DNA from: Asanoa ferruginea
GTDB taxonomy: Bacteria > Actinomycetota > Actinomycetes > Mycobacteriales > Micromonosporaceae
Assembly (NCBI RefSeq): GCF_003387075.1
Contig: NZ_QUMQ01000001.1
Coordinates: 6,262,001-6,326,000, forward strand
DNA length: 64,000 bases
Direction: 5' to 3'
Part shown: positions 1-64,000 of the stretch, in pieces
Layout: each line of letters starts with the position of its first letter
Position numbering within the stretch: the first letter of the stretch is position 1
Notes under the pieces: generated by a model
Database searches by the model: none
What the model saw: only the letters and a program-made list of their open reading frames with translations
What the model was told of the DNA's origin: nothing
Translations under genes and position numbers: made by a program

Positions 1-242
1 GCGGCTGCATGGCGGCCAAGTTCTTCACCGGCCTGCCGCTCGACGGCCCCGACCCCGAATGCGTGCAGGGGTACGGCGCCGACGCGCTGCTGGCCCGCGG
101 CGAGGTCCGCCCGCCGAAGCCGGCCGTCGACCACTCCCATCGCAAGACCCGTGCCGTGCCCGTCACGATCGGCCTGAGCCCGCCGGACCATGCGCCGGTG
201 AGCGCCTGCGAGGAGAGCCCACTGGCGGGGTTCCGGCCCTGA
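1..242 (+). CDS. mftC: MftC radical SAM/SPASM mycofactocin maturase, C-terminal fragment
   Basis: Only the last 79 or so codons are in the window; the first complete codon is at 3. The sequence GCMAAKFFTGLPLDGPDPEC is the distinctive end of the MftC SPASM region, with cysteines that in this family ligate auxiliary Fe-S clusters. MftC oxidatively decarboxylates and cyclises the C-terminal Val-Tyr of the MftA peptide. The stop (240-242) overlaps the next ATG (242), so the island is translationally coupled from here. A tail of about 40 residues after the last family-typical cysteine is unusually long and loosely conserved. The internal ATG at 9 is not a real start. mftA and mftB are presumably upstream, outside the window. 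Confidence 0.88.
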   Translation, partial: GCMAAKFFTGLPLDGPDPECVQGYGADALLARGEVRPPKPAVDHSHRKTRAVPVTIGLSPPDHAPVSACEESPLAGFRP

Positions 243-2245
243 TGGCCACGCACCACCTGACCGACCCGGTCAACCTCGCCGGGCGGCGGGCCCCCTCCCG
301 TGTCCTTTTCGGTCCACATGAGACAAATCTGGGCCGGAAACGGGCGATCAGCGACCGGCACGCCGCCTACTACGCCGCGCGGGCGGCCGGCGGCGCCGGG
401 ATCATCGTCACCGAGACGGCGTCGGTCACCGCCGACGACTGGCCCTACGAGCGGGCGCCGCTGGCCGCCGACTGCGGGCCCGGCTGGGCCGCCGTCGTGG
501 CGGCCTGCCGGCCGCATGGCACGCTGGTGCTCGCCGGCCTCGGGCACGTCGGCGGCCAGGGCTCGACCGCCTACTCGCAGCAGCCGCTCTGGGCGCCGTC
601 GCGGGTCGCCGACGCGGCCACCCGGGAGCTGCCTGCCGAGCTGGAACAGCCCGAGATCGACGCGATCGTCGCCGGTTTCGCTGCCGGAGCGGCTGCCGCC
701 GTCCACGCCGGCGCCGACGGTGTGGAGCTCGACGCCGGGGTCTATTCGCTGCTCCGCCAGTTCCAGTCCGGCCTGACCAACCAGCGCGGCGACCGCTACG
801 GCACCGACCGGCTCGCGTTCACCCGCGAGGTGATCGAGGCCGTGCGGGCCGAGATCGGCCGGGAGCGGATCCTCGCGCTGCGCATGTCGTGCGACGAGCG
901 CGCACCTTGGGCGGGCGTGACCCCCGACCAGGCGGCCGAGCAGGTCGCGGCGCTGGCCGGCGACGTCGACCTGCTGGTCGTGGTGACCGCCGGTCCCTAC
1001 GCGACCGCCGCCTATCGCCCCGACTTCCACACCGCACCGCAGTTCAACCGCGACCTGACCGCGCGGATGCGCGAAGCCGCCGCCGGCACCCCGGTGGTAC
1101 TCCAGGGCAGCGTGGTCGACCCGGCGGCCGCGCAGCGCGCCCTCGACGACGGCGTCGCCGACCTGGTCGAGATGACCCGCGCGCAGATTGCCGAGCCCCG
1201 GCTGGTCTCGCTGGTCCGCGCCGGCACTCCGGAGCGGGCCCGCCCGTGCATCCTGTGCAACCAGGTGTGCCAGGTCCGCGACAACCGCAACCCGATCGTG
1301 AGCTGCGTCGGCGAACCGGCCAGCGGGCACGAGACCGAGGACGCCGCGGTCGAGGGCAGCGACGCCGAGGCGCACGACGTGCTGGTCGTCGGCGGTGGCC
1401 CCGCGGGCCTGGAAGCCGCCCGGGTGCTGGCCTTGCGCGGCCACCGGGTAGAACTGGCCGAGCGCACCGGCCGGCTGGGCGGCGCCGCCCGCGACGCGGC
1501 GGTCGGCCCGGGCCGGGACAGGATGGCGCTGCTCACCAACTGGCTCGAGGCCGAATGCCGCCGGCTCGGTGTCGAGATCCGCACCGGCGTCACCGTCACT
1601 CCCGACGACCTGGACGGCCGCGAAGCCATCCTGGCCACCGGCTCGCGGCCGCGCCCGCCACTGTTCTCCCAGGCGCTCGACGCCCGCGCGGTGTTGACCG
1701 GTGGCCTCGAAGCCTTACCCGCCGGCGAGATCGTGGTCGACGACCCGGTCGGCGGCCCGATCGGCGTCGCGGTCGCGGAGTGGTTGGCCGCGGGCGGCCG
1801 GTCGGTCCGGCTGGTGACCCCTGACCCGGTGGCCGGCACCCAGCTCTCCCGCACCGGCGACCTGGCACCGGCCAACACCCGCCTGCAACAGGCCGGCGTT
1901 GGCCGCGAGCTGCGCTCGCTGCTGCGCGGCGTGGGTGGCTCGACGTCGAGCGCCGCCGAGGGCGCGCCCGACGGCGCGGCGGCCGGTCCGGCGCCGCACG
2001 GCCACGCCGTGCTCGAAGATGTCTGGACCGGCGCACGCCGGGAGATTCCGTGCGACGTGCTCGTCGACTGTGGACCTCGGCTGCCCGAGGAGTCCCTCTA
2101 TCTCGCCCGTCCCGGCACGCCACGCGCCGGTGACGCGGTGGCACCACGAACTCTCTACGAGGCCGTGCTCGAAGGGCGCAGGCGCGCTCTCGAGGTCGCG
2201 GCGGGCAAGGCTCGCCCCCAGAAGGTGGCGCTCAACAAACCATAA
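242..2245 (+). CDS. Mycofactocin-system FadH/OYE family oxidoreductase 1
   Basis: A 667-residue flavoprotein built like 2,4-dienoyl-CoA reductase and trimethylamine dehydrogenase. It has an N-terminal FMN TIM barrel (about 10-330), a 4Fe-4S motif (C336, C339, C343, C355) and a C-terminal FAD/NAD(P) Rossmann unit starting at VLVVGGGPAGLEAA near residue 380. It probably moves electrons between NAD(P)H and a substrate or cofactor via FMN-FeS-FAD. Position next to mftC matches the FadH/OYE families that co-occur with mycofactocin genes. The ATG at 242 overlaps the mftC stop and the protein starts directly with barrel sequence; in-frame upstream codons lie inside mftC and were rejected. The second, better conserved relative is at 7816-9780. 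Substrate unknown. Confidence 0.85.
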   Translation: MATHHLTDPVNLAGRRAPSRVLFGPHETNLGRKRAISDRHAAYYAARAAGGAGIIVTETASVTADDWPYERAPLAADCGPGWAAVVAACRPHGTLVLAGLGHVGGQGSTAYSQQPLWAPSRVADAATRELPAELEQPEIDAIVAGFAAGAAAAVHAGADGVELDAGVYSLLRQFQSGLTNQRGDRYGTDRLAFTREVIEAVRAEIGRERILALRMSCDERAPWAGVTPDQAAEQVAALAGDVDLLVVVTAGPYATAAYRPDFHTAPQFNRDLTARMREAAAGTPVVLQGSVVDPAAAQRALDDGVADLVEMTRAQIAEPRLVSLVRAGTPERARPCILCNQVCQVRDNRNPIVSCVGEPASGHETEDAAVEGSDAEAHDVLVVGGGPAGLEAARVLALRGHRVELAERTGRLGGAARDAAVGPGRDRMALLTNWLEAECRRLGVEIRTGVTVTPDDLDGREAILATGSRPRPPLFSQALDARAVLTGGLEALPAGEIVVDDPVGGPIGVAVAEWLAAGGRSVRLVTPDPVAGTQLSRTGDLAPANTRLQQAGVGRELRSLLRGVGGSTSSAAEGAPDGAAAGPAPHGHAVLEDVWTGARREIPCDVLVDCGPRLPEESLYLARPGTPRAGDAVAPRTLYEAVLEGRRRALEVAAGKARPQKVALNKP

Positions 2246-2265
2246 ACAGCAAAGGGGGACACGCG

Positions 2266-3078
2266 ATGGGGCGTGTTCAGAACAAGGTGGCGTTCGTGAC
2301 CGGCGCCGCCCGCGGCCAGGGTCGCAGTCACGCGGTGCGGCTCGCCCAGGAGGGCGCCGACATCATCGCCGTCGACATCTGTGGTGACATACCCGGGCTG
2401 CAGTACCCGGCGGCGACCCTGGAAGACCTGGCCCAGACGGTCAAAGAGGTCGAGGCGCTCGACCGGCGGATCATCGCCACGAAGGTCGACGTCCGCGACC
2501 GCGACGCGATGAAGAAGGCCATCGACGAGGGCGTGGCCGAGCTGGGCCACCTCGACATCGTCGTCGCCAACGCCGGGATCTGCATCGGCGCCGAGCTGGC
2601 CGACGTGACCCCGGAGATCTGGAACGAGACCATCGGCACCAACCTGACCGGTGTCTGGAACACCGTGCAGCTCACCGCGCCGCACCTGATCGCGGCCGGC
2701 GGCGGCTCGATGATCCTGACCAGCTCGGCGGCCGGACTCAAGGGCCTGCCGTTCCTGATGCCCTACGTGGCCGCCAAGCACGGCGTCGTCGGCATCATGC
2801 GGGCCGCGGCGACCGAGTTGGCCGAACACAACATCCGCGTCAACACCGTCCACCCCACGGGCGTGGACACCCCGATGGGCGCGGGCGACCTCAACAACGC
2901 GCTCGGCGCCGGCATCGCCGCACACCCGCGGATCGCGCCGATGTTGAGCAACCTGCTGCCGATCGAGATCACCCAGCCGGTCGACATCTCCAACGCGGTG
3001 CTGTTCCTCGCCTCCGACGAGGCGCGCTACGTCACGTCACTCGCGATGACGGTCGACGCCGGCAACACCCAGTTCTAG
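2266..3078 (+). CDS. Mycofactocin-dependent SDR oxidoreductase, tandem copy 1
   Basis: A 270-residue short-chain dehydrogenase with the Rossmann motif [12 protein letters not shown] (about 12-23) and the extended acidic ADIIAVD strand typical of the mycofactocin-dependent subfamily. NAG is replaced by NAGI, followed by catalytic Ser (TSSAAG) and YVAAK. Family members hold a non-exchangeable NAD(H) that needs mycofactocin for re-oxidation, and oxidise alcohols. This is the first of four adjacent paralogues. A purine-rich ribosome-binding site (AAAGGGGGA) precedes the ATG. Differences from its neighbours lie mostly in the substrate-binding C-terminal loop (after TPMGAGDLNNALG), suggesting different substrates. 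Confidence 0.9.
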   Translation: MGRVQNKVAFVTGAARGQGRSHAVRLAQEGADIIAVDICGDIPGLQYPAATLEDLAQTVKEVEALDRRIIATKVDVRDRDAMKKAIDEGVAELGHLDIVVANAGICIGAELADVTPEIWNETIGTNLTGVWNTVQLTAPHLIAAGGGSMILTSSAAGLKGLPFLMPYVAAKHGVVGIMRAAATELAEHNIRVNTVHPTGVDTPMGAGDLNNALGAGIAAHPRIAPMLSNLLPIEITQPVDISNAVLFLASDEARYVTSLAMTVDAGNTQF

Positions 3079-3093
3079 GAAGGGAGGCACGCG

Positions 3094-3924
3094 ATGGGGC
3101 GTGTCGAAGGAAAGGTGGCATTCATCACCGGTGCGGCTCGCGGTCAGGGCCGTAGTCACGCGATCCGCCTCGCCGAGGAGGGCGCCGACATCATCGCCGT
3201 CGACCTGTGCGGACAGGTCGACAGCGTTCCCTATCCGATGTCCACACCAGACGATCTGGCCGAGACCGTGAAGGCGGTCGAAGCCCTCGACCGGCGGATC
3301 GTCGCGACGCAGGCCGACGTGCGCGACTACGCGGCGGTCAAGGCGGCCGTCGACGACGGGGTGGCGCAGCTCGGCCGCCTCGACATCGTCTCCGCCAACG
3401 CGGGCATCAGCTCGGTCGGCCGGGCCGACGAGCTGTCCGAGCAGACCTGGCGCGACATGATCGACACCAACCTCACCGGCGTCTGGCACACGGCCAAGGC
3501 GGCGATCCCCGCGCTGAAGGCCGGCGGTGCCGGCGGCTCGATGGTGCTCACCAGCTCGGCCGCCGGGCTGATGGCGATGGAGAACATCGGGCACTACGTC
3601 TCCGCGAAGCACGGCGTGATCGGGCTGATGCGCACCCTGGCCCTGGAGCTGGCACCCCACTCCATCCGGGTCAACGCGATCTGCCCGACCACCGTCGACA
3701 CCCCGATGATCCAGAACGCGGCGACCTACCGCCTCTTCCGGCCCGACCTCGACGACCCCTCGGTCGACGACGCCGCCGAATCCTTCATGACCATGAACGC
3801 GCTGCCGGTCCGCTGGGTCGAGGCGCGCGACATCAGCAACGCCCTCCTCTTCCTGGCGTCCGACGAGGCCCGCTACATCACCGGTGTGGCCCTTCCCGTC
3901 GACGCCGGCACCCTCATCAAGTAA
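3094..3924 (+). CDS. Mycofactocin-dependent SDR oxidoreductase, tandem copy 2
   Basis: A 276-residue paralogue of the preceding gene: [26 protein letters not shown], then YVSAK as the catalytic Tyr-Lys. The substrate loop reads TPMIQNAATYRLFRPDLD and is closest to that of copy 4, so copies 2 and 4 form one subtype and copies 1 and 3 look more distinct. It has its own GGAAGGGAGG-type ribosome-binding site, 15 bp after the previous stop, so it is part of the same transcript. Expected activity is alcohol or carbonyl redox with tightly bound NAD and mycofactocin as electron acceptor; the substrate cannot be read from sequence. Confidence 0.9.
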   Translation: MGRVEGKVAFITGAARGQGRSHAIRLAEEGADIIAVDLCGQVDSVPYPMSTPDDLAETVKAVEALDRRIVATQADVRDYAAVKAAVDDGVAQLGRLDIVSANAGISSVGRADELSEQTWRDMIDTNLTGVWHTAKAAIPALKAGGAGGSMVLTSSAAGLMAMENIGHYVSAKHGVIGLMRTLALELAPHSIRVNAICPTTVDTPMIQNAATYRLFRPDLDDPSVDDAAESFMTMNALPVRWVEARDISNALLFLASDEARYITGVALPVDAGTLIK

Positions 3925-3939
3925 CGGAGGTTCCCCCTC

Positions 3940-4752
3940 ATGGGACTACTCGACGGAAAGGTCGCCTTCATCACGGGCGCCGCGCGTGGCCAGGGCCGTA
4001 GCCACGCCGTGCGGCTCGCCCAGGAAGGCGCCGACATCATCGCGATCGACATCTGCGCACAGATCGACAGCGTCGCCTACCCGATGTCCACCCCGGACGA
4101 CCTGGCCGAGACGGTCAAGGAGGTCGAGGCCCTCGACCGCCGGATCTTCGCCCAGCAGGCCGACGTCCGCGACTTCGACGCCGTCAAGGCGGCCTTCGCG
4201 GCCGGCTCCGCCGAGATCGGCCCGGTCGACATCGTGCTGGCGAACGCCGGCATAGCGCCGATGGGCCTCGAAGAGGACCCGCGGGCCTGGCAGGACGTCG
4301 TCGACGTCAACATGACCGGCGTCTACCACACGGTCGAGGCGGCGATCCCGTCGCTGAAGGAGCGCAACGCGGGCGCGATCGTGCTGACCAGCTCGACCGC
4401 GGGCAACAACGGCATCGGCGGCGCGACCGGCGGCGGGCTCGGCTACACGGCCTCCAAGCACGGCGTCGTCGGCCTGATGCGCTCGTACGCCAACACGCTC
4501 GCGCCCTGGAACATCCGGGTCAACACCGTGCACCCGACGGGCGTCAACACCCCGATGGTCGTCAACGACATCATGCAGGCCTTCCTGGAGAGCGACCCGC
4601 AGATGGGCCAGGCGATGGCCAACGCGCTGCCGGTCGGCATGGTCGAGCCGGTCGACATCTCCAACGCGATCCTGTTCCTGGTCTCCGACCTGGGCCGCTA
4701 CGTGACCGGTGTGCAGCTGCCGGTCGACGCCGGGTTCAGCAACAAGAAGTGA
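3940..4752 (+). CDS. Mycofactocin-dependent SDR oxidoreductase, tandem copy 3
   Basis: A 270-residue SDR with [15 protein letters not shown] at the cofactor site, [17 protein letters not shown] and YTASK catalytic residues. A short glycine-rich insert ([11 protein letters not shown]) precedes the catalytic Tyr and is absent from the other three copies. The substrate loop ([16 protein letters not shown]) also differs. It lies 15 bp after copy 2, with GGAGG upstream of the ATG. It is probably a mycofactocin-linked alcohol dehydrogenase with its own specificity. Confidence 0.9.
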
Positions 4753-4759
4753 GGTGACC

Positions 4760-5590
4760 ATGGGACGGGTATCGGGCAAGGTCGCCTTCGTCACCGGCGC
4801 GGCCCGCGGTCAGGGGCGCAGCCACGCGCTGCGGCTCGCCGAGGAGGGCGCCGACATCATCGCGATCGACCTCGCCGAGGAGATCGACACGGTCAAGCCG
4901 CTCTACCACGGCGCGACCGAGGCCGACCTGGCCGAGACGGTCAAGATGATCGAGGCGCTGGACCGGCGGGTGGTGGCCACCAAGGCCGACGTACGCGACT
5001 ACGCCGCGGTCAAGGCCGCCGTCGACGACGGGATCGCCCAGCTCGGGCGGCTCGACATCGTCGTGGCCAACGCGGGCATCTTCGTCTTCGGCGACAAGAC
5101 CGAAGACGTCACCGAGCAGCAGTGGGCCGACGTCATCGACATCAACCTCACCGGTGTCTGGCACACGGCGAAGGCCGCGATCCCGGTGCTGGCCGACGGC
5201 GGCTCGATCGTCATCACCAGCTCGACGGCCGGCATCAAGGGCACGCCCAACGTGGCGCCCTACACGGCGAGCAAGCACGCCGTGGTCGGCCTGATGAAGA
5301 CGCTCGCGCTGGAGTTGGCGCCGCGCTCGATCCGGGTCAACAGCGTGCACCCCACCGGGGTCGCGACCGACATGATCCTCAACGAGGCGACGTTCAAGCT
5401 GTTCCTGCCGGATGTCGAGCACCCGACCCGGGAGCAGGCGGCGGAGGTCTTCGCGACCACCAACGCGCTGCCGATTCCCTGGGTCGAGCCGCGCGACATC
5501 AGCAACGCGGTGCTCTTCCTCTCGTCCGACGAGGCGCGCTACGTGACCGGCGTGATGCTGCCGGTCGACGCCGGCTACACCATCAAGTAA
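4760..5590 (+). CDS. Mycofactocin-dependent SDR oxidoreductase, tandem copy 4
   Basis: A 276-residue SDR starting [20 protein letters not shown]. The catalytic region is TSSTAG and YTASK, and the substrate loop (ATDMILNEATFKLFLPDVE) resembles copy 2. The ATG at 4760 follows GAGGTGACC, 7 bp after the stop of copy 3; an in-frame ATG further upstream (4709) would overlap copy 3 by 44 bp and adds non-SDR sequence, so it was rejected. In this copy the strand-2 region has DLAEEID where the other three have the cysteine-containing DLCGQVD or DICxxI, the clearest difference from them. Same predicted role as its neighbours. Confidence 0.9.
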   Translation: MGRVSGKVAFVTGAARGQGRSHALRLAEEGADIIAIDLAEEIDTVKPLYHGATEADLAETVKMIEALDRRVVATKADVRDYAAVKAAVDDGIAQLGRLDIVVANAGIFVFGDKTEDVTEQQWADVIDINLTGVWHTAKAAIPVLADGGSIVITSSTAGIKGTPNVAPYTASKHAVVGLMKTLALELAPRSIRVNSVHPTGVATDMILNEATFKLFLPDVEHPTREQAAEVFATTNALPIPWVEPRDISNAVLFLSSDEARYVTGVMLPVDAGYTIK

Positions 5591-5599
5591 GGAAGCCAC

Positions 5600-6508
5600 A
5601 TGACCGACCTGACCGCCGGTGCGCTCACCGCGACCCGTGACCGCGTGGCGGCACGTCTGGTCGGCCGGGAGCGCGAGCTCGACCTCGTGCTCTCGGCCGT
5701 GGCCGCCGGGCGCGACATCGTCCTGGAAGGACCGCCCGGCACCAGCAAGACCACCATCCTCAAGGCGATCACCGCCGAGTGGGGCATCCCGCTGCTGTTC
5801 GTCGAGGGCAACGCCGACCTGACACCGGCGAAGCTGGTCGGCCACCACAACCCGGCGCGGGTGCTGCGGGAGGATTACAGCGCCGACAACTTCGTCGCCG
5901 GGCCGCTGGTCGAGGCGATGAGCGAGGGCGGCTTCCTCTACATCGAGGAGTTCAACCGGGCGCCCGAGGACACCCTCAACACCCTGCTCACCGCGATGGC
6001 CGACCGGTCGATCGCGGTGCCCCGGGTCGGCGTCATCGAGGCCAAGCCGACGTTCCGGGTGGTCGCCTCGATGAACCCCTACGACAACGTCGGCACCACC
6101 CGGCTGTCGACCAGCGTGCACGACCGGCTCAACCGGCTGGCCATCGATTATCAGGACGCGGCGGCCGAGGCGGCGGTGGTCGAGCTGCGCACCGGGGTGT
6201 CCGGCAAGCGGGCCACGGACGCGGTCGCCGTCACCCGGGCGACGCGAGAACACCCCGACGTGCGGCAGGGCAGCAGCGTGCGCGGCGCCATCGACCTGGT
6301 GCTGGTCGCCCGCGAGCTGGGGCAGCTGCGTGGGGTGTCCACACCGGACGACGCCGGTTACCCGGAACTGGTCTACGACGCGATGATCGTGGCGCTGTCG
6401 GGCCGGATCCACCTCGACGAGGCGGCGGAGACCACGCCGGAGCGGGTGCTGCGGCAGATCTGGGAGGACCACTTCGTGCTCGGTCCGGCGACGGCCGGCC
6501 CTGGTTGA
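5600..6508 (+). CDS. MoxR-family AAA ATPase
   Basis: A 302-residue AAA+ ATPase with Walker A GPPGTSKT (44-51), Walker B FLYIEEFNR (about 112-120) and sensor-1 VASMNPYDN. MoxR ATPases act as chaperones that, with a VWA-domain partner, insert cofactors or metals or activate enzyme complexes. The next gene encodes such a partner 6 bp away, so they form the usual MoxR/VWA pair. Position between mycofactocin-dependent SDRs and flavoproteins suggests it matures one of the redox enzymes here. The ATG at 5600 is preceded by AAGGAAG. Confidence 0.9.
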   Translation: MTDLTAGALTATRDRVAARLVGRERELDLVLSAVAAGRDIVLEGPPGTSKTTILKAITAEWGIPLLFVEGNADLTPAKLVGHHNPARVLREDYSADNFVAGPLVEAMSEGGFLYIEEFNRAPEDTLNTLLTAMADRSIAVPRVGVIEAKPTFRVVASMNPYDNVGTTRLSTSVHDRLNRLAIDYQDAAAEAAVVELRTGVSGKRATDAVAVTRATREHPDVRQGSSVRGAIDLVLVARELGQLRGVSTPDDAGYPELVYDAMIVALSGRIHLDEAAETTPERVLRQIWEDHFVLGPATAGPG

Positions 6509-6514
6509 AGAGAA

Positions 6515-7492
6515 GTGCCCGCCGACGGGCCGCTGCGGCGGCGCGCCGAGCGGAGCAGTAGTCGCCCATTGACCCGCAAGCCAAAGAAACTGGACGAGGA
6601 GCCCACGTTGTACGAGCCGTCGAGCGGTCCCGGGGGTGGCGTGGTGCTGCACGCCGACCCGGCCGGGCGACGGCGCGGAAACGCCCCGGCCCGGCCCGGT
6701 AGCGGCGCTCCCGGGGTGACCGACGAGCGCGGCACCGTCGTACCCCTGGTGCTGGAAAAGGCCACCGCGGACCCGGCGGTGCGGGCCCGGGCCCGGCAGA
6801 TCGCGGCGCGGCTGGCCGTGCGCCGGCCCCGGCACGACGTCACCGCCCGGCGCGGTGCCGGCGACCTGGCCAGCCTGCCCTACGGGGGCGGCTCCGACGA
6901 GATCGACCTCGACCGCACGATCGAGGTGCTGGCCGAGCGGCCGGTGCCTGACGACACCGACATCATCGTGCGCGACCGGGTGCGTACCCGCCGATCGGTG
7001 GTCCTTGCCGTCGACGTGTCCGGGTCGATGCGCGGCGAGCGGGTGCGCACGGCGGCCGCGACCGTCGGCGCGCTGGCCGCCGAGCTGTCCCGCGACGACC
7101 TGGCCGTGCTGGCGTTCTGGTCCGACGCCACCGTGCTGCTGCACCTGGGCCAGCCGGTCCGCCCGCTCGAACTGGTCGACCTGCTGCTCCAGCTTCCCGC
7201 CCGCGGACTGACCAATGTGGCCTTCCCGCTGGAGGTCGCGGCCCGCGAGCTGGCCCGGGTGCCGGCCCGCGACGCCCGGGTCGTGCTGCTCTCCGACTGC
7301 GTGCACAACGCCGGGCCCGACCCCCGCCCACTGGCCGCCCGGCTCAGCCGGCTCGACGTGCTGCTCGACGTCACCGGGGAGAACGACCCAGTCCTGGCGC
7401 GCGAGCTGACCAGGGCCGGTCGCGGCAAGCTGTTCCGCATCCGCAACCATCGTGACGTCGCGCCGGCCCTGAGCCAGGCGTTCACCGCATAA
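6515..7492 (+). CDS. VWA-domain protein, partner of MoxR ATPase
   Basis: A 325-residue protein. The first 110 residues are basic, low in complexity and probably flexible. A von Willebrand A domain follows, with an intact MIDAS motif DVSGS (167-171), a downstream Thr-containing loop (GLTNVAF) and an Asp (LLSDCVHN) consistent with metal coordination. Related MoxR partners (CoxE, YeaD-type) bring the ATPase to its client. The start is GTG at 6515 preceded by GAAGAGAA; the gene begins 6 bp after the MoxR stop. There is no signal peptide or membrane segment, so it is cytoplasmic. Confidence 0.87.
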   Translation: MPADGPLRRRAERSSSRPLTRKPKKLDEEPTLYEPSSGPGGGVVLHADPAGRRRGNAPARPGSGAPGVTDERGTVVPLVLEKATADPAVRARARQIAARLAVRRPRHDVTARRGAGDLASLPYGGGSDEIDLDRTIEVLAERPVPDDTDIIVRDRVRTRRSVVLAVDVSGSMRGERVRTAAATVGALAAELSRDDLAVLAFWSDATVLLHLGQPVRPLELVDLLLQLPARGLTNVAFPLEVAARELARVPARDARVVLLSDCVHNAGPDPRPLAARLSRLDVLLDVTGENDPVLARELTRAGRGKLFRIRNHRDVAPALSQAFTA

Positions 7493-7504
7493 CTGGAGGC
7501 CCAT

Positions 7505-7819
7505 ATGTCTGTTGTCGTCGTCGCCACCCTGTGGCCCGTCCCCGAGCGGCGCGCCGAGGTGCTCGACATCCTGCGCGAGGCCATTCCCGAGGTGCACGCC
7601 GAAGACGGCTGCGAGCTCTACGCGTTGAACGAGAACGACGATCGCCTGGTGTACGTCGAGCAGTGGTCGTCGGCCGCCGCCCTTCAGACGCACAGCCGGG
7701 GCGAGGCGCTGGCCAAGGTCAACCCGAAGCTCGACGGGCTGCTGGCCCGGTCCACCGACGTGCAGGTGCTCCGGCCCGTGCCGGCCGGCGACCCGGTGAA
7801 GGGCGTCGTGCGGGCATGA
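7505..7819 (+). CDS. Putative quinol monooxygenase-fold (ABM) protein
   Basis: A 104-residue antibiotic-biosynthesis-monooxygenase-like ferredoxin-fold protein with the usual signature: VVVVATLWPVPERRAEVLDI at the N terminus, then GCELYALNEN and VYVEQW. Such small dimeric enzymes oxidise quinols or other phenolic substrates without a cofactor, or act as heme-binding or accessory subunits. GGAGGCCCAT gives a good ribosome-binding site and the stop overlaps the next ATG (ATGA, 7816-7819). Mycofactocin is tyrosine-derived, so a quinol-type role is possible but unproven. Confidence 0.8.
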   Translation: MSVVVVATLWPVPERRAEVLDILREAIPEVHAEDGCELYALNENDDRLVYVEQWSSAAALQTHSRGEALAKVNPKLDGLLARSTDVQVLRPVPAGDPVKGVVRA

Positions 7820-9780
7820 GTTCCACGGGCCGCTATCGCCGGCTGTTCACCCCACTGCGGATCGGGCCGTTGACGGTCCGCAACCGGGTGGTGTTCTCGG
7901 CGCACCTGACCAACTACGCCGAGGACGGACGGCCGAGCGAGCAGCACGCCGCGTACTACGCGGCGCGAGCGGCCGGTGGCGCGGGGCTGATCATCACCGA
8001 GGAACACTCCACCCATCCGACCGACTGGCCCTACGAGAAGCTGATCCACGGGTTCCATCCCGACGTCGTGCCCGGCTATCGGCGGATCACCGAGGCCGTG
8101 CACGCTCACGACGTGCCGATCCTGGCCCAGATCAACCACAACGGCGGGCAGGCGTCCGGGATGTATTCGCGGCTGCCGGTGCTCGCGCCCAGCGCGATCC
8201 CGGACCCGCTGTTCCGCGAGGTGCCCAAGGCGGTCGAACAGGCCGAGATCGACGAGATCATCGCGGGGTACGGGCTGGTCGCGACCCACTGCATGCAGGG
8301 CGGCTTCGACGGTGTCGAGCTGCAGTGCTCGCACTCGTCGATCGTGCGGGGCTTCCTGTCGCCGGCGACCAACACCCGCACCGACGACTACGGCGGCTCG
8401 CTGGCCAACCGGGCCCGGCTGCTGCTGGAGATCGTGGCCACCGTGCGCGCCGCGATCGGCCCCGACAAGGCGCTCGGGGTGCGGATCTGCGGCGACGAGT
8501 TGATCGAGGGCGGCACCACCATCGACGACGCGGTCGAGGTCGCGCGGATGGTCGACGCGACCGGCCAGGTCGACTACATCAACACCTCGATCGGCGTGGC
8601 CACCGCGACGCTCTACATGATCGAGGCGAGCATGCGGATCCCGCCGGGGTACGCGATGTTCATCCCGAGCGCGATCCGCGACGCCGTCTCGATCCCGGTG
8701 ATCGGGGTCGGCCGGTTCAAGGACCCGCTCCAGGCCGACCGCGCGCTCGAAGCGGGGCAGGCCGACCTGATCGGGGTGGTGCGGGGCCAGATCGCCGACG
8801 CCGACTTCGTCGCCAAGGCGCGTTCCGGGCACGCCACCGAGATCCGCACCTGCCTGTCCTGCAACCAGGAGTGCGTCGGGCGGATGGGACTCAACCGCTG
8901 GCTCGGCTGCATCGAGAACCCGCGCACCGGCAAGGAGTCCGTGCCGCTGCCGCCACCGCGCCGGCGCGGGCTACGGGTGCACGTGGTCGGTGGCGGCCCG
9001 GGCGGCATGCAGGCGGCGGTCTCGGCGGCCCAGGCCGGGCACCACGTGACCCTGTTCGAACGGTCGAGCCGGCTCGGCGGCCAGGTGGTCGCGGCGGCGA
9101 GCGTGCCGAGCCGGGCCGAGTTCCTCGACATCGCCCGCAATCTGATCGCCAGCGTGCAGCGGCTCGGCATCGACGTGAAGACCGAGTTCCCGGTCGACGC
9201 CGCGTTCCTGCGTTCCGAGGCGCCCGACGCGGTCGTGCTGGCCACCGGCGCCCGGCCCAACGCGCCGTGGTGGACCGGCGGGTCGCCGCGGGTGGTCGAC
9301 GTGCGCGACGTGCTGGAAGGGCGGGTCGAACCGACCGGCTCGGTGGTCGTGGTCGACGAACTCGGCTTCCACCAGGCGACCTCGGTGGCCGAGTTGCTGG
9401 CCGACCGGGGCTGCACGGTCGAGGTGCTCACCAACGGCATGGTGGTCGGCCAGGATCTGGGCGTCACGCTCGACCTGGAGACCTGGAACGCCCGCGCGCA
9501 CGGGCTGGGCATCACCCAGGCCACCGACCTGGTGCCGATGGGCGTCACCCCGGCAGGTGACGGCGTCGAGCTGCGGTTGCAGCATCATCCGACCGGGACC
9601 GACCAGGTGCGTAGCGTGGACTGGGTGGTCTGCGCGGTGCACCAGGCCCCGGAAGACGAGCTGTGGAAGGCGCTGCGCGGCTCCGCGCCGTTCGCCGTGC
9701 ACCGGGTGGGCGACTGCGTCACCCCGCGCCGGGCGCATGCCGCCGTGGTCGAGGGTGAGCGGGTGGCGGTGCGACTGTGA
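7816..9780 (+). CDS. Mycofactocin-system FadH/OYE family oxidoreductase 2
   Basis: A 654-residue three-domain flavoprotein. FMN TIM barrel: RLFTPLRIGPLTVRNRVVFS at the start, INHNGGQ, and NTRTDDYGGS before the barrel C-terminal half. 4Fe-4S motif: CLSCNQEC (C346, C349, C353). FAD/NAD(P) domain: VVGGGPGGMQAAVSAA. It belongs to the second FadH/OYE type seen in mycofactocin loci. The ATG at 7816 overlaps the previous stop, and its own stop overlaps the GTG of the ETF alpha gene (GTGA at 9777-9780). It may reduce enoyl or enal substrates made by the SDRs, or feed electrons into the adjacent ETF; neither is shown by sequence. Confidence 0.87.
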   Translation: MSSTGRYRRLFTPLRIGPLTVRNRVVFSAHLTNYAEDGRPSEQHAAYYAARAAGGAGLIITEEHSTHPTDWPYEKLIHGFHPDVVPGYRRITEAVHAHDVPILAQINHNGGQASGMYSRLPVLAPSAIPDPLFREVPKAVEQAEIDEIIAGYGLVATHCMQGGFDGVELQCSHSSIVRGFLSPATNTRTDDYGGSLANRARLLLEIVATVRAAIGPDKALGVRICGDELIEGGTTIDDAVEVARMVDATGQVDYINTSIGVATATLYMIEASMRIPPGYAMFIPSAIRDAVSIPVIGVGRFKDPLQADRALEAGQADLIGVVRGQIADADFVAKARSGHATEIRTCLSCNQECVGRMGLNRWLGCIENPRTGKESVPLPPPRRRGLRVHVVGGGPGGMQAAVSAAQAGHHVTLFERSSRLGGQVVAAASVPSRAEFLDIARNLIASVQRLGIDVKTEFPVDAAFLRSEAPDAVVLATGARPNAPWWTGGSPRVVDVRDVLEGRVEPTGSVVVVDELGFHQATSVAELLADRGCTVEVLTNGMVVGQDLGVTLDLETWNARAHGLGITQATDLVPMGVTPAGDGVELRLQHHPTGTDQVRSVDWVVCAVHQAPEDELWKALRGSAPFAVHRVGDCVTPRRAHAAVVEGERVAVRL

Positions 9781-10754
9781 CCACTGTGGAGGTTTCCGCG
9801 CTGGCGGTGGTGGTGGCCCGGAGCGGTCAGTTGCCGGCCGGCGCCGACGAGGCGGTCAGCGAGGCCGGCGGCGCGGCGCTGGTCGTCGGGTCGGGTGCCC
9901 GCGAGGCGGCCGAGGCGCTGGTCGCCGCGTCGCGGAGCTGGTGGGCCGAGACCGGGCCCGGGCTGCGCGCCGGTTCGCTCGCGGCACGGTTGGCCGCTGT
10001 GCTCGGCGGCGTGCCGCTGCTGGTGTTGCCGGCCTCGCCGGACGGGCGCGACCTGGCGCCCCGGCTCGCGGCGGCGCTCGACCGGCCGTTGCTGGCCGCT
10101 GCCGTGCGGATCGAGGCCGGGCCGCCCGTGTCGGCGTCGTTGAGCCGGGTCGACGGGCGGTTGCTGACCGACGTGCGCAGTGCCGGGCCGGCGGTGGCGA
10201 CGCTGCTGCCCGGTGTGCGTGCGGTCGCTGCGGCCGTCAATCCAGAGAAGCCCGCGCCGCTCGACCTGCCCGACGCGGGTGCGCAGCTCGACGTCGAGGT
10301 AGTCGAAGTGCTGGAACCGGATCCGTCCACGATGGACCTCGCGGACGCGCGCCGGGTGTTCGCGGGTGGTGCCGGGCTGGTCGCCCGGGACGCTTCCGAC
10401 GCGGCCGCCCGCGGGATGTTCGAGCTGCTGGCCCGGGTCGCCGGCGCGCTGGACGGTTCGGTGGGCGCGACCCGGGTGGCGACCGACGCCGGCTGGATCG
10501 GCTACGAGCGGCAGATCGGCACGACCGGCGTCGCGATCGATCCGGAGCTCTACGTGGCGTTCGGCATCTCCGGCGCCAGCCAGCACGTCGGTGGCCTGGG
10601 CGCGCCGCGGCACGTGGTCAGCGTCAACACCGACCAGTCCAGCCCGATGACCGCCATGGCCGACCTCGGCCTGGTCACCGACGCGGGCGCGCTGCTGCGC
10701 GAGTTGGCCCGCCGGCTGGGCGTCGAGATCCCCGCGGAGGTGGCCGATGAGTGA
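9777..10754 (+). CDS. etfA: Electron transfer flavoprotein alpha subunit (FixB-like)
   Basis: A 325-residue ETF alpha. The C-terminal FAD domain is clear: GATRVATDAGWIGYERQIG, the FGISGASQH adenosine-binding loop, VVSVNTD and ADLGLVTDA. The N-terminal half is shorter and more Ala/Val-rich than in housekeeping ETF. The GTG start overlaps the previous stop by 4 bp and the end overlaps the fixC-like start by 8 bp, so stoichiometric coupled translation is likely. With the genes at 10747-13194 it forms an ETF-to-quinone electron transfer set inside the mycofactocin island. Confidence 0.87.
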   Translation: MTTVEVSALAVVVARSGQLPAGADEAVSEAGGAALVVGSGAREAAEALVAASRSWWAETGPGLRAGSLAARLAAVLGGVPLLVLPASPDGRDLAPRLAAALDRPLLAAAVRIEAGPPVSASLSRVDGRLLTDVRSAGPAVATLLPGVRAVAAAVNPEKPAPLDLPDAGAQLDVEVVEVLEPDPSTMDLADARRVFAGGAGLVARDASDAAARGMFELLARVAGALDGSVGATRVATDAGWIGYERQIGTTGVAIDPELYVAFGISGASQHVGGLGAPRHVVSVNTDQSSPMTAMADLGLVTDAGALLRELARRLGVEIPAEVADE

Positions 10755-12054
10755 GCCCAACGTCGACGTCGTGGTCGTCGGCGCCGGCCCGGCCGGCTCC
10801 GCCGCGGCGCTTGCCCTGGCACGGGCGGGCTGCTCGGTGGTGCTGCTGGAGCGCGGTCCCTACCCCGGCGCGAAGAACATGTATGGCGGCGTCGTCTACG
10901 GCCGGGTGCTCGACGACGTGCTTCCCCGGTGGTGGGAAGAAGTGCCGGTGCAGCGCTGGGTCACCCGGCGCTCGACGATGGTGCTGACCCCGACCCAGGC
11001 GCTGACCGTCGACTTCCGGTCGGAGGCGTGGGGCGCCGCACCGTACAACGGGATGACGGTCTATCGATCTGATTTTGACGGTTGGCTGGCCGGACACGCG
11101 GTCGCCGCCGGCGCCCAGTTGGTCACCTCGACGGTGGCGACCGGGCTGCTGCGCGACGCGGCCGGGCGGGTGGTCGGTGTCAAGACCGACCGGCCCGACG
11201 GCGACCTGCGCTGCAAGGTGGTCATCGCCTGCGACGGGGTCAACTCGTTCCTGGCCAAGGAGGCCGGGCTGCTGCCCCGGGCCGACGCCCATCACCACAC
11301 GCTCGGCGTGAAGGAGGTGCTGGCGCTGCCCCGCGAGGTGATCGACGACCGGTTCGGCCTGCGCGGCGACGAGGGCCTCGACATCGAGATGCTCGGGTGT
11401 ACGCGGGGAATCCCGGGCGGTGGCTTCCTCTACACCAACGGCGACACGGTCAGCGTCGGTGCGGTGCTGCAACTGCCGGGACTGGCCGCCTCGAAGGTGC
11501 GCCCGGAGGAGATCATCGCCGATATCAAGGCGCATCCGGCGATCGCGCCCTATTTGCGCGGGGCGACGCTCAAGGAGTATTCGGCGCACCTCATTCCGGA
11601 GGGCGGCTACGACGCCATGCCGGTGCTGCATCACGACGGGCTGCTGCTCGCCGGTGACGCGGCCGGGATGACGCTGGCGGCCGGGATCTGGCTCGAGGGG
11701 GTCAACTTCGCTCTGGGTTCCGGGCTCGCGGCGGGCCGGGCGGCGGCGCGGGCGGTCGCGGCCGGCGACACCACTCGCGCGGGGCTGGCGTCGTACCGTC
11801 GCGATCTGGAATCGACCTTCGTGCTCCGCGACCACAAGCGCCTGCGCGGCGCACCGGGGCTGGTGCTCTCCGACCGGGTGCAGCAGCGCTATCCGGGCCT
11901 GATCGCCGACTTCGTCGAGAGCGTGTTCGGCGTGACGAACCCGGCGCCGAAGCCGGGGTTCGTCCGCCTGTTGCGGCAATCGATGCGGCGACACGGCGTC
12001 AAGATGCGGCATCTCGTCGCCGACGGGATCCGCGGGGGAAGGGTGTTCCGATGA
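10747..12054 (+). CDS. fixC: FixC-like flavoprotein (ETF:quinone oxidoreductase)
   Basis: A 435-residue FAD enzyme of the FixC/ETF-QO type. It starts with the dinucleotide fold VVVVGAGPAGSAAALALARA; GAKNMYGGVVYG is the family-typical loop, and GLLLAGDAAGMTLAAG is the second FAD contact. FixC with FixX passes electrons from ETF to quinone or toward bifurcation. It overlaps etfA by 8 bp and fixX by 4 bp. There is no transmembrane helix; association with the membrane would be peripheral, as in other ETF-QO proteins. Confidence 0.9.
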   Translation: MSEPNVDVVVVGAGPAGSAAALALARAGCSVVLLERGPYPGAKNMYGGVVYGRVLDDVLPRWWEEVPVQRWVTRRSTMVLTPTQALTVDFRSEAWGAAPYNGMTVYRSDFDGWLAGHAVAAGAQLVTSTVATGLLRDAAGRVVGVKTDRPDGDLRCKVVIACDGVNSFLAKEAGLLPRADAHHHTLGVKEVLALPREVIDDRFGLRGDEGLDIEMLGCTRGIPGGGFLYTNGDTVSVGAVLQLPGLAASKVRPEEIIADIKAHPAIAPYLRGATLKEYSAHLIPEGGYDAMPVLHHDGLLLAGDAAGMTLAAGIWLEGVNFALGSGLAAGRAAARAVAAGDTTRAGLASYRRDLESTFVLRDHKRLRGAPGLVLSDRVQQRYPGLIADFVESVFGVTNPAPKPGFVRLLRQSMRRHGVKMRHLVADGIRGGRVFR

Positions 12055-12341
12055 GATACGGCGACGTCTCCTTCGAGGAGCGGATGGCCACCGTCGACTT
12101 CCGGGTCGGCGAGCGGCCCCACATCACCGTCGACTCCGACATCTGCCGCTCGTGCACGACCCAGGCCTGCGTGACGGCGTGTCCGGCGAACCTGTTCGCG
12201 CCGACCGCCGACGGTGGCATCCTGTTCAACTACGAGCAATGTTTCGAATGCGGCACCTGCTACATGGTGTGCAACGCGGAGGGCGCCTTGACCTGGACCT
12301 ACCCCGACGGTGGCGACGGCGTGGCGCTGCGGCATGGCTGA
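12051..12341 (+). CDS. fixX: FixX-like ferredoxin
   Basis: A 96-residue ferredoxin with eight cysteines in two groups: C32, C35, C40, C44 and C64, C67, C70, C74. FixX proteins supply the Fe-S part of an ETF:quinone oxidoreductase that is a single chain in eukaryotes. It overlaps fixC by 4 bp (ATGA) and the ETF beta gene by 8 bp. All ligands needed for at least one 4Fe-4S cluster are intact. Cytoplasmic, probably bound to the FixC-like protein. Confidence 0.9.
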   Translation: MRYGDVSFEERMATVDFRVGERPHITVDSDICRSCTTQACVTACPANLFAPTADGGILFNYEQCFECGTCYMVCNAEGALTWTYPDGGDGVALRHG

Positions 12342-13194
12342 CCTCGTCGTCGCCTGCCTGCGCTTCGGCGACCTCCGCCCGTCGGTCGACCCGCTGACCG
12401 GCACGGTGTCGCGCGATCCGCGCGGGTTCGACCTGTCGGCGGCCGACGCGGCGGCGCTGGAGCACGCGCTGCGGCTGGGTGATGCGTGGTCGGCGCCGGT
12501 GCTGGCGGTCACGGCGGCTCCGTCGTCGGCCGACCCGCTCCTGCGGACGGCTCTCGCGCTCGGGGCGTCGGTGCTGCGGGTGCCGTGGGTTGCCTCGTCC
12601 TATGTCGCCGACCTGGCGCTGGATGAGCGGGCGCTCGCGCTCGCGGTGGCATCGGCCATTCGCGGTGTCGGCAGCCCGTCGGTCGTGGTCTGCGGCGACG
12701 TGTCCAGCGATCGGGGGACCGGGGCGTTCCCGGCCTATCTGGCGCATGCGCTCTCTGCCGCGCAGGCGCTCGGGTTGGTGTCGTTGTCCGTGTCGGGCAA
12801 CTCGCTGGCGGGGGAGCGGCGGCTCGACGGGGGTCGGCGGGAGCGGTTGCGGATTCCCCGGCCGGCGGTCTGCTCGGTGGAGGCGGCGGGGGTGCGGCTG
12901 CGCCGGGCGTCGCTGCCGGCGACGCTCGCGGCTTCGTCGGGTGCGGTGCCGGTTGCCGCGGTGTCTGCTTCGTCTGTTGGTTCCGTCGAGGTCACCGGGG
13001 TCGGGCCGTTCCGGCCGCGCACCCGGGTGGTGCCGGCGCCGGCCGGCGACAGCTCGCGCGACCGGCTGATGCAGCTCACCGGGGTGCTCGTCGCGCACGA
13101 TCCGCCGCAGATCGTGGCGCCTTCGTCGGCGGCTGCGGCGGCCGACGCGCTGCTCGACTACCTGCGCCGCCGCGGCTACGCGGCTCCGGCGTGA
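12334..13194 (+). CDS. etfB: Electron transfer flavoprotein beta subunit (FixA-like), divergent
   Basis: A 286-residue ETF beta homologue in the expected place after fixX. Conserved pieces are a VDPLTGTVSRDPRGF start, an ALEHALRLGD helix, the CGDVSSDRGTGAFPAYLAHAL nucleotide-binding region and IPRPAV. The second half is weakly conserved, with a long Ala/Ser/Val tract, so it is a divergent member. ATG at 12334 was chosen because it overlaps fixX by 8 bp, exactly as fixC overlaps etfA; the in-frame GTG at 12310 lies further inside fixX. The stop overlaps the mftE GTG. Confidence 0.82.
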   Translation: MADLVVACLRFGDLRPSVDPLTGTVSRDPRGFDLSAADAAALEHALRLGDAWSAPVLAVTAAPSSADPLLRTALALGASVLRVPWVASSYVADLALDERALALAVASAIRGVGSPSVVVCGDVSSDRGTGAFPAYLAHALSAAQALGLVSLSVSGNSLAGERRLDGGRRERLRIPRPAVCSVEAAGVRLRRASLPATLAASSGAVPVAAVSASSVGSVEVTGVGPFRPRTRVVPAPAGDSSRDRLMQLTGVLVAHDPPQIVAPSSAAAAADALLDYLRRRGYAAPA

Positions 13195-13871
13195 ACCTCG
13201 GCGGCCTGAACTGGCCTTCGGTGGCCGCGCTGGGCCCTCGGTCCGTGCTGGCGGTTCCGCTCGGCTCTACCGAGCAGCACGGACCGCACCTGCCGCTGTC
13301 GACCGACGCCGACGTGGCGCTGGCGTTGTGCTCGGCACTGGCCGCCTCGCGCGGCGACGTGGTGGTGGCGCCGTTGTTGCCCTATGGGGCGAGCGGGGAG
13401 CACGCCGGGTTCGCCGGGACGCTGTCCATCGGCACGTCGGCGCTGACCACCGTCCTGGTGGAGTTGGGTCGGTCGGCTTCCGAGACCTTCTCTCGTCTGC
13501 TGCTGGTGTCGGGGCACGGCGGGAACGCCGATGCGGTCGCCGCTGCGGTGCGGACGCTGCGGGCCGAGTCGCACGACGTGCTGCCGTGGTTTCCGCGCTG
13601 GCAGGGTGACGCGCACGCCGGGTATGTCGAGACCTCGCTCCAGCTGGCCCTTTCTCCTGATCTCGTGCAACTCGACCGGGCCGAGGCCGGGGCGACGGCG
13701 CCGCTGGCGTCGCTGATGCCGGCGATGCGGGCCGGCGGGATCGCGGCGGTCAGCGCCAACGGGGTGCTCGGCGACCCGGCCGGTGCCAGCGCCGAGGCCG
13801 GCGCATCGATTCTGGCGGCGCTGGTCGACGACCTGCGGGCCGCGGTCGCTGATTGGGTCGGTGCGCCGTGA
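13191..13871 (+). CDS. mftE: MftE, mycofactocin precursor peptidase (creatininase family)
   Basis: A 226-residue creatininase-fold metallopeptidase. Metal-binding residues are visible in STEQHGPHLPLSTDADVA (Glu, His, Asp), in GHGGNADA and in DAHAGYVETS. MftE cuts the modified MftA peptide to release the cyclised Val-Tyr unit AHDP. Length and motif order match the family. The GTG start overlaps the ETF beta stop (GTGA, 13191-13194). It is separated from the next mft-linked gene by a 160-bp stretch containing a 33-bp tandem repeat. Confidence 0.92.
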   Translation: MNLGGLNWPSVAALGPRSVLAVPLGSTEQHGPHLPLSTDADVALALCSALAASRGDVVVAPLLPYGASGEHAGFAGTLSIGTSALTTVLVELGRSASETFSRLLLVSGHGGNADAVAAAVRTLRAESHDVLPWFPRWQGDAHAGYVETSLQLALSPDLVQLDRAEAGATAPLASLMPAMRAGGIAAVSANGVLGDPAGASAEAGASILAALVDDLRAAVADWVGAP

Positions 13872-13920
13872 GCCGGGGTCGCGCTGCGGGCGAGTCGGGC
13901 ACGCCAGGGCCGCGGTTTGA

Positions 13921-14029
13921 GTTGGGCGCGCCAGGAGCCGGGCCGTGCCGTGAGTTGGGCGCGCCAGGAGCCGGGTCGTGCCGTGGGTTGGGCGCGCCAG
14001 GAGCCGGGTCGCGCCGTGGGTTGGGCGCG
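13921..14029 (+). repeat. 33-bp tandem repeat, three copies plus a partial
   Basis: Three nearly identical 33-bp units (13921-13953, 13954-13986, 13987-14019) beginning GTTGGGCGCGCCAGGAGCCG are followed by a 10-bp partial unit that runs into the SDR start at 14032. A diverged unit is recognisable just upstream (about 13889-13920). The units differ by one to two bases. The sequence right after the mftE stop (GTGAGCCGGGGTCGCGCTG) resembles the SDR start (GTGAGTCGGGTCGCGCTGG), so the array may have grown by duplication of the gene-start region. Because 33 is a multiple of three, a frame stays open through it, but I do not call it coding. Confidence 0.9.
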
Positions 14030-14031
14030 TC

Positions 14032-14823
14032 GTGAGTCGGGTCGCGCTGGTGACGGGGGCGGCGCGGGGGATCGGCGCGGCCACCGTGTTGGCGTTGGCG
14101 GCCGATGGGTGGCGGGTGCTCGCGGTCGACGCGTGCACCGACGATCCGGCGCTGCCGTATGCGTTGGGCACGCCGGACGACCTGGCGGCCTCGGTGGCGG
14201 CGGGCAACGCCGCGGGCGGTGTCGTTGCCGGGTTCGAGGCCGACGTCCGCGACGAGAACGGCCTCTGCGACGCGGTCGCCTGGGCGGAAGCGGAGTGGGG
14301 CGGCCTCGACGCGGCGATCGGGGTGGCCGGGGTGATCGCGGGCGGCGTACCCCTGTGGGAAATGCCCCGTGACCAGCTCGACACGGTGCTCGACGTCGAC
14401 CTTTTCGGCGTGGTGGCATTGGCCCGGGCGGCGGTGCCGGCCCTGCTGCGCCGGCCCGCGCCGCGCGACGGGCGCTTCATCGCTGTCGCCTCCGCGGCCG
14501 CCACCCGCGGGTTGCCGATGCTCGCCGCCTACTGCGCGGCCAAGGCCGGAGTGGCCGGCCTGATCCGAGGGCTCGCCGCCGACCTGCGCGGCACGGGGGT
14601 GACCGCCAATGCGGTGAGCCCCGGTTCGACCGAGACGAAGATCCTGGACGAGAGCGCCCGCCTGTACGACCTCCCGTCAGCAGCGTCGTTCGCCGCACAG
14701 CAGCCGCTCGAACGTCTGTTGGCGCCGGCGGAGGTGGCCGCGGCGCTGGCGTTCCTGGCCGGCCCGGGCGCGAGCGGGATGACCGGCGCGGTCGTACCGG
14801 TCGACGCGGGCCTGGCGCTGTGA
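14032..14823 (+). CDS. Mycofactocin-coupled SDR family oxidoreductase (fifth SDR)
   Basis: A 263-residue SDR with ALVTGAARGIGAATVL, ADVRDE, ASAAATRGLPMLAAYCAAK (catalytic Ser and YCAAK) and NAVSPGSTETKI. It is a different subtype from the four tandem SDRs upstream: TGAARGIG instead of [12 protein letters not shown]. It sits directly between mftE and mftF, a place where a mycofactocin-coupled SDR is often encoded. GTG at 14032 was chosen because it begins right at the Rossmann strand and follows the repeat array; the longer ORF start (13978) would translate the repeats. The stop overlaps the mftF GTG (14820-14823). Confidence 0.87.
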   Translation: MSRVALVTGAARGIGAATVLALAADGWRVLAVDACTDDPALPYALGTPDDLAASVAAGNAAGGVVAGFEADVRDENGLCDAVAWAEAEWGGLDAAIGVAGVIAGGVPLWEMPRDQLDTVLDVDLFGVVALARAAVPALLRRPAPRDGRFIAVASAAATRGLPMLAAYCAAKAGVAGLIRGLAADLRGTGVTANAVSPGSTETKILDESARLYDLPSAASFAAQQPLERLLAPAEVAAALAFLAGPGASGMTGAVVPVDAGLAL

Positions 14824-16196
14824 CCGAGCCGCTGCCGGTGGGCTTCCTGGTGGTGCTCGACCCGTCGACGGTCGTGTTGCCGAGCGGCGACCTCTTCGGC
14901 GGCGACCCGAGGCGGATCGTGAGGCTGACCGAGGCGGGCCGCGAGGTCTTCGCAACGCTGCGGTCCGGCCCGGTGCGCTCGCGCCTCGCCGGTGCGTTGG
15001 CCCGGCGACTGGTCACCGCCGGCGTCGCGCACCCGCGCCCGCCGGCGCCGGCCGGGCTCAATGTGGCGGTGGTGATTCCGGTCAAGGACCGGACGGCCGA
15101 GCTCGAACTCTGCCTGGCGGCGCTGGACGACGGATCGCGGGTGGTCGTCGTCGACGACGGCTCGACGTTTCCGGAGGCGGTCGCGTCGGTGGTCGCGGCC
15201 CACGGTGCGACACTGGTGCGGCGGCCGATCAGCGGGGGACCGGCGGCGGCCCGCAACACCGGCCTGGCCGCCGTCGCGGACGCCGAGTTCGTGGCGTTCC
15301 TCGACAGCGACTGCGTCGTCCCGCCCGGCTGGCTTTCTCAGCTTGGCGCGCACTTCGCCGACCCCTTGGTCGGTGCGGTGGCCCCTCGGGTCGTGCCGCT
15401 GCCGTCGGGCGGTCCGGCGCTCCGGGCCTATTCCCAGGCGCGCTCGCCGCTGGACCTGGGACCGCGAGAGGCGTTGGTGCGCCCGGGCTCCCGGGTGTCC
15501 TATGTGCCCACCGCCGCGCTGATGGTGCGCCGGTCGGCGCTGGCGCCGTTCGACGAGCGGCTGCGCTACGGGGAAGACGTGGACGCGGTCTGGCACCTGG
15601 TCGATGCGGGCTGGCAGGTGCGCTACAACCCGGCGGTCGAGGTGGTGCACGCGGAGCCCGGCACGTGGCCGGCCTACCTGCGCCGCAGGTTCCACTATGG
15701 AACATCGGCGGGTCCGTTGGCGGTCCGCCACCCGGGCCGGCTGGCACCGATGGTCTGGCAGCCGTGGCCGGCGGCGGTGGCGGCGTTGCTGCTCGCCCGG
15801 CGCCCGGTCCCGGCGGTCGCGGCGGGTGCGGTTTCCGCCGTCCGGCTGGCCCGGCGGCTCGCCGAGGCGGGGGCGCCGCCCGGGATGGCGCCGGCGCTCA
15901 CCGCGCAGGCGGTGGGGGCGACCCTGCGCGGGCTCGGTCGGGCCACCACGCAGCTCGCGTTGCCGCTGGCAGTGGCGGCCGGGCTGACCGGCCGTCGCCG
16001 GCTCGCGGTCGTCGCGGCGTTGGTCGCGGGTCCGGCGCTGGAGGAGTGGTGGCGGCTGCGGCCGGGAATCGACCCGCTGCGCTGGACGCTGGCGAGCGTC
16101 GCCGACGACGCCGCCTATGGCGCCGGCGTGTGGCGCGGTGCCGTGCGGGCCAGGACGGCCGCGCCCCTGCTGCCGCGCCGGGGCGCTACCCGATGA
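14820..16196 (+). CDS. mftF: MftF, mycofactocin glycosyltransferase
   Basis: A 458-residue family-2 glycosyltransferase. The first 75 residues form an MftF-type N-terminal region. The GT-A domain follows: VAVVIPVKDR, VVVDDGS, the DxD-type motif FLDSDCVVPPGW, and RLRYGEDVDAVWHLVDAGW with the catalytic Glu-Asp. The C-terminal third is Ala/Val/Leu-rich with possible membrane-associated helices. MftF builds the oligoglucose chain on premycofactocin. It is the last gene of the island: 57 bp of non-coding sequence follow before the unrelated HypF-like gene. Confidence 0.92.
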   Translation: MTEPLPVGFLVVLDPSTVVLPSGDLFGGDPRRIVRLTEAGREVFATLRSGPVRSRLAGALARRLVTAGVAHPRPPAPAGLNVAVVIPVKDRTAELELCLAALDDGSRVVVVDDGSTFPEAVASVVAAHGATLVRRPISGGPAAARNTGLAAVADAEFVAFLDSDCVVPPGWLSQLGAHFADPLVGAVAPRVVPLPSGGPALRAYSQARSPLDLGPREALVRPGSRVSYVPTAALMVRRSALAPFDERLRYGEDVDAVWHLVDAGWQVRYNPAVEVVHAEPGTWPAYLRRRFHYGTSAGPLAVRHPGRLAPMVWQPWPAAVAALLLARRPVPAVAAGAVSAVRLARRLAEAGAPPGMAPALTAQAVGATLRGLGRATTQLALPLAVAAGLTGRRRLAVVAALVAGPALEEWWRLRPGIDPLRWTLASVADDAAYGAGVWRGAVRARTAAPLLPRRGATR

Positions 16197-16253
16197 CGCA
16201 ACGGAAAGCATTAATAAGCGCCACTTAGCCCGCCCCAGGTCGGAAGAATTCGC

Positions 16254-17729
16254 GTGGTGGTGATCATGCTGCCCTGGTCGGTGGCGCCGACCCTGGCCGT
16301 GAGCGCCGGCGTCGGCGCACTCGGGGTGGGCCGGCGCGCCTGGTCGGGCGCGTTCCCGTCGCCGGACGCCGCGCGGCGTGCGCTGGCCGCCGAGGCCGGC
16401 GTGGCGCCGGAACTGGTCGCGGTCGACCTGCACCCGGGCGATCCGGCCCGCTCGTGGGCAGCCCGGTCGGGCCTGCCGGTCCGCGCGGTGGGGCGCCACC
16501 ACGCGCTGATCGCGGCCGTGCTGGCCGCGCATGGCGTGGGTCCGGACGAGCAGGTGATCGGGTTCGCTTTCGACCGTGGCGGCTACGGCCCGGACGGAAC
16601 CACCTGGGGCGGTGAGGTGCTGGTGGCGGGCTACAAGAGCTTTCGGCGCTTCGCGCACCTCGACTACGTCCGCTGCGCCGGCACCGCACCCGACCGGCCG
16701 CACCGGGCCGGGCTGGCCCACCTCCGGCATGCCGGGGTTCGCTGGGACCTGGACCTGCTCCCGGTGCGTGCCTGCTCGAACCGCGAACGCCGGGTGCTGG
16801 CACACCAACTCGAAACCGGCTACGGCTGCGCCACCACGTCGAGCCTGGGCCAACTCCTCGACGCGATCGCGTCCCTCCTCGGCACGGCCACCGCACCACC
16901 GGATGGGCCGGAGGTTGGTGAGAGCACGGCCCGCGGCGACGAGCGCCGGCCGACATCTGGCAAGGATGGGCGCGGCCCGTCGACCAGTCGATCGGCGGCT
17001 GGGTGGGACGGAGACCGATCGACTGCCAGTGAGGATCCGAGCGCACCGGTGGTGGGTCGAAGGGGTTGGCGGCCGGGGGTTGGTCAGGTTGGAGACCGGT
17101 CGGCTGCCAGTGAGGATCCGAGCGCGCCGGTGGTGGGTCGAGGGGGTTGGCGGCCGGGGGTTGGTCAGGTTGGAGACCGGTCGGCTGCCAGTGAGGATCC
17201 GAGCGCGCCGGTGGTGGGTCGAGGGGGTCGGCGGCCGGGGGTTGGTCAGGTTGGAGACCCGTCCGGCCTGGCGCCGGACGCCAGCTCACCCACGGTTGAT
17301 CGATCGGCGATCGGCCAAACAGGAGTCCAGACCGCCGGCCAAGGCGCGGGCTCAGCGACCATCGGCCGAGACGGTGGCCGACCAACCGTTGATCGAGATG
17401 CGGTGACCCAAGCGGTGGCTGGCGATCCGTACCCGATGATGGGGTTGGATCCGGGTTCGTTGGTGCGGGCCGTTGTCGAAGACGTGCGCGGCGGTGTGCC
17501 CGCGGAGCTGGTCGCCGGCCGCGTGCGGGCCACGGTCGCCGCGCTGGTCGCCGAGCAGGCGCGGCGGTGTGCCGACGAGACCGGCCTCGACGTGGTCGTC
17601 CTGGCCGGCGACGTGTTCGACGACGCCGCACTCACCGCCGCGGCGACCAAAGCGTTGGCCGGCTTCACGGTGCTGGCGGGCCGGCCGTCGCTGGCGTTGG
17701 GACAGTTGCTGTGCGCAGCGGCCGGATGA
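16254..17729 (+). CDS. Orphan HypF C-terminal (Kae1-like) domain protein with a tandem-repeat insert
   Basis: A 491-residue protein matching only the carbamoyltransferase/Kae1-like part of HypF. VGRHHALIAAVLAAHG, IGFAFDRGGYGPDGTTWGGE and TSSLGQLLDAIASLLG are in the first 210 residues; the end (ELVAGRVRATVAALVAEQAR, VVLAGDVFDD, LALGQLL) matches the terminal part. The acylphosphatase, zinc-finger and YrdC parts are missing. Canonical HypF residues have drifted: HHHAH-type ligands read RHHAL and SGGVFQN reads AGDVFDD. Between the halves is a low-complexity insert of about 170 residues, including three 27-residue repeats. No hydrogenase genes are nearby. It may be degenerate or retooled. The end overlaps the convergent MFS gene by 65 bp. 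Confidence 0.7.
   Translation: MVVIMLPWSVAPTLAVSAGVGALGVGRRAWSGAFPSPDAARRALAAEAGVAPELVAVDLHPGDPARSWAARSGLPVRAVGRHHALIAAVLAAHGVGPDEQVIGFAFDRGGYGPDGTTWGGEVLVAGYKSFRRFAHLDYVRCAGTAPDRPHRAGLAHLRHAGVRWDLDLLPVRACSNRERRVLAHQLETGYGCATTSSLGQLLDAIASLLGTATAPPDGPEVGESTARGDERRPTSGKDGRGPSTSRSAAGWDGDRSTASEDPSAPVVGRRGWRPGVGQVGDRSAASEDPSAPVVGRGGWRPGVGQVGDRSAASEDPSAPVVGRGGRRPGVGQVGDPSGLAPDASSPTVDRSAIGQTGVQTAGQGAGSATIGRDGGRPTVDRDAVTQAVAGDPYPMMGLDPGSLVRAVVEDVRGGVPAELVAGRVRATVAALVAEQARRCADETGLDVVVLAGDVFDDAALTAAATKALAGFTVLAGRPSLALGQLLCAAAG
17010..17270 (+). repeat. 81-bp in-frame tandem repeat, three copies plus a partial
   Basis: Units at 17010-17090, 17091-17171 and 17172-17252 begin GGAGACCGRTCGRCTGCCAG; a fourth begins at 17253 and breaks down after about 15 bases. 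Copies 2 and 3 differ by one or two bases and copy 1 by a few more, so the expansion looks recent. Each unit encodes 27 residues beginning GDRSAASEDPSAPVVGRGGW, predicted to be disordered. It lies inside the HypF-like gene. Confidence 0.92.
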
Positions 17730-18909
17730 AGGTGGCCAGCAGAGCCGTCCCGGCGACGCAGGCCAACCCGCCGATCACCAGGGCCGCGGCGCCCGAGGTG
17801 GCCGACGCCACCAAGCCGGCCCGCAGGTTGCCCACCTCCGGCCCGGCCACCCCGACCACGTGTTCGAGGGCGGCGACCCGCCCCAGATAGGCGTCCGGCG
17901 TGGCCGACTGCACCACCGTCCCTCGAGCGACCACGGCCCAGGTGTCGGCCGCCCCCGCGAGCGCGAGGCAGCCGAGCACCGCAGGCAACGGGTCGAATAC
18001 CCCCGCCAGTGCCAGCCCCAACCCCCAGACCCCGCCGCACGCCAGCAGCAACACACCGGGCCGGGCATGCCGGGTGGACAGCCCGGACAGCAGCGAGGCG
18101 AGCGCCCCGCCGACGCCGATCGCGGTCAGGAACAGGCCGAGGGTCTTCGGTGAGCCGCCGAACTTCTCCTGGTTGACGACCGGGAAGACGGCGACCGGCA
18201 TGGCGAGCAGGGTGGCGCAGAGGTCCGCGAGGAGCGCCCCGGCGACCGGGCGGGTGCGCACCGCGAACCGGATTCCGTCGCGGACCGCACCCAGGCCGGC
18301 CCCGCCGCCCGAAGAACCGGTCGCTCGCGGCAGCCCGGCGATGCCGATCAGCGCGGCGCCGAACGAGACCGCGTCCACGACGAAGCACGCCGTCGTGCCG
18401 GAGACCGCGGTGAGCAGGCCGGCGGCGGCCGGGCCCAACAACATCGCGAGTTGGAAGGAGAGGTGGTTGAGGGCGAGCCCCGCGGCGAGCCGCGATGGTG
18501 GCAGCAACACGGGGGTGAAGGCGCGCAATGCTGGATAAGACAATGCCGACAACGCCGAATGCAGGGCGGCCAGCACGAGCATTAGCCAGACCGGGCTGGC
18601 CGTCACGGCGGTGACCGCCATCAGCAGGCTGGTCGCCAGCAGGCCCCAGGTTGCCCGGGTGGCGAGCCGGCGCCGGTCGACGTGGTCGACGAACGCGCTG
18701 CCGAGCAGCGCCACCGCCACCAGCGGGACGGCCGTGACCAGGCCGATCAGGCCGACCAGAGCCGGGCTGTGTGTCCGGTCCCAGACGTAGAAGACGACCG
18801 CGAAGCCGCCGAACTGGCCGCCGAAGCCGGACAGCGTGGTGCCCAGCCAGAGCCGGCGGAAGGTCGGGTGTTCGCGCAGCGGGCGCAGGTCGAGGAGCGC
18901 GCCCCTCAT
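17665..18909 (-). CDS. MFS transporter (enterobactin-exporter-like)
   Basis: A 414-residue major facilitator protein with about 12 hydrophobic helices, starting MRGALLDLRPLREHPTFRRLWLG, the typical entry of the MFS_3/EntS-type exporters. The inter-helix loop DHVDRRRLATR corresponds to the MFS motif A. The ATG at 18909 overlaps the marR stop (ATGA), so the pair is co-transcribed; the longer ORF upstream is inside marR. It is likely a drug or metabolite exporter under MarR control. Its 3' end overlaps the convergent HypF-like gene. Confidence 0.88.
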   Translation of the reverse strand: MRGALLDLRPLREHPTFRRLWLGTTLSGFGGQFGGFAVVFYVWDRTHSPALVGLIGLVTAVPLVAVALLGSAFVDHVDRRRLATRATWGLLATSLLMAVTAVTASPVWLMLVLAALHSALSALSYPALRAFTPVLLPPSRLAAGLALNHLSFQLAMLLGPAAAGLLTAVSGTTACFVVDAVSFGAALIGIAGLPRATGSSGGGAGLGAVRDGIRFAVRTRPVAGALLADLCATLLAMPVAVFPVVNQEKFGGSPKTLGLFLTAIGVGGALASLLSGLSTRHARPGVLLLACGGVWGLGLALAGVFDPLPAVLGCLALAGAADTWAVVARGTVVQSATPDAYLGRVAALEHVVGVAGPEVGNLRAGLVASATSGAAALVIGGLACVAGTALLATFIRPLRTATVPTPATAGPPAP

Positions 18910-19373
18910 CGTTGGAAGTTGGCGCGCAGCCGGTCCCGGAACGACCGCCGCTCCAGCGCCCGCCGGATGTCGTCGACCACCGTGGACAGGGGGTAGGGCA
19001 GCTCGGCCTCGAGTTCGCGCAGGCTGGTCTCGGTGGCCCGCCACTCGGCGGCCAGGAACGGCACCAGCTCGCGGCCGCGGTCGGAGAGCCGGATCCGCCG
19101 GGTGCGCCCGTCGACGTTATCGGCGTCGTCGACCAGGCCGGCCCGGCGCATCGCGGAGACCGTCTGGCTCATGGCCGAGTGGGTGACGGCGACCCGGGTT
19201 GCCAATTCCTGGATGGTCAACGGCTCGTGCCGGGAGAGCTGGATGAGCGGTCCGACATAGCGGGTACGCACCTCCCCAATGCCCGCCTCCGCGTAGAGCG
19301 CGGCGATGTCGCGGTCCAGGTCGTGCAGGAGTGCCCAGACCGGGCCCCAGTGACTGCTGTCGAGAAGGTCCAC
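18906..19373 (-). CDS. MarR-family transcriptional regulator
   Basis: A 155-residue winged-helix regulator: LTIQELATRVAVTHSAMSQTVSAMRRAGLVDD is the helix-turn-helix and DGRTRRIRLSDRGREL the wing. MarR repressors bind palindromes as dimers and are released by small ligands. It is first in an operon with the MFS exporter, and an AT-rich palindrome lies 13 bp upstream of the start, so autorepression with exporter control is the natural reading. The N terminus (LLDSSHWGPVWALLHDLDRD) is typical of actinobacterial MarR proteins. Confidence 0.9.
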   Translation of the reverse strand: MDLLDSSHWGPVWALLHDLDRDIAALYAEAGIGEVRTRYVGPLIQLSRHEPLTIQELATRVAVTHSAMSQTVSAMRRAGLVDDADNVDGRTRRIRLSDRGRELVPFLAAEWRATETSLRELEAELPYPLSTVVDDIRRALERRSFRDRLRANFQR

Positions 19374-19386
19374 GAAGAACGATGTA

Positions 19387-19408
19387 ACAGCACTTATATA
19401 AGTACTGT
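19387..19408. promoter_or_regulatory. Probable MarR operator
   Basis: A 22-bp palindrome with a single mismatched pair and an AT-rich core (ACAGCACTTATATAAGTACT plus GT), centred 24 bp upstream of the marR ATG and about 31 bp upstream of arfB. The core TTATATAA stands out in this GC-rich DNA and may include the -10 element. Size and symmetry fit MarR dimers. Confidence 0.65.
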
Positions 19409-19438
19409 CAAACCAGAATTGGACCTATCCTGGGCGGC

Positions 19439-19864
19439 ATGGCGCCCCTGACGATCAGACCCGGCGTGGAGATCTCCGAGGCTGAGCTGCGTTGGCGCTT
19501 CTCCCGCTCCTCCGGCCCCGGCGGCCAGGGGGTCAACACCACCGACTCGCGGGTCGAGCTCTCCTGGGATCTCGAAGCGACCACCGCGCTCCGCCCGGCG
19601 CTCAAGGAGCGCGCCCGGGAGCGGCTGGGCAACCGCCTGGTCGACGGCGTCCTCACCGTCGTCGCGTCGGAGCACCGCGCCCAGCTCCGCAACCGCGAGG
19701 CGGCCCTCGACCGGCTGGCCGACCTGGTCAGGCGGGCGATCGAGCCCCCACCGCCACCACGCCGAGCCACCCGGCCGTCGCGCGGTGCGAAGGAGCGCCG
19801 GATCTCGGCGAAGAAACGCCGGGGAGAGATCAAACGCCTCCGGCGTCCGGACGACGGCGGCTGA
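19439..19864 (+). CDS. arfB: Alternative ribosome-rescue factor ArfB (peptidyl-tRNA hydrolase)
   Basis: A 141-residue release-factor-like protein with the catalytic GGQ loop ([18 protein letters not shown], about 25-42). The basic C-terminal tail ([20 protein letters not shown]) enters the empty mRNA channel of stalled ribosomes. ArfB releases nascent chains on non-stop complexes. Length matches YaeJ/ArfB. It is divergent from marR and followed 26 bp later by the ROK gene; no functional link with neighbours is evident. Confidence 0.93.
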
Positions 19865-19890
19865 CAGACCCACGTGGCAGGATCGAGTTC

Positions 19891-20931
19891 ATGAGCGACA
19901 GCGTGGGTGACCGCTGGGTGGTCGTCGGCCTCGACAACGGTGGCAACGCCAACAACGCGACCGTGCTCGACTCGGCCGGCGGCTTCCTCGTCGAGGGTCT
20001 GCTGGAGAGCCCGAGCCGGGTGAAAGAGGGCCCGACAGTCGCGGTCGAGTCGCTCGCCGAGGCCTTCGACAACGTGCTCGCCACGACCGGCGTGCCGCGG
20101 GCCGCGGTGCGCGCGGTCGGGCTCGACACCCCCGGGCCGGCCAGCGCCGACGGGGTCATCTCGACCAAGGGCTCGACCAACTTCGTCGACCCGGCCTGGC
20201 GGGGCTTCGACGTGCGCGGCGCGCTGGAGGCCCGCCTCGGCATGCCGGTCGTCTACAACAACGACGGCAACGCCGCCGCGCTCTACGCCCATCACGTCCA
20301 TTTCGGACTCATGGGGGCCAGCCGGTCGTCGGTCTCCGCGATCGTCGGCACCGGGCTCGGCGGCGGCGTGATCGAGGCCGGCCGGATCGTCTCCGGCGCC
20401 GCCGGCATGGCCGGCGAGCTCGGCCACGTGCACATCCCGATGGAGGGCCTGCTCGACGGTGACCAGGCGACGCCGAGTTGCAACTGCGGCTTCTTCGGCG
20501 ACGCCGAGAGCGTCGCGTCGCTGACCGGCATCGAGCGCAACCTGCTGCCGCACTGGCTGGCGAAATATCCCGACCACCCGCTCGCGGCCGAAGGCTCGGT
20601 GGCCACGGCGGCCAAGTTGGTCCGCGGGCTCGGTGAGGCCGGCGACCCGCTGGCCGTCAAGATCTTCGAGCAGCAGGCCACCGCGCTGGGGCGGCTCTTC
20701 ACGATCGCCGCCAACTTCACCGACCCCGACGCCTATTTCGTCGGCGGTGGCGTGGTGCAGGCCTCGGCGGCGTTCGGGCAGTGGTTCCTCGAGGTGGTCC
20801 GGAAAAACACCAACCTGCGCGAGGAGCAGCAGAAGGTCGCCGCCTTCGCGCTCGTGCCCGACCTCGACATGGCCGGCGCCCGCGGTGCCGCCCTCGCCGC
20901 CCGCCAGTCACTCCCGCGCACCACGACGTAA
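19891..20931 (+). CDS. ROK-family sugar kinase-like protein
   Basis: A 346-residue ROK protein: VVGLDNGGNANNATVLD phosphate-1 motif, GLDTPGPAS, NNDGNAAALY with the catalytic-type Asp, IVGTGLGGGVI phosphate-2, and AGMAGELGHVHI. The usual ROK zinc motif CxCGxxGC is reduced to CNCGFFGD, so the metal site may be altered. There is no N-terminal helix-turn-helix, hence a kinase rather than a repressor. ATG at 19891 was chosen: the longer open frame upstream overlaps arfB out of frame. It may phosphorylate glucose or an amino sugar; the exact substrate is unknown. Confidence 0.83.
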   Translation: MSDSVGDRWVVVGLDNGGNANNATVLDSAGGFLVEGLLESPSRVKEGPTVAVESLAEAFDNVLATTGVPRAAVRAVGLDTPGPASADGVISTKGSTNFVDPAWRGFDVRGALEARLGMPVVYNNDGNAAALYAHHVHFGLMGASRSSVSAIVGTGLGGGVIEAGRIVSGAAGMAGELGHVHIPMEGLLDGDQATPSCNCGFFGDAESVASLTGIERNLLPHWLAKYPDHPLAAEGSVATAAKLVRGLGEAGDPLAVKIFEQQATALGRLFTIAANFTDPDAYFVGGGVVQASAAFGQWFLEVVRKNTNLREEQQKVAAFALVPDLDMAGARGAALAARQSLPRTTT

Positions 20932-20970
20932 TCGACGTATCACCGGCGGGGCGCGCGTACTCCGTCTGGC

Positions 20971-22242
20971 ATGGATCTCATCACCCTGGCGCTTGTCGTG
21001 CTCGTCGTGGTGGCGGTGGTCGTGCTGGTCCGGCGCCGCAACCGGGCACCGAAGCCGGTCGCCGTCCCGCCACGCGGCGACGACGGTGTGCCCACCTTCC
21101 GGGTCGTCACGCTCGGGCCGCGCGGCTCGGGCAAGACGCTGCTGCTCGCCAGCATGTACCACCAGATGCAGACCTGGGGTGGGCGCGGCTATTTCCTCGC
21201 GGCGCCGCGGGAGCAGGTGGCGCTGCTCAACCACTGGTTCACCGAGGTCGAGGACCCGGGTCGGGACTGGCCGGCCGGCACCGCGACCGCCGACACCCGC
21301 GAGTTCGCGTTCGACGTGCGCACCCGGGGTGGGTCCGGCGGCCTGCACACGGTGCTCAAGCTGGTCTACCTCGACTACGCGGGCACGCTGCTGACCCAGC
21401 CGCCCGAGCCGGGCTCGACCCTCTGGAAGGACCTCGACGACCGGATCGAGTCGGCCGACGCGCTGGTCGCGGTCATTGACGGGCATCGGGTACGCCAGTG
21501 GATCGACGGCAAGCGCGAAGGGCAGATGGGCCTACAGCACGCGCTGACCGCGATGATCAGCCGGATGCTCGTGGTGGAGAAGCCGGTCACCTTCGTGATC
21601 ACCAAGTGGGACCTGCTGCGGGACGTCGATGTCGACGAGGACAGCCGGCTGCGTACCGTCCGCAAGCTCCTGATGTCGAACCAGGGTTTCCGCGACCTCG
21701 TGCAGGAGCACAGCGGCCGCCGGGTGGTGCGGCTGGTGCCGGTCTCCGCCGTCGGCCCCGCGTTCGCCGAACTCGACGAGTCGGGCGCGATGACCAAGCT
21801 GCCCGACGGGCTGATCGAACCCACCAATGTGGATGTTCCGCTCGCGGCCGTCGTCCCGGACGTGTTCGAGCAGATCATGTTGCGGCTCGACCAGGCGAAG
21901 CTGGCCGCCGAGTTCGAACGGTTGCGCCGGCAGACCCGGCGCCCGCCCGGCGAGGCGTTCGCCGATCTCGGCGCCACGCTGATCCGGTCGACCAACCGGG
22001 TGATCGGCGCGCTCAACCCGCTCTACTCCTCGCTGGTCGGGCTGGCCGCCGCCGACCTGATGCAGCGCCAGGAGCAGGCCGCGGCGGCGCACGACGCCAC
22101 CGTGACCCGGTTGCTCGACGACGCCGAGTCGCACATCGAGGAGTTCCAACTCGCGCAGCGCAAGGTGATCCGCGAGTTCCGCAGCCGGGTCGACGTGCTC
22201 GAAGGCCGGCTGTCCAGTTCGCGGCTGGGCGGCACGCCGTGA
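20971..22242 (+). CDS. Membrane-anchored GTPase-like P-loop protein
   Basis: A 423-residue protein with one N-terminal membrane helix (about 2-21) followed by RRRNR, so the bulk is cytoplasmic. The G domain has P-loop GPRGSGKT (49-56), a G3-like DYAG and G4-like TKWD, in the order expected for TRAFAC-type GTPases. The last 120 residues are helical and rich in Gln/Glu/Arg (LMQRQEQAAAAHDATV onward), probably a coiled coil. Its stop overlaps the GTG of the next gene, so the two probably act together. Function unknown; related bacterial GTPases occur in regulatory and conflict-type operons. Confidence 0.75.
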   Translation: MDLITLALVVLVVVAVVVLVRRRNRAPKPVAVPPRGDDGVPTFRVVTLGPRGSGKTLLLASMYHQMQTWGGRGYFLAAPREQVALLNHWFTEVEDPGRDWPAGTATADTREFAFDVRTRGGSGGLHTVLKLVYLDYAGTLLTQPPEPGSTLWKDLDDRIESADALVAVIDGHRVRQWIDGKREGQMGLQHALTAMISRMLVVEKPVTFVITKWDLLRDVDVDEDSRLRTVRKLLMSNQGFRDLVQEHSGRRVVRLVPVSAVGPAFAELDESGAMTKLPDGLIEPTNVDVPLAAVVPDVFEQIMLRLDQAKLAAEFERLRRQTRRPPGEAFADLGATLIRSTNRVIGALNPLYSSLVGLAAADLMQRQEQAAAAHDATVTRLLDDAESHIEEFQLAQRKVIREFRSRVDVLEGRLSSSRLGGTP

Positions 22243-22883
22243 CCGCCACCCACGCCTGGCCAGCGGCGGTCGCGGCCGGCCGGCGCCGCGACTACAGCAC
22301 GGTGCTGGCGCCGGACGTGCTCGCCGACGGCTACGGAGTGCTGGTCGAGGTGCTCAGCCCCGGCCCGGTCGGCGGGCCACCCCGGATGCGCACGCTCGGC
22401 GGCGGGCGGTTCACCGTCGCCTACGTCACGCACGCCCTGACCACGGCGGACCTGGGTGAGGAGGGCGCTGAGCGCCCGCTGCGCGACGAACAGAGCAGAC
22501 CACTGCTGATGATGTACGGCCTGGTGCGCGCCGGAACCACCAGCACGCCGCCGCGACAGTCCGATCTGGACGGAGCGAGGCGGGTGGCGCTGGCCGCCTA
22601 TCGGCACTTCCTGGCCGGCGAGGAGGCGTTCCGGGCCCTGACGTCCCGAGCGGTCCCGGTCGACTGGCCGGGCGCCTCAGCCGCGCAGCCCCCGGCACCG
22701 GGCCGCCGGTTCGGTCGCGCCGGCGTGGTGGCGGGCGCGCTGCTCGTACTCGTCGCGCTGGTTGGTTGGTTCTTCCTGCGCTCGGGTGGCGAGCCGAACC
22801 CGTGTGCCCCGGCGACCGCGGTGGTGGTCGCGTCACCGGCGCCGGCCACGTGCCCGCCGACGACTGGGCCGCCGCGGCGCTAG
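22239..22883 (+). CDS. Hypothetical single-pass membrane protein, partner of GTPase-like protein
   Basis: A 214-residue protein I do not recognise. The first 145 residues are soluble (DYSTVLAPDVLADGYGVLVE, then PRMRTLGGGRFTVAYVTHAL). They are followed by a Pro-rich linker, one membrane helix (AGVVAGALLVLVALVGWFFL) and a short Pro/Thr/Ala-rich tail presumably outside the membrane. GTG at 22239 overlaps the upstream stop (GTGA). It may be an effector or anchor for the upstream GTPase-like protein. Confidence 0.7.
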   Translation: MTATHAWPAAVAAGRRRDYSTVLAPDVLADGYGVLVEVLSPGPVGGPPRMRTLGGGRFTVAYVTHALTTADLGEEGAERPLRDEQSRPLLMMYGLVRAGTTSTPPRQSDLDGARRVALAAYRHFLAGEEAFRALTSRAVPVDWPGASAAQPPAPGRRFGRAGVVAGALLVLVALVGWFFLRSGGEPNPCAPATAVVVASPAPATCPPTTGPPRR

Positions 22884-22915
22884 CACGGGGGCGGGCGCGG
22901 TGCGATGATCACCGG

Positions 22916-23644
22916 GTGATCACGGTCGAGGAACGCGGTGCGGTGTCGGTCGTACGGATCGAGAACGGTCCGGTCAACGTGCTCGGTCTGGACACGCTGC
23001 GGGAACTGGCGGCGACCCTCGACGGCCTGACCGAAGCGCCCGCGGTGGTGCTGACCGGCGCCGGCCGGGCGTTCTCCGCGGGCGTCGACCTCAAGCTGCT
23101 GCTCGAGGGCGGCGAGTCCTACACCCGCGAGTTCCTGCTCGCCCTGGGCGGCGTGTTCCGCACGGTGTTCGAGCACCCCCGGCCGCTTGTCGCCGCCGTC
23201 AACGGGCACGCGATCGCGGGCGGCTGCGTGATCGCGGCGGGCTGCGACTACCGGTTCATGTCGGCCGGCACGATCGGCGTGGCCGAGTTGCTGGTCGGCG
23301 TGCCGTTCCCGGCGACGGCGCTGGAGGCGATCCGCTTCGTCGCCGGGCCGCGCACCGCCGCGCTGGTGCTCACCGGCAAGGCGCTGCGGCCGGCCGAGGC
23401 GCTCGCGGTCGGGCTGGTCGACGAGGTGGTCGAGCCCGACGCGCTGCTCGACGCGGCGCTCGCGCGGGCCGAGGCGTTCGCCGCGATCCCCGCGGTCAGC
23501 TTCACGATGACGAAAGCGGCGCTGCGGGCCGACGCGCGCCGACTGATGGCGGCCGACGACATCGACGGGGTGATCGAGGTCTGGAACAGCGCTGCCGTGC
23601 GCGCGGCGATCAGCGGTTATCTGGAGCGTTTGGCCAAGCGTTAG
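22916..23644 (+). CDS. Enoyl-CoA hydratase/isomerase family protein
   Basis: A 242-residue crotonase-fold protein. AVVLTGAGRAFSAGVDLKLL is the oxyanion/CoA-binding segment and AAVNGHAIAGGCVIAAGCDYRFM the second oxyanion strand. One typical catalytic Glu is present in GVAELLVGVPFP. It probably hydrates or isomerises an acyl-CoA. It starts at GTG 22916, right where the family N terminus begins; the longer frame upstream overlaps the previous gene out of frame. The stop shares four bases with the convergent polymerase gene (TTAG, 23641-23644). Confidence 0.88.
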   Translation: MITVEERGAVSVVRIENGPVNVLGLDTLRELAATLDGLTEAPAVVLTGAGRAFSAGVDLKLLLEGGESYTREFLLALGGVFRTVFEHPRPLVAAVNGHAIAGGCVIAAGCDYRFMSAGTIGVAELLVGVPFPATALEAIRFVAGPRTAALVLTGKALRPAEALAVGLVDEVVEPDALLDAALARAEAFAAIPAVSFTMTKAALRADARRLMAADDIDGVIEVWNSAAVRAAISGYLERLAKR

Positions 23645-24843
23645 GACCCCGCGCCCGGCGCCCACGGGTTGTAGTCGACCTCCAGCGGCTCCTGCTCCGG
23701 CCGCTCGCCCTCCGGGACGTGCTGGAGGTTGACCCGGATCCGATACCAGATCGAGCTGCGCCCGCGCATGCCGTCGACCAGCACGTCGGCCGGCTCGAGG
23801 TAGCCGACGATCGCGGCGTGCCGGGCCTTCCAGCGTTCGAGCCCGGCCAGCGACTCGTCCTTGGTCTTCGAGCGGGCGATCTCGATCAGCGGCATGGTCG
23901 ACTGCCGGCGGCCGACGCCCTTCGGCGGCTTCTCGGCCGGGCCGAGCTGGCGGGCCAGGTCGAGCAGCGGCTCGAGCGACCCGGTCGCCGACTCGATGCC
24001 GGTCCACGGGTCGCCCACCTGCACCCAGCGGTCGAGCACCGTCGGCAGGGTGAAGTCGGCGGGCCGGCAGTCGGGCACCTCGGCCCAGGTCAGCGGCGTC
24101 GACACGCGGGCGTCGGGCACCGGCCGCACCGAGTAGGCCGAGGCCACCGTGCGGTCTTTGGCGTTCTGGTTGAAGTCGACGAAGACGCCTTCGCGCTCCT
24201 CTTTCCACCAGCGGGCGGTGGCCAGGTCGGGCACCCGGATCTCGACCTCGCGGGCCACTGTCTCGGCCGCGAGGCGCACGTCGCGGTAACTCCAGTTGGG
24301 CGCGATGCGGGCGTAGATGTGGAAGCCGCGCGAACCCGACGTCTTCGGCCACCCGGTCAGCCCGTGGTCTTCGAGCACCTCGCGGGCGACCAGGGCCACG
24401 TCGACGATCTGCCCCCACTCGACGCCGGGCATCGGGTCGAGGTCGATCCGCAACTCGTCGGGCCGGTCGAGGTCTTCGGCGCGGACCGGGTGCGGGTTGA
24501 GGTCGACACAGCCGAGGTTGACCACCCAGGCCAGCCCGGCGGCGTCGCGGACCACCGTCTCGGCGGCCGAGGTGCCCGACCGGTAGTGCAACTCGGCGAC
24601 CTCGATCCAGTCGGGCCGCTTGGCCGGGGCGCGCTTCTGCCAGATCGCCTCTTCGGTGAGGCCCTTGACGAAGCGCTTGAGCACCATCGGCCGACCGCTC
24701 ACCCCGCGCAGCGCGCCCTCGGCCACGGTCAGGTAGTAGCGGACCAGGTCGAGCTTCGTGTGGCCGGCCTCGGGGAACACCACCCGGTCGGGGTTGGTGA
24801 TCGTCACCTCGCGCCCGGCAACCTCCAGAGTCGTTGACGCCAC
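23641..24843 (-). CDS. Stand-alone LigD-type DNA primase-polymerase
   Basis: A 400-residue archaeo-eukaryotic primase-type polymerase domain as found in LigD. Catalytic residues are visible: LRIDLDPMPG (DxD), SGSRGFHIYARI (SxH) and FVDFNQN (third Asp). There is no ligase or phosphoesterase domain, and Ku is not in the window. In actinobacteria the end-joining functions are often split into separate POL, LIG and PE proteins, so it is likely used in double-strand-break repair or gap filling, partly with ribonucleotides. ATG at 24843 starts MASTTLEVAGREVTITNPDR, the usual POL-domain entry. Confidence 0.9.
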   Translation of the reverse strand: MASTTLEVAGREVTITNPDRVVFPEAGHTKLDLVRYYLTVAEGALRGVSGRPMVLKRFVKGLTEEAIWQKRAPAKRPDWIEVAELHYRSGTSAAETVVRDAAGLAWVVNLGCVDLNPHPVRAEDLDRPDELRIDLDPMPGVEWGQIVDVALVAREVLEDHGLTGWPKTSGSRGFHIYARIAPNWSYRDVRLAAETVAREVEIRVPDLATARWWKEEREGVFVDFNQNAKDRTVASAYSVRPVPDARVSTPLTWAEVPDCRPADFTLPTVLDRWVQVGDPWTGIESATGSLEPLLDLARQLGPAEKPPKGVGRRQSTMPLIEIARSKTKDESLAGLERWKARHAAIVGYLEPADVLVDGMRGRSSIWYRIRVNLQHVPEGERPEQEPLEVDYNPWAPGAGS

Positions 24844-24856
24844 ACGCCCACCCTAG

Positions 24857-25846
24857 TCACGCGATGGAGTCGTCGACGGCGATCAGCACCTTGCCCACCG
24901 CGCCGCCTTCGACCGCGTCGTGCGCGGCGGCGGTGTCGGCCAGCGGGAAGACCGTCGTCGGCAGGGGAGTGAGCAGGCCGGCCGTCAGCGCGCCGGTGAG
25001 GTCGGCGGCCGCATCGGCGAACGCGACGTCGGGCATCGTGTAGAGCAGCACGAAGCGCAGCACCAGGTTGCGGTTCATCAGCTCGCGGACGACCAGTTGC
25101 GGTGGCTGCGGCTCGGCGGCGTAGCAGACGATCATCGCGTTTGGCGCGGCGACGTCGAGGTCGAGCCGCAGGTTGCTGGCCGGCGCCACCTCGATGAACC
25201 GGTCGACACCCTCGGGCGCGACGGCACGGATCTGGTCGGCGGCGTCGGGCGAGCGGTAGTTGACCACGTGTCGGGCGCCGGCCTCGCGGGCCAACGCCAG
25301 CTTCGCGTCGCCGGACACGGTGGTGAGCACGGTGGCCCCGGCGGCGAGGGCCTGCTGGATCGCGAAGTGGCCGACCGCGCCGGCGCCGCCGGCGACCAGC
25401 ACCGTCTTGCCGTCGATCGGGCCGTCGGCGAACAGGCAGCGGTGCGCGGTCACGGCCGGCACGCCCAGGCTGGCGCCGAGCTGCATGGAGGCGTTGTCGG
25501 GCAACGGGATCGCCTGGTCGGAGGGGATCACGGTGAACTGCGCCGCGCTGCCGTAGGGGCGGCGGTAGGCGGCCATGTAGAGCCAGACCCGCTGACCGAC
25601 GCGGGCCGGGTCGACGCCCGGGCCGACCTCGTCGATCACGCCGGAACCGTCTTGGTTGGGCACCTGGAAGTGGGTCGCGCGGGGCAGCGGCACGGTGCCG
25701 GACCGCGACTTCCAGTCGGTCGGGTTGACGCCCGAGTAGGCGACCCGCACCCGCACCTCACCCGGCCCGGGGCTGGGCGTCTCGATCTCCTCGACCTTGA
25801 GCACGTCGGCGGCGGGGCCGTGCTCGCGATAAACAGCAGCGCGCAT
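24857..25846 (-). CDS. NADPH:quinone reductase-like medium-chain dehydrogenase
   Basis: A 329-residue zinc-free MDR enzyme of the zeta-crystallin/quinone reductase type: MRAAVYREHGPAADVLKVEE, SGVNPTDWKSRSG, then the NADP Rossmann loop VLVAGGAGAVGHFAIQQALA. The catalytic-zinc cysteines of true alcohol dehydrogenases are absent. It probably reduces quinones or enones with NADPH. ATG at 25846 fits the family N terminus; the open frame continues far upstream only as a shadow of the chitinase. It lies 14 bp downstream of the polymerase start on the same strand, and is divergent from the chitinase. Confidence 0.88.
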   Translation of the reverse strand: MRAAVYREHGPAADVLKVEEIETPSPGPGEVRVRVAYSGVNPTDWKSRSGTVPLPRATHFQVPNQDGSGVIDEVGPGVDPARVGQRVWLYMAAYRRPYGSAAQFTVIPSDQAIPLPDNASMQLGASLGVPAVTAHRCLFADGPIDGKTVLVAGGAGAVGHFAIQQALAAGATVLTTVSGDAKLALAREAGARHVVNYRSPDAADQIRAVAPEGVDRFIEVAPASNLRLDLDVAAPNAMIVCYAAEPQPPQLVVRELMNRNLVLRFVLLYTMPDVAFADAAADLTGALTAGLLTPLPTTVFPLADTAAAHDAVEGGAVGKVLIAVDDSIA

Positions 25847-25879
25847 GACGACGAGCTTAGCGATGGGATCAGACATCCA

Positions 25880-25908
25880 TTGACTTGAATAGTAAAGTTT
25901 CCTAAGCT
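25880..25908 (+). promoter_or_regulatory. Chitinase promoter with palindromic motif in the spacer
   Basis: A candidate -35 TTGACT (25880-25885) and -10 TAAGCT (25903-25908) are 17 bp apart. The spacer contains AGTAAAGTTTCCT (25891-25903), a near-palindrome of the AGGAAA-n-TTTCCT type that I recall upstream of secreted glycoside hydrolase genes in related actinomycetes. The AT-rich stretch contrasts with its surroundings. Its position suggests a repressor site that blocks RNA polymerase. Confidence 0.55.
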
Positions 25909-25999
25909 TTTGCCACCTCGAGGCCCATATTGGCGGGACACCCCCACCGCGTTCCTCTGTCCGCTCCACGAACGCTTTGCGCCCTCGAAAGGCACGCCC

Positions 26000-27385
26000 A
26001 TGACCATCCGCAAGAGATCGCCGTTCGCCGCGGCCGCGCTCGCCACGGCCACCGTGCTGGCCGGCACCCTCGCCGCCGTCACCGCGTCGACCGCCGCCTC
26101 GGCCGCCGTCCTGCCCAACGGCTTCAAGAGCATCGGCTACATGCCCTCCTGGGCCGGCAGCGCGACCGCGATCCAATACTCCAAGCTGACCCACATCAAC
26201 TACGCGTTCGTGCTGCCCAACGCCAACGGCAGCATCACCGCGGTCGACAACCCGAGCAAGCTCCAGCAGATCGTCAGCCTCGGCCACGCCGCCAACGCCA
26301 AGGTGCTGATCGCCATCGGCGGCTGGAACGACGGCAACGACTCCGGCTTCGAGCAGATGGCGGCCAACGCCGGCACCCGCACCACGTTCGTCAACAACGT
26401 GGTCAACCTGGTCAACCAATACGCCCTCGACGGCGTCGACATCGACTGGGAATACCCCGACCCGGGCACCTCGGGCAACAACTTCACTGCGCTGATGTCG
26501 CAGCTCAGCACCGCCATGCACAGCCGCGGCAAGCTGCTCTCGGCCGCGGTGGTCAGCGGTGGCGGCACCGCGCAGGGCGTGCAGCCGGCCGTGTTCGGCT
26601 ACGTCGACTACCTCAACATCATGACCTACGACGGCGGTACGCCACACGCCAACTACAACTGGACGATCGACAACATCAACGGGTGGAAGGCGCGCGGCCT
26701 GCCGGCCAGCAAGGCGATCGTCGGCGTGCCGTTCTACAGCCGGCCCGGCGGCATTCCCTACAACCAGATCGTGGCGATGAACGCGGCGTACGCCAATCAG
26801 GACTGCGCCACCATCAACGGCGCGCAACAGTGCTACAACGGCCTGCCGACGGTGCGCAGCAAGACCCAATGGGCGATGTCCAACGCGGGCGGCATCATGA
26901 ACTGGGAGCTGTCCCAGGACCCCAACAACGCCAACTCGCTGGTGAGCGCGATCTACACGGTCGCGACCGGCGGCGGCGGCCCCACCAACCCGCCGCCGAC
27001 CGGCCGGACCGGCCGGATCACCGGCCTGGCCGGCAAGTGCGTCGACGTGGCAGCGGCCAGCACCGCCAACGGCGCCGCGATCCAGCTCTACACCTGCAAC
27101 GGCACCACCGCGCAGACCTGGACGGTGTCCAGCGACAGCACGTTGCGGGCGCTGGGCAAGTGCATGGACGTCGCGAGCGGTTCGACCGCCAACGGCGCCA
27201 ACGTGCAGCTCTGGGACTGCAACGGCAGTGGGGCGCAGGTCTGGCAGGCACAGTCCAACCAGACGTTGCGCAACCCGCAATCGAACAAGTGCCTGGATGT
27301 ACGCGACAACAGCAGCGCCGACGCGACGCGGCTCCAGATCTGGGACTGCTTCGCCGGCGCCAACCAGCGCTGGGTCCTGCCCTGA
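26000..27385 (+). CDS. Secreted GH18 chitinase with C-terminal ricin-type lectin domain
   Basis: A 461-residue secreted enzyme. Residues 1-35 form a signal peptide (MTIRKRSPFA, hydrophobic core, ASAA-V cleavage). The GH18 barrel spans about 38-325 with the catalytic motif DGVDIDWE (144-151, acid Glu151), plus SxGG-like IGGWN and MTYDGG. A GGGGPTNPPPTG linker leads to a ricin B/CBM13 beta-trefoil (about 336-461) with QTW, QVW and QRW repeats and paired cysteines. It probably hydrolyses chitin outside the cell, with the lectin domain binding sugar polymers. ATG at 26000 follows CGAAAGG at 7-nt spacing; upstream codons give no signal peptide. Confidence 0.93.
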   Translation: MTIRKRSPFAAAALATATVLAGTLAAVTASTAASAAVLPNGFKSIGYMPSWAGSATAIQYSKLTHINYAFVLPNANGSITAVDNPSKLQQIVSLGHAANAKVLIAIGGWNDGNDSGFEQMAANAGTRTTFVNNVVNLVNQYALDGVDIDWEYPDPGTSGNNFTALMSQLSTAMHSRGKLLSAAVVSGGGTAQGVQPAVFGYVDYLNIMTYDGGTPHANYNWTIDNINGWKARGLPASKAIVGVPFYSRPGGIPYNQIVAMNAAYANQDCATINGAQQCYNGLPTVRSKTQWAMSNAGGIMNWELSQDPNNANSLVSAIYTVATGGGGPTNPPPTGRTGRITGLAGKCVDVAAASTANGAAIQLYTCNGTTAQTWTVSSDSTLRALGKCMDVASGSTANGANVQLWDCNGSGAQVWQAQSNQTLRNPQSNKCLDVRDNSSADATRLQIWDCFAGANQRWVLP

Positions 27386-27394
27386 CGTGGTGAA

Positions 27395-27432
27395 GACCTG
27401 AACCGCCGGGCCCTCGCTCGGCGGTTCAGGTC
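27395..27432. terminator. Bidirectional terminator hairpin between chitinase and merR
   Basis: A perfect 14-bp inverted repeat: GACCTGAACCGCCG (27395-27408) and its complement (27419-27432), with a 10-nt loop. It lies 10 bp after the chitinase stop and overlaps the last codons of the convergent merR gene, so it can end both transcripts. There is no T-run, as is common in actinobacteria. Confidence 0.8.
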
Positions 27433-27791
27433 GTGTAGTCGCAGTGCGGGTTCGGGCGGGAGGTCTGCTCAATGATGGCGTCGAGCTTGCCCCGGGTCAG
27501 CGTCAACTCCGCGATCTGCCGGTCGATGCGGTCGCGCTCGGCCGCCAGCAGCGCCCGCGACTCCGGCGTGCTGACCTGAGCGTCGACACAGGGCAGCAGG
27601 TCGGCGATCGTCTTGCTGGAGAGCCCGGCGGCGTACAACGACTGGATGAGTTTGACCCGCTCCACCGCGGCCTCGGTGTAGTGCCGCTGCCCGCTCACGC
27701 TGCGAGTCGAGGCCAGCAGCCCTTGCTCCTCGTAATAACGCAGCGCCCGGACACTGACCGCGGCCCGCGTCGCCACATCTCCGATCCGCAC
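27426..27791 (-). CDS. MerR-family transcriptional regulator
   Basis: A 121-residue MerR protein. MRIGDVATRAAVSVRALRYYEEQGLL is the winged helix-turn-helix, followed by a helical dimerisation segment with a LAAERDRIDRQIAEL-type coiled coil. The short C-terminal end has one cysteine (PHCDYTT) and one more mid-protein (LLPCVD), too few to define a metal sensor. It is divergent from the SDR at 27851, with a MerR-type promoter between them. It is likely the regulator of that SDR. Confidence 0.9.
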   Translation of the reverse strand: MRIGDVATRAAVSVRALRYYEEQGLLASTRSVSGQRHYTEAAVERVKLIQSLYAAGLSSKTIADLLPCVDAQVSTPESRALLAAERDRIDRQIAELTLTRGKLDAIIEQTSRPNPHCDYTT

Positions 27792-27812
27792 GTGTGACCC
27801 CCGTCTCGCACC

Positions 27813-27844
27813 TTGCCTCTGACGTCAGCGTCAGGTCCTAGCGT
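27813..27844 (+). promoter_or_regulatory. MerR-type promoter with dyad in an extended spacer
   Basis: TTGCCT (27813-27818) and TAGCGT (27839-27844) are separated by 20 bp, longer than the normal 17. The spacer holds the inverted repeat CTGACG-TCAG-CGTCAG (27819-27834). MerR proteins activate by twisting promoters with overlong spacers whose dyad lies between the two elements, which is the arrangement seen here, 7 bp upstream of the SDR start and divergent from merR. Confidence 0.7.
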
Positions 27845-27850
27845 AACCAC

Positions 27851-28570
27851 ATGCAGATCACCGGAGCTAAAGCTCTCGTCACCGGCGCCAACCGCGGCCT
27901 CGGCAAGGCGTTCGTCGAGGCCCTCGTCGCGCGCGGCGCCGAGACGGTCTACGCCACCGCCCGTCGCCCCGAGCTCATCGACACCCCCGGCGTCACCCCG
28001 CTGCACCTGGACATCACCGACGCGGCCTCGATCGAGGCGGCCGCCGCCCAGGTCGGCGAGCTGGACATCCTGATCAACAACGCCGGCATCTCGACTCCCG
28101 CGCCGCTGCTCGGTGACAACCTCGACAACGTCCGCCGCGAGTTCGACACCCACTTCTGGGGCACCCTCAACGTCACCCGCGCCTTCGCCCCCCGCCTCGC
28201 CGGCGGCGCGATCCTCAACGTGATCTCCGCGCTCTCCTGGTATGTCTACGGCCCCGCCAGCAACGGCTACGCGGCGGCCAAGGCGGCGGAATGGTCCCTC
28301 ACCAACGGGGTACGGATCGAACTCGCCGGCCAGAAGACCCAGGTCACCGCGCTGGCCCTCGCGATAGCCGACACCGACATGATGGCCGCGTACGACATCC
28401 CGAAGCTCCCCCCGGCCGACGTCGTCGCCCTGGCCCTCGACGGCCTGGAAGCCGGCAAACTCGAAGTCATCGGCGACAACGTCACCGCCAAGGTGAAGGC
28501 TGCCCTGGCCGGCGACCCCGCCGACTTCTACGCCGACGTCCAGGCCGCCCTCTTCGGCCAGACCGCCTAG
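27851..28570 (+). CDS. Short-chain dehydrogenase/reductase
   Basis: A 239-residue classical SDR: ALVTGANRGLGKAFVEALV, DILINNAGIS, VISALSWYVYGPASNGYAAAK (catalytic Ser, Tyr, Lys). TARRPE at the second strand suggests NADP(H). It is probably controlled by the divergent MerR through the promoter at 27813-27844. Substrate unknown; related MerR-SDR pairs respond to reactive carbonyls or drugs. Confidence 0.88.
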   Translation: MQITGAKALVTGANRGLGKAFVEALVARGAETVYATARRPELIDTPGVTPLHLDITDAASIEAAAAQVGELDILINNAGISTPAPLLGDNLDNVRREFDTHFWGTLNVTRAFAPRLAGGAILNVISALSWYVYGPASNGYAAAKAAEWSLTNGVRIELAGQKTQVTALALAIADTDMMAAYDIPKLPPADVVALALDGLEAGKLEVIGDNVTAKVKAALAGDPADFYADVQAALFGQTA

Positions 28571-28623
28571 ATCTCGCGGGTTGGCGGCCTCGGTGGTCTC
28601 CGGGTCATCGAAAGCGCCGGCGC

Positions 28624-28719
28624 TCAGCGCAGCGCCACGAGGACCTCGGCGCCGCGCTCGCCGACCATGACCGACGGGCCGTGCGAGTTTCCGCGGGCGG
28701 TGCTGTAGCGCTCCAGGGG
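28624..28719 (-). pseudogene. Possible C-terminal remnant of a GMC-type oxidoreductase
   Basis: On the minus strand, codons 28719 down to 28624 read PLERYSTARGNSHGPSVMVG and continue to a TGA stop. The GNSHGPSVMVGERGAEVL part resembles the GNTNAPSIMIGEKAADMI ending of GMC flavoenzymes such as choline dehydrogenase. It begins directly after the stop codon of the gene at 28720 with no start of its own, so if real it is gene debris. The similarity is short and judged by eye. The rest of the 28571-28719 gap shows nothing. Confidence 0.3.
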
Positions 28720-29343
28720 CTACCGGGTGGCCGCCGCCAGGGCGGCGCGCGCACCCTCCGCGTCGGCGTCGGCGCCGTACACCGGTGTGCCCGGCTCCTG
28801 GCGCCAGCTCTCGTCGAGCGACCCGCCGTCCACCGGATCGAAACCCAGCTCGTCGATCAACGCCGACACCACTCGCTTGGCCTCGGCGTCGTCACCGGCG
28901 ACCGGGATGGCGATCCGGCCCGGCGCGCCGGCCGGCAGAGCGCCGGCGCCGAGCGGTCGGTAGTTGATCGTGTTGAACGCCTTCACCACCCGTGCGCCGG
29001 CCAGGTGGTCGGCGACCCAGCGGGCCGAGGTCGTGCCCTGGTCGATCGCGGCGATCTGCCCGTCGCGCTGCGGGTAGTAGTTGTTGGTGTCGACCACGAT
29101 CTTGCCCGCGAACGCGCCCTGCGGGAGGCCGGGCACGGCCTTGGTGGGGATCGAGACGACGACCAGGTCGTGGTCGGCCGCCTGCGCGACCGTGCCGGCC
29201 GTCACACCGGGCGCCGCCACCAGGTCTTCGTCGTGGGTCTCCGGGCCGCGGGAGTTGGCCACCACCACGTGGTGACCGAGGGCGCCGAGCCGCCTGGCAA
29301 GCGTGCCGCCGATGGCGCCGGCACCGATAATTCCGATTTCCAT
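28720..29343 (-). CDS. NADP-binding F420-type oxidoreductase-like protein
   Basis: A 207-residue Rossmann protein of the type represented by F420H2:NADP oxidoreductase. IGIIGAGAIGGTLARRLGAL binds the dinucleotide and VVVANSRGPE supplies the Ser-Arg that contacts the NADP phosphate. VVKAFNTINYRPLG and a short helical end follow. It is shorter than most bona fide F420:NADP oxidoreductases but similar to many actinobacterial NAD(P)-binding relatives. It is divergent from the P19-like gene 72 bp away. Confidence 0.82.
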   Translation of the reverse strand: MEIGIIGAGAIGGTLARRLGALGHHVVVANSRGPETHDEDLVAAPGVTAGTVAQAADHDLVVVSIPTKAVPGLPQGAFAGKIVVDTNNYYPQRDGQIAAIDQGTTSARWVADHLAGARVVKAFNTINYRPLGAGALPAGAPGRIAIPVAGDDAEAKRVVSALIDELGFDPVDGGSLDESWRQEPGTPVYGADADAEGARAALAAATR

Positions 29344-29415
29344 ACCAGGCCGAACACCCTGACCGCCGGTGATCTTCCCCGGTTATCCCGGCCACCCGGC
29401 GGGTAACCCGCAGGC

Positions 29416-30015
29416 ATGACCACCGAACCGACCTACCCGCCGATGGAAGAGAGCAACGAGGCCAGCCGCGAGGAGCTGAGGGTCGCCCGGGAACAGGGTG
29501 ACGCGTATGGGCACGCGCTCGGCGCCATGGCCGACGAGGACGGCGCCGCCACCGCGCGGGCCGGCGACTATCTGGTCGCGTTCATCAACGAGAACGCCGA
29601 GGGCATGTACATGCTCGAGGATGGCATCCTGCTCTGGCGCGAGGCCGCGCCGGACGCCAACGTGCACCTGGAGGTCGCGGTCGCCGACGCCGGTGACGGC
29701 CGGTTCGTGCCGGGGCTGCGAGTGCACGTCGACGTCGAGCGCGACGGCAAGCCGATCCTGACCAACGTCGAGTTGCCGTTCCTGTGGCACCCGTTCCTCT
29801 ACCACTACGGCGGCAACGCAAAGGTGCCCGACACCGGACCGTTCGAGGTCACCGTGCGGATCGCGGCGCCGACGTTCATGCGCCACGATCCGATCAACGG
29901 CAAGCGCTACGTCGAGCGCGTGGACGTGCGGTTCGAGAACGTCGTGTTCGCCAACGGCCGCAAGGAGAGCCCCGAAGGCTCACCCCGCGGCCAGGACGCG
30001 CCGACGGCCAGTTAG
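29416..30015 (+). CDS. P19/Tp34-like (Fe2+ transport protein family) protein without signal peptide
   Basis: A 199-residue protein resembling the P19/Tp34 immunoglobulin-fold metal-binding family in its second half. ADYLVAF-type strands lead to WHPFLYHYGGNAKVPDTGPF and then APTFMRHDPINGKRY, matching the HYGxN and R-H-x-D-x-x-x-G order of that family. P19 is normally periplasmic or lipid-anchored and binds Cu/Fe beside an FTR1 permease. Here no signal peptide is seen (MTTEPTYPPMEESNEASREE) and no permease is nearby. It may be a cytoplasmic relative. Its stop shares TTAG (30012-30015) with the convergent SDR. Confidence 0.6.
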   Translation: MTTEPTYPPMEESNEASREELRVAREQGDAYGHALGAMADEDGAATARAGDYLVAFINENAEGMYMLEDGILLWREAAPDANVHLEVAVADAGDGRFVPGLRVHVDVERDGKPILTNVELPFLWHPFLYHYGGNAKVPDTGPFEVTVRIAAPTFMRHDPINGKRYVERVDVRFENVVFANGRKESPEGSPRGQDAPTAS

Positions 30016-30938
30016 CGAACCGAGAGCTCCCACAGCCGGGCGGCCGCCGAAGGGTCCAGCGCGTAGGGCGCGACCCCGGTCCGGGTGCCCTGCTCGTTCG
30101 GCAGAGCCTCGTTGCAGTCCTCGAAGTAGCGCCCGGCCACCCCCGTCAGCAGCGGCGAGGCGGCCAGCAGCACCGACGTGGCGGCTCCCTGCTCAGGCGT
30201 GCGCCAGCTCGCACCGCCGGCGCCGGCCGCGCGCCGGGCCCGCTCCAGGTCCTCCTCGCTGACGTACCGCTGCAAATTGGTCCTGATGCCGCCCGGGTGC
30301 AGTGCGTTGACGGTGATCCCGTCGTCGGCCCAGCGCCGGCTGCCCTCGACGGCGAACAGCACGTTGGCCGTCTTCGACTGGCCGTAGGCCGACCAGGGCT
30401 CGTACTCCCGATGATTGAAATGAATGTCGTCTAAGACCACCGGCGAGCGCAGGTGGGCCGACGAGCTGACCGCGACGACGCGGGCGCCACCGGCAGCGGC
30501 CAGCGCGCGGTGCAGCCCCGTGGCGAGGGCGAAGTGGCCCAGATGGTTGGTGGCGAACTGCATTTCCCAACCCTCGGGTGTACGCCCCAGCGGTGCCGCC
30601 ATCACGCCCGCGTTGTTGACCAGGATGTGCAGCGGGCCTTCCCAGCCCGCGACGAACGCGGCGACCGTGGCGGGGTCGGCGAGGTCGAGATAGCCGACGT
30701 GGACGGCCTTGTTGCCGGTGGCCGCGATGAGGTCGTCGGCGACCCGGGCGCCGTCGGCGACGTTGCGCACCGCGATGGTCACCTCGGCGCCGGCTGAGGC
30801 CAGCGCCCGGGCGGTCTCGATCCCGATGCCCGAGGCGCCGCCGGTGACGACGGCCCGGCGACCGGTCAGGTCCACGCCCGCGACGACGTCCGCGGCGGTT
30901 GAGGCGGCGGTGAACGGTGTGACGAAGCGTTCAGGCAT
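30012..30938 (-). CDS. SDR oxidoreductase (retinol dehydrogenase-like)
   Basis: A 308-residue SDR: AVVTGGASGIGIETARALASAG, ILVNNAGVM, FATNHLGHFALA, VSSSAHLRSP and YGQSKTANVLFA (catalytic Tyr-Lys). These are marks of the WWOX/retinol-dehydrogenase-like subgroup common in actinomycetes. It is divergent from a TetR regulator across an 87-bp gap with two palindromes, and is probably repressed by it. Substrate unknown. Confidence 0.9.
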   Translation of the reverse strand: MPERFVTPFTAASTAADVVAGVDLTGRRAVVTGGASGIGIETARALASAGAEVTIAVRNVADGARVADDLIAATGNKAVHVGYLDLADPATVAAFVAGWEGPLHILVNNAGVMAAPLGRTPEGWEMQFATNHLGHFALATGLHRALAAAGGARVVAVSSSAHLRSPVVLDDIHFNHREYEPWSAYGQSKTANVLFAVEGSRRWADDGITVNALHPGGIRTNLQRYVSEEDLERARRAAGAGGASWRTPEQGAATSVLLAASPLLTGVAGRYFEDCNEALPNEQGTRTGVAPYALDPSAAARLWELSVR

Positions 30939-30963
30939 GCTTTGTCTCCTTGGTAACGTTGAA

Positions 30964-31003
30964 CCGGAGGGTCCTCCGGAACCTTATCCGGAGGTTCCTC
31001 CGG
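30964..31003. promoter_or_regulatory. Tandem TetR operators
   Basis: Two perfect palindromes share the same arms: CCGGAGG-GT-CCTCCGG (30964-30979) and CCGGAGG-TT-CCTCCGG (30988-31003), 24 bp centre to centre. They lie between the divergent SDR and TetR starts. Repeated, face-aligned operators of this kind are typical of TetR dimers that repress both genes. Confidence 0.82.
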
Positions 31004-31025
31004 TTGCCACCTGAAGGGAGCTGTC

Positions 31026-31592
31026 GTGTCCGACACCGCGCCCCGCGCGCTGCGCGCCGACGCCCGGCGCAACCGGGACCGGCTGCTCGCGACCGCGGTC
31101 GCGGCCTTCTCCGCGGATCCCGACACCACCCTCGACGCGATCGCCAAGGAGGCCGGGGTCGGCATCGGCACGCTCTACCGGCACTTCCCGACCCGGGAGG
31201 CGCTGGTCGAGGCCGCCTACCGCAACGAGTTGGGGCGGCTCTGCGACGCCGCCACCGAACTCGGCGCGACGTTGCCGCCGGACCGGGCCGTGCGGGCCTG
31301 GATGGACCGCTTCACCGACTACCTGACCACCAAGCGGGGCATGGCGACGGCGTTGCGCGCGGTGATCGCATCCGGCGGCGACCCCTACGCGGAAAGCCGC
31401 GCCCGGATGGTCGCCGCGATCTCGCCGCTGCTAAAGACCGGTGTCGAGGCGGGCACCATCCGCGCCGATGTCGACCCGGTCGACGTGCTGGTCGCGCTCA
31501 ACGGCGTGAGCCTCGCGGCCGGCGCGCCCGAGCAACGCGACCGGGCCGGCCGCCTGCTCGACCTGCTGATGGATGGCCTGCGCCCGCGCTAA
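31026..31592 (+). CDS. TetR-family transcriptional regulator
   Basis: A 188-residue TetR protein. The N-terminal helix-turn-helix is RDRLLATAVAAFSADPDTTL then IAKEAGVGIGTLYRHFPTREALVEAAY. The C-terminal ligand domain is mostly helical and resembles the SbtR-like type. The divergent SDR and the paired operators at 30964-31003 are the likely targets. A GAAGGGAG ribosome-binding site precedes the GTGTCC start region; the annotated start codon at 31026 is GTG. Confidence 0.92.
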   Translation: MSDTAPRALRADARRNRDRLLATAVAAFSADPDTTLDAIAKEAGVGIGTLYRHFPTREALVEAAYRNELGRLCDAATELGATLPPDRAVRAWMDRFTDYLTTKRGMATALRAVIASGGDPYAESRARMVAAISPLLKTGVEAGTIRADVDPVDVLVALNGVSLAAGAPEQRDRAGRLLDLLMDGLRPR

Positions 31593-31632
31593 TTGGCGTG
31601 CCCGCGGGCGCGGCGGTGTCTAAGGTGCTCGC

Positions 31633-32601
31633 GTGCGGACCACGATCGTCGATGGAAACGACTGGCTCGACCCGCAGTGGCGGGCGGGCGCCGACGCCTG
31701 GGTCACCGAGCGCCTCGCCGCGGCGGGCACCCTGGTCGACGGCCCGATCGAGCAGACCCGGGTGCGCCCCTGGTCGGTGAGCCACCGGGTGCCGACGGCC
31801 GGCGGATGGCACTGGTTCAAAGCCAACACCTACGGCTGCCGCTACGAGGCCGCGCTCGCGTCGGCGCTGGCCACGTGGGTGCCCTCGGCGGTGCTGGCAC
31901 CCGTCGCGGTGCACGCGGAGCGCGGCTGGCTGCTGACCGCCGACGCCGGCCCGATCCTGCGGGAGACCACGCCGACGCTGGCGCAGTGGGCTGCCCTGCT
32001 CGAGGAATACGCGGAGCTGCAACGCACCCTGGCCGGCCGGGCCGACGAGATGGTGGCGCTCGGCGTCCCCGACCAGCGCCCGGCGCTGTTGCCGGCGCTG
32101 TTGGGTGACCTGCTCGACGACCCGGCGGTGCGGGCCGACCTGGGCGCCGAGCGCCTGGCGGCGGTCACCGCGATGGCGCCCGACGTGGCCCGCTGGTCGG
32201 AAGAGCTCGCGGCCGACGGGCTGGGCGCCTCGCTGCAACACGACGACCTGCACGACGGCAACGTGTTCGCGGCCGGCTACCGCTTCTTCGACTGGGGCGA
32301 CGCGAGCGTGGCCCACCCGTTCGGCACGCTGCTGGTGACGCTCTCGTCGGCGGGCTACACCTTCGGCCTCGACCCGGGCGCCCCGGAGTTGCTCCGGTTG
32401 CGCGACGCCTATCTCTCCGGCTGGCCGGGCGACCCGGCGGCCCTGCGCCACTCGGCGACGTTGGCCTGCCGGGTGACCCGGGTCAGCCGGGCGCTGTCGT
32501 GGCGCCGGTCGCTGCACCGGTCGGCGCTCCCGCTCGACGACGGCGTGCGCACCGCACCCGCCGAGTGGCTGGCCGAGCTGACCGAGCCCGACGTGCTCTG
32601 A
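31633..32601 (+). CDS. Aminoglycoside phosphotransferase-family (APH-like) protein
   Basis: A 322-residue kinase-like protein of the APH/choline-kinase fold. LQHDDLHDGNVFAAG is the catalytic loop (His, Asp, Asn) and FFDWGDASVAHPF supplies the metal-binding Asp. The N-terminal lobe has a Lys in WHWFKANTYGCRYEAAL as the probable ATP-binding residue. It may phosphorylate a small metabolite or antibiotic; most such actinobacterial genes have no known substrate. It begins at GTG 31633, 40 bp after tetR on the same strand, so co-transcription is possible. Confidence 0.83.
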   Translation: MRTTIVDGNDWLDPQWRAGADAWVTERLAAAGTLVDGPIEQTRVRPWSVSHRVPTAGGWHWFKANTYGCRYEAALASALATWVPSAVLAPVAVHAERGWLLTADAGPILRETTPTLAQWAALLEEYAELQRTLAGRADEMVALGVPDQRPALLPALLGDLLDDPAVRADLGAERLAAVTAMAPDVARWSEELAADGLGASLQHDDLHDGNVFAAGYRFFDWGDASVAHPFGTLLVTLSSAGYTFGLDPGAPELLRLRDAYLSGWPGDPAALRHSATLACRVTRVSRALSWRRSLHRSALPLDDGVRTAPAEWLAELTEPDVL

Positions 32602-32697
32602 CGGGGCGGTCCACCTGCGACGGATCTTCACGTCTCGACGCGCGGCGCGGCAGCGCGCAGAATCGACAGATCCGCCCCGTCCCATGGGAGGCCGGCC

Positions 32698-34161
32698 GTG
32701 ACCTTCAACCTCAGCGTGATCCTCACCGAATCCGCCCGCCGCGAGCCCGACAAGACCGCCGTCATCTTCGGTGATCGGAAGGTGGGATACGCCGAGCTCA
32801 ACGCCGCTGCCGACCGGGCCGCCGGCGCGCTCCTGCGGCACGCCTCGCCCGGCGACCGGGTCGCGCTCATGCTGCCCAACCGGGTCGAGTTCCTCGAGTG
32901 CTATTTCGGCATCCTCAAGGCCGGCCTGGTCGCGGTGCCGATCAACCCGCTGCTCAAATCCGCCGAGGTCGCGCACATCCTGGCCGACAGCGGCGCCCGC
33001 GTCGTGATCGCCGGCGACCTGTCCGCGGGTGAGGTGGGGCCCGACGTGCTCGTGCTCAACCCCGACCGCCCCGACTATCTCGGCGCCGCCGACCCGTTGC
33101 CGTGGGCGGCCAGCACGAGTGCTGACGACACCGCGGTCATCATCTACACCAGCGGCACGACCGGCCGGCCCAAGGGCGCGGAGCTGACCCACTTCCAGCT
33201 CTACCTCAACTGCTCGCTGTCGGGGGAGCGGTTCGACACCCAACCCGACGACGTGGCGCTCGCGGTCCTTCCTTTCTTCCACGTGTACGGGCTGTCCAGT
33301 GTGGTCAACGTGTCGATCAGGCGGACCGGGACGATCGTGGCCGTGCCCCGGTTCGAGCCCAAGCTGGTCCTCGAAGCGATGGCCGCACACCGGGTGAGCG
33401 TGCTGGCCGGCGTCCCGACCATGTACCACGCGCTGCTGCACGCCGACACCAGCGGCTACGACCTGTCGGCGCTGCGGATCGGTTCGTGTGGCGGCGCGTC
33501 GATGCCGGAGGCGGTGCTCAAGGGCGTCGAGGAGAAGTTCGGGATCACCGTCCTGGAGGGCTACGGGCTGTCCGAGACCGGCAGCACCGCGACGATGAAC
33601 CCGAGCGTCGACGACCGCCGGCTGCTCTCCATCGGCAAGCCGATCTGGGGCGTCGACGTGCGGGTCGCCGCGACCGACACCGGCGGCGAGCTTCCGGTCG
33701 GCGAGATCGGCGAGATCCTGGTCCGCGGCCACGTGGTGATGAAGGGCTACCACAACAACCCGGAGGCGACCGCGGCGGCGATCACCGACGGCTGGCTGCA
33801 CACCGGCGACCTCGGCTACCGCGACGCCGACGGCTTCCTCTACGTCGTCGACCGGATCAAGGACCTGATCATCCGCGGTGGCTTCAACGTCTACCCGCGC
33901 GAGGTCGAAGAGGTCCTCTACGGGCATCCCGCGGTCGCCGAGGCGGCCGTGGTCGGGCGCCCCGACGAGCGGCTCGGCGAGGAGATCGTCGCGGTGCTCG
34001 CCCTCAAGCCCGGCGCGACGTTCGACGATGCGGAACTGATCGCCTACTGCCGCGCGCGGTTGGCCGACTACAAATGCCCGCGGGAGGTCCGGGTGCTCGA
34101 CGCGCTCCCGAAGAGCGCGACCGGCAAGCTGCTCAAGCGCGAGCTACGCGCGGCCGTCTAG
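32698..34161 (+). CDS. Acyl-CoA synthetase (long-chain fatty acid-CoA ligase-like)
   Basis: A 487-residue adenylate-forming enzyme. IIYTSGTTGRPKGAELTH is the phosphate-binding loop, GYGLSETGST motif A5, HTGDLGYRDADGFLYVVDR motif A7-A8 and SATGKLLKREL carries the catalytic Lys near the C terminus. The set of motifs is complete, so it is probably active on a carboxylic acid with CoA. GTG start at 32698 is preceded by GGGAGG at good spacing. A strong hairpin follows the stop. Confidence 0.92.
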   Translation: MTFNLSVILTESARREPDKTAVIFGDRKVGYAELNAAADRAAGALLRHASPGDRVALMLPNRVEFLECYFGILKAGLVAVPINPLLKSAEVAHILADSGARVVIAGDLSAGEVGPDVLVLNPDRPDYLGAADPLPWAASTSADDTAVIIYTSGTTGRPKGAELTHFQLYLNCSLSGERFDTQPDDVALAVLPFFHVYGLSSVVNVSIRRTGTIVAVPRFEPKLVLEAMAAHRVSVLAGVPTMYHALLHADTSGYDLSALRIGSCGGASMPEAVLKGVEEKFGITVLEGYGLSETGSTATMNPSVDDRRLLSIGKPIWGVDVRVAATDTGGELPVGEIGEILVRGHVVMKGYHNNPEATAAAITDGWLHTGDLGYRDADGFLYVVDRIKDLIIRGGFNVYPREVEEVLYGHPAVAEAAVVGRPDERLGEEIVAVLALKPGATFDDAELIAYCRARLADYKCPREVRVLDALPKSATGKLLKRELRAAV

Positions 34162-34168
34162 CCGCGTT

Positions 34169-34200
34169 GACTGGCTGGCGACCGAGGCCGCCAGCCAGTC
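34169..34200. terminator. Bidirectional terminator between acyl-CoA synthetase and SGNH hydrolase
   Basis: A perfect 12-bp inverted repeat, GACTGGCTGGCG (34169-34180) and its complement (34189-34200), with an 8-nt loop. It fills the 45-bp gap between two convergent genes. Confidence 0.85.
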
Positions 34201-34206
34201 CCGATC

Positions 34207-36207
34207 TCACAGGCCGTCGAATCCGGCGGCGAGTCGCGCGGCGAGCCTGTCGTGTCCGATCGCGTTCGGGTGCGGCGATCCGCTGACGCCCGTCTCCTGC
34301 ATCTCGAGCCGGGTCAGATCGGGCGCACCGACCACCTGTAGGTGATCACGAAGCGGCATGTTGAAGATGATGTTGGTGTTGATCGCCGTCATCACCTCGC
34401 GGGCCTGGCCGATCCAGAGCGGGTCGATCAGAGGCAGCAGACGCGGACCGAGATTGGGTACGCGGTTCGCGATCCAGTCGGGAAGCTGTGCCCGGATCAT
34501 CAGTTCCGCGACGGTGCCGGCGTCGGTCACCGCCGGAACGATGTCGTAGTAGAGCATCCAGACCACCTTGTCGGCGCCCGCGTCGAGCATCGTGTTGACG
34601 ATCGAGTTGGCGTTGTTGCCGATCGACGCGAAGACCTCCGGGCCGTTGAAGCGCGGCACGGTCGCCGACAGGTTGGTGTCCTTGTTGGTGATCGGGTTGT
34701 GCAGGGTCAGGACGCAGCCGCCGCCTTCGGTGAAGATGCCTTCCTTCCCCTTCGGGTTGGCCCAGTTGACGTGGAGGCTCAACCGGTCGGCGACGAACTC
34801 CAGCCCACGGCAGAACGCCAGCGACCGGAGCACGTCTGTCCAGTTCGTATCGTTGATGCCGCCGGTCGTGACGAAGTAGGCGTGGTGCCCGGCCTCCTTC
34901 GCCTTGACCACCTCGGCCTCGGCCATGGAGAGGGGCGAGGAGTTGCGGCCCCACGGGAACCCACAGGCGTCGGTGTCGTTCGGCCCGGCACCGATGATCT
35001 GGCCGGTCGAATAGCCGGTCCGCGCGAAGTTGTAGTAGTCGACGACATTCTTGTTGGCGTTGGCGTAACGGCCCACGTACGAGAAGAAGCCGTTGTTTCC
35101 GGGGTGGCCCCGGTGGTCCTGGGAGACGTGCCCGCACGTCTTGTCGCTCGACTTCATCTGGAGGTGTGCCGAGGTGATCGAGTCGCCGGTGGCGACCAGC
35201 ACGGTCGCCGCGTCCTTGTTGGGGATCTTGCTGACGTCGCGGCAGTCGACGCGGTCGCTCGCCGCCTCTTCCAACACGTCTTCGTAGTCCTCGGGGCCGG
35301 TCAGGGCGGGGCATCCGGTCGGATCCGGCGGGTTCGACGGGCCGGGGTCGGGCGGGTTGCCCGGGTCGTCCGGCGGGGTCTCCGGATCGGTCGGGGACGG
35401 TTCGCCGCTCTCCGAGGGGCTGGCGCTGTCGGAGGGCTCGGCGCTGCCGGACGGGCTGGCGCTGTCGGACGGGTCGGCACTGCCCGATGGGCTGGCGCTG
35501 TCGGACGGCTCCGCGCTGCCCGATGGGCTGGCGCTGTCGGACGGTTCGGCGCTGCCGGACGGGCTGGCGCTGTCCGATGGTTCCGGGCTGCCGGACGGGC
35601 TGGCGCTGTCCGACGGGTCGGCGCTCGCCGACGGGGTGGCACTCCCGGACGGGTCCGCACTCGCCGACTCGCTCGCCGACCCGGACGGACACGGCGTGGC
35701 GGTGGGATCGGCGCTGTCGGTCGCGGTCGGCGTCGCCGTGGTCGGGTCCGCGGCGGTCGGCGCGGTGACAACGCCCCGCAACTGACGTCGGAGCAGCGCT
35801 GTCGTCGTCGGTTCCGCCGGCCTGGTCGACGGCGGGCTCGACGGCGACTCGGTCGGTTCGGGGGAGCAGTCCACGTCGGCACCCGCATACCGCCGGCCGA
35901 TCTCCGCCTGCACGAACGCGGGCAACGGGCTGCCTTGTGGGACGCACGGGTTGAGCACCCAGTCGGCGCCGGCGATCTCGCGCGTGCAGGGCAGGCCGGC
36001 CGCGGCCAGCCGGACCTGTTCCGCGCGAGCTTGGGGCGGCGGCGCTGCCGGACCGGCGGTCGACCTGAGCGTCGGCCAGGCGACCGCGGAGGCGAGCACC
36101 AGCACGAACGCCGCGAACCCGGCGACCATCGGCTTGTGCCGCAGTCGTGGCGGGTCGGGCGGTGGCGGCTCGGCGGCCGGCTCGTCCCATCTGGAGGACC
36201 TCAGCAT
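34207..36207 (-). CDS. Membrane-anchored SGNH/GDSL hydrolase with 12-residue Ser/Pro repeats
   Basis: A 666-residue exported protein. A short cytoplasmic Pro-rich start is followed by one membrane helix (PMVAGFAAFVLVLASAVAW), then an external region with a small Cys-containing segment, a long Thr/Pro/Ser tract with six 12-residue repeats of the AEPSDSASPSGS type, and a C-terminal SGNH hydrolase domain. Catalytic blocks are VATGDSITSAH (block I Ser), GGINDTNW (block III Asn) and HPNAIGH (block V His). It is likely an esterase or lipase held off the membrane on a flexible stalk. The ATG at 36207 has an excellent AAGGAGAG site; the longer ORF upstream lacks one. Confidence 0.87.
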   Translation of the reverse strand: MLRSSRWDEPAAEPPPPDPPRLRHKPMVAGFAAFVLVLASAVAWPTLRSTAGPAAPPPQARAEQVRLAAAGLPCTREIAGADWVLNPCVPQGSPLPAFVQAEIGRRYAGADVDCSPEPTESPSSPPSTRPAEPTTTALLRRQLRGVVTAPTAADPTTATPTATDSADPTATPCPSGSASESASADPSGSATPSASADPSDSASPSGSPEPSDSASPSGSAEPSDSASPSGSAEPSDSASPSGSADPSDSASPSGSAEPSDSASPSESGEPSPTDPETPPDDPGNPPDPGPSNPPDPTGCPALTGPEDYEDVLEEAASDRVDCRDVSKIPNKDAATVLVATGDSITSAHLQMKSSDKTCGHVSQDHRGHPGNNGFFSYVGRYANANKNVVDYYNFARTGYSTGQIIGAGPNDTDACGFPWGRNSSPLSMAEAEVVKAKEAGHHAYFVTTGGINDTNWTDVLRSLAFCRGLEFVADRLSLHVNWANPKGKEGIFTEGGGCVLTLHNPITNKDTNLSATVPRFNGPEVFASIGNNANSIVNTMLDAGADKVVWMLYYDIVPAVTDAGTVAELMIRAQLPDWIANRVPNLGPRLLPLIDPLWIGQAREVMTAINTNIIFNMPLRDHLQVVGAPDLTRLEMQETGVSGSPHPNAIGHDRLAARLAAGFDGL
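35397..35640 (-). repeat. 36-bp in-frame tandem repeat (Ser/Pro stalk)
   Basis: About six units of 36 bp, each encoding a 12-residue block of the pattern (A/P/G)(E/D)PSDSASPSGS, lie inside the SGNH hydrolase gene. Units vary by synonymous and Glu/Asp changes, so the array is older than the 81-bp array at 17010. Limits are approximate because both ends fade into similar Ser/Pro-rich sequence. Confidence 0.8.
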
Positions 36208-36358
36208 CGCGCTCACTCTCCTTGGCGATTCGTGCGAGCCGGGCGCCCGCCCTCGCGGAACGTAATCGGGGGCGATGATGCGGCGATGAAGCCGCGATGA
36301 AGTCGGTCCCGCGCCGGCACCGGTCGCGCCACAACGTGAGCGGGTAGATAATTCATCG

Positions 36359-39334
36359 ATGTATCCGGATCGGGCAGTGCGGATACGTGCGCTCGGGCCG
36401 ATGCGGGTCTGGGACGGCGCGGGATGGGCACCGATCACCGCACCGCATCAACGGATCGTCCTGGCGGTGCTGATCGCCCAGCGTGGGCCGGTGCCCAGGG
36501 AACGCCTTGTCGACGAGATCTGGGGGGAGCGGCCGACCCGCACGGCCGGCAGCGCCGTCAACGGCTACATCATGCGGCTGCGCCAGCTCCTGCGTAGCGG
36601 CGACGCCGGTGACGTGGTGAGCCGGGCGACCGGCTACGAGCTGGCGACCGCGGACGAGACGGTCGACATCGAGGTCTTCGAGCGGCTGGCCCGCACCGGC
36701 AAGCGCTATCTCAGCGAGGGCCGGACGGCAGACGCGGCACGGCAGCTCTCCGCCGGGCTCGCCCTGTGGCAGGGTCCCGCGCTGGCGGAGGTACCCGCGA
36801 CGCTCACCGTCGCCGCCGAAGCGTCCCGCCTCGAACACCTCCGGCTGGCCGCCCGCGAGGACCTGTTCGCGGCCCGGCTCGAGCTGGGCCAGCACGCGGA
36901 GATCGTCGAGGAACTCGCCGCGCTGGTGCGGGAACACCCGCTGCGCGAACGGCTGTGCCGGTTCCTGATGATCGCGCTCTACCGGTGCGGCCGCCGGGCG
37001 GAGGCGTTGGAAGCCTTCCGCGCGGTCCGCCAGTCGCTGGTCACCGAGGTCGGCATCGAGCCCGGCCCCGACCTGCACCACCTCGAGCAGGCCGTGTTGA
37101 CCGACGATCGGGCGCTGGCGGCACCGACGGTCGCTGCGATCACACCCGCTCAGCTGCCGGCGGCGGTCGCCGACTTCGCCGGCCGGGCCGACCAACTCGC
37201 GGCCCTCGACGGCTTCGCCGCGCGCCGCCCCGCCGCGCCCGTGATCATCACCGGCCTGGCCGGGGTCGGCAAGACCGCTCTGGCCGTGCGGTGGGGGCAC
37301 GCCGCCGCAGACCAGTTCCCCGACGGCCAGCTCTACCTCGACCTGCGCGGCAGCTCCCCGCAGCCCCCGGTCGCCGCGACTGCCGCGCTCGCCCACTTCC
37401 TCCAGGCCCTCGGGGTTCCGGCCGAGCAGATACCCGCCGACCTCGACGACGCGGTGGGGCTCTATCGCAGCGTCACCGCCGCGCGCCGCATCCTGGTGGT
37501 CCTCGACAACGCGGCGGCCCCCGACCAGGTCCGCCCGCTGTTGCCGGGCGGTCCGGCCTGCATGGTCGTCGTGACCAGTCGTGACCAACTTCGCGGGCTC
37601 ACCGCGCGGGAGGGCGCCGCCGCGATCCGGTTGGGCGTGCTCCCGTCGGGGGAGGCCCGCAGCTTGCTCCGCACGCTCCTGCCGGGTGCCGATGCCGCCG
37701 ACAGCGACGAGCTGGCCCGGCTGTGCGGGCACCTTCCGCTGGCCATCCGCATCGCGGCCGCCAACGCGCGCGCCCAGTCGGCGCCGCTGGCCGCCTACAA
37801 CCAGCGGCTGGCCGCCAGCGACCGGCTGGCGACGCTGACGGTGCCGGGCGACCCGACGACCGCCACGGTGAGCGCGTTCGACCTGTCCTACGACGCCCAC
37901 CCGGCGCCGGCCCGCCGCCTGTTCCGCCTGCTCGGTGTCGCACCCGGCGACACCGTGACGCCGGCCGGCGCCGCCGCCCTCGCCGCGGCGCCGCTCGCCG
38001 AGGCCGACTCGCTGCTCGACACCCTCGCCCGCGCGCACCTGCTCGAACCCGCCGGCCGCGGCCGCTACCGCTGGCACGACCTCGTCCGGCTCTACGCACA
38101 GCGACGGTCCACCGTGGAGGATGGCGACGTGCGGGCCGCCATCGACCGCCTCCACCACTATTACCTGTCCACCATGGCCCGTGCCGCTACCCGGCTCTAC
38201 CCGCACGTCGTGCGGCTGCCCTACGACCTGGACGGGGTCGAGTTCGACACCGATGCCGGCGCGCTCACCTGGGTGGAGAACGAGCGCGACAACATGATCG
38301 CGGCGATCATGACAGCCGGGCCGGAGCACCACGAAGCCGCCTGGCGGCTCACCGACCAACTGCGCTGGCATCTCGACTTCACCGCACCGTCGGCCGCCTG
38401 GCTGCCCGTCACGGAGGCCGCGCTCGCCCATGCCCGCGCCGACGGGAACCCGCTGGGCCTCGCCGCCGCCCTGCTCAGCCGGGCCACGGTGTTGCTGGCC
38501 GCGAGCCGCTACACCGCGGCGCTCGACGACTTCGGGCAGGCGCTCGGGTTCGCCCGCACCGCCGGCTGGGCCGAAGGGGAAGCGAGCGCGCTGAGCAACC
38601 TCGCGCACGTCGCCTTCGAGACGGGCGACCTCGACCGGGCGGCCCGCCACAGCATCGAGGCGCTCGACATCGACACCCGCATCGGTCGGCCCGCCGGTCG
38701 GCTCGCCCGACTCGCCAACCTCGGCAACATCCGCCTCCAGCAGGGCCGGCTGCCCGAGGCCATCGCCCATTGCCGGCAGGTCATCGAGCTGGAGCGCACC
38801 GTCGGGCAGTGGCACGGTCAGGGCACCGCACACGGCTGCCTCGGCGAGGCACACCTGCTGCTCGGTCGCCACGACGACGCGTTGACCTACCTCACCGCCG
38901 CCCTCGACACGCACCGCCGGCTCGGGGCGCGCAGCTGCGAGGCCGACACCCTGCGGTTGCTGGCCACCGCACACAACGCGATCGGCCACCCCGACACCGC
39001 CCGAAACCTGGCCACCCAGGCCCTGGCGATCGCCCGCGAAGTCGGCGACCGCTGGGTCGAGGCGCACGCCCTGATCGCGCAGAGCGAGCTCAACCTGCGC
39101 GCCGGCGACACCGACCTCGCCATCGCCCACCTGCACCAGGTGTTGGCCCTGGCCCGCGGCGACGGCGCCCGACACGCGGAGGCGCAGGCACTGATCGGAC
39201 TGGCCCGGGCACACCGCAAGCAGGGCACTAACGGAGTGCGGCAGGCCAACGTGTACGCCGACCAGGCACTGCGGATCTGCCAGGAGTTCGGATACGAGTT
39301 GCTGGAGAAGAACGCCTCAGCCGCGCTGGCTTAG
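36359..39334 (+). CDS. SARP-family regulator with BTAD, NB-ARC and TPR domains (AfsR-like)
   Basis: A 991-residue regulator. An OmpR-type winged helix (RIRALGPMRVWDGAGW onward, about 5-95) is followed by the bacterial transcriptional activation domain (to about 250), an NB-ARC NTPase with P-loop ITGLAGVGKTALAVRW, RILVVLDNA Walker B and LCGHLPLAIRI, and then a TPR array (about 690-990). AfsR-type proteins activate secondary-metabolite or development genes. The start at 36359 is close behind TAGATA (36345-36350), which would give a nearly leaderless mRNA if it is the -10 box. It is divergent from the SGNH gene; the target is not evident from context. Confidence 0.92.
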   Translation: MYPDRAVRIRALGPMRVWDGAGWAPITAPHQRIVLAVLIAQRGPVPRERLVDEIWGERPTRTAGSAVNGYIMRLRQLLRSGDAGDVVSRATGYELATADETVDIEVFERLARTGKRYLSEGRTADAARQLSAGLALWQGPALAEVPATLTVAAEASRLEHLRLAAREDLFAARLELGQHAEIVEELAALVREHPLRERLCRFLMIALYRCGRRAEALEAFRAVRQSLVTEVGIEPGPDLHHLEQAVLTDDRALAAPTVAAITPAQLPAAVADFAGRADQLAALDGFAARRPAAPVIITGLAGVGKTALAVRWGHAAADQFPDGQLYLDLRGSSPQPPVAATAALAHFLQALGVPAEQIPADLDDAVGLYRSVTAARRILVVLDNAAAPDQVRPLLPGGPACMVVVTSRDQLRGLTAREGAAAIRLGVLPSGEARSLLRTLLPGADAADSDELARLCGHLPLAIRIAAANARAQSAPLAAYNQRLAASDRLATLTVPGDPTTATVSAFDLSYDAHPAPARRLFRLLGVAPGDTVTPAGAAALAAAPLAEADSLLDTLARAHLLEPAGRGRYRWHDLVRLYAQRRSTVEDGDVRAAIDRLHHYYLSTMARAATRLYPHVVRLPYDLDGVEFDTDAGALTWVENERDNMIAAIMTAGPEHHEAAWRLTDQLRWHLDFTAPSAAWLPVTEAALAHARADGNPLGLAAALLSRATVLLAASRYTAALDDFGQALGFARTAGWAEGEASALSNLAHVAFETGDLDRAARHSIEALDIDTRIGRPAGRLARLANLGNIRLQQGRLPEAIAHCRQVIELERTVGQWHGQGTAHGCLGEAHLLLGRHDDALTYLTAALDTHRRLGARSCEADTLRLLATAHNAIGHPDTARNLATQALAIAREVGDRWVEAHALIAQSELNLRAGDTDLAIAHLHQVLALARGDGARHAEAQALIGLARAHRKQGTNGVRQANVYADQALRICQEFGYELLEKNASAALA

Positions 39335-40812
39335 TTTTGGCCCACCTCGCGGCGGACCGTGTCGATGCCGGCGACGACCAGCGCCGGGGTGCCGTCCGGG
39401 TCCCGGCGCAGGATGACTGTCGAGCCGGGCAGCAGGCCGTCGGCCATCACATAGGTCTCGCCGTTGACCCAGCGCAGCTCGAACCGGCGCGACTGGAGGT
39501 GCAGCACGAGCCGCGCCTTCTCCAGCGCCAGCAGGTAGCCGCCCTCGTAGTAGCCCAACCACGGCTGGACCCGGCGCGGGTCGACCGGCCGCGTCGTCCG
39601 TCCCTTGTCGACCAGCGCCTGCCGGGCCGCGGCGGCGGCCGCGCTGACCTTCGGCGGCACGCCCTTGTTGAGGCCGTACTCGGTGCCGAGAATCAGGTTG
39701 AGCACGTAGAGGTAGAGGAACAGGCCCGTCGGTTCCGGGTTCATCGCGTTGAGCACGACGATGCCGAGGTCGCGTTCGGGAAGGAAGCCGACGTAGGCGG
39801 TGAAGCCGTCGATCGCCCCGTTGTGCCAGACGAGGCGGGTGCCGTCGCGGAACCGCTCGCTGATCCAGCCCATCGCGTAGCCGGCCGAGGCGGCATCGGG
39901 GTCGAGGACCGGATCGGTGGGCACCGGGATGTGCGGCCGCCAGCACTCGGCCAGGTTGGCCGCCGACACGACCCGCCGGCCGGTCACCGACTGGCCGCGG
40001 CGCAGTTGCAGCCGGACGTAGCTGGCCATGTCGTCCAGCGTGGACAGTGCGCCGCCGGCCGGTGCGTAGCTGCCGACCGGGCCGTAGGGCAATGTGGTGG
40101 TGCCGCCGAAGATGTCCACCCCGTAGCCCCGCGTGTAGTCGGCGACCAGGCCGCGCGGGTCGTCGGCGATCCGGGTCCCCGCCATGCCGGCCGGTCCGAA
40201 GACCCGGGTGCGCACAGCGTCCACATAGGCGGCCGCGACGTCGGCCGGCTTCACCCCGCTGGCCAGGAGCGGCAGGTAGCCGCCGGCGGCGTACACCGTG
40301 TTGTTGTAGATCCACCGGGTGTTCGGCGGTGCCACCACGGGCAGGTTGACCACCGACTGGAGCAGTTGCTCGGCGGTGGGATAGCCCTCGTGCAGTGCGG
40401 ACAGCGCGGGCGGCTCGTCGATGCCGGTGGCCATGCCGAGCAGGTCGCGCACCCGCAGCGTCCGGGTCAGCTCCGGCGTCGGCGCGCGGAAGCCCGACCA
40501 GGCGTCGACGGCCTTCTGGTCCCAGCCGATGACGCCTTGGTCCACATAGGTCGCCGCGAGCAGCGACGACATCGACTTCGTCGTCGAGGCGACAAGGAAG
40601 TGGGTGCCCGGCGAGATCCGGTCGCCCAGCACCAGCCGGTGCACGACCCCGTCGGCGCGCACGACCGCGATGGCGGCGCCGACCAGCCGCTCGCGGCGGA
40701 ACTCGGCCCGAACCAGCCGGTCGAACTCGCTCCAACCGGCCGGCGCGGGCATGGGGAGACTGCCGGAGAGGCCCAGCAGACCGGCACCACGCAGGAGCGT
40801 ACGACGTCGCAT
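39331..40812 (-). CDS. Exported serine beta-lactamase-like hydrolase (class C type)
   Basis: A 493-residue penicillin-binding-protein-like hydrolase. The start RRRTLLRGAGLLGLSGSLP looks like a twin-arginine signal. Active-site motifs are S76-x-x-K79 (ASTTKS), YNN in IYNNTVY and WHNGAIDG in place of KTG. A C-terminal extension of about 120 residues, mainly beta strand, is typical of esterase-like family members. It is probably a peptidase or esterase in the cell envelope rather than a resistance enzyme. Its stop shares TTAG (39331-39334) with the convergent SARP gene. Confidence 0.85.
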   Translation of the reverse strand: MRRRTLLRGAGLLGLSGSLPMPAPAGWSEFDRLVRAEFRRERLVGAAIAVVRADGVVHRLVLGDRISPGTHFLVASTTKSMSSLLAATYVDQGVIGWDQKAVDAWSGFRAPTPELTRTLRVRDLLGMATGIDEPPALSALHEGYPTAEQLLQSVVNLPVVAPPNTRWIYNNTVYAAGGYLPLLASGVKPADVAAAYVDAVRTRVFGPAGMAGTRIADDPRGLVADYTRGYGVDIFGGTTTLPYGPVGSYAPAGGALSTLDDMASYVRLQLRRGQSVTGRRVVSAANLAECWRPHIPVPTDPVLDPDAASAGYAMGWISERFRDGTRLVWHNGAIDGFTAYVGFLPERDLGIVVLNAMNPEPTGLFLYLYVLNLILGTEYGLNKGVPPKVSAAAAAARQALVDKGRTTRPVDPRRVQPWLGYYEGGYLLALEKARLVLHLQSRRFELRWVNGETYVMADGLLPGSTVILRRDPDGTPALVVAGIDTVRREVGQN

Positions 40813-40858
40813 GGTTGAGGTTTACCGGGCTTTGCCGCTTTAGCGGCTATTCGACACG

Positions 40859-41302
40859 CTATTCGGCGGACTTCGGGGTGAGCACGAAGAGCGGGATCAC
40901 CCGGTCGGTCTTCGTCTGGTAGTCGTCGTAGTCGGGCCAGGTCGCCGTCGCCCGCTTCCACCAGGTCGCGCGCTCGTCGCCGGTCGCCTCGCGGGCGATG
41001 TAGTCCTTGCGGACCGCGCCGTCCTGGAGCTCGACGTGGGGGTGGGCGACGAGGTTGTGATACCAGACGGGGTGCGTGGGCGCGCCGCCCTGCGAGGCGA
41101 CGACCGCGTATTCGCCGTCGTGCTCGACCCGCATCAGCGGCGTCTTGCGCACCTTGCCCGTGCGGGCACCGATCGAGGTCAGCAGGATGATCGGACGACC
41201 ACGGAGCGTGTTGCCTTCGGCACCCGCGGTGCTCTCGAACAGCTCCGCCTGCTTGCGCGACCAGTCACTCGGACTCGGCGCGTATTCACCCGTCAACGGC
41301 AC
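40859..41302 (-). CDS. Deazaflavin (F420)-dependent nitroreductase-family protein
   Basis: A 147-residue split-barrel protein of the Ddn/FDOR type: [20 protein letters not shown] is the F420-phosphate-binding segment, followed by [20 protein letters not shown] and a C-terminal [18 protein letters not shown]. These enzymes use reduced F420 to reduce diverse substrates. Length and motifs are complete. There is no obvious operon partner; the next gene on this strand starts 47 bp downstream. Confidence 0.9.
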
Positions 41303-41354
41303 GATCTCTCCTCACGTTCACTTTTGTTGAAAGTGACGCTACCCGCGGGTTGGC

Positions 41355-42404
41355 TCAATCGCACAGGGCCAGCCGCTCGGCGGGATAGGGCGTCGCCCGT
41401 GACTCGCCGAAGAGCTGCCAGAGAAAGTCGTTGATGATCGTGGCGACCGGTGCGTGCCGGCGGACGATCGTGGCGAGCGGCGCCTGCAGGCCGGCCGGAT
41501 CGGCTCCCGCGGCACAGGCGCGGACATAGTCGTTGCGCTCGGCCGGCCCGCCGCGCTCCGGCGTGGGCACGCCGGCGCCGTGGGTCACGATCCAATTCAC
41601 CAATTGCGTCACCGTGTACGCGCGGTCGTAGCCGGCGTTGCGAGCCAGGAACTCCCGCTCCCCGGGAGACAGGCGAAAGCTCGGCGACGTGGCCAGTCCG
41701 AAATCCGTGATGTAGAGCCGCCGGCCGTCGGTCAGGACGTTGGCGAAATGGGCGTCGAAATGCAGCAGCCCGTTGGCATTCAGGAACGCGATGTCGGTGG
41801 CCAGCGCGTCGTGCACCATCGTGCAGGCGGCGACGACCGCGTCCGGCCCGGCGGCTAGTTGGCGGCGGAGCCAGTCGTCGAGGTTCGACGGCAGGTGTTC
41901 CAGGAACAGCACCACGCTGGCGGAGGCCGCGGCCCGGGCCCGCAACCTCCGCCCGACCGCGGCCGAGCCGCCCCAGAAGGCCACCGTCGCCGGGATGTCG
42001 GCGTGCTCGTCGATCGGCGGCGTGGCTCCGGGCAGCACCCGCCAGTGATGCAGCAACGGAAACGCCGCGCTGCGTCCTTCGAGCACCCAGCCGGTCGTCA
42101 TCTCGTGGGCGGCCAGTTCGCGCCAGGCGCCGAAGCCCGGGCTGCCGACGCCCCATTGGCAGCGGGCCGGCAGGTCGAAGTGGTTGGCCGTCGACCGCAG
42201 GTTGCCGGGCTGCCGCTCCAGGTCGGTGAGCGGGATCCGTTTGACGAACACCTTCGCGCCGGCGACGTCGAGCACGGAGGACCCGCCGCCGATGCCGGCA
42301 CCGGTCACCGGCGCCGCGCCGACCAGCGCAGCGAGATCGTCATCGCCGAGCCCGGCCAGCGCGCCCGCGACAGCGTTGTGCCGAGCCACCCGTGCCGAGA
42401 CCAC
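41355..42404 (-). CDS. Kinase-like (protein kinase/APH fold) protein
   Basis: A 349-residue kinase-fold protein. SSVLDVAGAKVFVKRIPL gives the glycine loop and ATP-binding Lys, LLHFDAHFANVLTD the catalytic loop, and LYITDFGLA a DFG motif. HFDAH replaces HRD, as in phosphotransferase-like kinases. The substrate is unknown. The GTG at 42404 overlaps by one base the TAG of the upstream lipoprotein gene (TAGTG), so translation is coupled; the open frame upstream is only its shadow. Coupling suggests a common process with the copper-monooxygenase-like lipoprotein. Confidence 0.78.
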   Translation of the reverse strand: MVSARVARHNAVAGALAGLGDDDLAALVGAAPVTGAGIGGGSSVLDVAGAKVFVKRIPLTDLERQPGNLRSTANHFDLPARCQWGVGSPGFGAWRELAAHEMTTGWVLEGRSAAFPLLHHWRVLPGATPPIDEHADIPATVAFWGGSAAVGRRLRARAAASASVVLFLEHLPSNLDDWLRRQLAAGPDAVVAACTMVHDALATDIAFLNANGLLHFDAHFANVLTDGRRLYITDFGLATSPSFRLSPGEREFLARNAGYDRAYTVTQLVNWIVTHGAGVPTPERGGPAERNDYVRACAAGADPAGLQAPLATIVRRHAPVATIINDFLWQLFGESRATPYPAERLALCD

Positions 42405-43573
42405 TACGCCGCCGGGGCCTCGATGACGATGGCCAGGCACATCTCGTCGGCGGTGCCCTCGCCCCAGACGACGTAGCGGGGCGGGAGCTTGCGCAGCGCC
42501 GGGAGCTGGCCGCGCAGCGCCGCGTCGTGGGTGCAGGTGACCCGGTAGGTGTCGCCGGGCTCGACGGTGACGCCCTCGCCGACCGGGCGCACGGCCTGGT
42601 CGTCGAAGTTGAAGGCCGGCACGTCGAGCAGGGTGCGGGCGCCCGGCTTGCCGGGGTTGAGCTCGACCTTGATCGAGCGGCCGAGCAGGTGCATGTGGCC
42701 GCCGACGCCGTAGAGGGTCGCCGGCCGGGTCACCCGGCGGGTGCACGACTGGGTCGGGCCGGGTTCGGAGCCGTCGCCGCACAGCTCGCGGAGCCAGTCG
42801 GCCCGGCCGCCGGCCTCAGGGCCGAACCGGCGCACGACGTCGGCGACCGCCGCGTCGCGCTCACAGAGCGGGCCGCTCTCGCCGGCGGCGCACGGCAGCT
42901 CCACCGCCGCGGGCAGCAGCGTCGTGCGCAACGGCGTGCGCGCACCGCTGGCCAACCGCAGCCGGATGCCGGAGCGGTCGGCGCCGCCCGGCTTCCCGCC
43001 GGTCGCGAGCAGGCTGTAGTGGATCTGCATGACCAGCAGGCTGCCCGGGTCGAGCTCGAAGCCGAGCCCGTCGGGATAGATCGTCTCGCCGCCGCCGGGT
43101 GCCCAGCTCGCCACCCACGACGGGTCGTCACCGACCCCGGCGTCGCCGAAACACTGCCAGCCGTCGCCCGGTGTCGAGGCGTCGTAGTCGCGCACGCGCG
43201 CGGCGTCGCCGGCCGGGATCCGGAAGAAGATCGCGTGGTGCACGATGTCGCGGTTCTGCGGCTCGAACTGGCTCCCGGTGAGGAACGCCGTCTCGGTCAG
43301 CTTCGGGTCGACCACGAAGCACCGGTATTCGTCGGCGTCGTCGCCGGGCGGGTCGGGCGTGAAGGGCCGCGCCAATCCCGTCTCGACGAACCGCTCGCCG
43401 GCCCGCAACGGCTGGCTGGCCGGGGGAGACCCGGTGTGGCCGGCGTGCCCAACAGCGGTCGTCGGCGCGGTCGCTGGCGTCGTCACCGGCCCGCCATTCC
43501 CGCAAGCCGCGACAGCGAGAACACAGACAGTGAGAATCGCGACCACGGGGGTACGGCGAGCGATGGGGGACAT
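42404..43573 (-). CDS. Copper type II (PHM/DBM-like) monooxygenase-related lipoprotein
   Basis: A 389-residue exported protein. MSPIARRTPVVAILTVCVLA followed by VAAC is a lipoprotein signal (Cys24), which fixes the start at 43573 rather than 126 bp upstream. The mature part resembles peptidylglycine/dopamine monooxygenases: DIVHHAIFFRI (His pair), LLVMQIHYS and GVGGHMHLLGR (HMH), the spacing expected for copper ligands. Such proteins hydroxylate substrates using copper and ascorbate or act as copper-binding relatives. It is coupled to the kinase-like gene at 41355 and divergent from the operon at 43822. Confidence 0.8.
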   Translation of the reverse strand: MSPIARRTPVVAILTVCVLAVAACGNGGPVTTPATAPTTAVGHAGHTGSPPASQPLRAGERFVETGLARPFTPDPPGDDADEYRCFVVDPKLTETAFLTGSQFEPQNRDIVHHAIFFRIPAGDAARVRDYDASTPGDGWQCFGDAGVGDDPSWVASWAPGGGETIYPDGLGFELDPGSLLVMQIHYSLLATGGKPGGADRSGIRLRLASGARTPLRTTLLPAAVELPCAAGESGPLCERDAAVADVVRRFGPEAGGRADWLRELCGDGSEPGPTQSCTRRVTRPATLYGVGGHMHLLGRSIKVELNPGKPGARTLLDVPAFNFDDQAVRPVGEGVTVEPGDTYRVTCTHDAALRGQLPALRKLPPRYVVWGEGTADEMCLAIVIEAPAA

Positions 43574-43745
43574 GTACGACAATGTATCCCTCAGAGCTCG
43601 TGGAAGGGCTCCGGCTCGGCGGCGATCCGCTTCGACATCAGACAGCAGCCGGGCGAGCTCCTCCGCCCGGCCGGCGTCGGTGGCGCGGCCTAACGTCACG
43701 GCGAAAGACCATCGACTGACCGATTTGCGTACTCAAGACCAGAAA

Positions 43746-43770
43746 TTTTCTTGCTCTTCAAGCAAGAAAA
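43746..43770. promoter_or_regulatory. AT-rich perfect hairpin/palindrome upstream of catabolic operon
   Basis: TTTTCTTGCT (43746-43755) and AGCAAGAAAA (43761-43770) form a perfect 10-bp inverted repeat around CTTCA. It abuts the 38-bp palindrome at 43771. Neither flanking gene ends here (they are divergent), so a regulator site is more likely than a terminator. Confidence 0.65.
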
Positions 43771-43808
43771 GTGTCGCCTACCGATTGTCGACAGTCGGTC
43801 GGCGACAC
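43771..43808. promoter_or_regulatory. 38-bp near-perfect palindrome, probable GntR operator
   Basis: Arms GTGTCGCC and GGCGACAC enclose an inner palindrome around TTGTCGACAG; 17 of 19 base pairs match. It ends 13 bp before the ATG of the first gene of the long operon. The TTGTCGACAG core is similar in style to sites of FadR-type GntR repressors, and the last operon gene (58910) encodes such a protein. The length suggests two overlapping dimer sites. Confidence 0.72.
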
Positions 43809-43821
43809 TACGGTCCTGATC

Positions 43822-44853
43822 ATGTCCGCGCGGCTTGGCGTTCTGATCGCCACTTACCTCGAAGCTGACCTGGTCCAACGGATCGCCTCCGTCGACCCGG
43901 CGGTCGATGTCATCTACGAGCCCGACCTGGTGCCGGTGCCGCGCTACGCCTCCGACCACACCGGCACGCCGCGCCAGCTCACCGCCGCCGAGCAGGAGCG
44001 TTGGGAGAAGGCGCTCGCCGCCGCCGACGTCGCGTTCGACTTCGACTGGCAGGCGCCCGCCGACCTTCCGACGCGCGCGCCGCGGCTGCGTTGGGTCCAG
44101 GCGACCAGTGCCGGCATCGGCGCGTTCGTGCAGCGCACCGGGCTCGACCGCACCGACCTGACGTTCACCACCGCCGCCGGCATCCACGCGACGCCGCTGG
44201 CCGAGTTCGCCGTGCTCGGCGCGCTGCACTTCGTCAAAGGCGTACCGCACCTGCGCGCACAGCAGACCGAACACCGGTGGCAGCGCTACACCACCGCGCA
44301 GCTCGCCGGCCGGACCGTCACCGTGGTCGGGCTCGGCGGGATCGGCCGCCGGGTCGTGGCCAGCTTCGCCGCGCTCGGCACCCGGGTGCTCGCCGTCGGC
44401 CGACCCGGGCGCGACTACGACCTGCCCGGCGCCGCGAGCGTCCACTCCACCGACGAGCTCGACGACCTGCTGCGCTGGACCGACGTGCTGGTGCTGTGCA
44501 CGCCGCTGACCGACCAGACCGCCGGACTGCTCTCGGCGGCCCGGATCGCCCGGCTCAAGCCCGGCGCCATCGTCGTCAACATCGGCCGCGGCCAGCTCGT
44601 CGACGAGCCCGCGCTGATCGAGGCGCTGCGCACCAAGGCGATCACCGGTGCCGCCCTCGACGTCTTCACCACCGAGCCCCTGCCGGCCGACTCGCCCTTG
44701 TGGGACCTCGACAACGTGCTCGTCTCACCGCACTCGGCGTCCACCGTGGACACCGAGAACGCGGCCATCACCGACCTGTTCAACGACAACCTGCGGCGCT
44801 ATCTCGACGGCCGCGGGCTGCGCAACCTCTACCAGCGGGAGTTGGGCTACTGA
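43822..44853 (+). CDS. D-2-hydroxyacid dehydrogenase family protein
   Basis: A 343-residue NAD-dependent D-2-hydroxyacid dehydrogenase. VVGLGGIGRRV is the Rossmann loop, VVNIGRGQLVD carries the catalytic Arg, EPLPADSPLW the Glu and SPHSAS the His. It probably interconverts a 2-keto and a D-2-hydroxy acid, which would link it to the transaminase in the same operon. ATG at 43822 is preferred; the in-frame upstream ATG-like start at 43771 lies inside the palindrome. First gene of the operon, 1 bp before the DapA-like start. Confidence 0.9.
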   Translation: MSARLGVLIATYLEADLVQRIASVDPAVDVIYEPDLVPVPRYASDHTGTPRQLTAAEQERWEKALAAADVAFDFDWQAPADLPTRAPRLRWVQATSAGIGAFVQRTGLDRTDLTFTTAAGIHATPLAEFAVLGALHFVKGVPHLRAQQTEHRWQRYTTAQLAGRTVTVVGLGGIGRRVVASFAALGTRVLAVGRPGRDYDLPGAASVHSTDELDDLLRWTDVLVLCTPLTDQTAGLLSAARIARLKPGAIVVNIGRGQLVDEPALIEALRTKAITGAALDVFTTEPLPADSPLWDLDNVLVSPHSASTVDTENAAITDLFNDNLRRYLDGRGLRNLYQRELGY

Positions 44854-44854
44854 C

Positions 44855-45763
44855 ATGACCGACCTGACCGGCACCTGGTATATCAGCCCGACCCCGTTCA
44901 CCGACGACGGCGCCGTCGACACCGACAGCCTTCGCCGGATCGTCGACGCGGCCGCCTCCTGGGGCGCCGACGGCATCACCATCCTCGGCGTGATGGGCGA
45001 GGTCGCCGACCTCACCGCCGCCGAGCGGGAGACGGTGCTGTCGACCATCGCCGCGGCCGCGAACAACACGATCCCGTTCGCCGTCGGGTGTTCGGCGCCG
45101 GCCGCCGCCGTGGTCCGCGCCAACGTGGCCCGCGCCGTCGAACAGGGTGCCAGTGCCGTGATGGTGGCGGCGCCGGCGCTGCTCAAGGACACCGACCAGA
45201 TCGCCGGGTTCTACCGCGCCGCCGTCGGCGACAGCCCCGTGCCGGTCATCGTCCAGGACGAGCCCGCCGCGACCGGTGTCACGCTGCCGGTCTCCGCCCT
45301 GCTGGCCGCCCTCGACGCGGCCGGCAGCACGGTCGTCAAGCTCGAGGACCCGCCCACGCCGCCGAAGATCGGCCGGCTGCTCGCGCAGCGGCCCGAGCTG
45401 ACCGTGTTCGGCGGGCTGGGCGGCGTGAGCGCCTACTCGGAACTGCGCCGCGGTGCGGCCGGGACGATGACCGGCTTCGCCTACCCGGAGATCCTCAAGG
45501 CGATCCGGGTGGCGTTCGCGGCCGGCGACCTCGCCCGGGCCGCCGCGCTCAACGACCGCTTCCTGCCCTACCTGGTCTTCGAGGGCCAGCTCAAGGTCGG
45601 CCTGGGCATCCGCAAGGAGGTGCTGCGCCGCCGTGGCGTGCTGACCACCGCCCGGACCCGCGCGCTCAACCCGCTGCCGGACCCGGCCACCCTCGCCGAA
45701 CTCGACGACGTGCTGGCCCGCGTGGGCCTCACGCCGAGCGTCGAACCCCTGGAGCTGGCGTGA
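44855..45763 (+). CDS. Dihydrodipicolinate synthase/N-acetylneuraminate lyase family protein
   Basis: A 302-residue class I aldolase-fold protein: ISPTPFTDDG at the start, GVMGEVADLTAAER (the family GxxGE motif), VIVQDEP, and VVKLEDPP with the Schiff-base Lys. It condenses or cleaves an aldehyde with pyruvate or a similar keto acid. Its place among hydroxyacid dehydrogenase, SDR and aminotransferase genes suggests catabolism rather than lysine synthesis. ATG at 44855 follows the previous stop by one base; the stop overlaps the SDR GTG. Confidence 0.88.
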   Translation: MTDLTGTWYISPTPFTDDGAVDTDSLRRIVDAAASWGADGITILGVMGEVADLTAAERETVLSTIAAAANNTIPFAVGCSAPAAAVVRANVARAVEQGASAVMVAAPALLKDTDQIAGFYRAAVGDSPVPVIVQDEPAATGVTLPVSALLAALDAAGSTVVKLEDPPTPPKIGRLLAQRPELTVFGGLGGVSAYSELRRGAAGTMTGFAYPEILKAIRVAFAAGDLARAAALNDRFLPYLVFEGQLKVGLGIRKEVLRRRGVLTTARTRALNPLPDPATLAELDDVLARVGLTPSVEPLELA

Positions 45764-46533
45764 CCACCGCACTCGTGGGCGGCGCCAGCGCCGGGCTGGG
45801 CGCGGCGATCGCCGAGCGACTCGCCGCCGACGGCAACGACCTGCTGCTCTGGTCGCGCAGCACGGAGCGCCTCGACCCGATCGCGGCGACGCTGCACGCG
45901 CGACACGGCGTCAAGGTGCACACGGTCGCGGCCGACGCCGCCGATCCGACAGCCGCGGCCACCGTCGCCGACCGCGCAGAGGAGCTCTTCGGCGGCGTCG
46001 ACATCTGCGTGCTCAACGCCGGCGGCCCGCCACCGGCGACCGCGGACAAGACCAACGCCGACGACTGGCGCAAAGCGCTCCAGCTCCTCACCATCACCCC
46101 GATCGACCTCGCCACCCGCCTGCTGCCCGGCATGCGCGAGCGCGGGCACGGCCGGATCGTCGCGGTGCTCTCCTCGGGCGTACGCGAACCGCTCCCGAAC
46201 CTGACCTACTCCAACAGTGGCCGCGCCGCGCTCGCCGCCTGGATCAAGACGGCCGGCCGCGAGGTCGCCGCCGACGGCGTCACCGTCAACGGCGTGGTGC
46301 CGGGCCGGATCGACACCGACCGGGTCGCGCAACTCGACGCCGCGGCCGCCAAGCGCACGGGCACCGACGAGGCGAGCGTCCGGGCGGCCAGCATCGCGAC
46401 GATCCCGGCCGGGCGCTACGGCGACCCGCAGGAGTTCGCGGCCGTCGTCGGCTTCCTCGCCGGGCCCACGTCGTCCTATGTCACCGCGAGCCTGCTGTCC
46501 TGCGACGGCGGCCTGATGCGGAGCATGACGTGA
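45760..46533 (+). CDS. SDR family oxidoreductase
   Basis: A 257-residue SDR: ALVGGASAGLGAAIAERLAA, VLNAGGPP (NAGG as in 3-oxoacyl reductase relatives), VLSSGVREPLPNLTYSNSGR. The catalytic Tyr is followed by SNSGR instead of the usual xxxK, so Lys is replaced by Arg or shifted; activity may be unusual. GTG at 45760 overlaps the previous stop, and its end overlaps the aminotransferase GTG. Middle of the operon. Confidence 0.83.
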   Translation: MTTALVGGASAGLGAAIAERLAADGNDLLLWSRSTERLDPIAATLHARHGVKVHTVAADAADPTAAATVADRAEELFGGVDICVLNAGGPPPATADKTNADDWRKALQLLTITPIDLATRLLPGMRERGHGRIVAVLSSGVREPLPNLTYSNSGRAALAAWIKTAGREVAADGVTVNGVVPGRIDTDRVAQLDAAAAKRTGTDEASVRAASIATIPAGRYGDPQEFAAVVGFLAGPTSSYVTASLLSCDGGLMRSMT

Positions 46534-47702
46534 CCGGCCCGCGGATCTCCGCCGAGGTCACCGCCACGCCCGCATCCGGCATCCGGGCGCTGGCCAACGC
46601 CGCCTGGGCGCACCCGGGCGCCGTGCACCTCGAGTTCGGCGAGCCCGACTTCGACACGCCGGCACACGTCGTGGCCGCCGCCGACGCGGCCGCCCGCACG
46701 GGCCAGACGCGTTACGGCCCCAGCGCCGGCCTGCCGGCGATGCGGGCGGCCATCACGGAGAAGCTCGCCCGGGACAACGGTTTGCCGGACGTCGAGCCCG
46801 GCCGCACGGTCGTCACCGCCGGCGGTGTCGGCGCGCTGACGGCCGCCTACCGCGCGCTGCTGGAGCCGGGCGACGAGATCCTGGTGCCCGATCCGGGCTG
46901 GACCAACTTCACCACGATCGCCACGATGCTCGGTGCCACCGCCCGGGGCTACCGGCTGGTCGCGGCGGACAACTTCGGGCCCGACTACGACCATCTCGCG
47001 TCGCTGGTCGGGCCGCGTACCAAAGCGATCCTGGTCAACTCGCCGGCCAACCCGGTGGGCTACCAATGGACCGCCGGGCAGCTCGCCGAGCTGGGCGCCT
47101 GGGCCAACCGGCACGGGCTGTGCGTCGTCTCCGACGAGTGCTACGACCAACTCTGGCTGGACGAGCCGGCCACCACGTTCACCGTCGCGGCGCCGGACAC
47201 CCCGGCAGTCACGGTGTTCTCCCTATCCAAAAGCTATGCGATGACGGGCTGGCGGCTCGGCTACGCGGTCACCGGCGGCCCGGGGGCCGACCGGCTCGCC
47301 GCGGCGCTGGGCCGGGTGCAGGAGGCGACCGTCTCCTGTGTCAGCACGCCCACCCAGCACGCCGGGATCGCCGCACTGACCGGCCCGCAGGACGGGGTCG
47401 GCCGGATGCGTGCGGCCTACCGGCAACGCCGGGACGCCGCCGTCGAGCGGGCGGCGACGCTCGGCCTCGACGCGGTCCGCCCGGCCGGCGCGTTCTACCT
47501 GTGGCTCGCCGTGCCGTCGGTCACCGACAGCGCGACGTTCGCACTTGACCTGTTGCGCGACAGGGGCGTCGCGCTCGCACCCGGCATCGCCTTCGGCGCG
47601 GCGGGCGAGTCCCGCCTGCGCCTTTCGCTCGCCGCCCGATCCGAAGACATCGACCTGGGACTCACCGGCCTGGCCGGCTTCCTGGGCGTCCGTCCCACAT
47701 AA
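46530..47702 (+). CDS. Class I/II pyridoxal-phosphate aminotransferase
   Basis: A 390-residue fold-type I aminotransferase. LEFGEPDFDTP at the N terminus, NSPANPVGYQW for the substrate carboxylate and PLP, SDECYDQLW (PLP Asp/Tyr) and FSLSKSYAMTGWRLGY with the PLP-binding Lys. Arg in LRLSLA binds the substrate carboxylate. It may deaminate an amino acid released from the imported compound to a keto acid for the dehydrogenase at 43822. GTG start overlaps the SDR stop. Confidence 0.92.
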   Translation: MTGPRISAEVTATPASGIRALANAAWAHPGAVHLEFGEPDFDTPAHVVAAADAAARTGQTRYGPSAGLPAMRAAITEKLARDNGLPDVEPGRTVVTAGGVGALTAAYRALLEPGDEILVPDPGWTNFTTIATMLGATARGYRLVAADNFGPDYDHLASLVGPRTKAILVNSPANPVGYQWTAGQLAELGAWANRHGLCVVSDECYDQLWLDEPATTFTVAAPDTPAVTVFSLSKSYAMTGWRLGYAVTGGPGADRLAAALGRVQEATVSCVSTPTQHAGIAALTGPQDGVGRMRAAYRQRRDAAVERAATLGLDAVRPAGAFYLWLAVPSVTDSATFALDLLRDRGVALAPGIAFGAAGESRLRLSLAARSEDIDLGLTGLAGFLGVRPT

Positions 47703-47716
47703 GAGATGGAGCGCAC

Positions 47717-49351
47717 GTGATACGCAAACCCCTCCGGCCGGTCCTCGGCGTGCTGCTCGCCGGCACGCTCGCGGTCACCGCCGCCTGTGCCGGCAACAGC
47801 AACGACTCGTCCACCGGCGCGGCCGGCTCCGGCTCGGGCACCGAGCCGCGCTTCGGCCAGACGATGACGGTCGCCTACAAGAGCGACCCGAAGACCTTCG
47901 ACCCGGCAGTGTGCTACGACGCCACCTGCTGGAACAACATGCGGATGATGTACGACCGGCTGTACGACTACGTCGGCGACACCATGGAGATCGAGGCGCA
48001 GGCCGCGGCCGACATGCCGCAGGTCAGCCAGGACGGCCTCACCTACACCGTGAAGCTGCGCTCCGGCATGACGTTCACCGACGGCAAGCCGGTGACCGCA
48101 GCCGACGTCGTCTACTCCTTCGACCGGATCCTCGACCCGGCCACGAAGTCGCCGGTGGCGAGCTTCTGGACCGGCGTCAAGGGCGCGGCCGACTACGCGA
48201 AGAACACCGCGACCCCGCTGACCGGCATCACCGCGGTCGACGACAGCACCGTGCAGATCCAGCTGACCGCGCCGAACAGCGCGTTCAAGTATGTGCTGGC
48301 GATGCCGCACGCGTCGATCATCGAGAAGGACTCGGCCAGCAAGCCGATCGGGTCCGGCCCGTTCGTGCTCGACCACTTCACGCCCGGCTCGGAGATCGTG
48401 GTCAACCGCAACGCCAAGTACTGGGACTCGCCGAAGCCCTATGTGGACAAGGTCGTCGAGAAGCTCGGCGTCGACCCGCACGTGCAGCTCCTCGAGCTGC
48501 AGAAGGGTCAGATCGACCTGATGGGCGACCCGATCCCGGCCGCCGACTACCTCCAGGTCAGCAACGACGCCTCGCTCAAGGCGCAGACGAAGACGATCGT
48601 CAAGCCGTCGACCTACTACGTCACGATGAACACGAAGATGAAGCCCTTCGACAACCCGAAGGTGCGCGAGGCCGTCTCCTACGCGTTCGACCGCAGCTTC
48701 CTGCTCAAGCTCGTCGCGGGTCAGGGCGAGGTGGCCAACGAATACCTGCCCAAGGGGATCACCGGCTACACCTCCGACAAGCTGGTGCACGACCAGGACA
48801 TCGCGAAGGCCAAGCAGCTGCTGACCGAGGCCGGTTACCCCAACGGCTTCGAGACCACGATGTATTCCTGGAACACCGACCCGTGGACCGCGCTGCTGCC
48901 GCAGCTCCAGCAGGATCTGGGCAAGATCGGCATCAAGGTCAACGCCCAGCCGATCCAGCAGAGCGCGTTCTTCGAGCTGGCCGCGACGCCCAACAAGGCG
49001 CCGATGACGCTGACGTTCTGGGTGGCCGACTACCCCGACGGCAGTGACTTCTACCAGGCGCTGCTGTCCTGTGCCTCGGCCGTGCCGGGCGCGCAGAACT
49101 ACTCGTTCTACTGCAACAAGGACGTCGACAGCCTGGTCAACCAGGCCCTCGCCGCTTCCACTGTGGACGAGGCCAACAAGCTCTACACCCAGGCGACCAC
49201 GAAGATGCTCGCCGACAACCCGGTCGTTCCGCTCTACTACGGCTCCAAGACCGAGGTGTTCGGCAAGACGGTCGGCGGTTACCACTCCCAGCCGATCTGG
49301 GGTTGGGACATGACCAACTACTGGAAGACCACCGGCACGGCAAGCCGCTGA
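47717..49351 (+). CDS. Peptide-type ABC transporter substrate-binding lipoprotein
   Basis: A 544-residue SBP_bac_5 (DppA/OppA-type) protein. The signal LRPVLGVLLAGTLAVTAAC ends in a lipobox cysteine, so it is anchored outside the membrane. Family motifs: PKTFDPAVCYDATCWNNMRM near the N terminus and DGLTYTVKLRSGMTFTDGKP. It captures the ligand for the permease encoded next. GTG start at 47717 with GAGATGGAG upstream. A stable hairpin after the stop may adjust expression relative to the membrane genes. Confidence 0.93.
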   Translation: MIRKPLRPVLGVLLAGTLAVTAACAGNSNDSSTGAAGSGSGTEPRFGQTMTVAYKSDPKTFDPAVCYDATCWNNMRMMYDRLYDYVGDTMEIEAQAAADMPQVSQDGLTYTVKLRSGMTFTDGKPVTAADVVYSFDRILDPATKSPVASFWTGVKGAADYAKNTATPLTGITAVDDSTVQIQLTAPNSAFKYVLAMPHASIIEKDSASKPIGSGPFVLDHFTPGSEIVVNRNAKYWDSPKPYVDKVVEKLGVDPHVQLLELQKGQIDLMGDPIPAADYLQVSNDASLKAQTKTIVKPSTYYVTMNTKMKPFDNPKVREAVSYAFDRSFLLKLVAGQGEVANEYLPKGITGYTSDKLVHDQDIAKAKQLLTEAGYPNGFETTMYSWNTDPWTALLPQLQQDLGKIGIKVNAQPIQQSAFFELAATPNKAPMTLTFWVADYPDGSDFYQALLSCASAVPGAQNYSFYCNKDVDSLVNQALAASTVDEANKLYTQATTKMLADNPVVPLYYGSKTEVFGKTVGGYHSQPIWGWDMTNYWKTTGTASR

Positions 49352-49362
49352 CCTTCCCCTCC

Positions 49363-49414
49363 GGCGATGCGGCCCGCGCCACGATCCCTTCTCCGCGGCG
49401 CGGACCGCATCGCC
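49363..49414 (+). promoter_or_regulatory. Intercistronic hairpin after the substrate-binding-protein gene
   Basis: An 18-bp inverted repeat with one mismatch: GGCGATGCGGCCCGCGCC (49363-49380) against 49397-49414, with a 16-nt loop. It lies between the binding-protein gene and the ATPase gene, where RNA structures often protect or partly terminate mRNA so that the binding protein is made in excess. Confidence 0.72.
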
Positions 49415-49443
49415 ACCCACCCCTCATCAACCAAGGGAACCCG

Positions 49444-50424
49444 ATGACAGCCATCCTCGAAGTCGACGACCTCACCGTCGACTTCACCCGGCAAGGAGCG
49501 CGCACGACCGCGGTCCGCGGGGTCTCGCTGCGCGTCGCGGCGGGCGAGCGGGTCGGCATCGTCGGCGAGTCCGGGTCCGGCAAGTCGGTCACCGCACAGG
49601 CGGTGATGCGGCTGCTACCGCCGACCGCCGCGGTCGGCGGCCAGATCCGGTTCGCCGGGCAGGACGTGCTGGGCTTCGACCCGGCCCGCCTGGCCGCCTG
49701 GCGCGGCGCCGACATTGCCATGGTGTTCCAGGACCCGATGTCGAGCCTCAACCCGCTGCTGCGGGTCGGCACGCAGATCACCGAGGGCCTGCGCCGGCAT
49801 CGCGGGCTCGGCAAGGCCGCCGCCCGCGCGGAGGCCGTGCGGCTGCTGCGGCTGGTCGGCATCGACGACGCCGAGCGCCGCCTCGACGACTACCCGCACG
49901 CGTTCAGCGGCGGCATGCGCCAGCGGGTCTGCATCGCCATCGCCGCCGCGTGCACCCCCAAGCTGATCATCGCCGACGAGCCCACCACCGCCCTCGACGT
50001 CACCGTCCAGGCCCAGGTGCTCGACCTGCTCGACGAGCTCACCGAGCAGCACGACACCGCGACCATCCTGGTCAGCCACGACCTCGGCGTCATCTCCAGC
50101 TTCTGCGACCGGATCCTGGTCATGTACGCCGGCCAGGTCGTCGAGGCCGGCCCGACCGACGACATCGTGGCCGCGCCGGCACACCCGTACACCCGGGCGT
50201 TGTTGGATTCGATTCCCCGGCTCGTCGGTGACCTGCCGCGCCGGCTGCCGACGGTCCCGGGTTCCCCGCCGTTCGGCGACGTGCCGACCGGCTCGTGCGC
50301 GTTCGCCGACCGCTGCCCGCACGCCCAGGACCTCTGCCGCACCGAGGCGCCGGCGACGAGGTCCACCGGGCCCCGCACCGCCGCGGCTTGCCACTTCCCA
50401 TTGACGTTGGAGGCGAAGCGATGA
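49444..50424 (+). CDS. Peptide-type ABC transporter ATP-binding protein (DppD-like)
   Basis: A 326-residue ATPase with Walker [14 protein letters not shown]-loop [11 protein letters not shown], signature SGGMRQR, Walker [13 protein letters not shown] and the oligopeptide-type C-terminal extension with cysteines ([14 protein letters not shown]) that in DppD/OppD relatives bind an Fe-S cluster. ATG at 49444 was chosen over the longer ORF, which would cover the hairpin. It overlaps the second ATPase by 4 bp. Confidence 0.93.
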
Positions 50425-51404
50425 GCGTCGTCGCCGTGCGGGACCTGACCGTGCGCTACCCCCGCCGAGGTGCCTTCCGCAAAGCCGAGTTGACCGCCGT
50501 CGACGCCGTCAGCTTCGCCATCGAGGCCGGCCGGACGCTCGGCCTGGCCGGCGAGTCCGGTTCCGGCAAGAGCAGCGTCGCCCGCGCCCTGATGCGGGTG
50601 CACGACCCCGCGTCCGGCTCGGTCCAGGTCGCCGGCCGGGAGGTGACCACCCTGCGGGGCGGCGCGCTGCGAAAGTTCCGGGCACACATGCAGATGGTCT
50701 TCCAGGACCCCTACGACTCGCTCAACCCGCGCCTCACCGCGGGTGAGAACGTCGGCGAGGCGCTGACCGCGGCCGGCGTGCCCCGGCCCGACCAGGTGAG
50801 CCGGACCCGCGAGCTGTTCGACCGGGTCGGGCTGCCGGCCGCGTTCACCGGCCGCTACCCGCACCAGCTCTCCGGTGGCCAGCGTCAGCGGGTGTCGATC
50901 GCCCGTGCGCTCGCCGTCGGGCCGCAGGTGCTGGTCTGCGACGAGGCCGTCTCCGCGCTCGACGTCTCGGTCCGCGCGCAGATCCTCAACCTGCTCAAGG
51001 ACCTCCAGGAGGCCGACGGGCTGGCCTACCTGTTCATCTCGCACGACATGTCGACGCTGCGGTTCATCGCCGACGACGTGGCGATCATGTATCAGGGCCG
51101 GATCGTCGAGCTCGCCAGTTCCGCCGAGGTCTTCGCGAACCCGCGCCACCCCTACACCCGGGCGCTGCTCGCCGCGATCCCGGAGCCGGGCGCCGGCCGC
51201 CGGCACCGGCGCGGCGTCGTCCGCGGCGAGGCACCACCCGCGGACGCCGAGCTGACCGGCTGCGCGTTCGCACCGCGCTGCCCGCTGGCCACCGAGATCT
51301 GCCGCGTCGAGCGCCCCGCGCTGGTTGAAGACGCGGCCGGGCACCGGGCCGCCTGCCATCACGCCGACGCGGTCCCGACCGCCATCGAGGGGAGCACCAA
51401 GTGA
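50421..51404 (+). CDS. Peptide-type ABC transporter ATP-binding protein (DppF-like)
   Basis: A 327-residue ATPase: Walker [27 protein letters not shown], signature SGGQRQR, Walker [16 protein letters not shown]-terminal [14 protein letters not shown] cluster motif. It pairs with the preceding ATPase to energise the importer. ATG at 50421 overlaps the previous stop (ATGA); its stop overlaps the permease GTG (GTGA). Confidence 0.93.
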
Positions 51405-52303
51405 CCGCCCCGCCGCTGGCCGAGGCCGTTCCGGTCGCCGCGCCGACCGGGCTGCGCCGGACGCTGAGCAGCCTGCGCCACGACCTGCCCGCGCTGATCT
51501 CGATCACCCTGCTGGTGCTGCTGGCCCTGGCCGCGATCTTCGCACCGCTGCTCGCGCCGCACCCGCCGCTACAGACCTACCAGGAGGGGCTGGCCGCCAA
51601 CGGCGCGCCGATCGGCCCCGGCCACGGCTTCCCGCTCGGCACCGACCCCAACGGCCGCGACGTGCTGGCCCGCCTCCTCTACGGCGCCCGGGTCTCGCTG
51701 GTCATCGGCATCCTCGCCAACGGCCTGGCCACCATCGTCGGTGTCCTGGTCGGGCTGACCGCCGGCTACCTGGGCGGCTGGGTCGAGACGATCCTGATGC
51801 GGCTGACCGACGTCGTGATGTCGTTCCCGATCCTGCTGTTCTGCATCGCGCTGATCTCGGTCACCGGGCCCAGCGAGCGCAACGTCGTGATCGTCATCGC
51901 CCTCATCTACTGGACCACGCTGGCCCGGATCATCCGCAGCCAGGTGCTGTCGCTGCGCGAGCGGGAGTTCGTGGTCGCGGCCCGCACGATGGGCCTGTCG
52001 CATTGGCGGATCATGCGCAAGCACCTGTTCCCACACCTGGTGCCGACCATCATCGTGTACGCCACCCTCGGCGTCGCGTCGTCGATCCTGATCGAGGCCT
52101 CGCTGTCGTTCCTCGGCGTCGGCGTCCCGGTGCCGACGGCGTCCTGGGGCCAGATGATCGAGCAGGGCAAGGAGTATTTCCAGATCGCGCCCTGGCTGCT
52201 CTTCGCCCCCGGCGTCTGCCTGGTGCTCACCGTGCTCGCCTTCAACCTCGCCGGCGACTGGCTGCGCGACCTCCTCGACCCGACCGCACCGGAGCGCCGC
52301 TGA
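51401..52303 (+). CDS. Peptide-type ABC transporter permease (DppC-like)
   Basis: A 300-residue inner-membrane permease with six hydrophobic segments. The N-terminal extension and [21 protein letters not shown] match DppC/Opp[20 protein letters not shown] is the EAA loop that contacts the ATPases. It starts at GTG 51401, overlapping the ATPase stop, and its TGA overlaps the next ATG. Gene order SBP-ATPase-ATPase-DppC-DppB is the reverse of the E. coli dpp order for the permeases. Confidence 0.92.
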
Positions 52304-53229
52304 TGACCCGGTTCCTGCTGCGCCGCATCCCGCAGGCGGTCATCGTCCTGTTCGGAGTGGTGACCCTCGCCTTCCTGCTGACCCACGTGGTGCCCGGCGA
52401 CCCGGCCCGGCTCATCGCCGGACCCAACGCCAGCGCCGAGACGGTCGCGTCGATCCACCACCAGCTCGGCCTCGACCGCAGCATCTGGTACCAGTACGGG
52501 AAGTATCTGGTCGGCCTGCTGCACGGCGACCTGGGCACCAGCTTCGCGCTCCAGAACACCCCGGTGGCCGGTGCGATCCTGCGGGCGCTGCCGATCAGCG
52601 CGGCGCTGGCCGTGCTCGGCGTGCTGTGGGAGGCGGTGCTGGGCATCCCGGTCGGGATCCTGGCCGCCTACCGGCCGGGCAAGCTCGCCGACCGGACCAC
52701 CACGCTGGCGACCCTGATCGGCCTGTCCGCGCCGCCGTTCTGGCTCGGCCTGCTGCTGCTCTACGTGCTGGCGTTCAAGTTCAACCTGTTCCCGCTGTCC
52801 GGCTACGCGGCGCCGTACATCAACTATCTGATCCTGCCCAGCTTCACCCTCGGCCTGGGCGGCGCGGCCTGGTATGCCCGGCTCACCCGGACCAACATGC
52901 TGGAAGCGCTGCGCAGCCCCTACGTGCAGATGGCCCGCGCGAAGGGCATGCCCGAGCGGGTCGTGCTGCTGCGGCACTGCCTGCGCAACGTGCTCAGCCC
53001 GCTGCTGACGATGCTCGGCATGGACCTGGGCTACTTCCTCGGCGGTGTCGTGGTCATCGAGTCGGTCTTCGGCCTGCCCGGCGCCGGCAAGCTCACCTTC
53101 GACGCGATCGGCACGCTGGACGTCCCCATGATCACCGGCGCCGTGCTGTTCGCCGCCTTCTTCATCGTCGTTATGAACCTCCTCGTCGACCTCGCCTACG
53201 CGCTGGTCGACCCCCGGGTGCGTCGCTAG
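52303..53229 (+). CDS. Peptide-type ABC transporter permease (DppB-like)
   Basis: A 308-residue permease: RFLLRRIPQAVIVLFGVVTL opening, THVVPGDPARLI, LGLDRSIWYQYGKYL, and an EAA loop at YVQMARAKGMPERVVLLRH. These are DppB/OppB hallmarks. It starts at ATG 52303 within TGATG and completes the importer. The longer open frame upstream is a shadow of the DppC-like gene. Confidence 0.92.
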   Translation: MTRFLLRRIPQAVIVLFGVVTLAFLLTHVVPGDPARLIAGPNASAETVASIHHQLGLDRSIWYQYGKYLVGLLHGDLGTSFALQNTPVAGAILRALPISAALAVLGVLWEAVLGIPVGILAAYRPGKLADRTTTLATLIGLSAPPFWLGLLLLYVLAFKFNLFPLSGYAAPYINYLILPSFTLGLGGAAWYARLTRTNMLEALRSPYVQMARAKGMPERVVLLRHCLRNVLSPLLTMLGMDLGYFLGGVVVIESVFGLPGAGKLTFDAIGTLDVPMITGAVLFAAFFIVVMNLLVDLAYALVDPRVRR

Positions 53230-53262
53230 ACCAGCCCGGAACCGAAACGGAAAGGAAACACC

Positions 53263-54384
53263 ATGAGTGACAAGCTGCGCGTGGCCGTAGCCGGCGCGGG
53301 CCGTTGGGCCCAGCGCGCCCACATCCCCGGCTGGCAGCGCGACCCGCGCGTCGCGGTCGTCGCGCTCGCCGACACCAACCCCACCGCGCTCGCCGAGGCG
53401 GGCGAGCGGTTCGGCGTCAAGAAGCTGGTCACTGACTATCGCGAGCTGCTCGACGACCCCGATGTCGACGTCGTCGACGTGGCGACCGCCAACCGGGCCC
53501 ACTACGAGATCTCGGCGGCGGCGCTCGACGCCGGCAAGCACGTGCTGTGCGAGAAGCCGGTGCACCACGACAACCGGGAGACCCGGGCGCTGGCCGAGTT
53601 GGCCCGCAGCAAGGGCCTGAAGACCAAGCTGGGCTTCACGTTCCGCTACGCGCCCGCGGTGCAGTATGCCAAGAGCCTGATCGACGCGGGCTTCGTCGGA
53701 ACCCCGTACATCTTCAACGGGTATGAGCAGAACAGCCAGTGGATCGACCCGGCGACCCCGATGCGCCAGGTCGACCCCGACGCGGACCCCGACGTGCTGA
53801 CGACCTCGTCGATCGAGGGCTACGGCGCGCCGATCATCGACATCATGCACTGGTGGAGCGGCGGCAACCTGACCTCCGTCGTCGGCACCATGCGCAACTT
53901 CGTGCCCCAGCGGATGGTCCGCGACACCGGCGTCGTGCAGCGCCTCAACATCGACGACGGCGACATGTGGATCGGCGAGTTCGACAACGGCGTGCTGGCC
54001 TCGATCCAGTCGTCCTACGTCACGGTCGGCAACTTCCCCGGCATCGAAGCGCGCATCTTCGGCTCCGAGGGCGCCATCATCGTTCGGCTGGTCGAGGAGT
54101 TCGGCATCTGCCAGACCATCAAGACGGCCACCAAGGGCTCGGTCGAGTTCGTCGAGCAGGAGATCCCGCAGGAGTTCTTCCCGGCCGGCGGGCACAGCCG
54201 GGAAGACTGGGACTTCCTGTTCTACTCCAACCTCTGCGCCGACTTCACCACCGAGATCCTCTCCGGCAACGCGGTCAACCAGGGCGACTTCGCTCAGGGC
54301 GCGCTGGTGCAGGAGACCATCAACGCGTTCGAGAAGTCGTTCCGCGACCGGGCGTGGGTGTCGTTCCCGTTGGAGTCCGCGTGA
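53263..54384 (+). CDS. Gfo/Idh/MocA family oxidoreductase
   Basis: A 373-residue dehydrogenase: VAVAGAGRWAQRAHIPGWQR for NAD(P), VLCEKPVHHDN with the conserved EKP Lys, and a C-terminal alpha/beta domain with TSSIEGYGAPIIDIMHWWSG carrying the typical Asp/His. Family members oxidise sugar-derived alcohols or amino sugars; a carbohydrate or inositol-like part in the substrate is possible. AAAGGA precedes the ATG. The stop overlaps the tldD GTG. Confidence 0.9.
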   Translation: MSDKLRVAVAGAGRWAQRAHIPGWQRDPRVAVVALADTNPTALAEAGERFGVKKLVTDYRELLDDPDVDVVDVATANRAHYEISAAALDAGKHVLCEKPVHHDNRETRALAELARSKGLKTKLGFTFRYAPAVQYAKSLIDAGFVGTPYIFNGYEQNSQWIDPATPMRQVDPDADPDVLTTSSIEGYGAPIIDIMHWWSGGNLTSVVGTMRNFVPQRMVRDTGVVQRLNIDDGDMWIGEFDNGVLASIQSSYVTVGNFPGIEARIFGSEGAIIVRLVEEFGICQTIKTATKGSVEFVEQEIPQEFFPAGGHSREDWDFLFYSNLCADFTTEILSGNAVNQGDFAQGALVQETINAFEKSFRDRAWVSFPLESA

Positions 54385-55855
54385 CAGCGCACGAGTGGGG
54401 GGCGCTCGCTGACGACGCGGGCGCCCGCGCGATCCTCGAATCGGCACTGGACACTGTGGATGGCCGGGTCGAGTATGCCGACGCCCGACTGATCGAGTGC
54501 GAGGAGCTGCGGTCCTACGCCCAGCTCGGTGCCGACCCCGACGAGCGGATCGAGCAGAACGTCGGCATCGGGGTGCGGGTGCTGGTCGGCGGGCAGTGGG
54601 GGTTCGCCGCCCGGCCACTCGCGTCGCACGCCGACGCCGCCACGGCGGCCCGCTCGGCGTACGCGTCGGCCGTCGCCCTGGCCGGCAGCGGCAAGCCGGT
54701 CTCGCTGCCGCCGCGGCTGCCGGTCAGCGGCCGCTACGAGACCTCGGCCGAGGTCGACCCGTTCACTGTGGACACCGCCGAGCGGCACGACCTGCTCGCC
54801 GGCTGGCTCGGCGCGGCCAGCGCGCCCGCCGAGGTGGCCGCCGCGCAGGCCGGTGTCAACGCCAAGCGGCAGCACCGGCACTTCGCCAACACCGAGGGGT
54901 CGCGCCAGCACCAGCACCTGCTGGAGACCGGCGCGATGCTGGTGGTCACCGCGGCCGGGCACGGCGACGTGCAGCGGCGCAGCTACCCGAACTCGTTCCA
55001 CGGCAACACCGCCGGCGCCGGCTGGGAATACCTGGCCTCGCTCGGCATGCGCGAGAACGCCGCCCGGGTCGGCGAGGAGGCGGTCGCGCTGCTGACCGCG
55101 CCGCTGGCGCCGCGCGGCTACGCCGACGTGGTGATCGGCGCGCAGCAGGTCTCGCTGCAGATCCACGAGTCGTCCGGGCACGCCCTGGAGCTCGACCGGA
55201 TCCTCGGCGACGAGGCCAACTACGCCGGCACCTCGTTCATCAAGGCCCGCGACGTCGGCTCGCTGCGCTACGGCTCGGACGCGGTCACCATCGCCTCCGA
55301 CCCGACCGTCCCCGGCACCCGGGGCAGCTTCGCGTTCGACGACGAGGGCACCCGGCCCGCCGCGCGGCCCTGATCGACCGCGGCATCGTGCGCAACACCC
55401 TGTCCACCCGCGACTCGGCGGCCCGGTCCGGGCTCGCGCTCACCGGTGCGGCCCGTTCCGACGGCTGGGCCTACCTGCCGGTCTGCTTCTCCACCCACGT
55501 CTACCTCGAGCCCGGCGACGGCGGCAGCCTCGACGAGCTCCTCGACCGGATGGGCGACGGCTACTACATCGACGACAACCGGAGCTGGTCGATCGACAAC
55601 CAGCGGCTCAACTTCCAGTTCGGAACCGAGGTGGCGTACGAGGTCAAGCGTGGCCGCCGCGGCCGGCTGCTGAAGAACTTCTCCTACGGCGGTGTCACGC
55701 CGCAGTTCTGGGGCTCGGTGGAAGCCGTCGCCGGGCCGGCGGAGTTCCGGGCGTTCGGCTACCCGTGCGGCAAGGGCGAGCCCAAGCAATGGGGCTTCCT
55801 GAGCCACGGCGCCTCCCCGATGTTGGTGCGTGACCTGCGGATCGGAGTGGCCTGA
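54381..55855 (+). pseudogene. tldD: TldD-family metalloprotease, single-base frameshift
   Basis: The frame starting at GTG 54381 encodes the TldD N-terminal half and the zinc motif (IHESSGHALELDRILGDE, with HExxxH), then stops at TGA 55371-55373 after FDDEGT. Restoring one C to the CCC run at 55351-55353 gives FDDEGTPARRAALIDRGIV and continues to a TGA at 55853-55855 with the normal family C terminus. So the gene is whole except for a one-base deletion. TldD/PmbA heterodimers cleave unfolded or modified peptides (microcin B17, CcdA). It could be a true mutation or a sequencing error; the neighbour has the opposite error. Confidence 0.88.
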
Positions 55856-57235
55856 TGACCTCGTTCGCCCCACCGGTGGCCCCGGACGGGCTGCTCGACC
55901 ACCTCGCGGCCGCCGCCAAGGTGCCGGCCGCCGACGCCGTCGAGATCACCCCTGCTCGGCCGGGCCGGCGAATACACCCGGTTCGCCGGCGGCCGGGTGC
56001 ACCAGCCCCAGGACATTCTGGAAACCCAATATTCCGTACGCGCGATCGTCGACGGACACGCCGCCCGGGCCGCCACCGGCACGCTGGACGGCCTGTCCGA
56101 GGCGGTCGAGCGGGCCGCGGCCGCCGCCCGGGCGCTCGCGCGGCGGGCCGGGGGAGCCGCCGGTTCGGCCGGGGTCTCGCTTCCGGCGTCCGCGCCGGAC
56201 GTGCCGCTCTGGCACGACGACACCGCGGCCTTCGACGCCGCCGCCCGGGCCACCGCGGCCGGGCAGACGATGCGCGGCGCGGCGGCCGCGGGCGGCGAGG
56301 CGGCCGGCATGTTCGGCCGCGCGCTGACCCAGATCGCCGTGGTCAACTCGGCCGGCGTCGCACACCACGCGCTGGCCACCGAGGCGCTCGGCACGCTGAC
56401 CGCCACCGTCGCCGACGGCACCTCGCACTGGATCGACCTGCACCGGTCGGTCGGCGCGATCGACCTGGCCGCCAGCGTCGAGCGCACCATCGCCGAGGCC
56501 GTCGCCGGCCAGGGCCGCATCCCGGTGCCCGACGGGCACTACACGATCGTGCTCGGCCCGCAGGCCGCCGGCGAGCTGCTGACGTTCCTCGAGGACGCCG
56601 GCTTCTCCGGCGAACTCGCCGCCGCCGGGGTCGGGCTGGTGGCCCAGCGGGCCGGCCAGCAGGTGGCCTCGTCGCTGGTGACCGTCGCCGACGACGCCAC
56701 GACCACGATCGGCCTGCCGATCGGGTTCGACATGGAGGGCACGCCGAAGCGGCGGGTGCCGCTGCTGACCCGCGGTGTCGTGGGGGAGGCGGTGACCAAC
56801 CTGGCCACGGCCGCCGTGCTCGGCACCGCCTCGACCGGGCACGCGCACATCGCCCGCGAGGAGGTGCCCACGCCGGTCGCCGCCAACATGGTGATGGACG
56901 GCGGTGACGCGACCGAGGCCGAGCTGATCGCCGGTGTCGAGAACGGCATCTACGTGCAGCGGTTCTGGTACACGCGGCTGGTCGACCGGGTCACCGCCAC
57001 CATCACCGGTGTCAGCCGCGACGGCTGCTTCCTGATCGCCGACGGCAAGCTGGCCGCGCCGGTCGCGGGGGCCAGGTTCACCCACTCGATCCTCGACTTC
57101 CTCGGCACCGTCGACGGGGTCGGTTCGGCGCGCCGGTCCCAGCCGGTGATGAACGTGTGGAACGGCGCCGTCACCGCGCCCGCGTTGCGCGGGCACGGTT
57201 TCCGGTTCGGCGCCGCGACCGTGGAGGAGGCCTGA
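55855..57235 (+). pseudogene. pmbA: PmbA/TldE-family protein, single-base frameshift
   Basis: ATG at 55855 (within TGATG) begins MTSFAPPVAPDGLLDHLAAA and reads correctly to VEIT. An extra C in the CCCC run at 55949-55952 then shifts the frame. Removing it gives LLGRAGEYTRFAGGRVHQP followed by DILETQYSVRAIV and the full PmbA/TldE body to TGA 57233-57235. As in other PmbA subunits, the HExxxH zinc motif is absent. The inserted base leaves a long out-of-frame ORF (to 56907) that is not real. Both members of the pair are therefore broken by one-base changes about 600 bp apart. Confidence 0.87.
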
Positions 57236-58089
57236 TGGCCCTACGTACCAACGCCGATCGCCTGGTGACCCAGATCCTCGCCGGTGAGGTCTGGCCCGCC
57301 CTGGCCGACCGGCACGGCTACCGGGTCGACGCCGACGGGACCCCGTTTCTGCTGCCCGGCATGGGCGGGGTCACCCTCGGCGTGCACCCGGGTGACCCGG
57401 CCACCGGCTATGAAGCCGACCATCTGGAGCCGGGCCTGTCCGTCCGGCACCGCGACGCCGGAGCCAACATGGCGTTGCAGTTCCTGAGCTGCGTCGGCAA
57501 CACCGTCACGGTCCGCTCGGGGCCGGCCGCCGGTTTCACCGGCAAGGTCATCGGACAGCACGCGTACGTGCTGGTCGACCTCGTCGAGGAGGAGTTGGCC
57601 CAGGTCAGCACCGGCGACCAGGTGACCGTGGCGGCCCGCGGCCAGGGGCTCAAGCTGCTCGACCACCCGGCCGTGGTGGCCAAGAACCTCGACCCTGGGC
57701 TGCTCGACCGGCTGCCGGTGCGCACCCGCGACGACGGCCGGCTCGAGGTCGGCGTCGCCGCGCGGGTGCCGGCCGTCGCGGTCGGGGCGGGCGCGGGGAT
57801 GGTGTCGGAGTTCGCCAACACCGACCTGATGGGCGCGTACGCCGGTCAGGGTGACGATCTGTCCCTCGGGCTCGAGTCGCTGCGGATCGGTGACCTCGTG
57901 GTGCTGGAGGACAGCGACCACCGCTTCGGCCGTGGCTTCCGGCCCGGCTATCTGACCATCGGGGTGATCAGCACCGGTCACTGCCGCCTGTTCGGGCACG
58001 GTCCCGGGCCGAGCAGCATCCTGTCCGGACCGGCCGAAGCGTTCCACATCGTCGACGACCCCGACGCCTGCCTTGGAGGACTGCTGTGA
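57235..58089 (+). CDS. DUF4438-type protein, copy 1
   Basis: A 284-residue protein that I assign to DUF4438 by its gestalt: FLLPGMGGVTLGVHPGDPAT, a HLEPGLSVRH strand, NMALQFLSCVGNTVTVRSG, GFTGKVIGQH and MGAYAGQGDD. Repeated Gly-containing beta strands suggest a compact barrel. No catalytic motif is known for the family. Both stop-start junctions overlap (TGATG at 57233, GTGA at 58086), tying it to pmbA and to copy 2. Conserved linkage with a peptidase pair suggests it acts on the same substrate. Confidence 0.75.
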   Translation: MALRTNADRLVTQILAGEVWPALADRHGYRVDADGTPFLLPGMGGVTLGVHPGDPATGYEADHLEPGLSVRHRDAGANMALQFLSCVGNTVTVRSGPAAGFTGKVIGQHAYVLVDLVEEELAQVSTGDQVTVAARGQGLKLLDHPAVVAKNLDPGLLDRLPVRTRDDGRLEVGVAARVPAVAVGAGAGMVSEFANTDLMGAYAGQGDDLSLGLESLRIGDLVVLEDSDHRFGRGFRPGYLTIGVISTGHCRLFGHGPGPSSILSGPAEAFHIVDDPDACLGGLL

Positions 58090-58913
58090 CCACCGTCGCG
58101 GTGAACCTGACCGGAGTGGTGGAGACGCCCACCATGCCGTCGTCGCCCTACCTCATCGACGCCGACGGGCACCCCTACGTGCCGGTCGGTGACGGGGGCG
58201 TGGTGCTCGGCGTACACGTGGGTGACGGGGTCTTCGACGTCGACGGCGACCACGTCGCGCCCGGCGTCACGCTGGCGCACGCCGACCAGGCGGCCCGGCA
58301 CGCGTTGACCGCCTTCGCCTGCTTCGGCAACCGGGCGCTCGTGCGCAGCGGCGCGGCGGCCGGCACCGAGGGTTTCGTGCTCGGCAAGCGCGGCGAGGAG
58401 GGCCGGGTCATCGTCGTGTTCCCGGACGACGTGCTCGCGCGGCTGGTGCCGGGCGACACCATCGTCGTGCGCGGCTTCGGCCAGGGCGCCACGATCCCCG
58501 GGGTGGCGCTGCTGAACGCCGACCCCGGCGCGCTGTCACTGCTGCCGCTGACGATCGGCGACGGGTCGGTGTCGGCGGTCGTGCGGGCGGTGCTGCCGTC
58601 CTCGTACGCCGGGAATGGGATTGGTCGTCCGGCCCAGATGTGGGACATCGACCTCCAGCTCACCCCGGCCACCGACCCCGGGCTGCGGCTCGGCGACCTG
58701 GTCGCGGTCGACGACCTCGACGTGCGGCACAATGCCGGCTACCGGCGCGGCTATCGCACGATCGGGCTGATCGTGCACGGCGGCAGCCCGCTGCCGGGGC
58801 ACGGCCCGGGCCTGATGCCGATCCTGTGCGCGCCGGCCGAGAACCTGCCGGTCACGATCGCGGCCGACGCGTTGCCCATGCTCCGCCCCGACCACCTAAA
58901 CTCCCGGCCATGA
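58086..58913 (+). CDS. DUF4438-type protein, copy 2
   Basis: A 275-residue paralogue of the preceding gene. Shared features: YLIDADGHPYVPVGDGGVVL, a GVHVGD element, HVAPGVTLAHADQAARHAL, CFGNRALVRSG, GTEGFVLGKRG, QLTPATDPGLRLGDLVAVDD and GYRRGYRTIGLI. The second copy is diverged enough to suggest a heteromer or a different specificity, like TldD with PmbA. GTG start overlaps copy 1, and its stop overlaps the GntR ATG (ATGA at 58910). Confidence 0.72.
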   Translation: MTTVAVNLTGVVETPTMPSSPYLIDADGHPYVPVGDGGVVLGVHVGDGVFDVDGDHVAPGVTLAHADQAARHALTAFACFGNRALVRSGAAAGTEGFVLGKRGEEGRVIVVFPDDVLARLVPGDTIVVRGFGQGATIPGVALLNADPGALSLLPLTIGDGSVSAVVRAVLPSSYAGNGIGRPAQMWDIDLQLTPATDPGLRLGDLVAVDDLDVRHNAGYRRGYRTIGLIVHGGSPLPGHGPGLMPILCAPAENLPVTIAADALPMLRPDHLNSRP

Positions 58914-59590
58914 GCGATCCAGCGTCTGTCCTGCACAGATCCCTGCCGGAGAGCGTCTACCTGCTCCTGCGCCGGCGGATCCTCAACAACGACTTCGCGG
59001 CCGGGCAGCGGCTGATCGAGGCGACCATCGCCGAGGAACTCGGCGTCAGCCGCTCCACGGTCCGCGAGGCGTTGCGGCAACTGTCGGTCGAGGGCCTGGT
59101 CGACATCTCGCCGCGGCGGCACAGCATCGTCACCCGGATGGCCTACGAAGACATCCGGGACGCCTGCTATGCCAGGTTCGTGCTGGAGGCCGGCGCCGCC
59201 CGCAGCGTCAGCGAGCGCTCCGGCCTCATCGTCGCGATGAAGAAGGTCGTCGCCCGGATGGGCGAGGCCGCCGAGTCCGGCGACGTGGCCCGCATGATCG
59301 ACCTCGACACCGAGTTCCACGGCTGCATCATCGACGCCTCCGGCCGGCATCGCCTGGGCTCCCTGTGGCGGATGCTCGACGCCCAGATGGGCGCCCTGAT
59401 GCGCTCGTCGATCGACCGGCAGCACATCGCGCTCGACGAGGCGGTCCGCCGCCACCAACTCCTGGTCGACATCTTCGGCGTCGGCACGATCGACGAGATC
59501 GTGGCGGCGATGGAGGAGCACTACCTGGGCACGGTCGACGACATGGCCGAGGCCGGCATGCTGACCCGCGAGGCCGGCGCCCCCTCCTGA
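58910..59590 (+). CDS. GntR-family regulator (FadR/FCD type)
   Basis: A 226-residue regulator. RILNNDFAAGQRLIEATIAE leads into the helix-turn-helix ELGVSRSTVREALRQLSVEG; the C-terminal helical FCD domain has metal-binding-type residues in DLDTEFHGCII and RRHQLLVDIF. FadR-like regulators sense carboxylic acids or amino acids and usually repress the operon that encodes them. Last gene of the operon; its likely site is the palindrome at 43771-43808. Confidence 0.92.
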   Translation: MSDPASVLHRSLPESVYLLLRRRILNNDFAAGQRLIEATIAEELGVSRSTVREALRQLSVEGLVDISPRRHSIVTRMAYEDIRDACYARFVLEAGAARSVSERSGLIVAMKKVVARMGEAAESGDVARMIDLDTEFHGCIIDASGRHRLGSLWRMLDAQMGALMRSSIDRQHIALDEAVRRHQLLVDIFGVGTIDEIVAAMEEHYLGTVDDMAEAGMLTREAGAPS

Positions 59591-59617
59591 TTGCGCCCTG
59601 GCGCTACGCTCCGCACC

Positions 59618-60046
59618 ATGCGTGACGGTCTATGGGGTTCCCGGCTGGCGTGGCTGCTGACGTTCGGCGGCGGGATCGTGCTCTGGGGGCTGCTCTTCGG
59701 GTGGGGCGAAGACGTCCTCTTCGGCGGTGGGCTGGCCGTGCTCGTCTCGGCTGGGGTGAGCCTGCTCCTTTACCGCCGCAAGGCGGCACGCGGCGAGGTC
59801 GAGAGCGAAGAAGACGACGTCGACTGGCTGGCGCGCGGTTCGATCGCGGTCTGGCTCGCGGGCAGCAAGCGGCGCTACCTGGCCACCTTCACGCCGACCG
59901 CACCGGTCGTCGAAACGGCCGACCGGCACGAACGCCGCATCCTCGAAACCATGCGCGCGGTCGGCATGCCGCCGGCTACCCTGGTGCCGCTGGACGGAGA
60001 AGCCCCCGACGACCTTGACCTCGTGGAGCTGCCCCGCCGCTTATAG
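59618..60046 (+). CDS. Small membrane protein of unknown function
   Basis: A 142-residue protein with two close membrane helices (LAWLLTFGGGIVLWGLLFGW and VLFGGGLAVLVSAGVSLLLY) and a cytoplasmic tail that is acidic (EVESEEDDVDW) then mixed. I do not recognise the family. ATG at 59618 is preferred over the longer ORF because it begins just before the first helix and lies 27 bp after the GntR stop. It could be co-transcribed with the operon or have its own promoter. Confidence 0.68.
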   Translation: MRDGLWGSRLAWLLTFGGGIVLWGLLFGWGEDVLFGGGLAVLVSAGVSLLLYRRKAARGEVESEEDDVDWLARGSIAVWLAGSKRRYLATFTPTAPVVETADRHERRILETMRAVGMPPATLVPLDGEAPDDLDLVELPRRL

Positions 60047-60164
60047 GGGAGTTGAGAACATGCCCGGTCGCTCGCGCACGCGTTGACGTTCCAGGCCGAT
60101 TCCGGCCTGACCGGCTCGCGTGCTGCCCCGATCGGCGCGGCACGACCTTACCCAAGGAATCCTC

Positions 60165-61394
60165 GTGCCTGCCTCCTCCGCTTCGCTCTGGAGTGATCCT
60201 GACTTCCGCCGGCTCTGGGCCGGTCAGACCGCGTCGCAACTGGGCGAGCAGGCCACCCTGGTGGCGCTGCCGCTGATCGCCGTGCTCACCCTCGGCGCCC
60301 GGCCCGACCAGGTGGGCGCCCTGCGTGCGGTTGGCCAGGCGCCGCTGCTGCTGTTGCCGCTGTTCGTCGGCGCCTGGGTCGACCGCTGGCGCACCCGGAC
60401 CGTGATGGTGTTGGCCGACCTCGGCCGGGCGCTGGCGCTGACCGGCGCCGTCGTGGCCGCCTACGTCGGTGGTCTGGGCCTGCCGGCACTCGTGGTGATC
60501 GCGTTCGCCGTCGGCGGCCTGTCGGTGTTCTTCGACGTGGCCTACCAGGCCTCGGTGGTCCGGCTGTTCCGCCGGGACCAGTTGGCCCGGGCCAACAGCG
60601 CGATCGAGGGCAGCCGGTCCGGCGCCCAGATCGCCGGCCCCGCACTGGGCGGTGCGCTGGCATCGTCGTCGCTCGGCATCGCCGCCACCGCCCTGTTCTT
60701 CGCACTCTCGTTTCTGTGCATCCGCCGGATCCGCCCCGACGAGCCGGTCCCCACGCAGCGTCCACTTCGGATCGGGCAGCGGATCGGCGACGGTGTCCGC
60801 TTCGTGGCCGCTGATGCCGCGCTGCGCACGGTGTGCCTCGCGTCGGCGGCGTTCCAGTTCAGCCTCGCCGCCACGATGACCGCCTACCTGCTGTTCCTGC
60901 CGCGCGACCTGCACCTGTCCGGCGCCGCGGTTGGCCTGGTCCTGGCGGCGACCGGCCCGGGCGCCCTGCTCGGCTCCCTGCTGGCGGCCCGCCTACCGGC
61001 CCGGCTGGGCTACGGCCCGGTCCTGGTGGGAGCCGCGGCCATCGGCGACGGCGCATTCCTGATCGTGCCGACCCTGCACAGCGGGGCCGCGGCGACCGTG
61101 CCGTTGCTGGTGGCGGCCAACCTCGTCTTCGGTGCGTTAGGCCAACTCGTCAACGTCACGGTCATGGTCGTGCGCCAGGCCCTGACCCCGAACCAGCTGC
61201 AGGGCCGCGTGGCGGCGACGATCACGTTCGCCGGCATGGGCACGGCCCCGCTCGGATCGCTGCTGGGCGGCGTGCTGGCGACGCAGTGGGGCCCGCGCAC
61301 GAGCCTGGCGGTGACGGCCGCCGGGATGCTGCTCTCACCGCTGCTCATGGCGCTGTCGCCGCTCGCGCGGATCGGCCGGGATGTGTCGTCATAG
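60165..61394 (+). CDS. MFS transporter
   Basis: A 409-residue major facilitator protein with about 12 helices, opening LWSDPDFRRLWAGQTASQLG like the MFS_3 exporter group. Motif A-like loop: GAWVDRWRTRTVMV. GTG at 60165 follows AAGGAAT at 7-nt spacing; the longer ORF start adds a charged tail not seen in the family. It may export a small molecule, possibly the product of the peptide operon that starts 125 bp downstream. The 118-bp gap before it has a small AGGCCG-ATTC-CGGCCT hairpin and nothing else I can support. Confidence 0.88.
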   Translation: MPASSASLWSDPDFRRLWAGQTASQLGEQATLVALPLIAVLTLGARPDQVGALRAVGQAPLLLLPLFVGAWVDRWRTRTVMVLADLGRALALTGAVVAAYVGGLGLPALVVIAFAVGGLSVFFDVAYQASVVRLFRRDQLARANSAIEGSRSGAQIAGPALGGALASSSLGIAATALFFALSFLCIRRIRPDEPVPTQRPLRIGQRIGDGVRFVAADAALRTVCLASAAFQFSLAATMTAYLLFLPRDLHLSGAAVGLVLAATGPGALLGSLLAARLPARLGYGPVLVGAAAIGDGAFLIVPTLHSGAAATVPLLVAANLVFGALGQLVNVTVMVVRQALTPNQLQGRVAATITFAGMGTAPLGSLLGGVLATQWGPRTSLAVTAAGMLLSPLLMALSPLARIGRDVSS

Positions 61395-61519
61395 GAGGGT
61401 GATTGCTCAGCATCTGCCCAATGCCGGGTGGGCCGGCGGGATCGCGCGGCGAGCGGCGAGAATGCCGGAGGGTGCTGCCGCACCCGCAGCGAGTCGGCTG
61501 GCCGCAGGAGGGGGTCGCC

Positions 61520-62017
61520 ATGCCGGTCTTCAAGGTCCGCGATCTTATGATCAATCTGTTGCCCGAGGGTGGCGGGCCGTTGCCCCGCTGTCCGGGCGTC
61601 TCGTTGCCCAACTGTGCGGCCAACTCGTGCTTCAACGTCTCGGTCATCGGCTGCGGTGTCACCTGTCCCGCGATCACCCGGTGCACCCACGGCACGCTGA
61701 TCGCCGACACCTGCCCGGCGAGCTCCTGTTACAACTACACCTGCGAGGTCACCAACTTCAGCCGGGGCTGCGGCCAGGGATACACCTGCCTGATGCCGGG
61801 CGAGGGGATCGGCCAGGCCGAAGACCTGACCCTGCTCAAGCAGCAGCTCAGGTTGGCGCTCGAGCAGGTGGAGGCGCAGGAGGCGGCCCGCGACGAGGCC
61901 GAGCGGCCGCAGACGATCGAAGAGGTCGATCAGCTGACCGAGCGGCTCAACGACGCGCTCGACGAGCTGCGGCGCCGCCGGGTCGAGCTGTCGGAGCGCC
62001 CGGCCGACGGAGACTAG
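61520..62017 (+). CDS. Cys-rich peptide with coiled-coil tail, candidate RiPP precursor
   Basis: A 165-residue protein I do not recognise as a known family. It starts MPVFKVRDLMINLLPEGGG, a possible leader. Residues 24-90 hold 11 cysteines (24, 32, 37, 45, 49, 55, 65, 70, 75, 84, 90); six directly follow Ser or Thr. From about 98 on it is a charged helical coiled coil. There is no signal peptide or known metal motif. A strong AGGAGG (61506-61511) lies 8 nt before the ATG. It is first in an operon with a HopA1-like protein and a PqqD-kinase, which suggests it is the substrate they modify. Abundant Ser/Thr beside Cys would suit dehydration and lanthionine formation. A metal-binding or structural role is the alternative. 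Confidence 0.65.
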   Translation: MPVFKVRDLMINLLPEGGGPLPRCPGVSLPNCAANSCFNVSVIGCGVTCPAITRCTHGTLIADTCPASSCYNYTCEVTNFSRGCGQGYTCLMPGEGIGQAEDLTLLKQQLRLALEQVEAQEAARDEAERPQTIEEVDQLTERLNDALDELRRRRVELSERPADGD

Positions 62018-62022
62018 CCCCC

Positions 62023-63156
62023 GTGCCGGCTCCGGACCTGACCGCGGCCACCCTGCGCGCCAACCCCGCCTACGAGCTGGTGCCGTTCGCTCAGCTGCCA
62101 CCGGGCGAGCAGCGAGCCCTGCACGCGCTCACCCGCGACGCCGACTTCTACGGGATCCTGCGGCCCCGTGACGCGGCGAGCAGACTCGGCGTCAAGTCGG
62201 TGTGCCGCGAGACCGCGCTGCTGTTCGACACCCTGCGCGAGCCCGGCGGGTTGCCCGGATACCTGCGACCGGCCAGCGAGGAGGTCTGCGCGGAGCTGTG
62301 GCGGCTGCTGCTCGACGGCGTGCTGGAGCTGCGGGTCGACGACGGATACGTGTCCGGCCCGGCGGCGCACGGGATGGCCGCGGCTTCCGGCGATCCGCCG
62401 GCCACGGGCCGGATCGCGCGGCTGTCCGTCGCGGCCGTGCGCTACGGGCAGGCGCTCGAGCTCTCCAACACCCGCCGGTTGTCGGAGAAGCTGTATTCCT
62501 ACGGTCGGCAACCGCTGTCGCCACACTGGATTCGCACGCTCGGCGATCCCGACCTGGTCGCCCGCCACCTCGGCCTGCACCGCGGTGTGCCGCACCGGGA
62601 GTGGATAGCCGCGGCGGGTGGCACCGGCCCTGATCCCTGGCTGCGCTGGGCGCGGCGCGGTGCCCCGGCCCACGGTGCCGGCCTGGCCAAGCTCTACGTC
62701 AGCGTGGTCTGCGCCGACGTCGGCAGCGCCTTGCGGGTCACCGCGGCACTCGCCGCCGGTTCGTCCGCGGCATTCCTCAAGGTCGGCGGCGACCCGGCCG
62801 CGCTGCTGCGGCCCGACAAGCTCATGGTCTATTTCTGGAACCTCGACGACCTGCGCGAGTTCGCCTGTGCGCTGTCGGGTGAGCTGGCCGGGTGCGGCGT
62901 GCAGGGTGTGCCGTTCACGGCCGAACTGGCCGGTGACGGCCTGCTCTCGTGGGGGATGGACCCGCCGCCCGACGAGAGCGTGCCGGCCTGGCTCGGGCAG
63001 GAGAGCTGGCGGCTGTGGATCACCAACCGGCTGGCGGTCGCGCTGACCGGCGCCCGGGCGGCGGCCGAGCCGTGGCTGTTCGCTCTCGACCGGCTCCGCC
63101 TCGACGGGGTCGACACCGGGTCCTGGACCCCGATCGGCGCGGGCGCCGCCCAGTGA
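62023..63156 (+). CDS. HopA1-like (class V lanthipeptide LxmY/TvaD-type) protein
   Basis: A 377-residue protein. The C-terminal part resembles the T3SS effector HopA1 family: KLYVSVVCADVG, AAFLKVGGDPAALLRPDKLM (about 245-266) with the adjacent VYF, and VPFTAELAGDGLLSWGMDPP. In actinobacteria such proteins occur in class V lanthipeptide and thioamitide pathways, where with a phosphotransferase-type kinase they dehydrate Ser/Thr. HopA1-fold proteins are thought to act as the phospho-eliminating part. GTG at 62023 is 5 bp after the precursor stop, and its stop overlaps the kinase GTG. Assignment is by eye. Confidence 0.7.
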   Translation: MPAPDLTAATLRANPAYELVPFAQLPPGEQRALHALTRDADFYGILRPRDAASRLGVKSVCRETALLFDTLREPGGLPGYLRPASEEVCAELWRLLLDGVLELRVDDGYVSGPAAHGMAAASGDPPATGRIARLSVAAVRYGQALELSNTRRLSEKLYSYGRQPLSPHWIRTLGDPDLVARHLGLHRGVPHREWIAAAGGTGPDPWLRWARRGAPAHGAGLAKLYVSVVCADVGSALRVTAALAAGSSAAFLKVGGDPAALLRPDKLMVYFWNLDDLREFACALSGELAGCGVQGVPFTAELAGDGLLSWGMDPPPDESVPAWLGQESWRLWITNRLAVALTGARAAAEPWLFALDRLRLDGVDTGSWTPIGAGAAQ

Positions 63157-64000
63157 GCCTGCCACCCGAGTTGGTGCTGCCGGCCGACGTCCGACTCGTC
63201 CCGGTTGTCGAGCTGGCCGACGACCTGCGCGCTCAGCTCGACAGCGCGGAAGACGACTTCGTGTTGGTCCGGCCCCGCTCCCGGGCACCGTCCAAGGTGG
63301 TCAACGCACAGGCCGCCGAGCTGCTCGCCGGTTTCCGCGCACCGTCGTCGGTGGTCGACGCGGTCATCGGCTACAGCCGCGCGCACGGCACCGATCCGGA
63401 AGAGGATCTCGAGTCGGCCTTCCCGCTGATCAGCCAGCTGTTCGAGGCGCGGCTGCTGGTCGCGGCCGACGACGCCGACCGCGCCGGGGTCGCCGGCGTC
63501 TTCGAGCCCGGCCAACCGGTCGGCTCCTACACAGTGCTCGACCGGGTGCAGGCGCTCGAAGACACCGAGATCTACATCGCGAGGTCGGTAACCGACGACG
63601 TGGCGCTCAAGGTGTCGCGGTCGCCGGTCGACACACCACAGCCCGGCTTCGACCGCGAGGCGGCGGTGCTGCGGCACCTCGACGGCGAGGTCGCGCCGCG
63701 GCTGCTCGCCGACACGGCGCTCGACGGGCATCGCTGCCTGGTGACGTCGTGGTTCCCGGGCCGCCATGTGTCCACCGTGGCCGACGAGCTGCGCCGGCTC
63801 CCCGACGATCGCGTCGAGCTGGGGCGGCTGTGCGTCACGGTGCTCCGGGCCTACGCGCGGCTGCACCGGCGCGGCGTCGTGCACGGCGACGTGCACCCGC
63901 GCAACGTGCTGGTCGACCCGCTCGGTGAGGTCTGCGTCGTCGACTACGGGCTGGCCGGCTTCGCCTCGGCCGACACCGCGTTCGGCCCGCCGCCGCGGGG
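63153..64000 (+). CDS. PqqD-like domain fused to kinase, truncated by window end
   Basis: GTG at 63153 (GTGA overlap) opens a frame with no stop to the window end, 282 codons. Residues about 20-105 look like PqqD (RRE): KVVNAQAAELLAGFRAPSSV through a helical segment to FPLISQLFEARLLV. A kinase domain follows with VALKVS (Lys near 153), an Glu-containing FDREAAVLRHL helix, the catalytic loop HGDVHPRNVLVD (from 244) and VVDYGLA in the DFG position. HGDxHxxN is the form found in lanthipeptide and APH-type kinases. A C-terminal cyclase domain, if any, would be outside. It is the likely peptide-binding kinase for the precursor at 61520. Confidence 0.75.
   Translation, partial: MSLPPELVLPADVRLVPVVELADDLRAQLDSAEDDFVLVRPRSRAPSKVVNAQAAELLAGFRAPSSVVDAVIGYSRAHGTDPEEDLESAFPLISQLFEARLLVAADDADRAGVAGVFEPGQPVGSYTVLDRVQALEDTEIYIARSVTDDVALKVSRSPVDTPQPGFDREAAVLRHLDGEVAPRLLADTALDGHRCLVTSWFPGRHVSTVADELRRLPDDRVELGRLCVTVLRAYARLHRRGVVHGDVHPRNVLVDPLGEVCVVDYGLAGFASADTAFGPPPR

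What the first reader, a model, noticed from the sequence alone, without database searches (positions are those of the whole stretch)
61520..64000. Three-gene operon that looks like an undescribed lanthipeptide-like (class V-related) peptide pathway
Seen: an 11-cysteine small protein, a HopA1-like protein 5 bp later, and a kinase with a PqqD-like N terminus sharing GTGA with it; one strand, no gaps, and an MFS exporter 125 bp upstream. Known: HopA1-like proteins paired with phosphotransferase-type kinases dehydrate Ser/Thr in class V lanthipeptide (lexapeptide, cacaoidin) and thioamitide pathways. Inference: the kinase binds the precursor through its PqqD-like part and phosphorylates Ser/Thr, the HopA1-like protein eliminates phosphate, and Cys adds to form thioether rings. 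The precursor resembles none of the known class V precursors I recall.
Basis: partly seen in the sequence, partly recalled or inferred. Interest (0 to 1): 0.86.

Follow-up and report, generated by a model that had tools for sequence, protein, structure and literature searches.

The report
New three-gene thioether peptide pathway
Three neighbouring genes in this actinomycete look like a compact machine, shared with distantly related bacteria, that ties a cysteine-rich protein into thioether rings, and its parts do not match the described lanthipeptide classes that were compared.

Summary
The operon is real. Beyond the window the kinase gene runs into a zinc-type LanC cyclase, so the set is: Cys-rich precursor, HopA1-type lyase, RRE-kinase-LanC. 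A frame change interrupts the last gene in this strain; 38 of 44 relatives have it as one long ORF. A scan of 84,980 species genomes gave 45 loci: 44 carry the kinase-LanC gene after the lyase, 37 a recognisable precursor. With a plasmid locus the set touches nine phyla. The window lyase's predicted fold matches lexapeptide LxmY best by E-value. The kinase N terminus has an RRE fold, and by profile the lyase carries a sister domain. Precursors share an N-terminal FxVKDLxI-like motif, a Cys/Ser/Thr-rich core and a C-terminal helix. Likely mechanism: RREs recruit the precursor, the kinase phosphorylates Ser/Thr, the lyase eliminates phosphate, LanC adds Cys, often to a residue four places later. 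The MFS gene is not part of it: two same-genus genomes keep it without the set. Chemistry is untested. As tested it is not class III, IV or VI, and meets class V only for the lyase.

The parts
61506..61514 (+). ribosome binding site of the precursor gene (AGGAGGGGG)
   Evidence: sequence
61520..62017 (+). precursor protein, 165 aa, 11 Cys
61529..61552 (+). N-terminal motif FKVRDLMI, proposed leader strand
   Evidence: a motif of this kind was assigned in 43 of 45 precursors, 9 of them by hand
61589..61789 (+). Cys/Ser/Thr-rich core (residues 24-90); 7 of 11 Cys have Ser/Thr four residues later
61814..61993 (+). conserved C-terminal helical segment (residues 99-158)
   Evidence: HMM, leave-one-out E 1.2e-15; extent
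62023..63156 (+). HopA1/LanY-type phosphoSer/Thr lyase, 377 aa
62029..62340 (+). RRE-like N-terminal domain of the lyase (residues 3-106)
   Evidence: hhalign to the kinase RRE 88.7%, E 2.5e-6
62599..63153 (+). lyase catalytic domain; K223, K253, R263, Y270 each present in 46 of 47
63153..64000 (+). RRE-kinase-LanC gene, 5' part; continues beyond the window to about 65,481 (L009:11481), interrupted by a frame change near 64,265
63153..63476 (+). RRE (PqqD-like) domain of the kinase-LanC protein
63585..64000 (+). protein kinase domain (start), with HGDVHPRN and DYG
   Evidence: Pfam PF00069 E 3.6e-11

Best explanation
The operon encodes a RiPP pathway of lanthipeptide type with an architecture of its own. 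Two enzymes, a HopA1/LanY-type lyase and a protein kinase-zinc LanC fusion, each carry an RRE-like (PqqD-type) domain. Inferred steps: (1) the precursor docks through its N-terminal FxVKDLxI-like strand and/or C-terminal helix on the RREs; (2) the kinase phosphorylates Ser/Thr of the core; (3) the lyase removes phosphate to give dehydroalanine/dehydrobutyrine; (4) the LanC domain (Cys-Cys-Cys zinc site) adds core Cys, often to the residue four places C-terminal (Cys-x3-Ser/Thr), giving a chain of small thioether rings, from a few to possibly more than 20. Shown by computation: homology, folds, active-site conservation, gene linkage, conservation of core Cys/Ser/Thr. Inferred: all reactions, the docking, ring pattern, export, maturation and function. 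In this strain the kinase-LanC frame is interrupted, so whether it makes a product is open.
For: Linkage: 44 of 45 loci have a match to the kinase-LanC profile after the lyase on the same strand; gap -10 to 60 bp in 39 of 44, with start codons chosen by me. Lyase and kinase-LanC distances correlate, Mantel r 0.93 over 37 pairs, largest of 1000 permutations 0.19. Lyase: hhalign 96%, E 3.8e-9 to 16 actinomycete PF17914 domains, 83% to 14 LanKC lyase domains; AlphaFold model pLDDT 92; Foldseek best E-value LxmY of the LxmKY dehydratase, and all 20 hits at E<=0.001 are HopA1/OspF/SpvC-type lyases or effectors, LxmY, or class III-type synthetases with such a lyase domain. K253-R263-Y270 have the spacing of CaoY K219-R229-Y236, of which K219 and R229 were tested by mutation (PMC9486802, parts 1 and 2 of 5 read). 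Kinase K, E, HxD, N, D in 39 of 39 aligned proteins; LanC C, CC in all 36 of 39 that have the region (38 of 44 loci plus the window piece were aligned). RRE: fold hits include PqqD, MccB, TbiB1 with leader, TigE, MibB; the same RRE is fused to a 2OG-Fe(II) oxygenase beside the set on a Cupriavidus plasmid. Substrate: in six Dyadobacter species core Cys conserved in 8 of 8 columns, Ser/Thr 13 of 15, others 25 of 53; Ser/Thr at +4 from Cys above shuffle mean in 29 of 34 precursors used (of 45), at +2 below in 32 of 34. A Paenibacillus plasmid precursor repeats motif-core-helix three times.
Against: No chemistry is shown. No protease or transporter family recurs: I scanned 116 of 251 listed neighbour proteins and no Pfam family hit more than 3 at E<=1e-5, so leader removal and export are unexplained. 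The core lies between motif and helix instead of at the C terminus. Three loci (L030, L047, L050) have no visible precursor; L059 and L061 precursors have one core Cys, L055 two. L059 has lost the LanC motifs. The window's own gene is interrupted; L021, L025 and L061 copies are too. RRE Foldseek hits are all above E 0.001 (best 2.4e-3). HopA1 has a higher TM-score to the lyase model than LxmY (0.43 against 0.35). The RRE on the lyase rests on profile comparison with the kinase RRE only: against PqqD domains the lyase gave 1% whole and 2% for its N terminus, and its model lacks a clear second helix there. With the seventh Dyadobacter (L046) core conservation falls to 5 of 8, 8 of 15 and 9 of 53.
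Confidence: 0.77

Rival explanations
1. An ordinary class V (or class IV) lanthipeptide cluster: the parts are merely diverged LanK/LanY/LanC or a split LanL.
For: Lyase closest by fold E-value to LxmY; kinase and LanC match the LanL model in all 39 members.
Against: LanL scores are far below the cut-off of 650 bits where bits are shown (142 for the Catellatospora protein, 71 and 75 for the two window pieces). RREs on the kinase and probably the lyase; PMC10604976 (passage) says none of the class II-V enzymes has an identifiable RRE. The kinase is not the APH type and is fused to LanC. Class V is reported only from actinobacteria (PMC12328550, passage), this set from nine phyla by record titles.
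Confidence: 0.12
2. The enzymes dehydrate the precursor, but the Cys serve another end (disulfides, metal binding, or thiol adducts); no rings are formed.
For: Cys in CxxC patterns (e.g. CGACSHAAT in L020) could bind metal or pair; LanC enzymes act intermolecularly in eukarya (PMC9934072, start of abstract in the listing).
Against: The LanC zinc site is conserved in 36 of 36 aligned proteins with the region; Ser/Thr as well as Cys are conserved in the Dyadobacter core, with a preferred Cys-to-Ser/Thr spacing.
Confidence: 0.08
3. The window copy is a decaying remnant with no function in this strain (compatible with the main reading for the relatives).
For: One frame change in the kinase-LanC gene; lyase not found in 5 of 5 same-genus genomes.
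Against: Both parts keep coding-type GC3 and the motifs HGDVHPRN, WCHG and LCCG; the break lies at a short A run, where sequencing error is plausible.
Confidence: 0.3

Closest known systems
Class V lanthipeptide dehydratase LanK/LanY (CaoKY, LxmKY)
   Same: Stand-alone HopA1-family lyase paired with a kinase; LxmY is the best fold match by E-value; K-R-Y active-site spacing kept.
   Different: Protein-kinase type kinase fused to LanC, RRE domains, Lys (K223) aligned where CaoY has Arg187 (alignment, spacing from PMC9486802), large Cys-rich precursors, many phyla, no tailoring family recurring among the 116 neighbours scanned.
Class IV synthetase LanL (NF038150)
   Same: Protein kinase followed by zinc LanC in one chain; this model matches all 39 members.
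   Different: No fused lyase, RRE in its place, CCC zinc ligands (type IV is listed as CCH in PMC11251773), far below the cut-off where bits are shown.
L-CCC synthetases of the survey PMC11251773
   Same: Lyase-type dehydratase with a Cys-Cys-Cys cyclase; eight predicted lanthipeptides lie closest to such synthetases in its Table 1 (passage).
   Different: In section 3.2 (read in full) and the passages seen, no RRE, split HopA1 lyase or this precursor family is described; its eight cases could overlap with this family, which I could not check.
RRE-containing RiPP enzymes (PqqD, MccB, TbiB1, MibB)
   Same: The N-terminal domain of the kinase-LanC has that fold.
   Different: In my ten paper searches I saw no report of it on a Ser/Thr kinase-LanC or a phosphoSer/Thr lyase.

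Membership tests
Class V lanthipeptide pathway | stand-alone HopA1/LanY-type lyase | tested here: met
Class V lanthipeptide pathway | stand-alone APH-type kinase (PF01636) | tested here: not met
   PF00069 is the best kinase model for the window protein and the kinase is fused to LanC; APH also matches 36 of 39 members, PF00069 39 of 39
Class V lanthipeptide pathway | no identifiable RRE in the enzymes (statement of PMC10604976, passage) | tested here: not met
Class IV LanL | lyase, kinase and LanC in one polypeptide, NF038150 above cut-off | tested here: not met
   lyase is a separate gene; 142 of 650 bits for the first member, 71 and 75 for the window pieces; bits of the other members not shown, best E 2.9e-51
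Class III LanKC | LanC-like domain without zinc ligands | tested here: not met
   C, CC present in 36 of 36 aligned members that have the region
Class VI LanKCb | one polypeptide with kinase and truncated lyase and cyclase, short peptide (as described in PMC10676316, passage) | tested here: not met
   separate lyase gene, full-length LanC match, precursors of about 100-300 aa
Lanthipeptide (any class) | lanthionine or methyllanthionine in the product | not testable with these tools
   needs mass spectrometry
RiPP precursor | conserved recognition part, diversified core | tested here: met
   Dyadobacter: leader motif identical in 7 of 7 and C-terminal segment near-identical, core variable
RRE domain | three-strand, three-helix PqqD fold | tested here: met
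   AlphaFold model and Foldseek hits for the kinase domain
RRE domain on the lyase | three-strand, three-helix PqqD fold | tested here: inconclusive
   profile match to the kinase RRE, but 2% against PqqD itself and no clear second helix in the model
RRE domain | binds the precursor leader | not testable with these tools
   needs a binding assay

The most novel reading that the evidence does not exclude
An unrecognised, phylum-spanning class of lanthipeptide-type biosynthesis in which sister RRE domains on the lyase, on the kinase-cyclase and (in Cupriavidus) on a 2OG-Fe(II) oxygenase bring all enzymes to one precursor, and in which long cores with up to about 30 Cys become poly-thioether proteins whose rings run mainly Cys-first (Cys-x3-Ser/Thr), opposite to the usual Ser/Thr-first order.
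Probability: 0.45. Interest if true: 0.9.

Novelty: new variant of a known kind. Interest (0 to 1): 0.8.

Why it matters
It would add a lanthipeptide-type synthetase architecture that by record titles occurs in Acidobacteriota, Dyadobacter, Chloroflexota, a Nitrospira bin and a Paenibacillus plasmid as well as actinomycetes. It puts an RRE domain on a phosphorylation-dependent lanthipeptide-type enzyme, where none had been identified according to PMC10604976 (passage), and gives a testable rule: one recognition module shared by successive enzymes. The lyase looks intermediate between LanY and LanKC lyases (its profile resembles both, which hardly match each other), which bears on how class III-V synthetases arose. 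A two-enzyme set with long, variable, repeat-rich substrates could be a tool for making poly-thioether proteins.

Tried and rejected
Precursor-only scan of genome contigs found no relative; the lyase alignment was used instead. Single-sequence Pfam/NCBIfam for the lyase and precursor: nothing useful. MFS gene as dedicated exporter: rejected by synteny in two same-genus genomes. Loss of the LanC site going with loss of core Cys: only L059 fits; L061 also has one Cys but keeps WCSG and LCCG, so no claim is made. Recurrent neighbours (transporter, protease, tailoring): none recurs (BLAST clusters, 116 of 251 listed neighbours, first 25 of 190 Pfam families shown). Phages: no match to the lyase. 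PDB sequence search with the lyase profile: only a chance hit. Prevalence in Dyadobacter and Acidobacteriota could not be counted.

Rows dropped before counts: one MarR-like hit on the other strand in L053; near-duplicates L018, L039, L040, L042, L044, L045 and precursors with fewer than 4 core Cys for the spacing test (34 of 45 used). The 45 precursors include two L049 ones above the E 1e-3 line (E 0.04 and 1.5e-3); without L049, 36 of 45 scanned loci have one. E-values come from an HMM iterated on its own hits; leave-one-out scores are weak for L056/L060 (0.035-0.047) and L026 (0.0026). PqqD comparison: 13 of 17 fetched domains used, 4 left out because their loci were cut. Kinase-LanC alignment: 38 of 44 loci plus the window piece; L021, L025, L028, L042, L045, L061 and L015 left out.
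Full report
What is in the window. The three genes are as described: precursor 61520-62017, lyase 62023-63156, and a kinase gene from 63153 that overlaps the lyase stop by four bases. The window is bases 6,262,001-6,326,000 of a 9.07 Mb single-contig genome. I fetched the DNA to the right (L009). The kinase is followed by a LanC domain (PF05147, E 6.7e-23), but in another frame: the kinase frame runs to a stop at L009 10,691, the LanC frame ends at 11,481, and the coding signal passes from one to the other around an A run at 10,263-10,268. In 38 of 44 relatives the gene is one ORF of at least 750 aa; L019 and L028 are cut by contig ends, L021, L025 and L061 are interrupted and L059 is open but lacks the LanC motifs. 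So the window has a lesion or a sequencing error in one gene; it was left as it is. Beyond it lie a convergent GntR gene and what look like sugar or inositol catabolism genes (product reading mine).

Relatives. A protein search found one relative among 60 other genomes near the window and none in five same-genus genomes, and a two-row profile found two in 393 other genomes of the class. A four-sequence lyase alignment (A2) against 84,980 species genomes gave 45 loci (a pattern-based scan, so a lower bound). In 44 of 45 a kinase-LanC profile match follows on the same strand; in L047 the contig ends first. The gap is -10 to 60 bp in 39 of 44; L020 (1,160 bp) and L061 (broken frames) are the large exceptions. 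By record titles they belong to eight phyla, many as metagenome bins; the isolates alone cover Actinomycetota, Bacteroidota, Pseudomonadota and Chloroflexota. Plasmids of Paenibacillus peoriae (Bacillota) and Cupriavidus oxalaticus add two loci and a ninth phylum. In Paenibacillus the genes are annotated as hypothetical proteins and a LanC family protein. On the lyase tree the window groups with two Acidobacteriaceae loci (95/90), and Actinomycetota and Pseudomonadota are scattered, which fits horizontal spread but does not prove it. Lyase and kinase-LanC distances agree (Mantel r 0.93, n=37).

The lyase. No Pfam or NCBIfam hit for the window protein alone; PF17914 hits 6 of 47 homologues weakly and RamC_N 3 of 47. 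Profile against profile it matches actinomycete PF17914 domains (96%, E 3.8e-9) and LanKC lyase domains (83%), while those two hardly match each other (5.9%). The AlphaFold model (pLDDT 92, pTM 0.90) has LxmY as best PDB match by E-value (3.1e-7), then HopA1 (3.8e-7, with a higher TM-score), OspF, SpvC-type lyases and LanKC-type synthetases. K253, R263 and Y270 have the spacing of CaoY K219, R229, Y236. K223 aligns where CaoY has Arg187 and SpvC has Lys (alignment; residues from PMC9486802, parts 1 and 2 of 5 read), so here the lyase is more like SpvC/LanKC. Each of these residues is present in 46 of 47; L061 is the exception.

The RRE domains. The first ~108 residues of the kinase-LanC protein match 13 PqqD domains (86%; LanY and RamC_N domains gave 0.9% and 0.7%, the whole lyase 1.0%), fold confidently (pLDDT 89) and find PqqD, MccB, TbiB1 with leader, TigE and MibB in the PDB, though with E-values of 2.4e-3 and worse. 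The lyase's residues 3-106 match this kinase domain (88.7%, E 2.5e-6), while eight column-shuffled controls gave at most 0.6% and the rest of the lyase 0.2%; a Paenibacillus lyase also hits the RRE HMM at E 0.007. Against that, the lyase N terminus matches PqqD itself at only 2%, and its model shows a similar order of strands and helices but no clear second helix (my reading). In Cupriavidus the RRE is also fused to a 2OG-Fe(II) oxygenase domain (RRE HMM E 1.9e-36; PF13640 E 2.7e-12) next to a complete RRE-kinase-LanC gene on the other strand. I read this as a shared docking module (inference).

Kinase and cyclase. Lys, Glu, HxD, Asn and Asp of the kinase are invariant in 39 of 39 aligned proteins; the zinc ligands Cys and Cys-Cys are present in all 36 that have the region. 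Of the other three, one is the window's kinase piece (its LanC piece has WCHG and LCCG), one is cut by a contig end (L019), and L059 has lost the motifs. The CCG form marks promiscuous LanMs such as ProcM (PMC10027976, passages). The LanL model hits all 39 members, far below its cut-off where bits are shown.

The precursors. An iterated HMM found 45 precursors in 39 loci, including the window and L015; that is 37 of the 45 scanned loci (36 if L049, just above the line, is left out). L054, L057 and L058 have Cys-rich candidates it misses, L024 and L052 are at contig ends, and L030, L047 and L050 show none. Common plan: a [FY]xxKDLxI-like motif near the N terminus (assigned in 43 of 45, nine by hand), a core with 11% Cys and 17% Ser+Thr, and a helical C-terminal segment. 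Genes called in the loci average 1.2% Cys, precursors included. Forty of 45 cores have at least 4 Cys, 14 have at least 10, and Ser+Thr at least equal Cys in 44 of 45; the largest has 33 Cys (L019). L015 carries a 21-bp tandem repeat encoding ASCG units. Paenibacillus repeats motif-core-helix three times in 213-bp units, so the three parts behave as one module. In six Dyadobacter species core Cys are conserved in 8 of 8 columns and Ser/Thr in 13 of 15 against 25 of 53 for others (p 1.9e-4); with the seventh, divergent species (L046) the figures are 5 of 8, 8 of 15 and 9 of 53. Ser/Thr is enriched at +4 after Cys and depleted at +2; it is also enriched at +1, +5 and -1, so the i+4 ring is a preference, not a rule. 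Known synthetases act mainly on Ser/Thr-first motifs and only occasionally Cys-first (PMC11251773, passage).

Neighbourhood. No other gene family recurs in the BLAST clusters beyond six loci, nor in the 116 of 251 neighbours scanned with Pfam. The MFS gene is a neighbour by synteny: in G001 and G003 its orthologue (about 71% identity) and the GntR gene flank a sigma-factor and an NmrA-type gene (product names mine), with no significant match to any of the three genes.

Known or new. In the listings and passages of all ten literature searches (open-licence PMC papers) I saw no description of this set. Class VI (streptococcal LanKCb) is different as described in two reviews (passages). A 2024 survey counts eight lanthipeptides nearest to L-CCC synthetases, which may overlap. 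Most subscription papers and preprints were out of reach, so the novelty claim is limited to that library.

Verdict. A real, widely spread enzyme set that by homology should make thioether-linked peptides; new in architecture as far as searched, known in chemistry, unproven at the bench.

Noticed in passing
L115:7002-8075 and 8041-10533: Cupriavidus plasmid: the same RRE domain fused to a 2OG-Fe(II) oxygenase domain, with a complete RRE-kinase-LanC gene on the opposite strand.
   Followed up: partly
L114:5029-5781: Paenibacillus plasmid precursor with three near-identical motif-core-helix units (213-bp repeat, 3.2 copies, 96% matches).
   Followed up: partly
L009:10263-10268 (window about 64,265); L021:12876-12996; L025:13119; L061:11003-13281: Kinase-LanC gene interrupted in the window and in three relatives at different places (frame changes, one stop); lesion or sequencing error unresolved.
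   Followed up: partly
L059:10714-12669: Neoroseomonas kinase-LanC protein has lost the LanC motifs and its precursor has a single core Cys; a possible dehydration-only variant.
   Followed up: no
L015:8674-9336: Precursor with about ten 21-bp repeats encoding ASCG units.
   Followed up: no
   Followed up: no
window 12051-12341: 96-aa ORF with 8 Cys, the most Cys-rich called gene of the window; may be a false gene call.
   Followed up: no
L112 and L113: At the matching site two same-genus genomes carry a sigma-factor gene and an NmrA-type gene between the MFS and GntR genes.
   Followed up: yes
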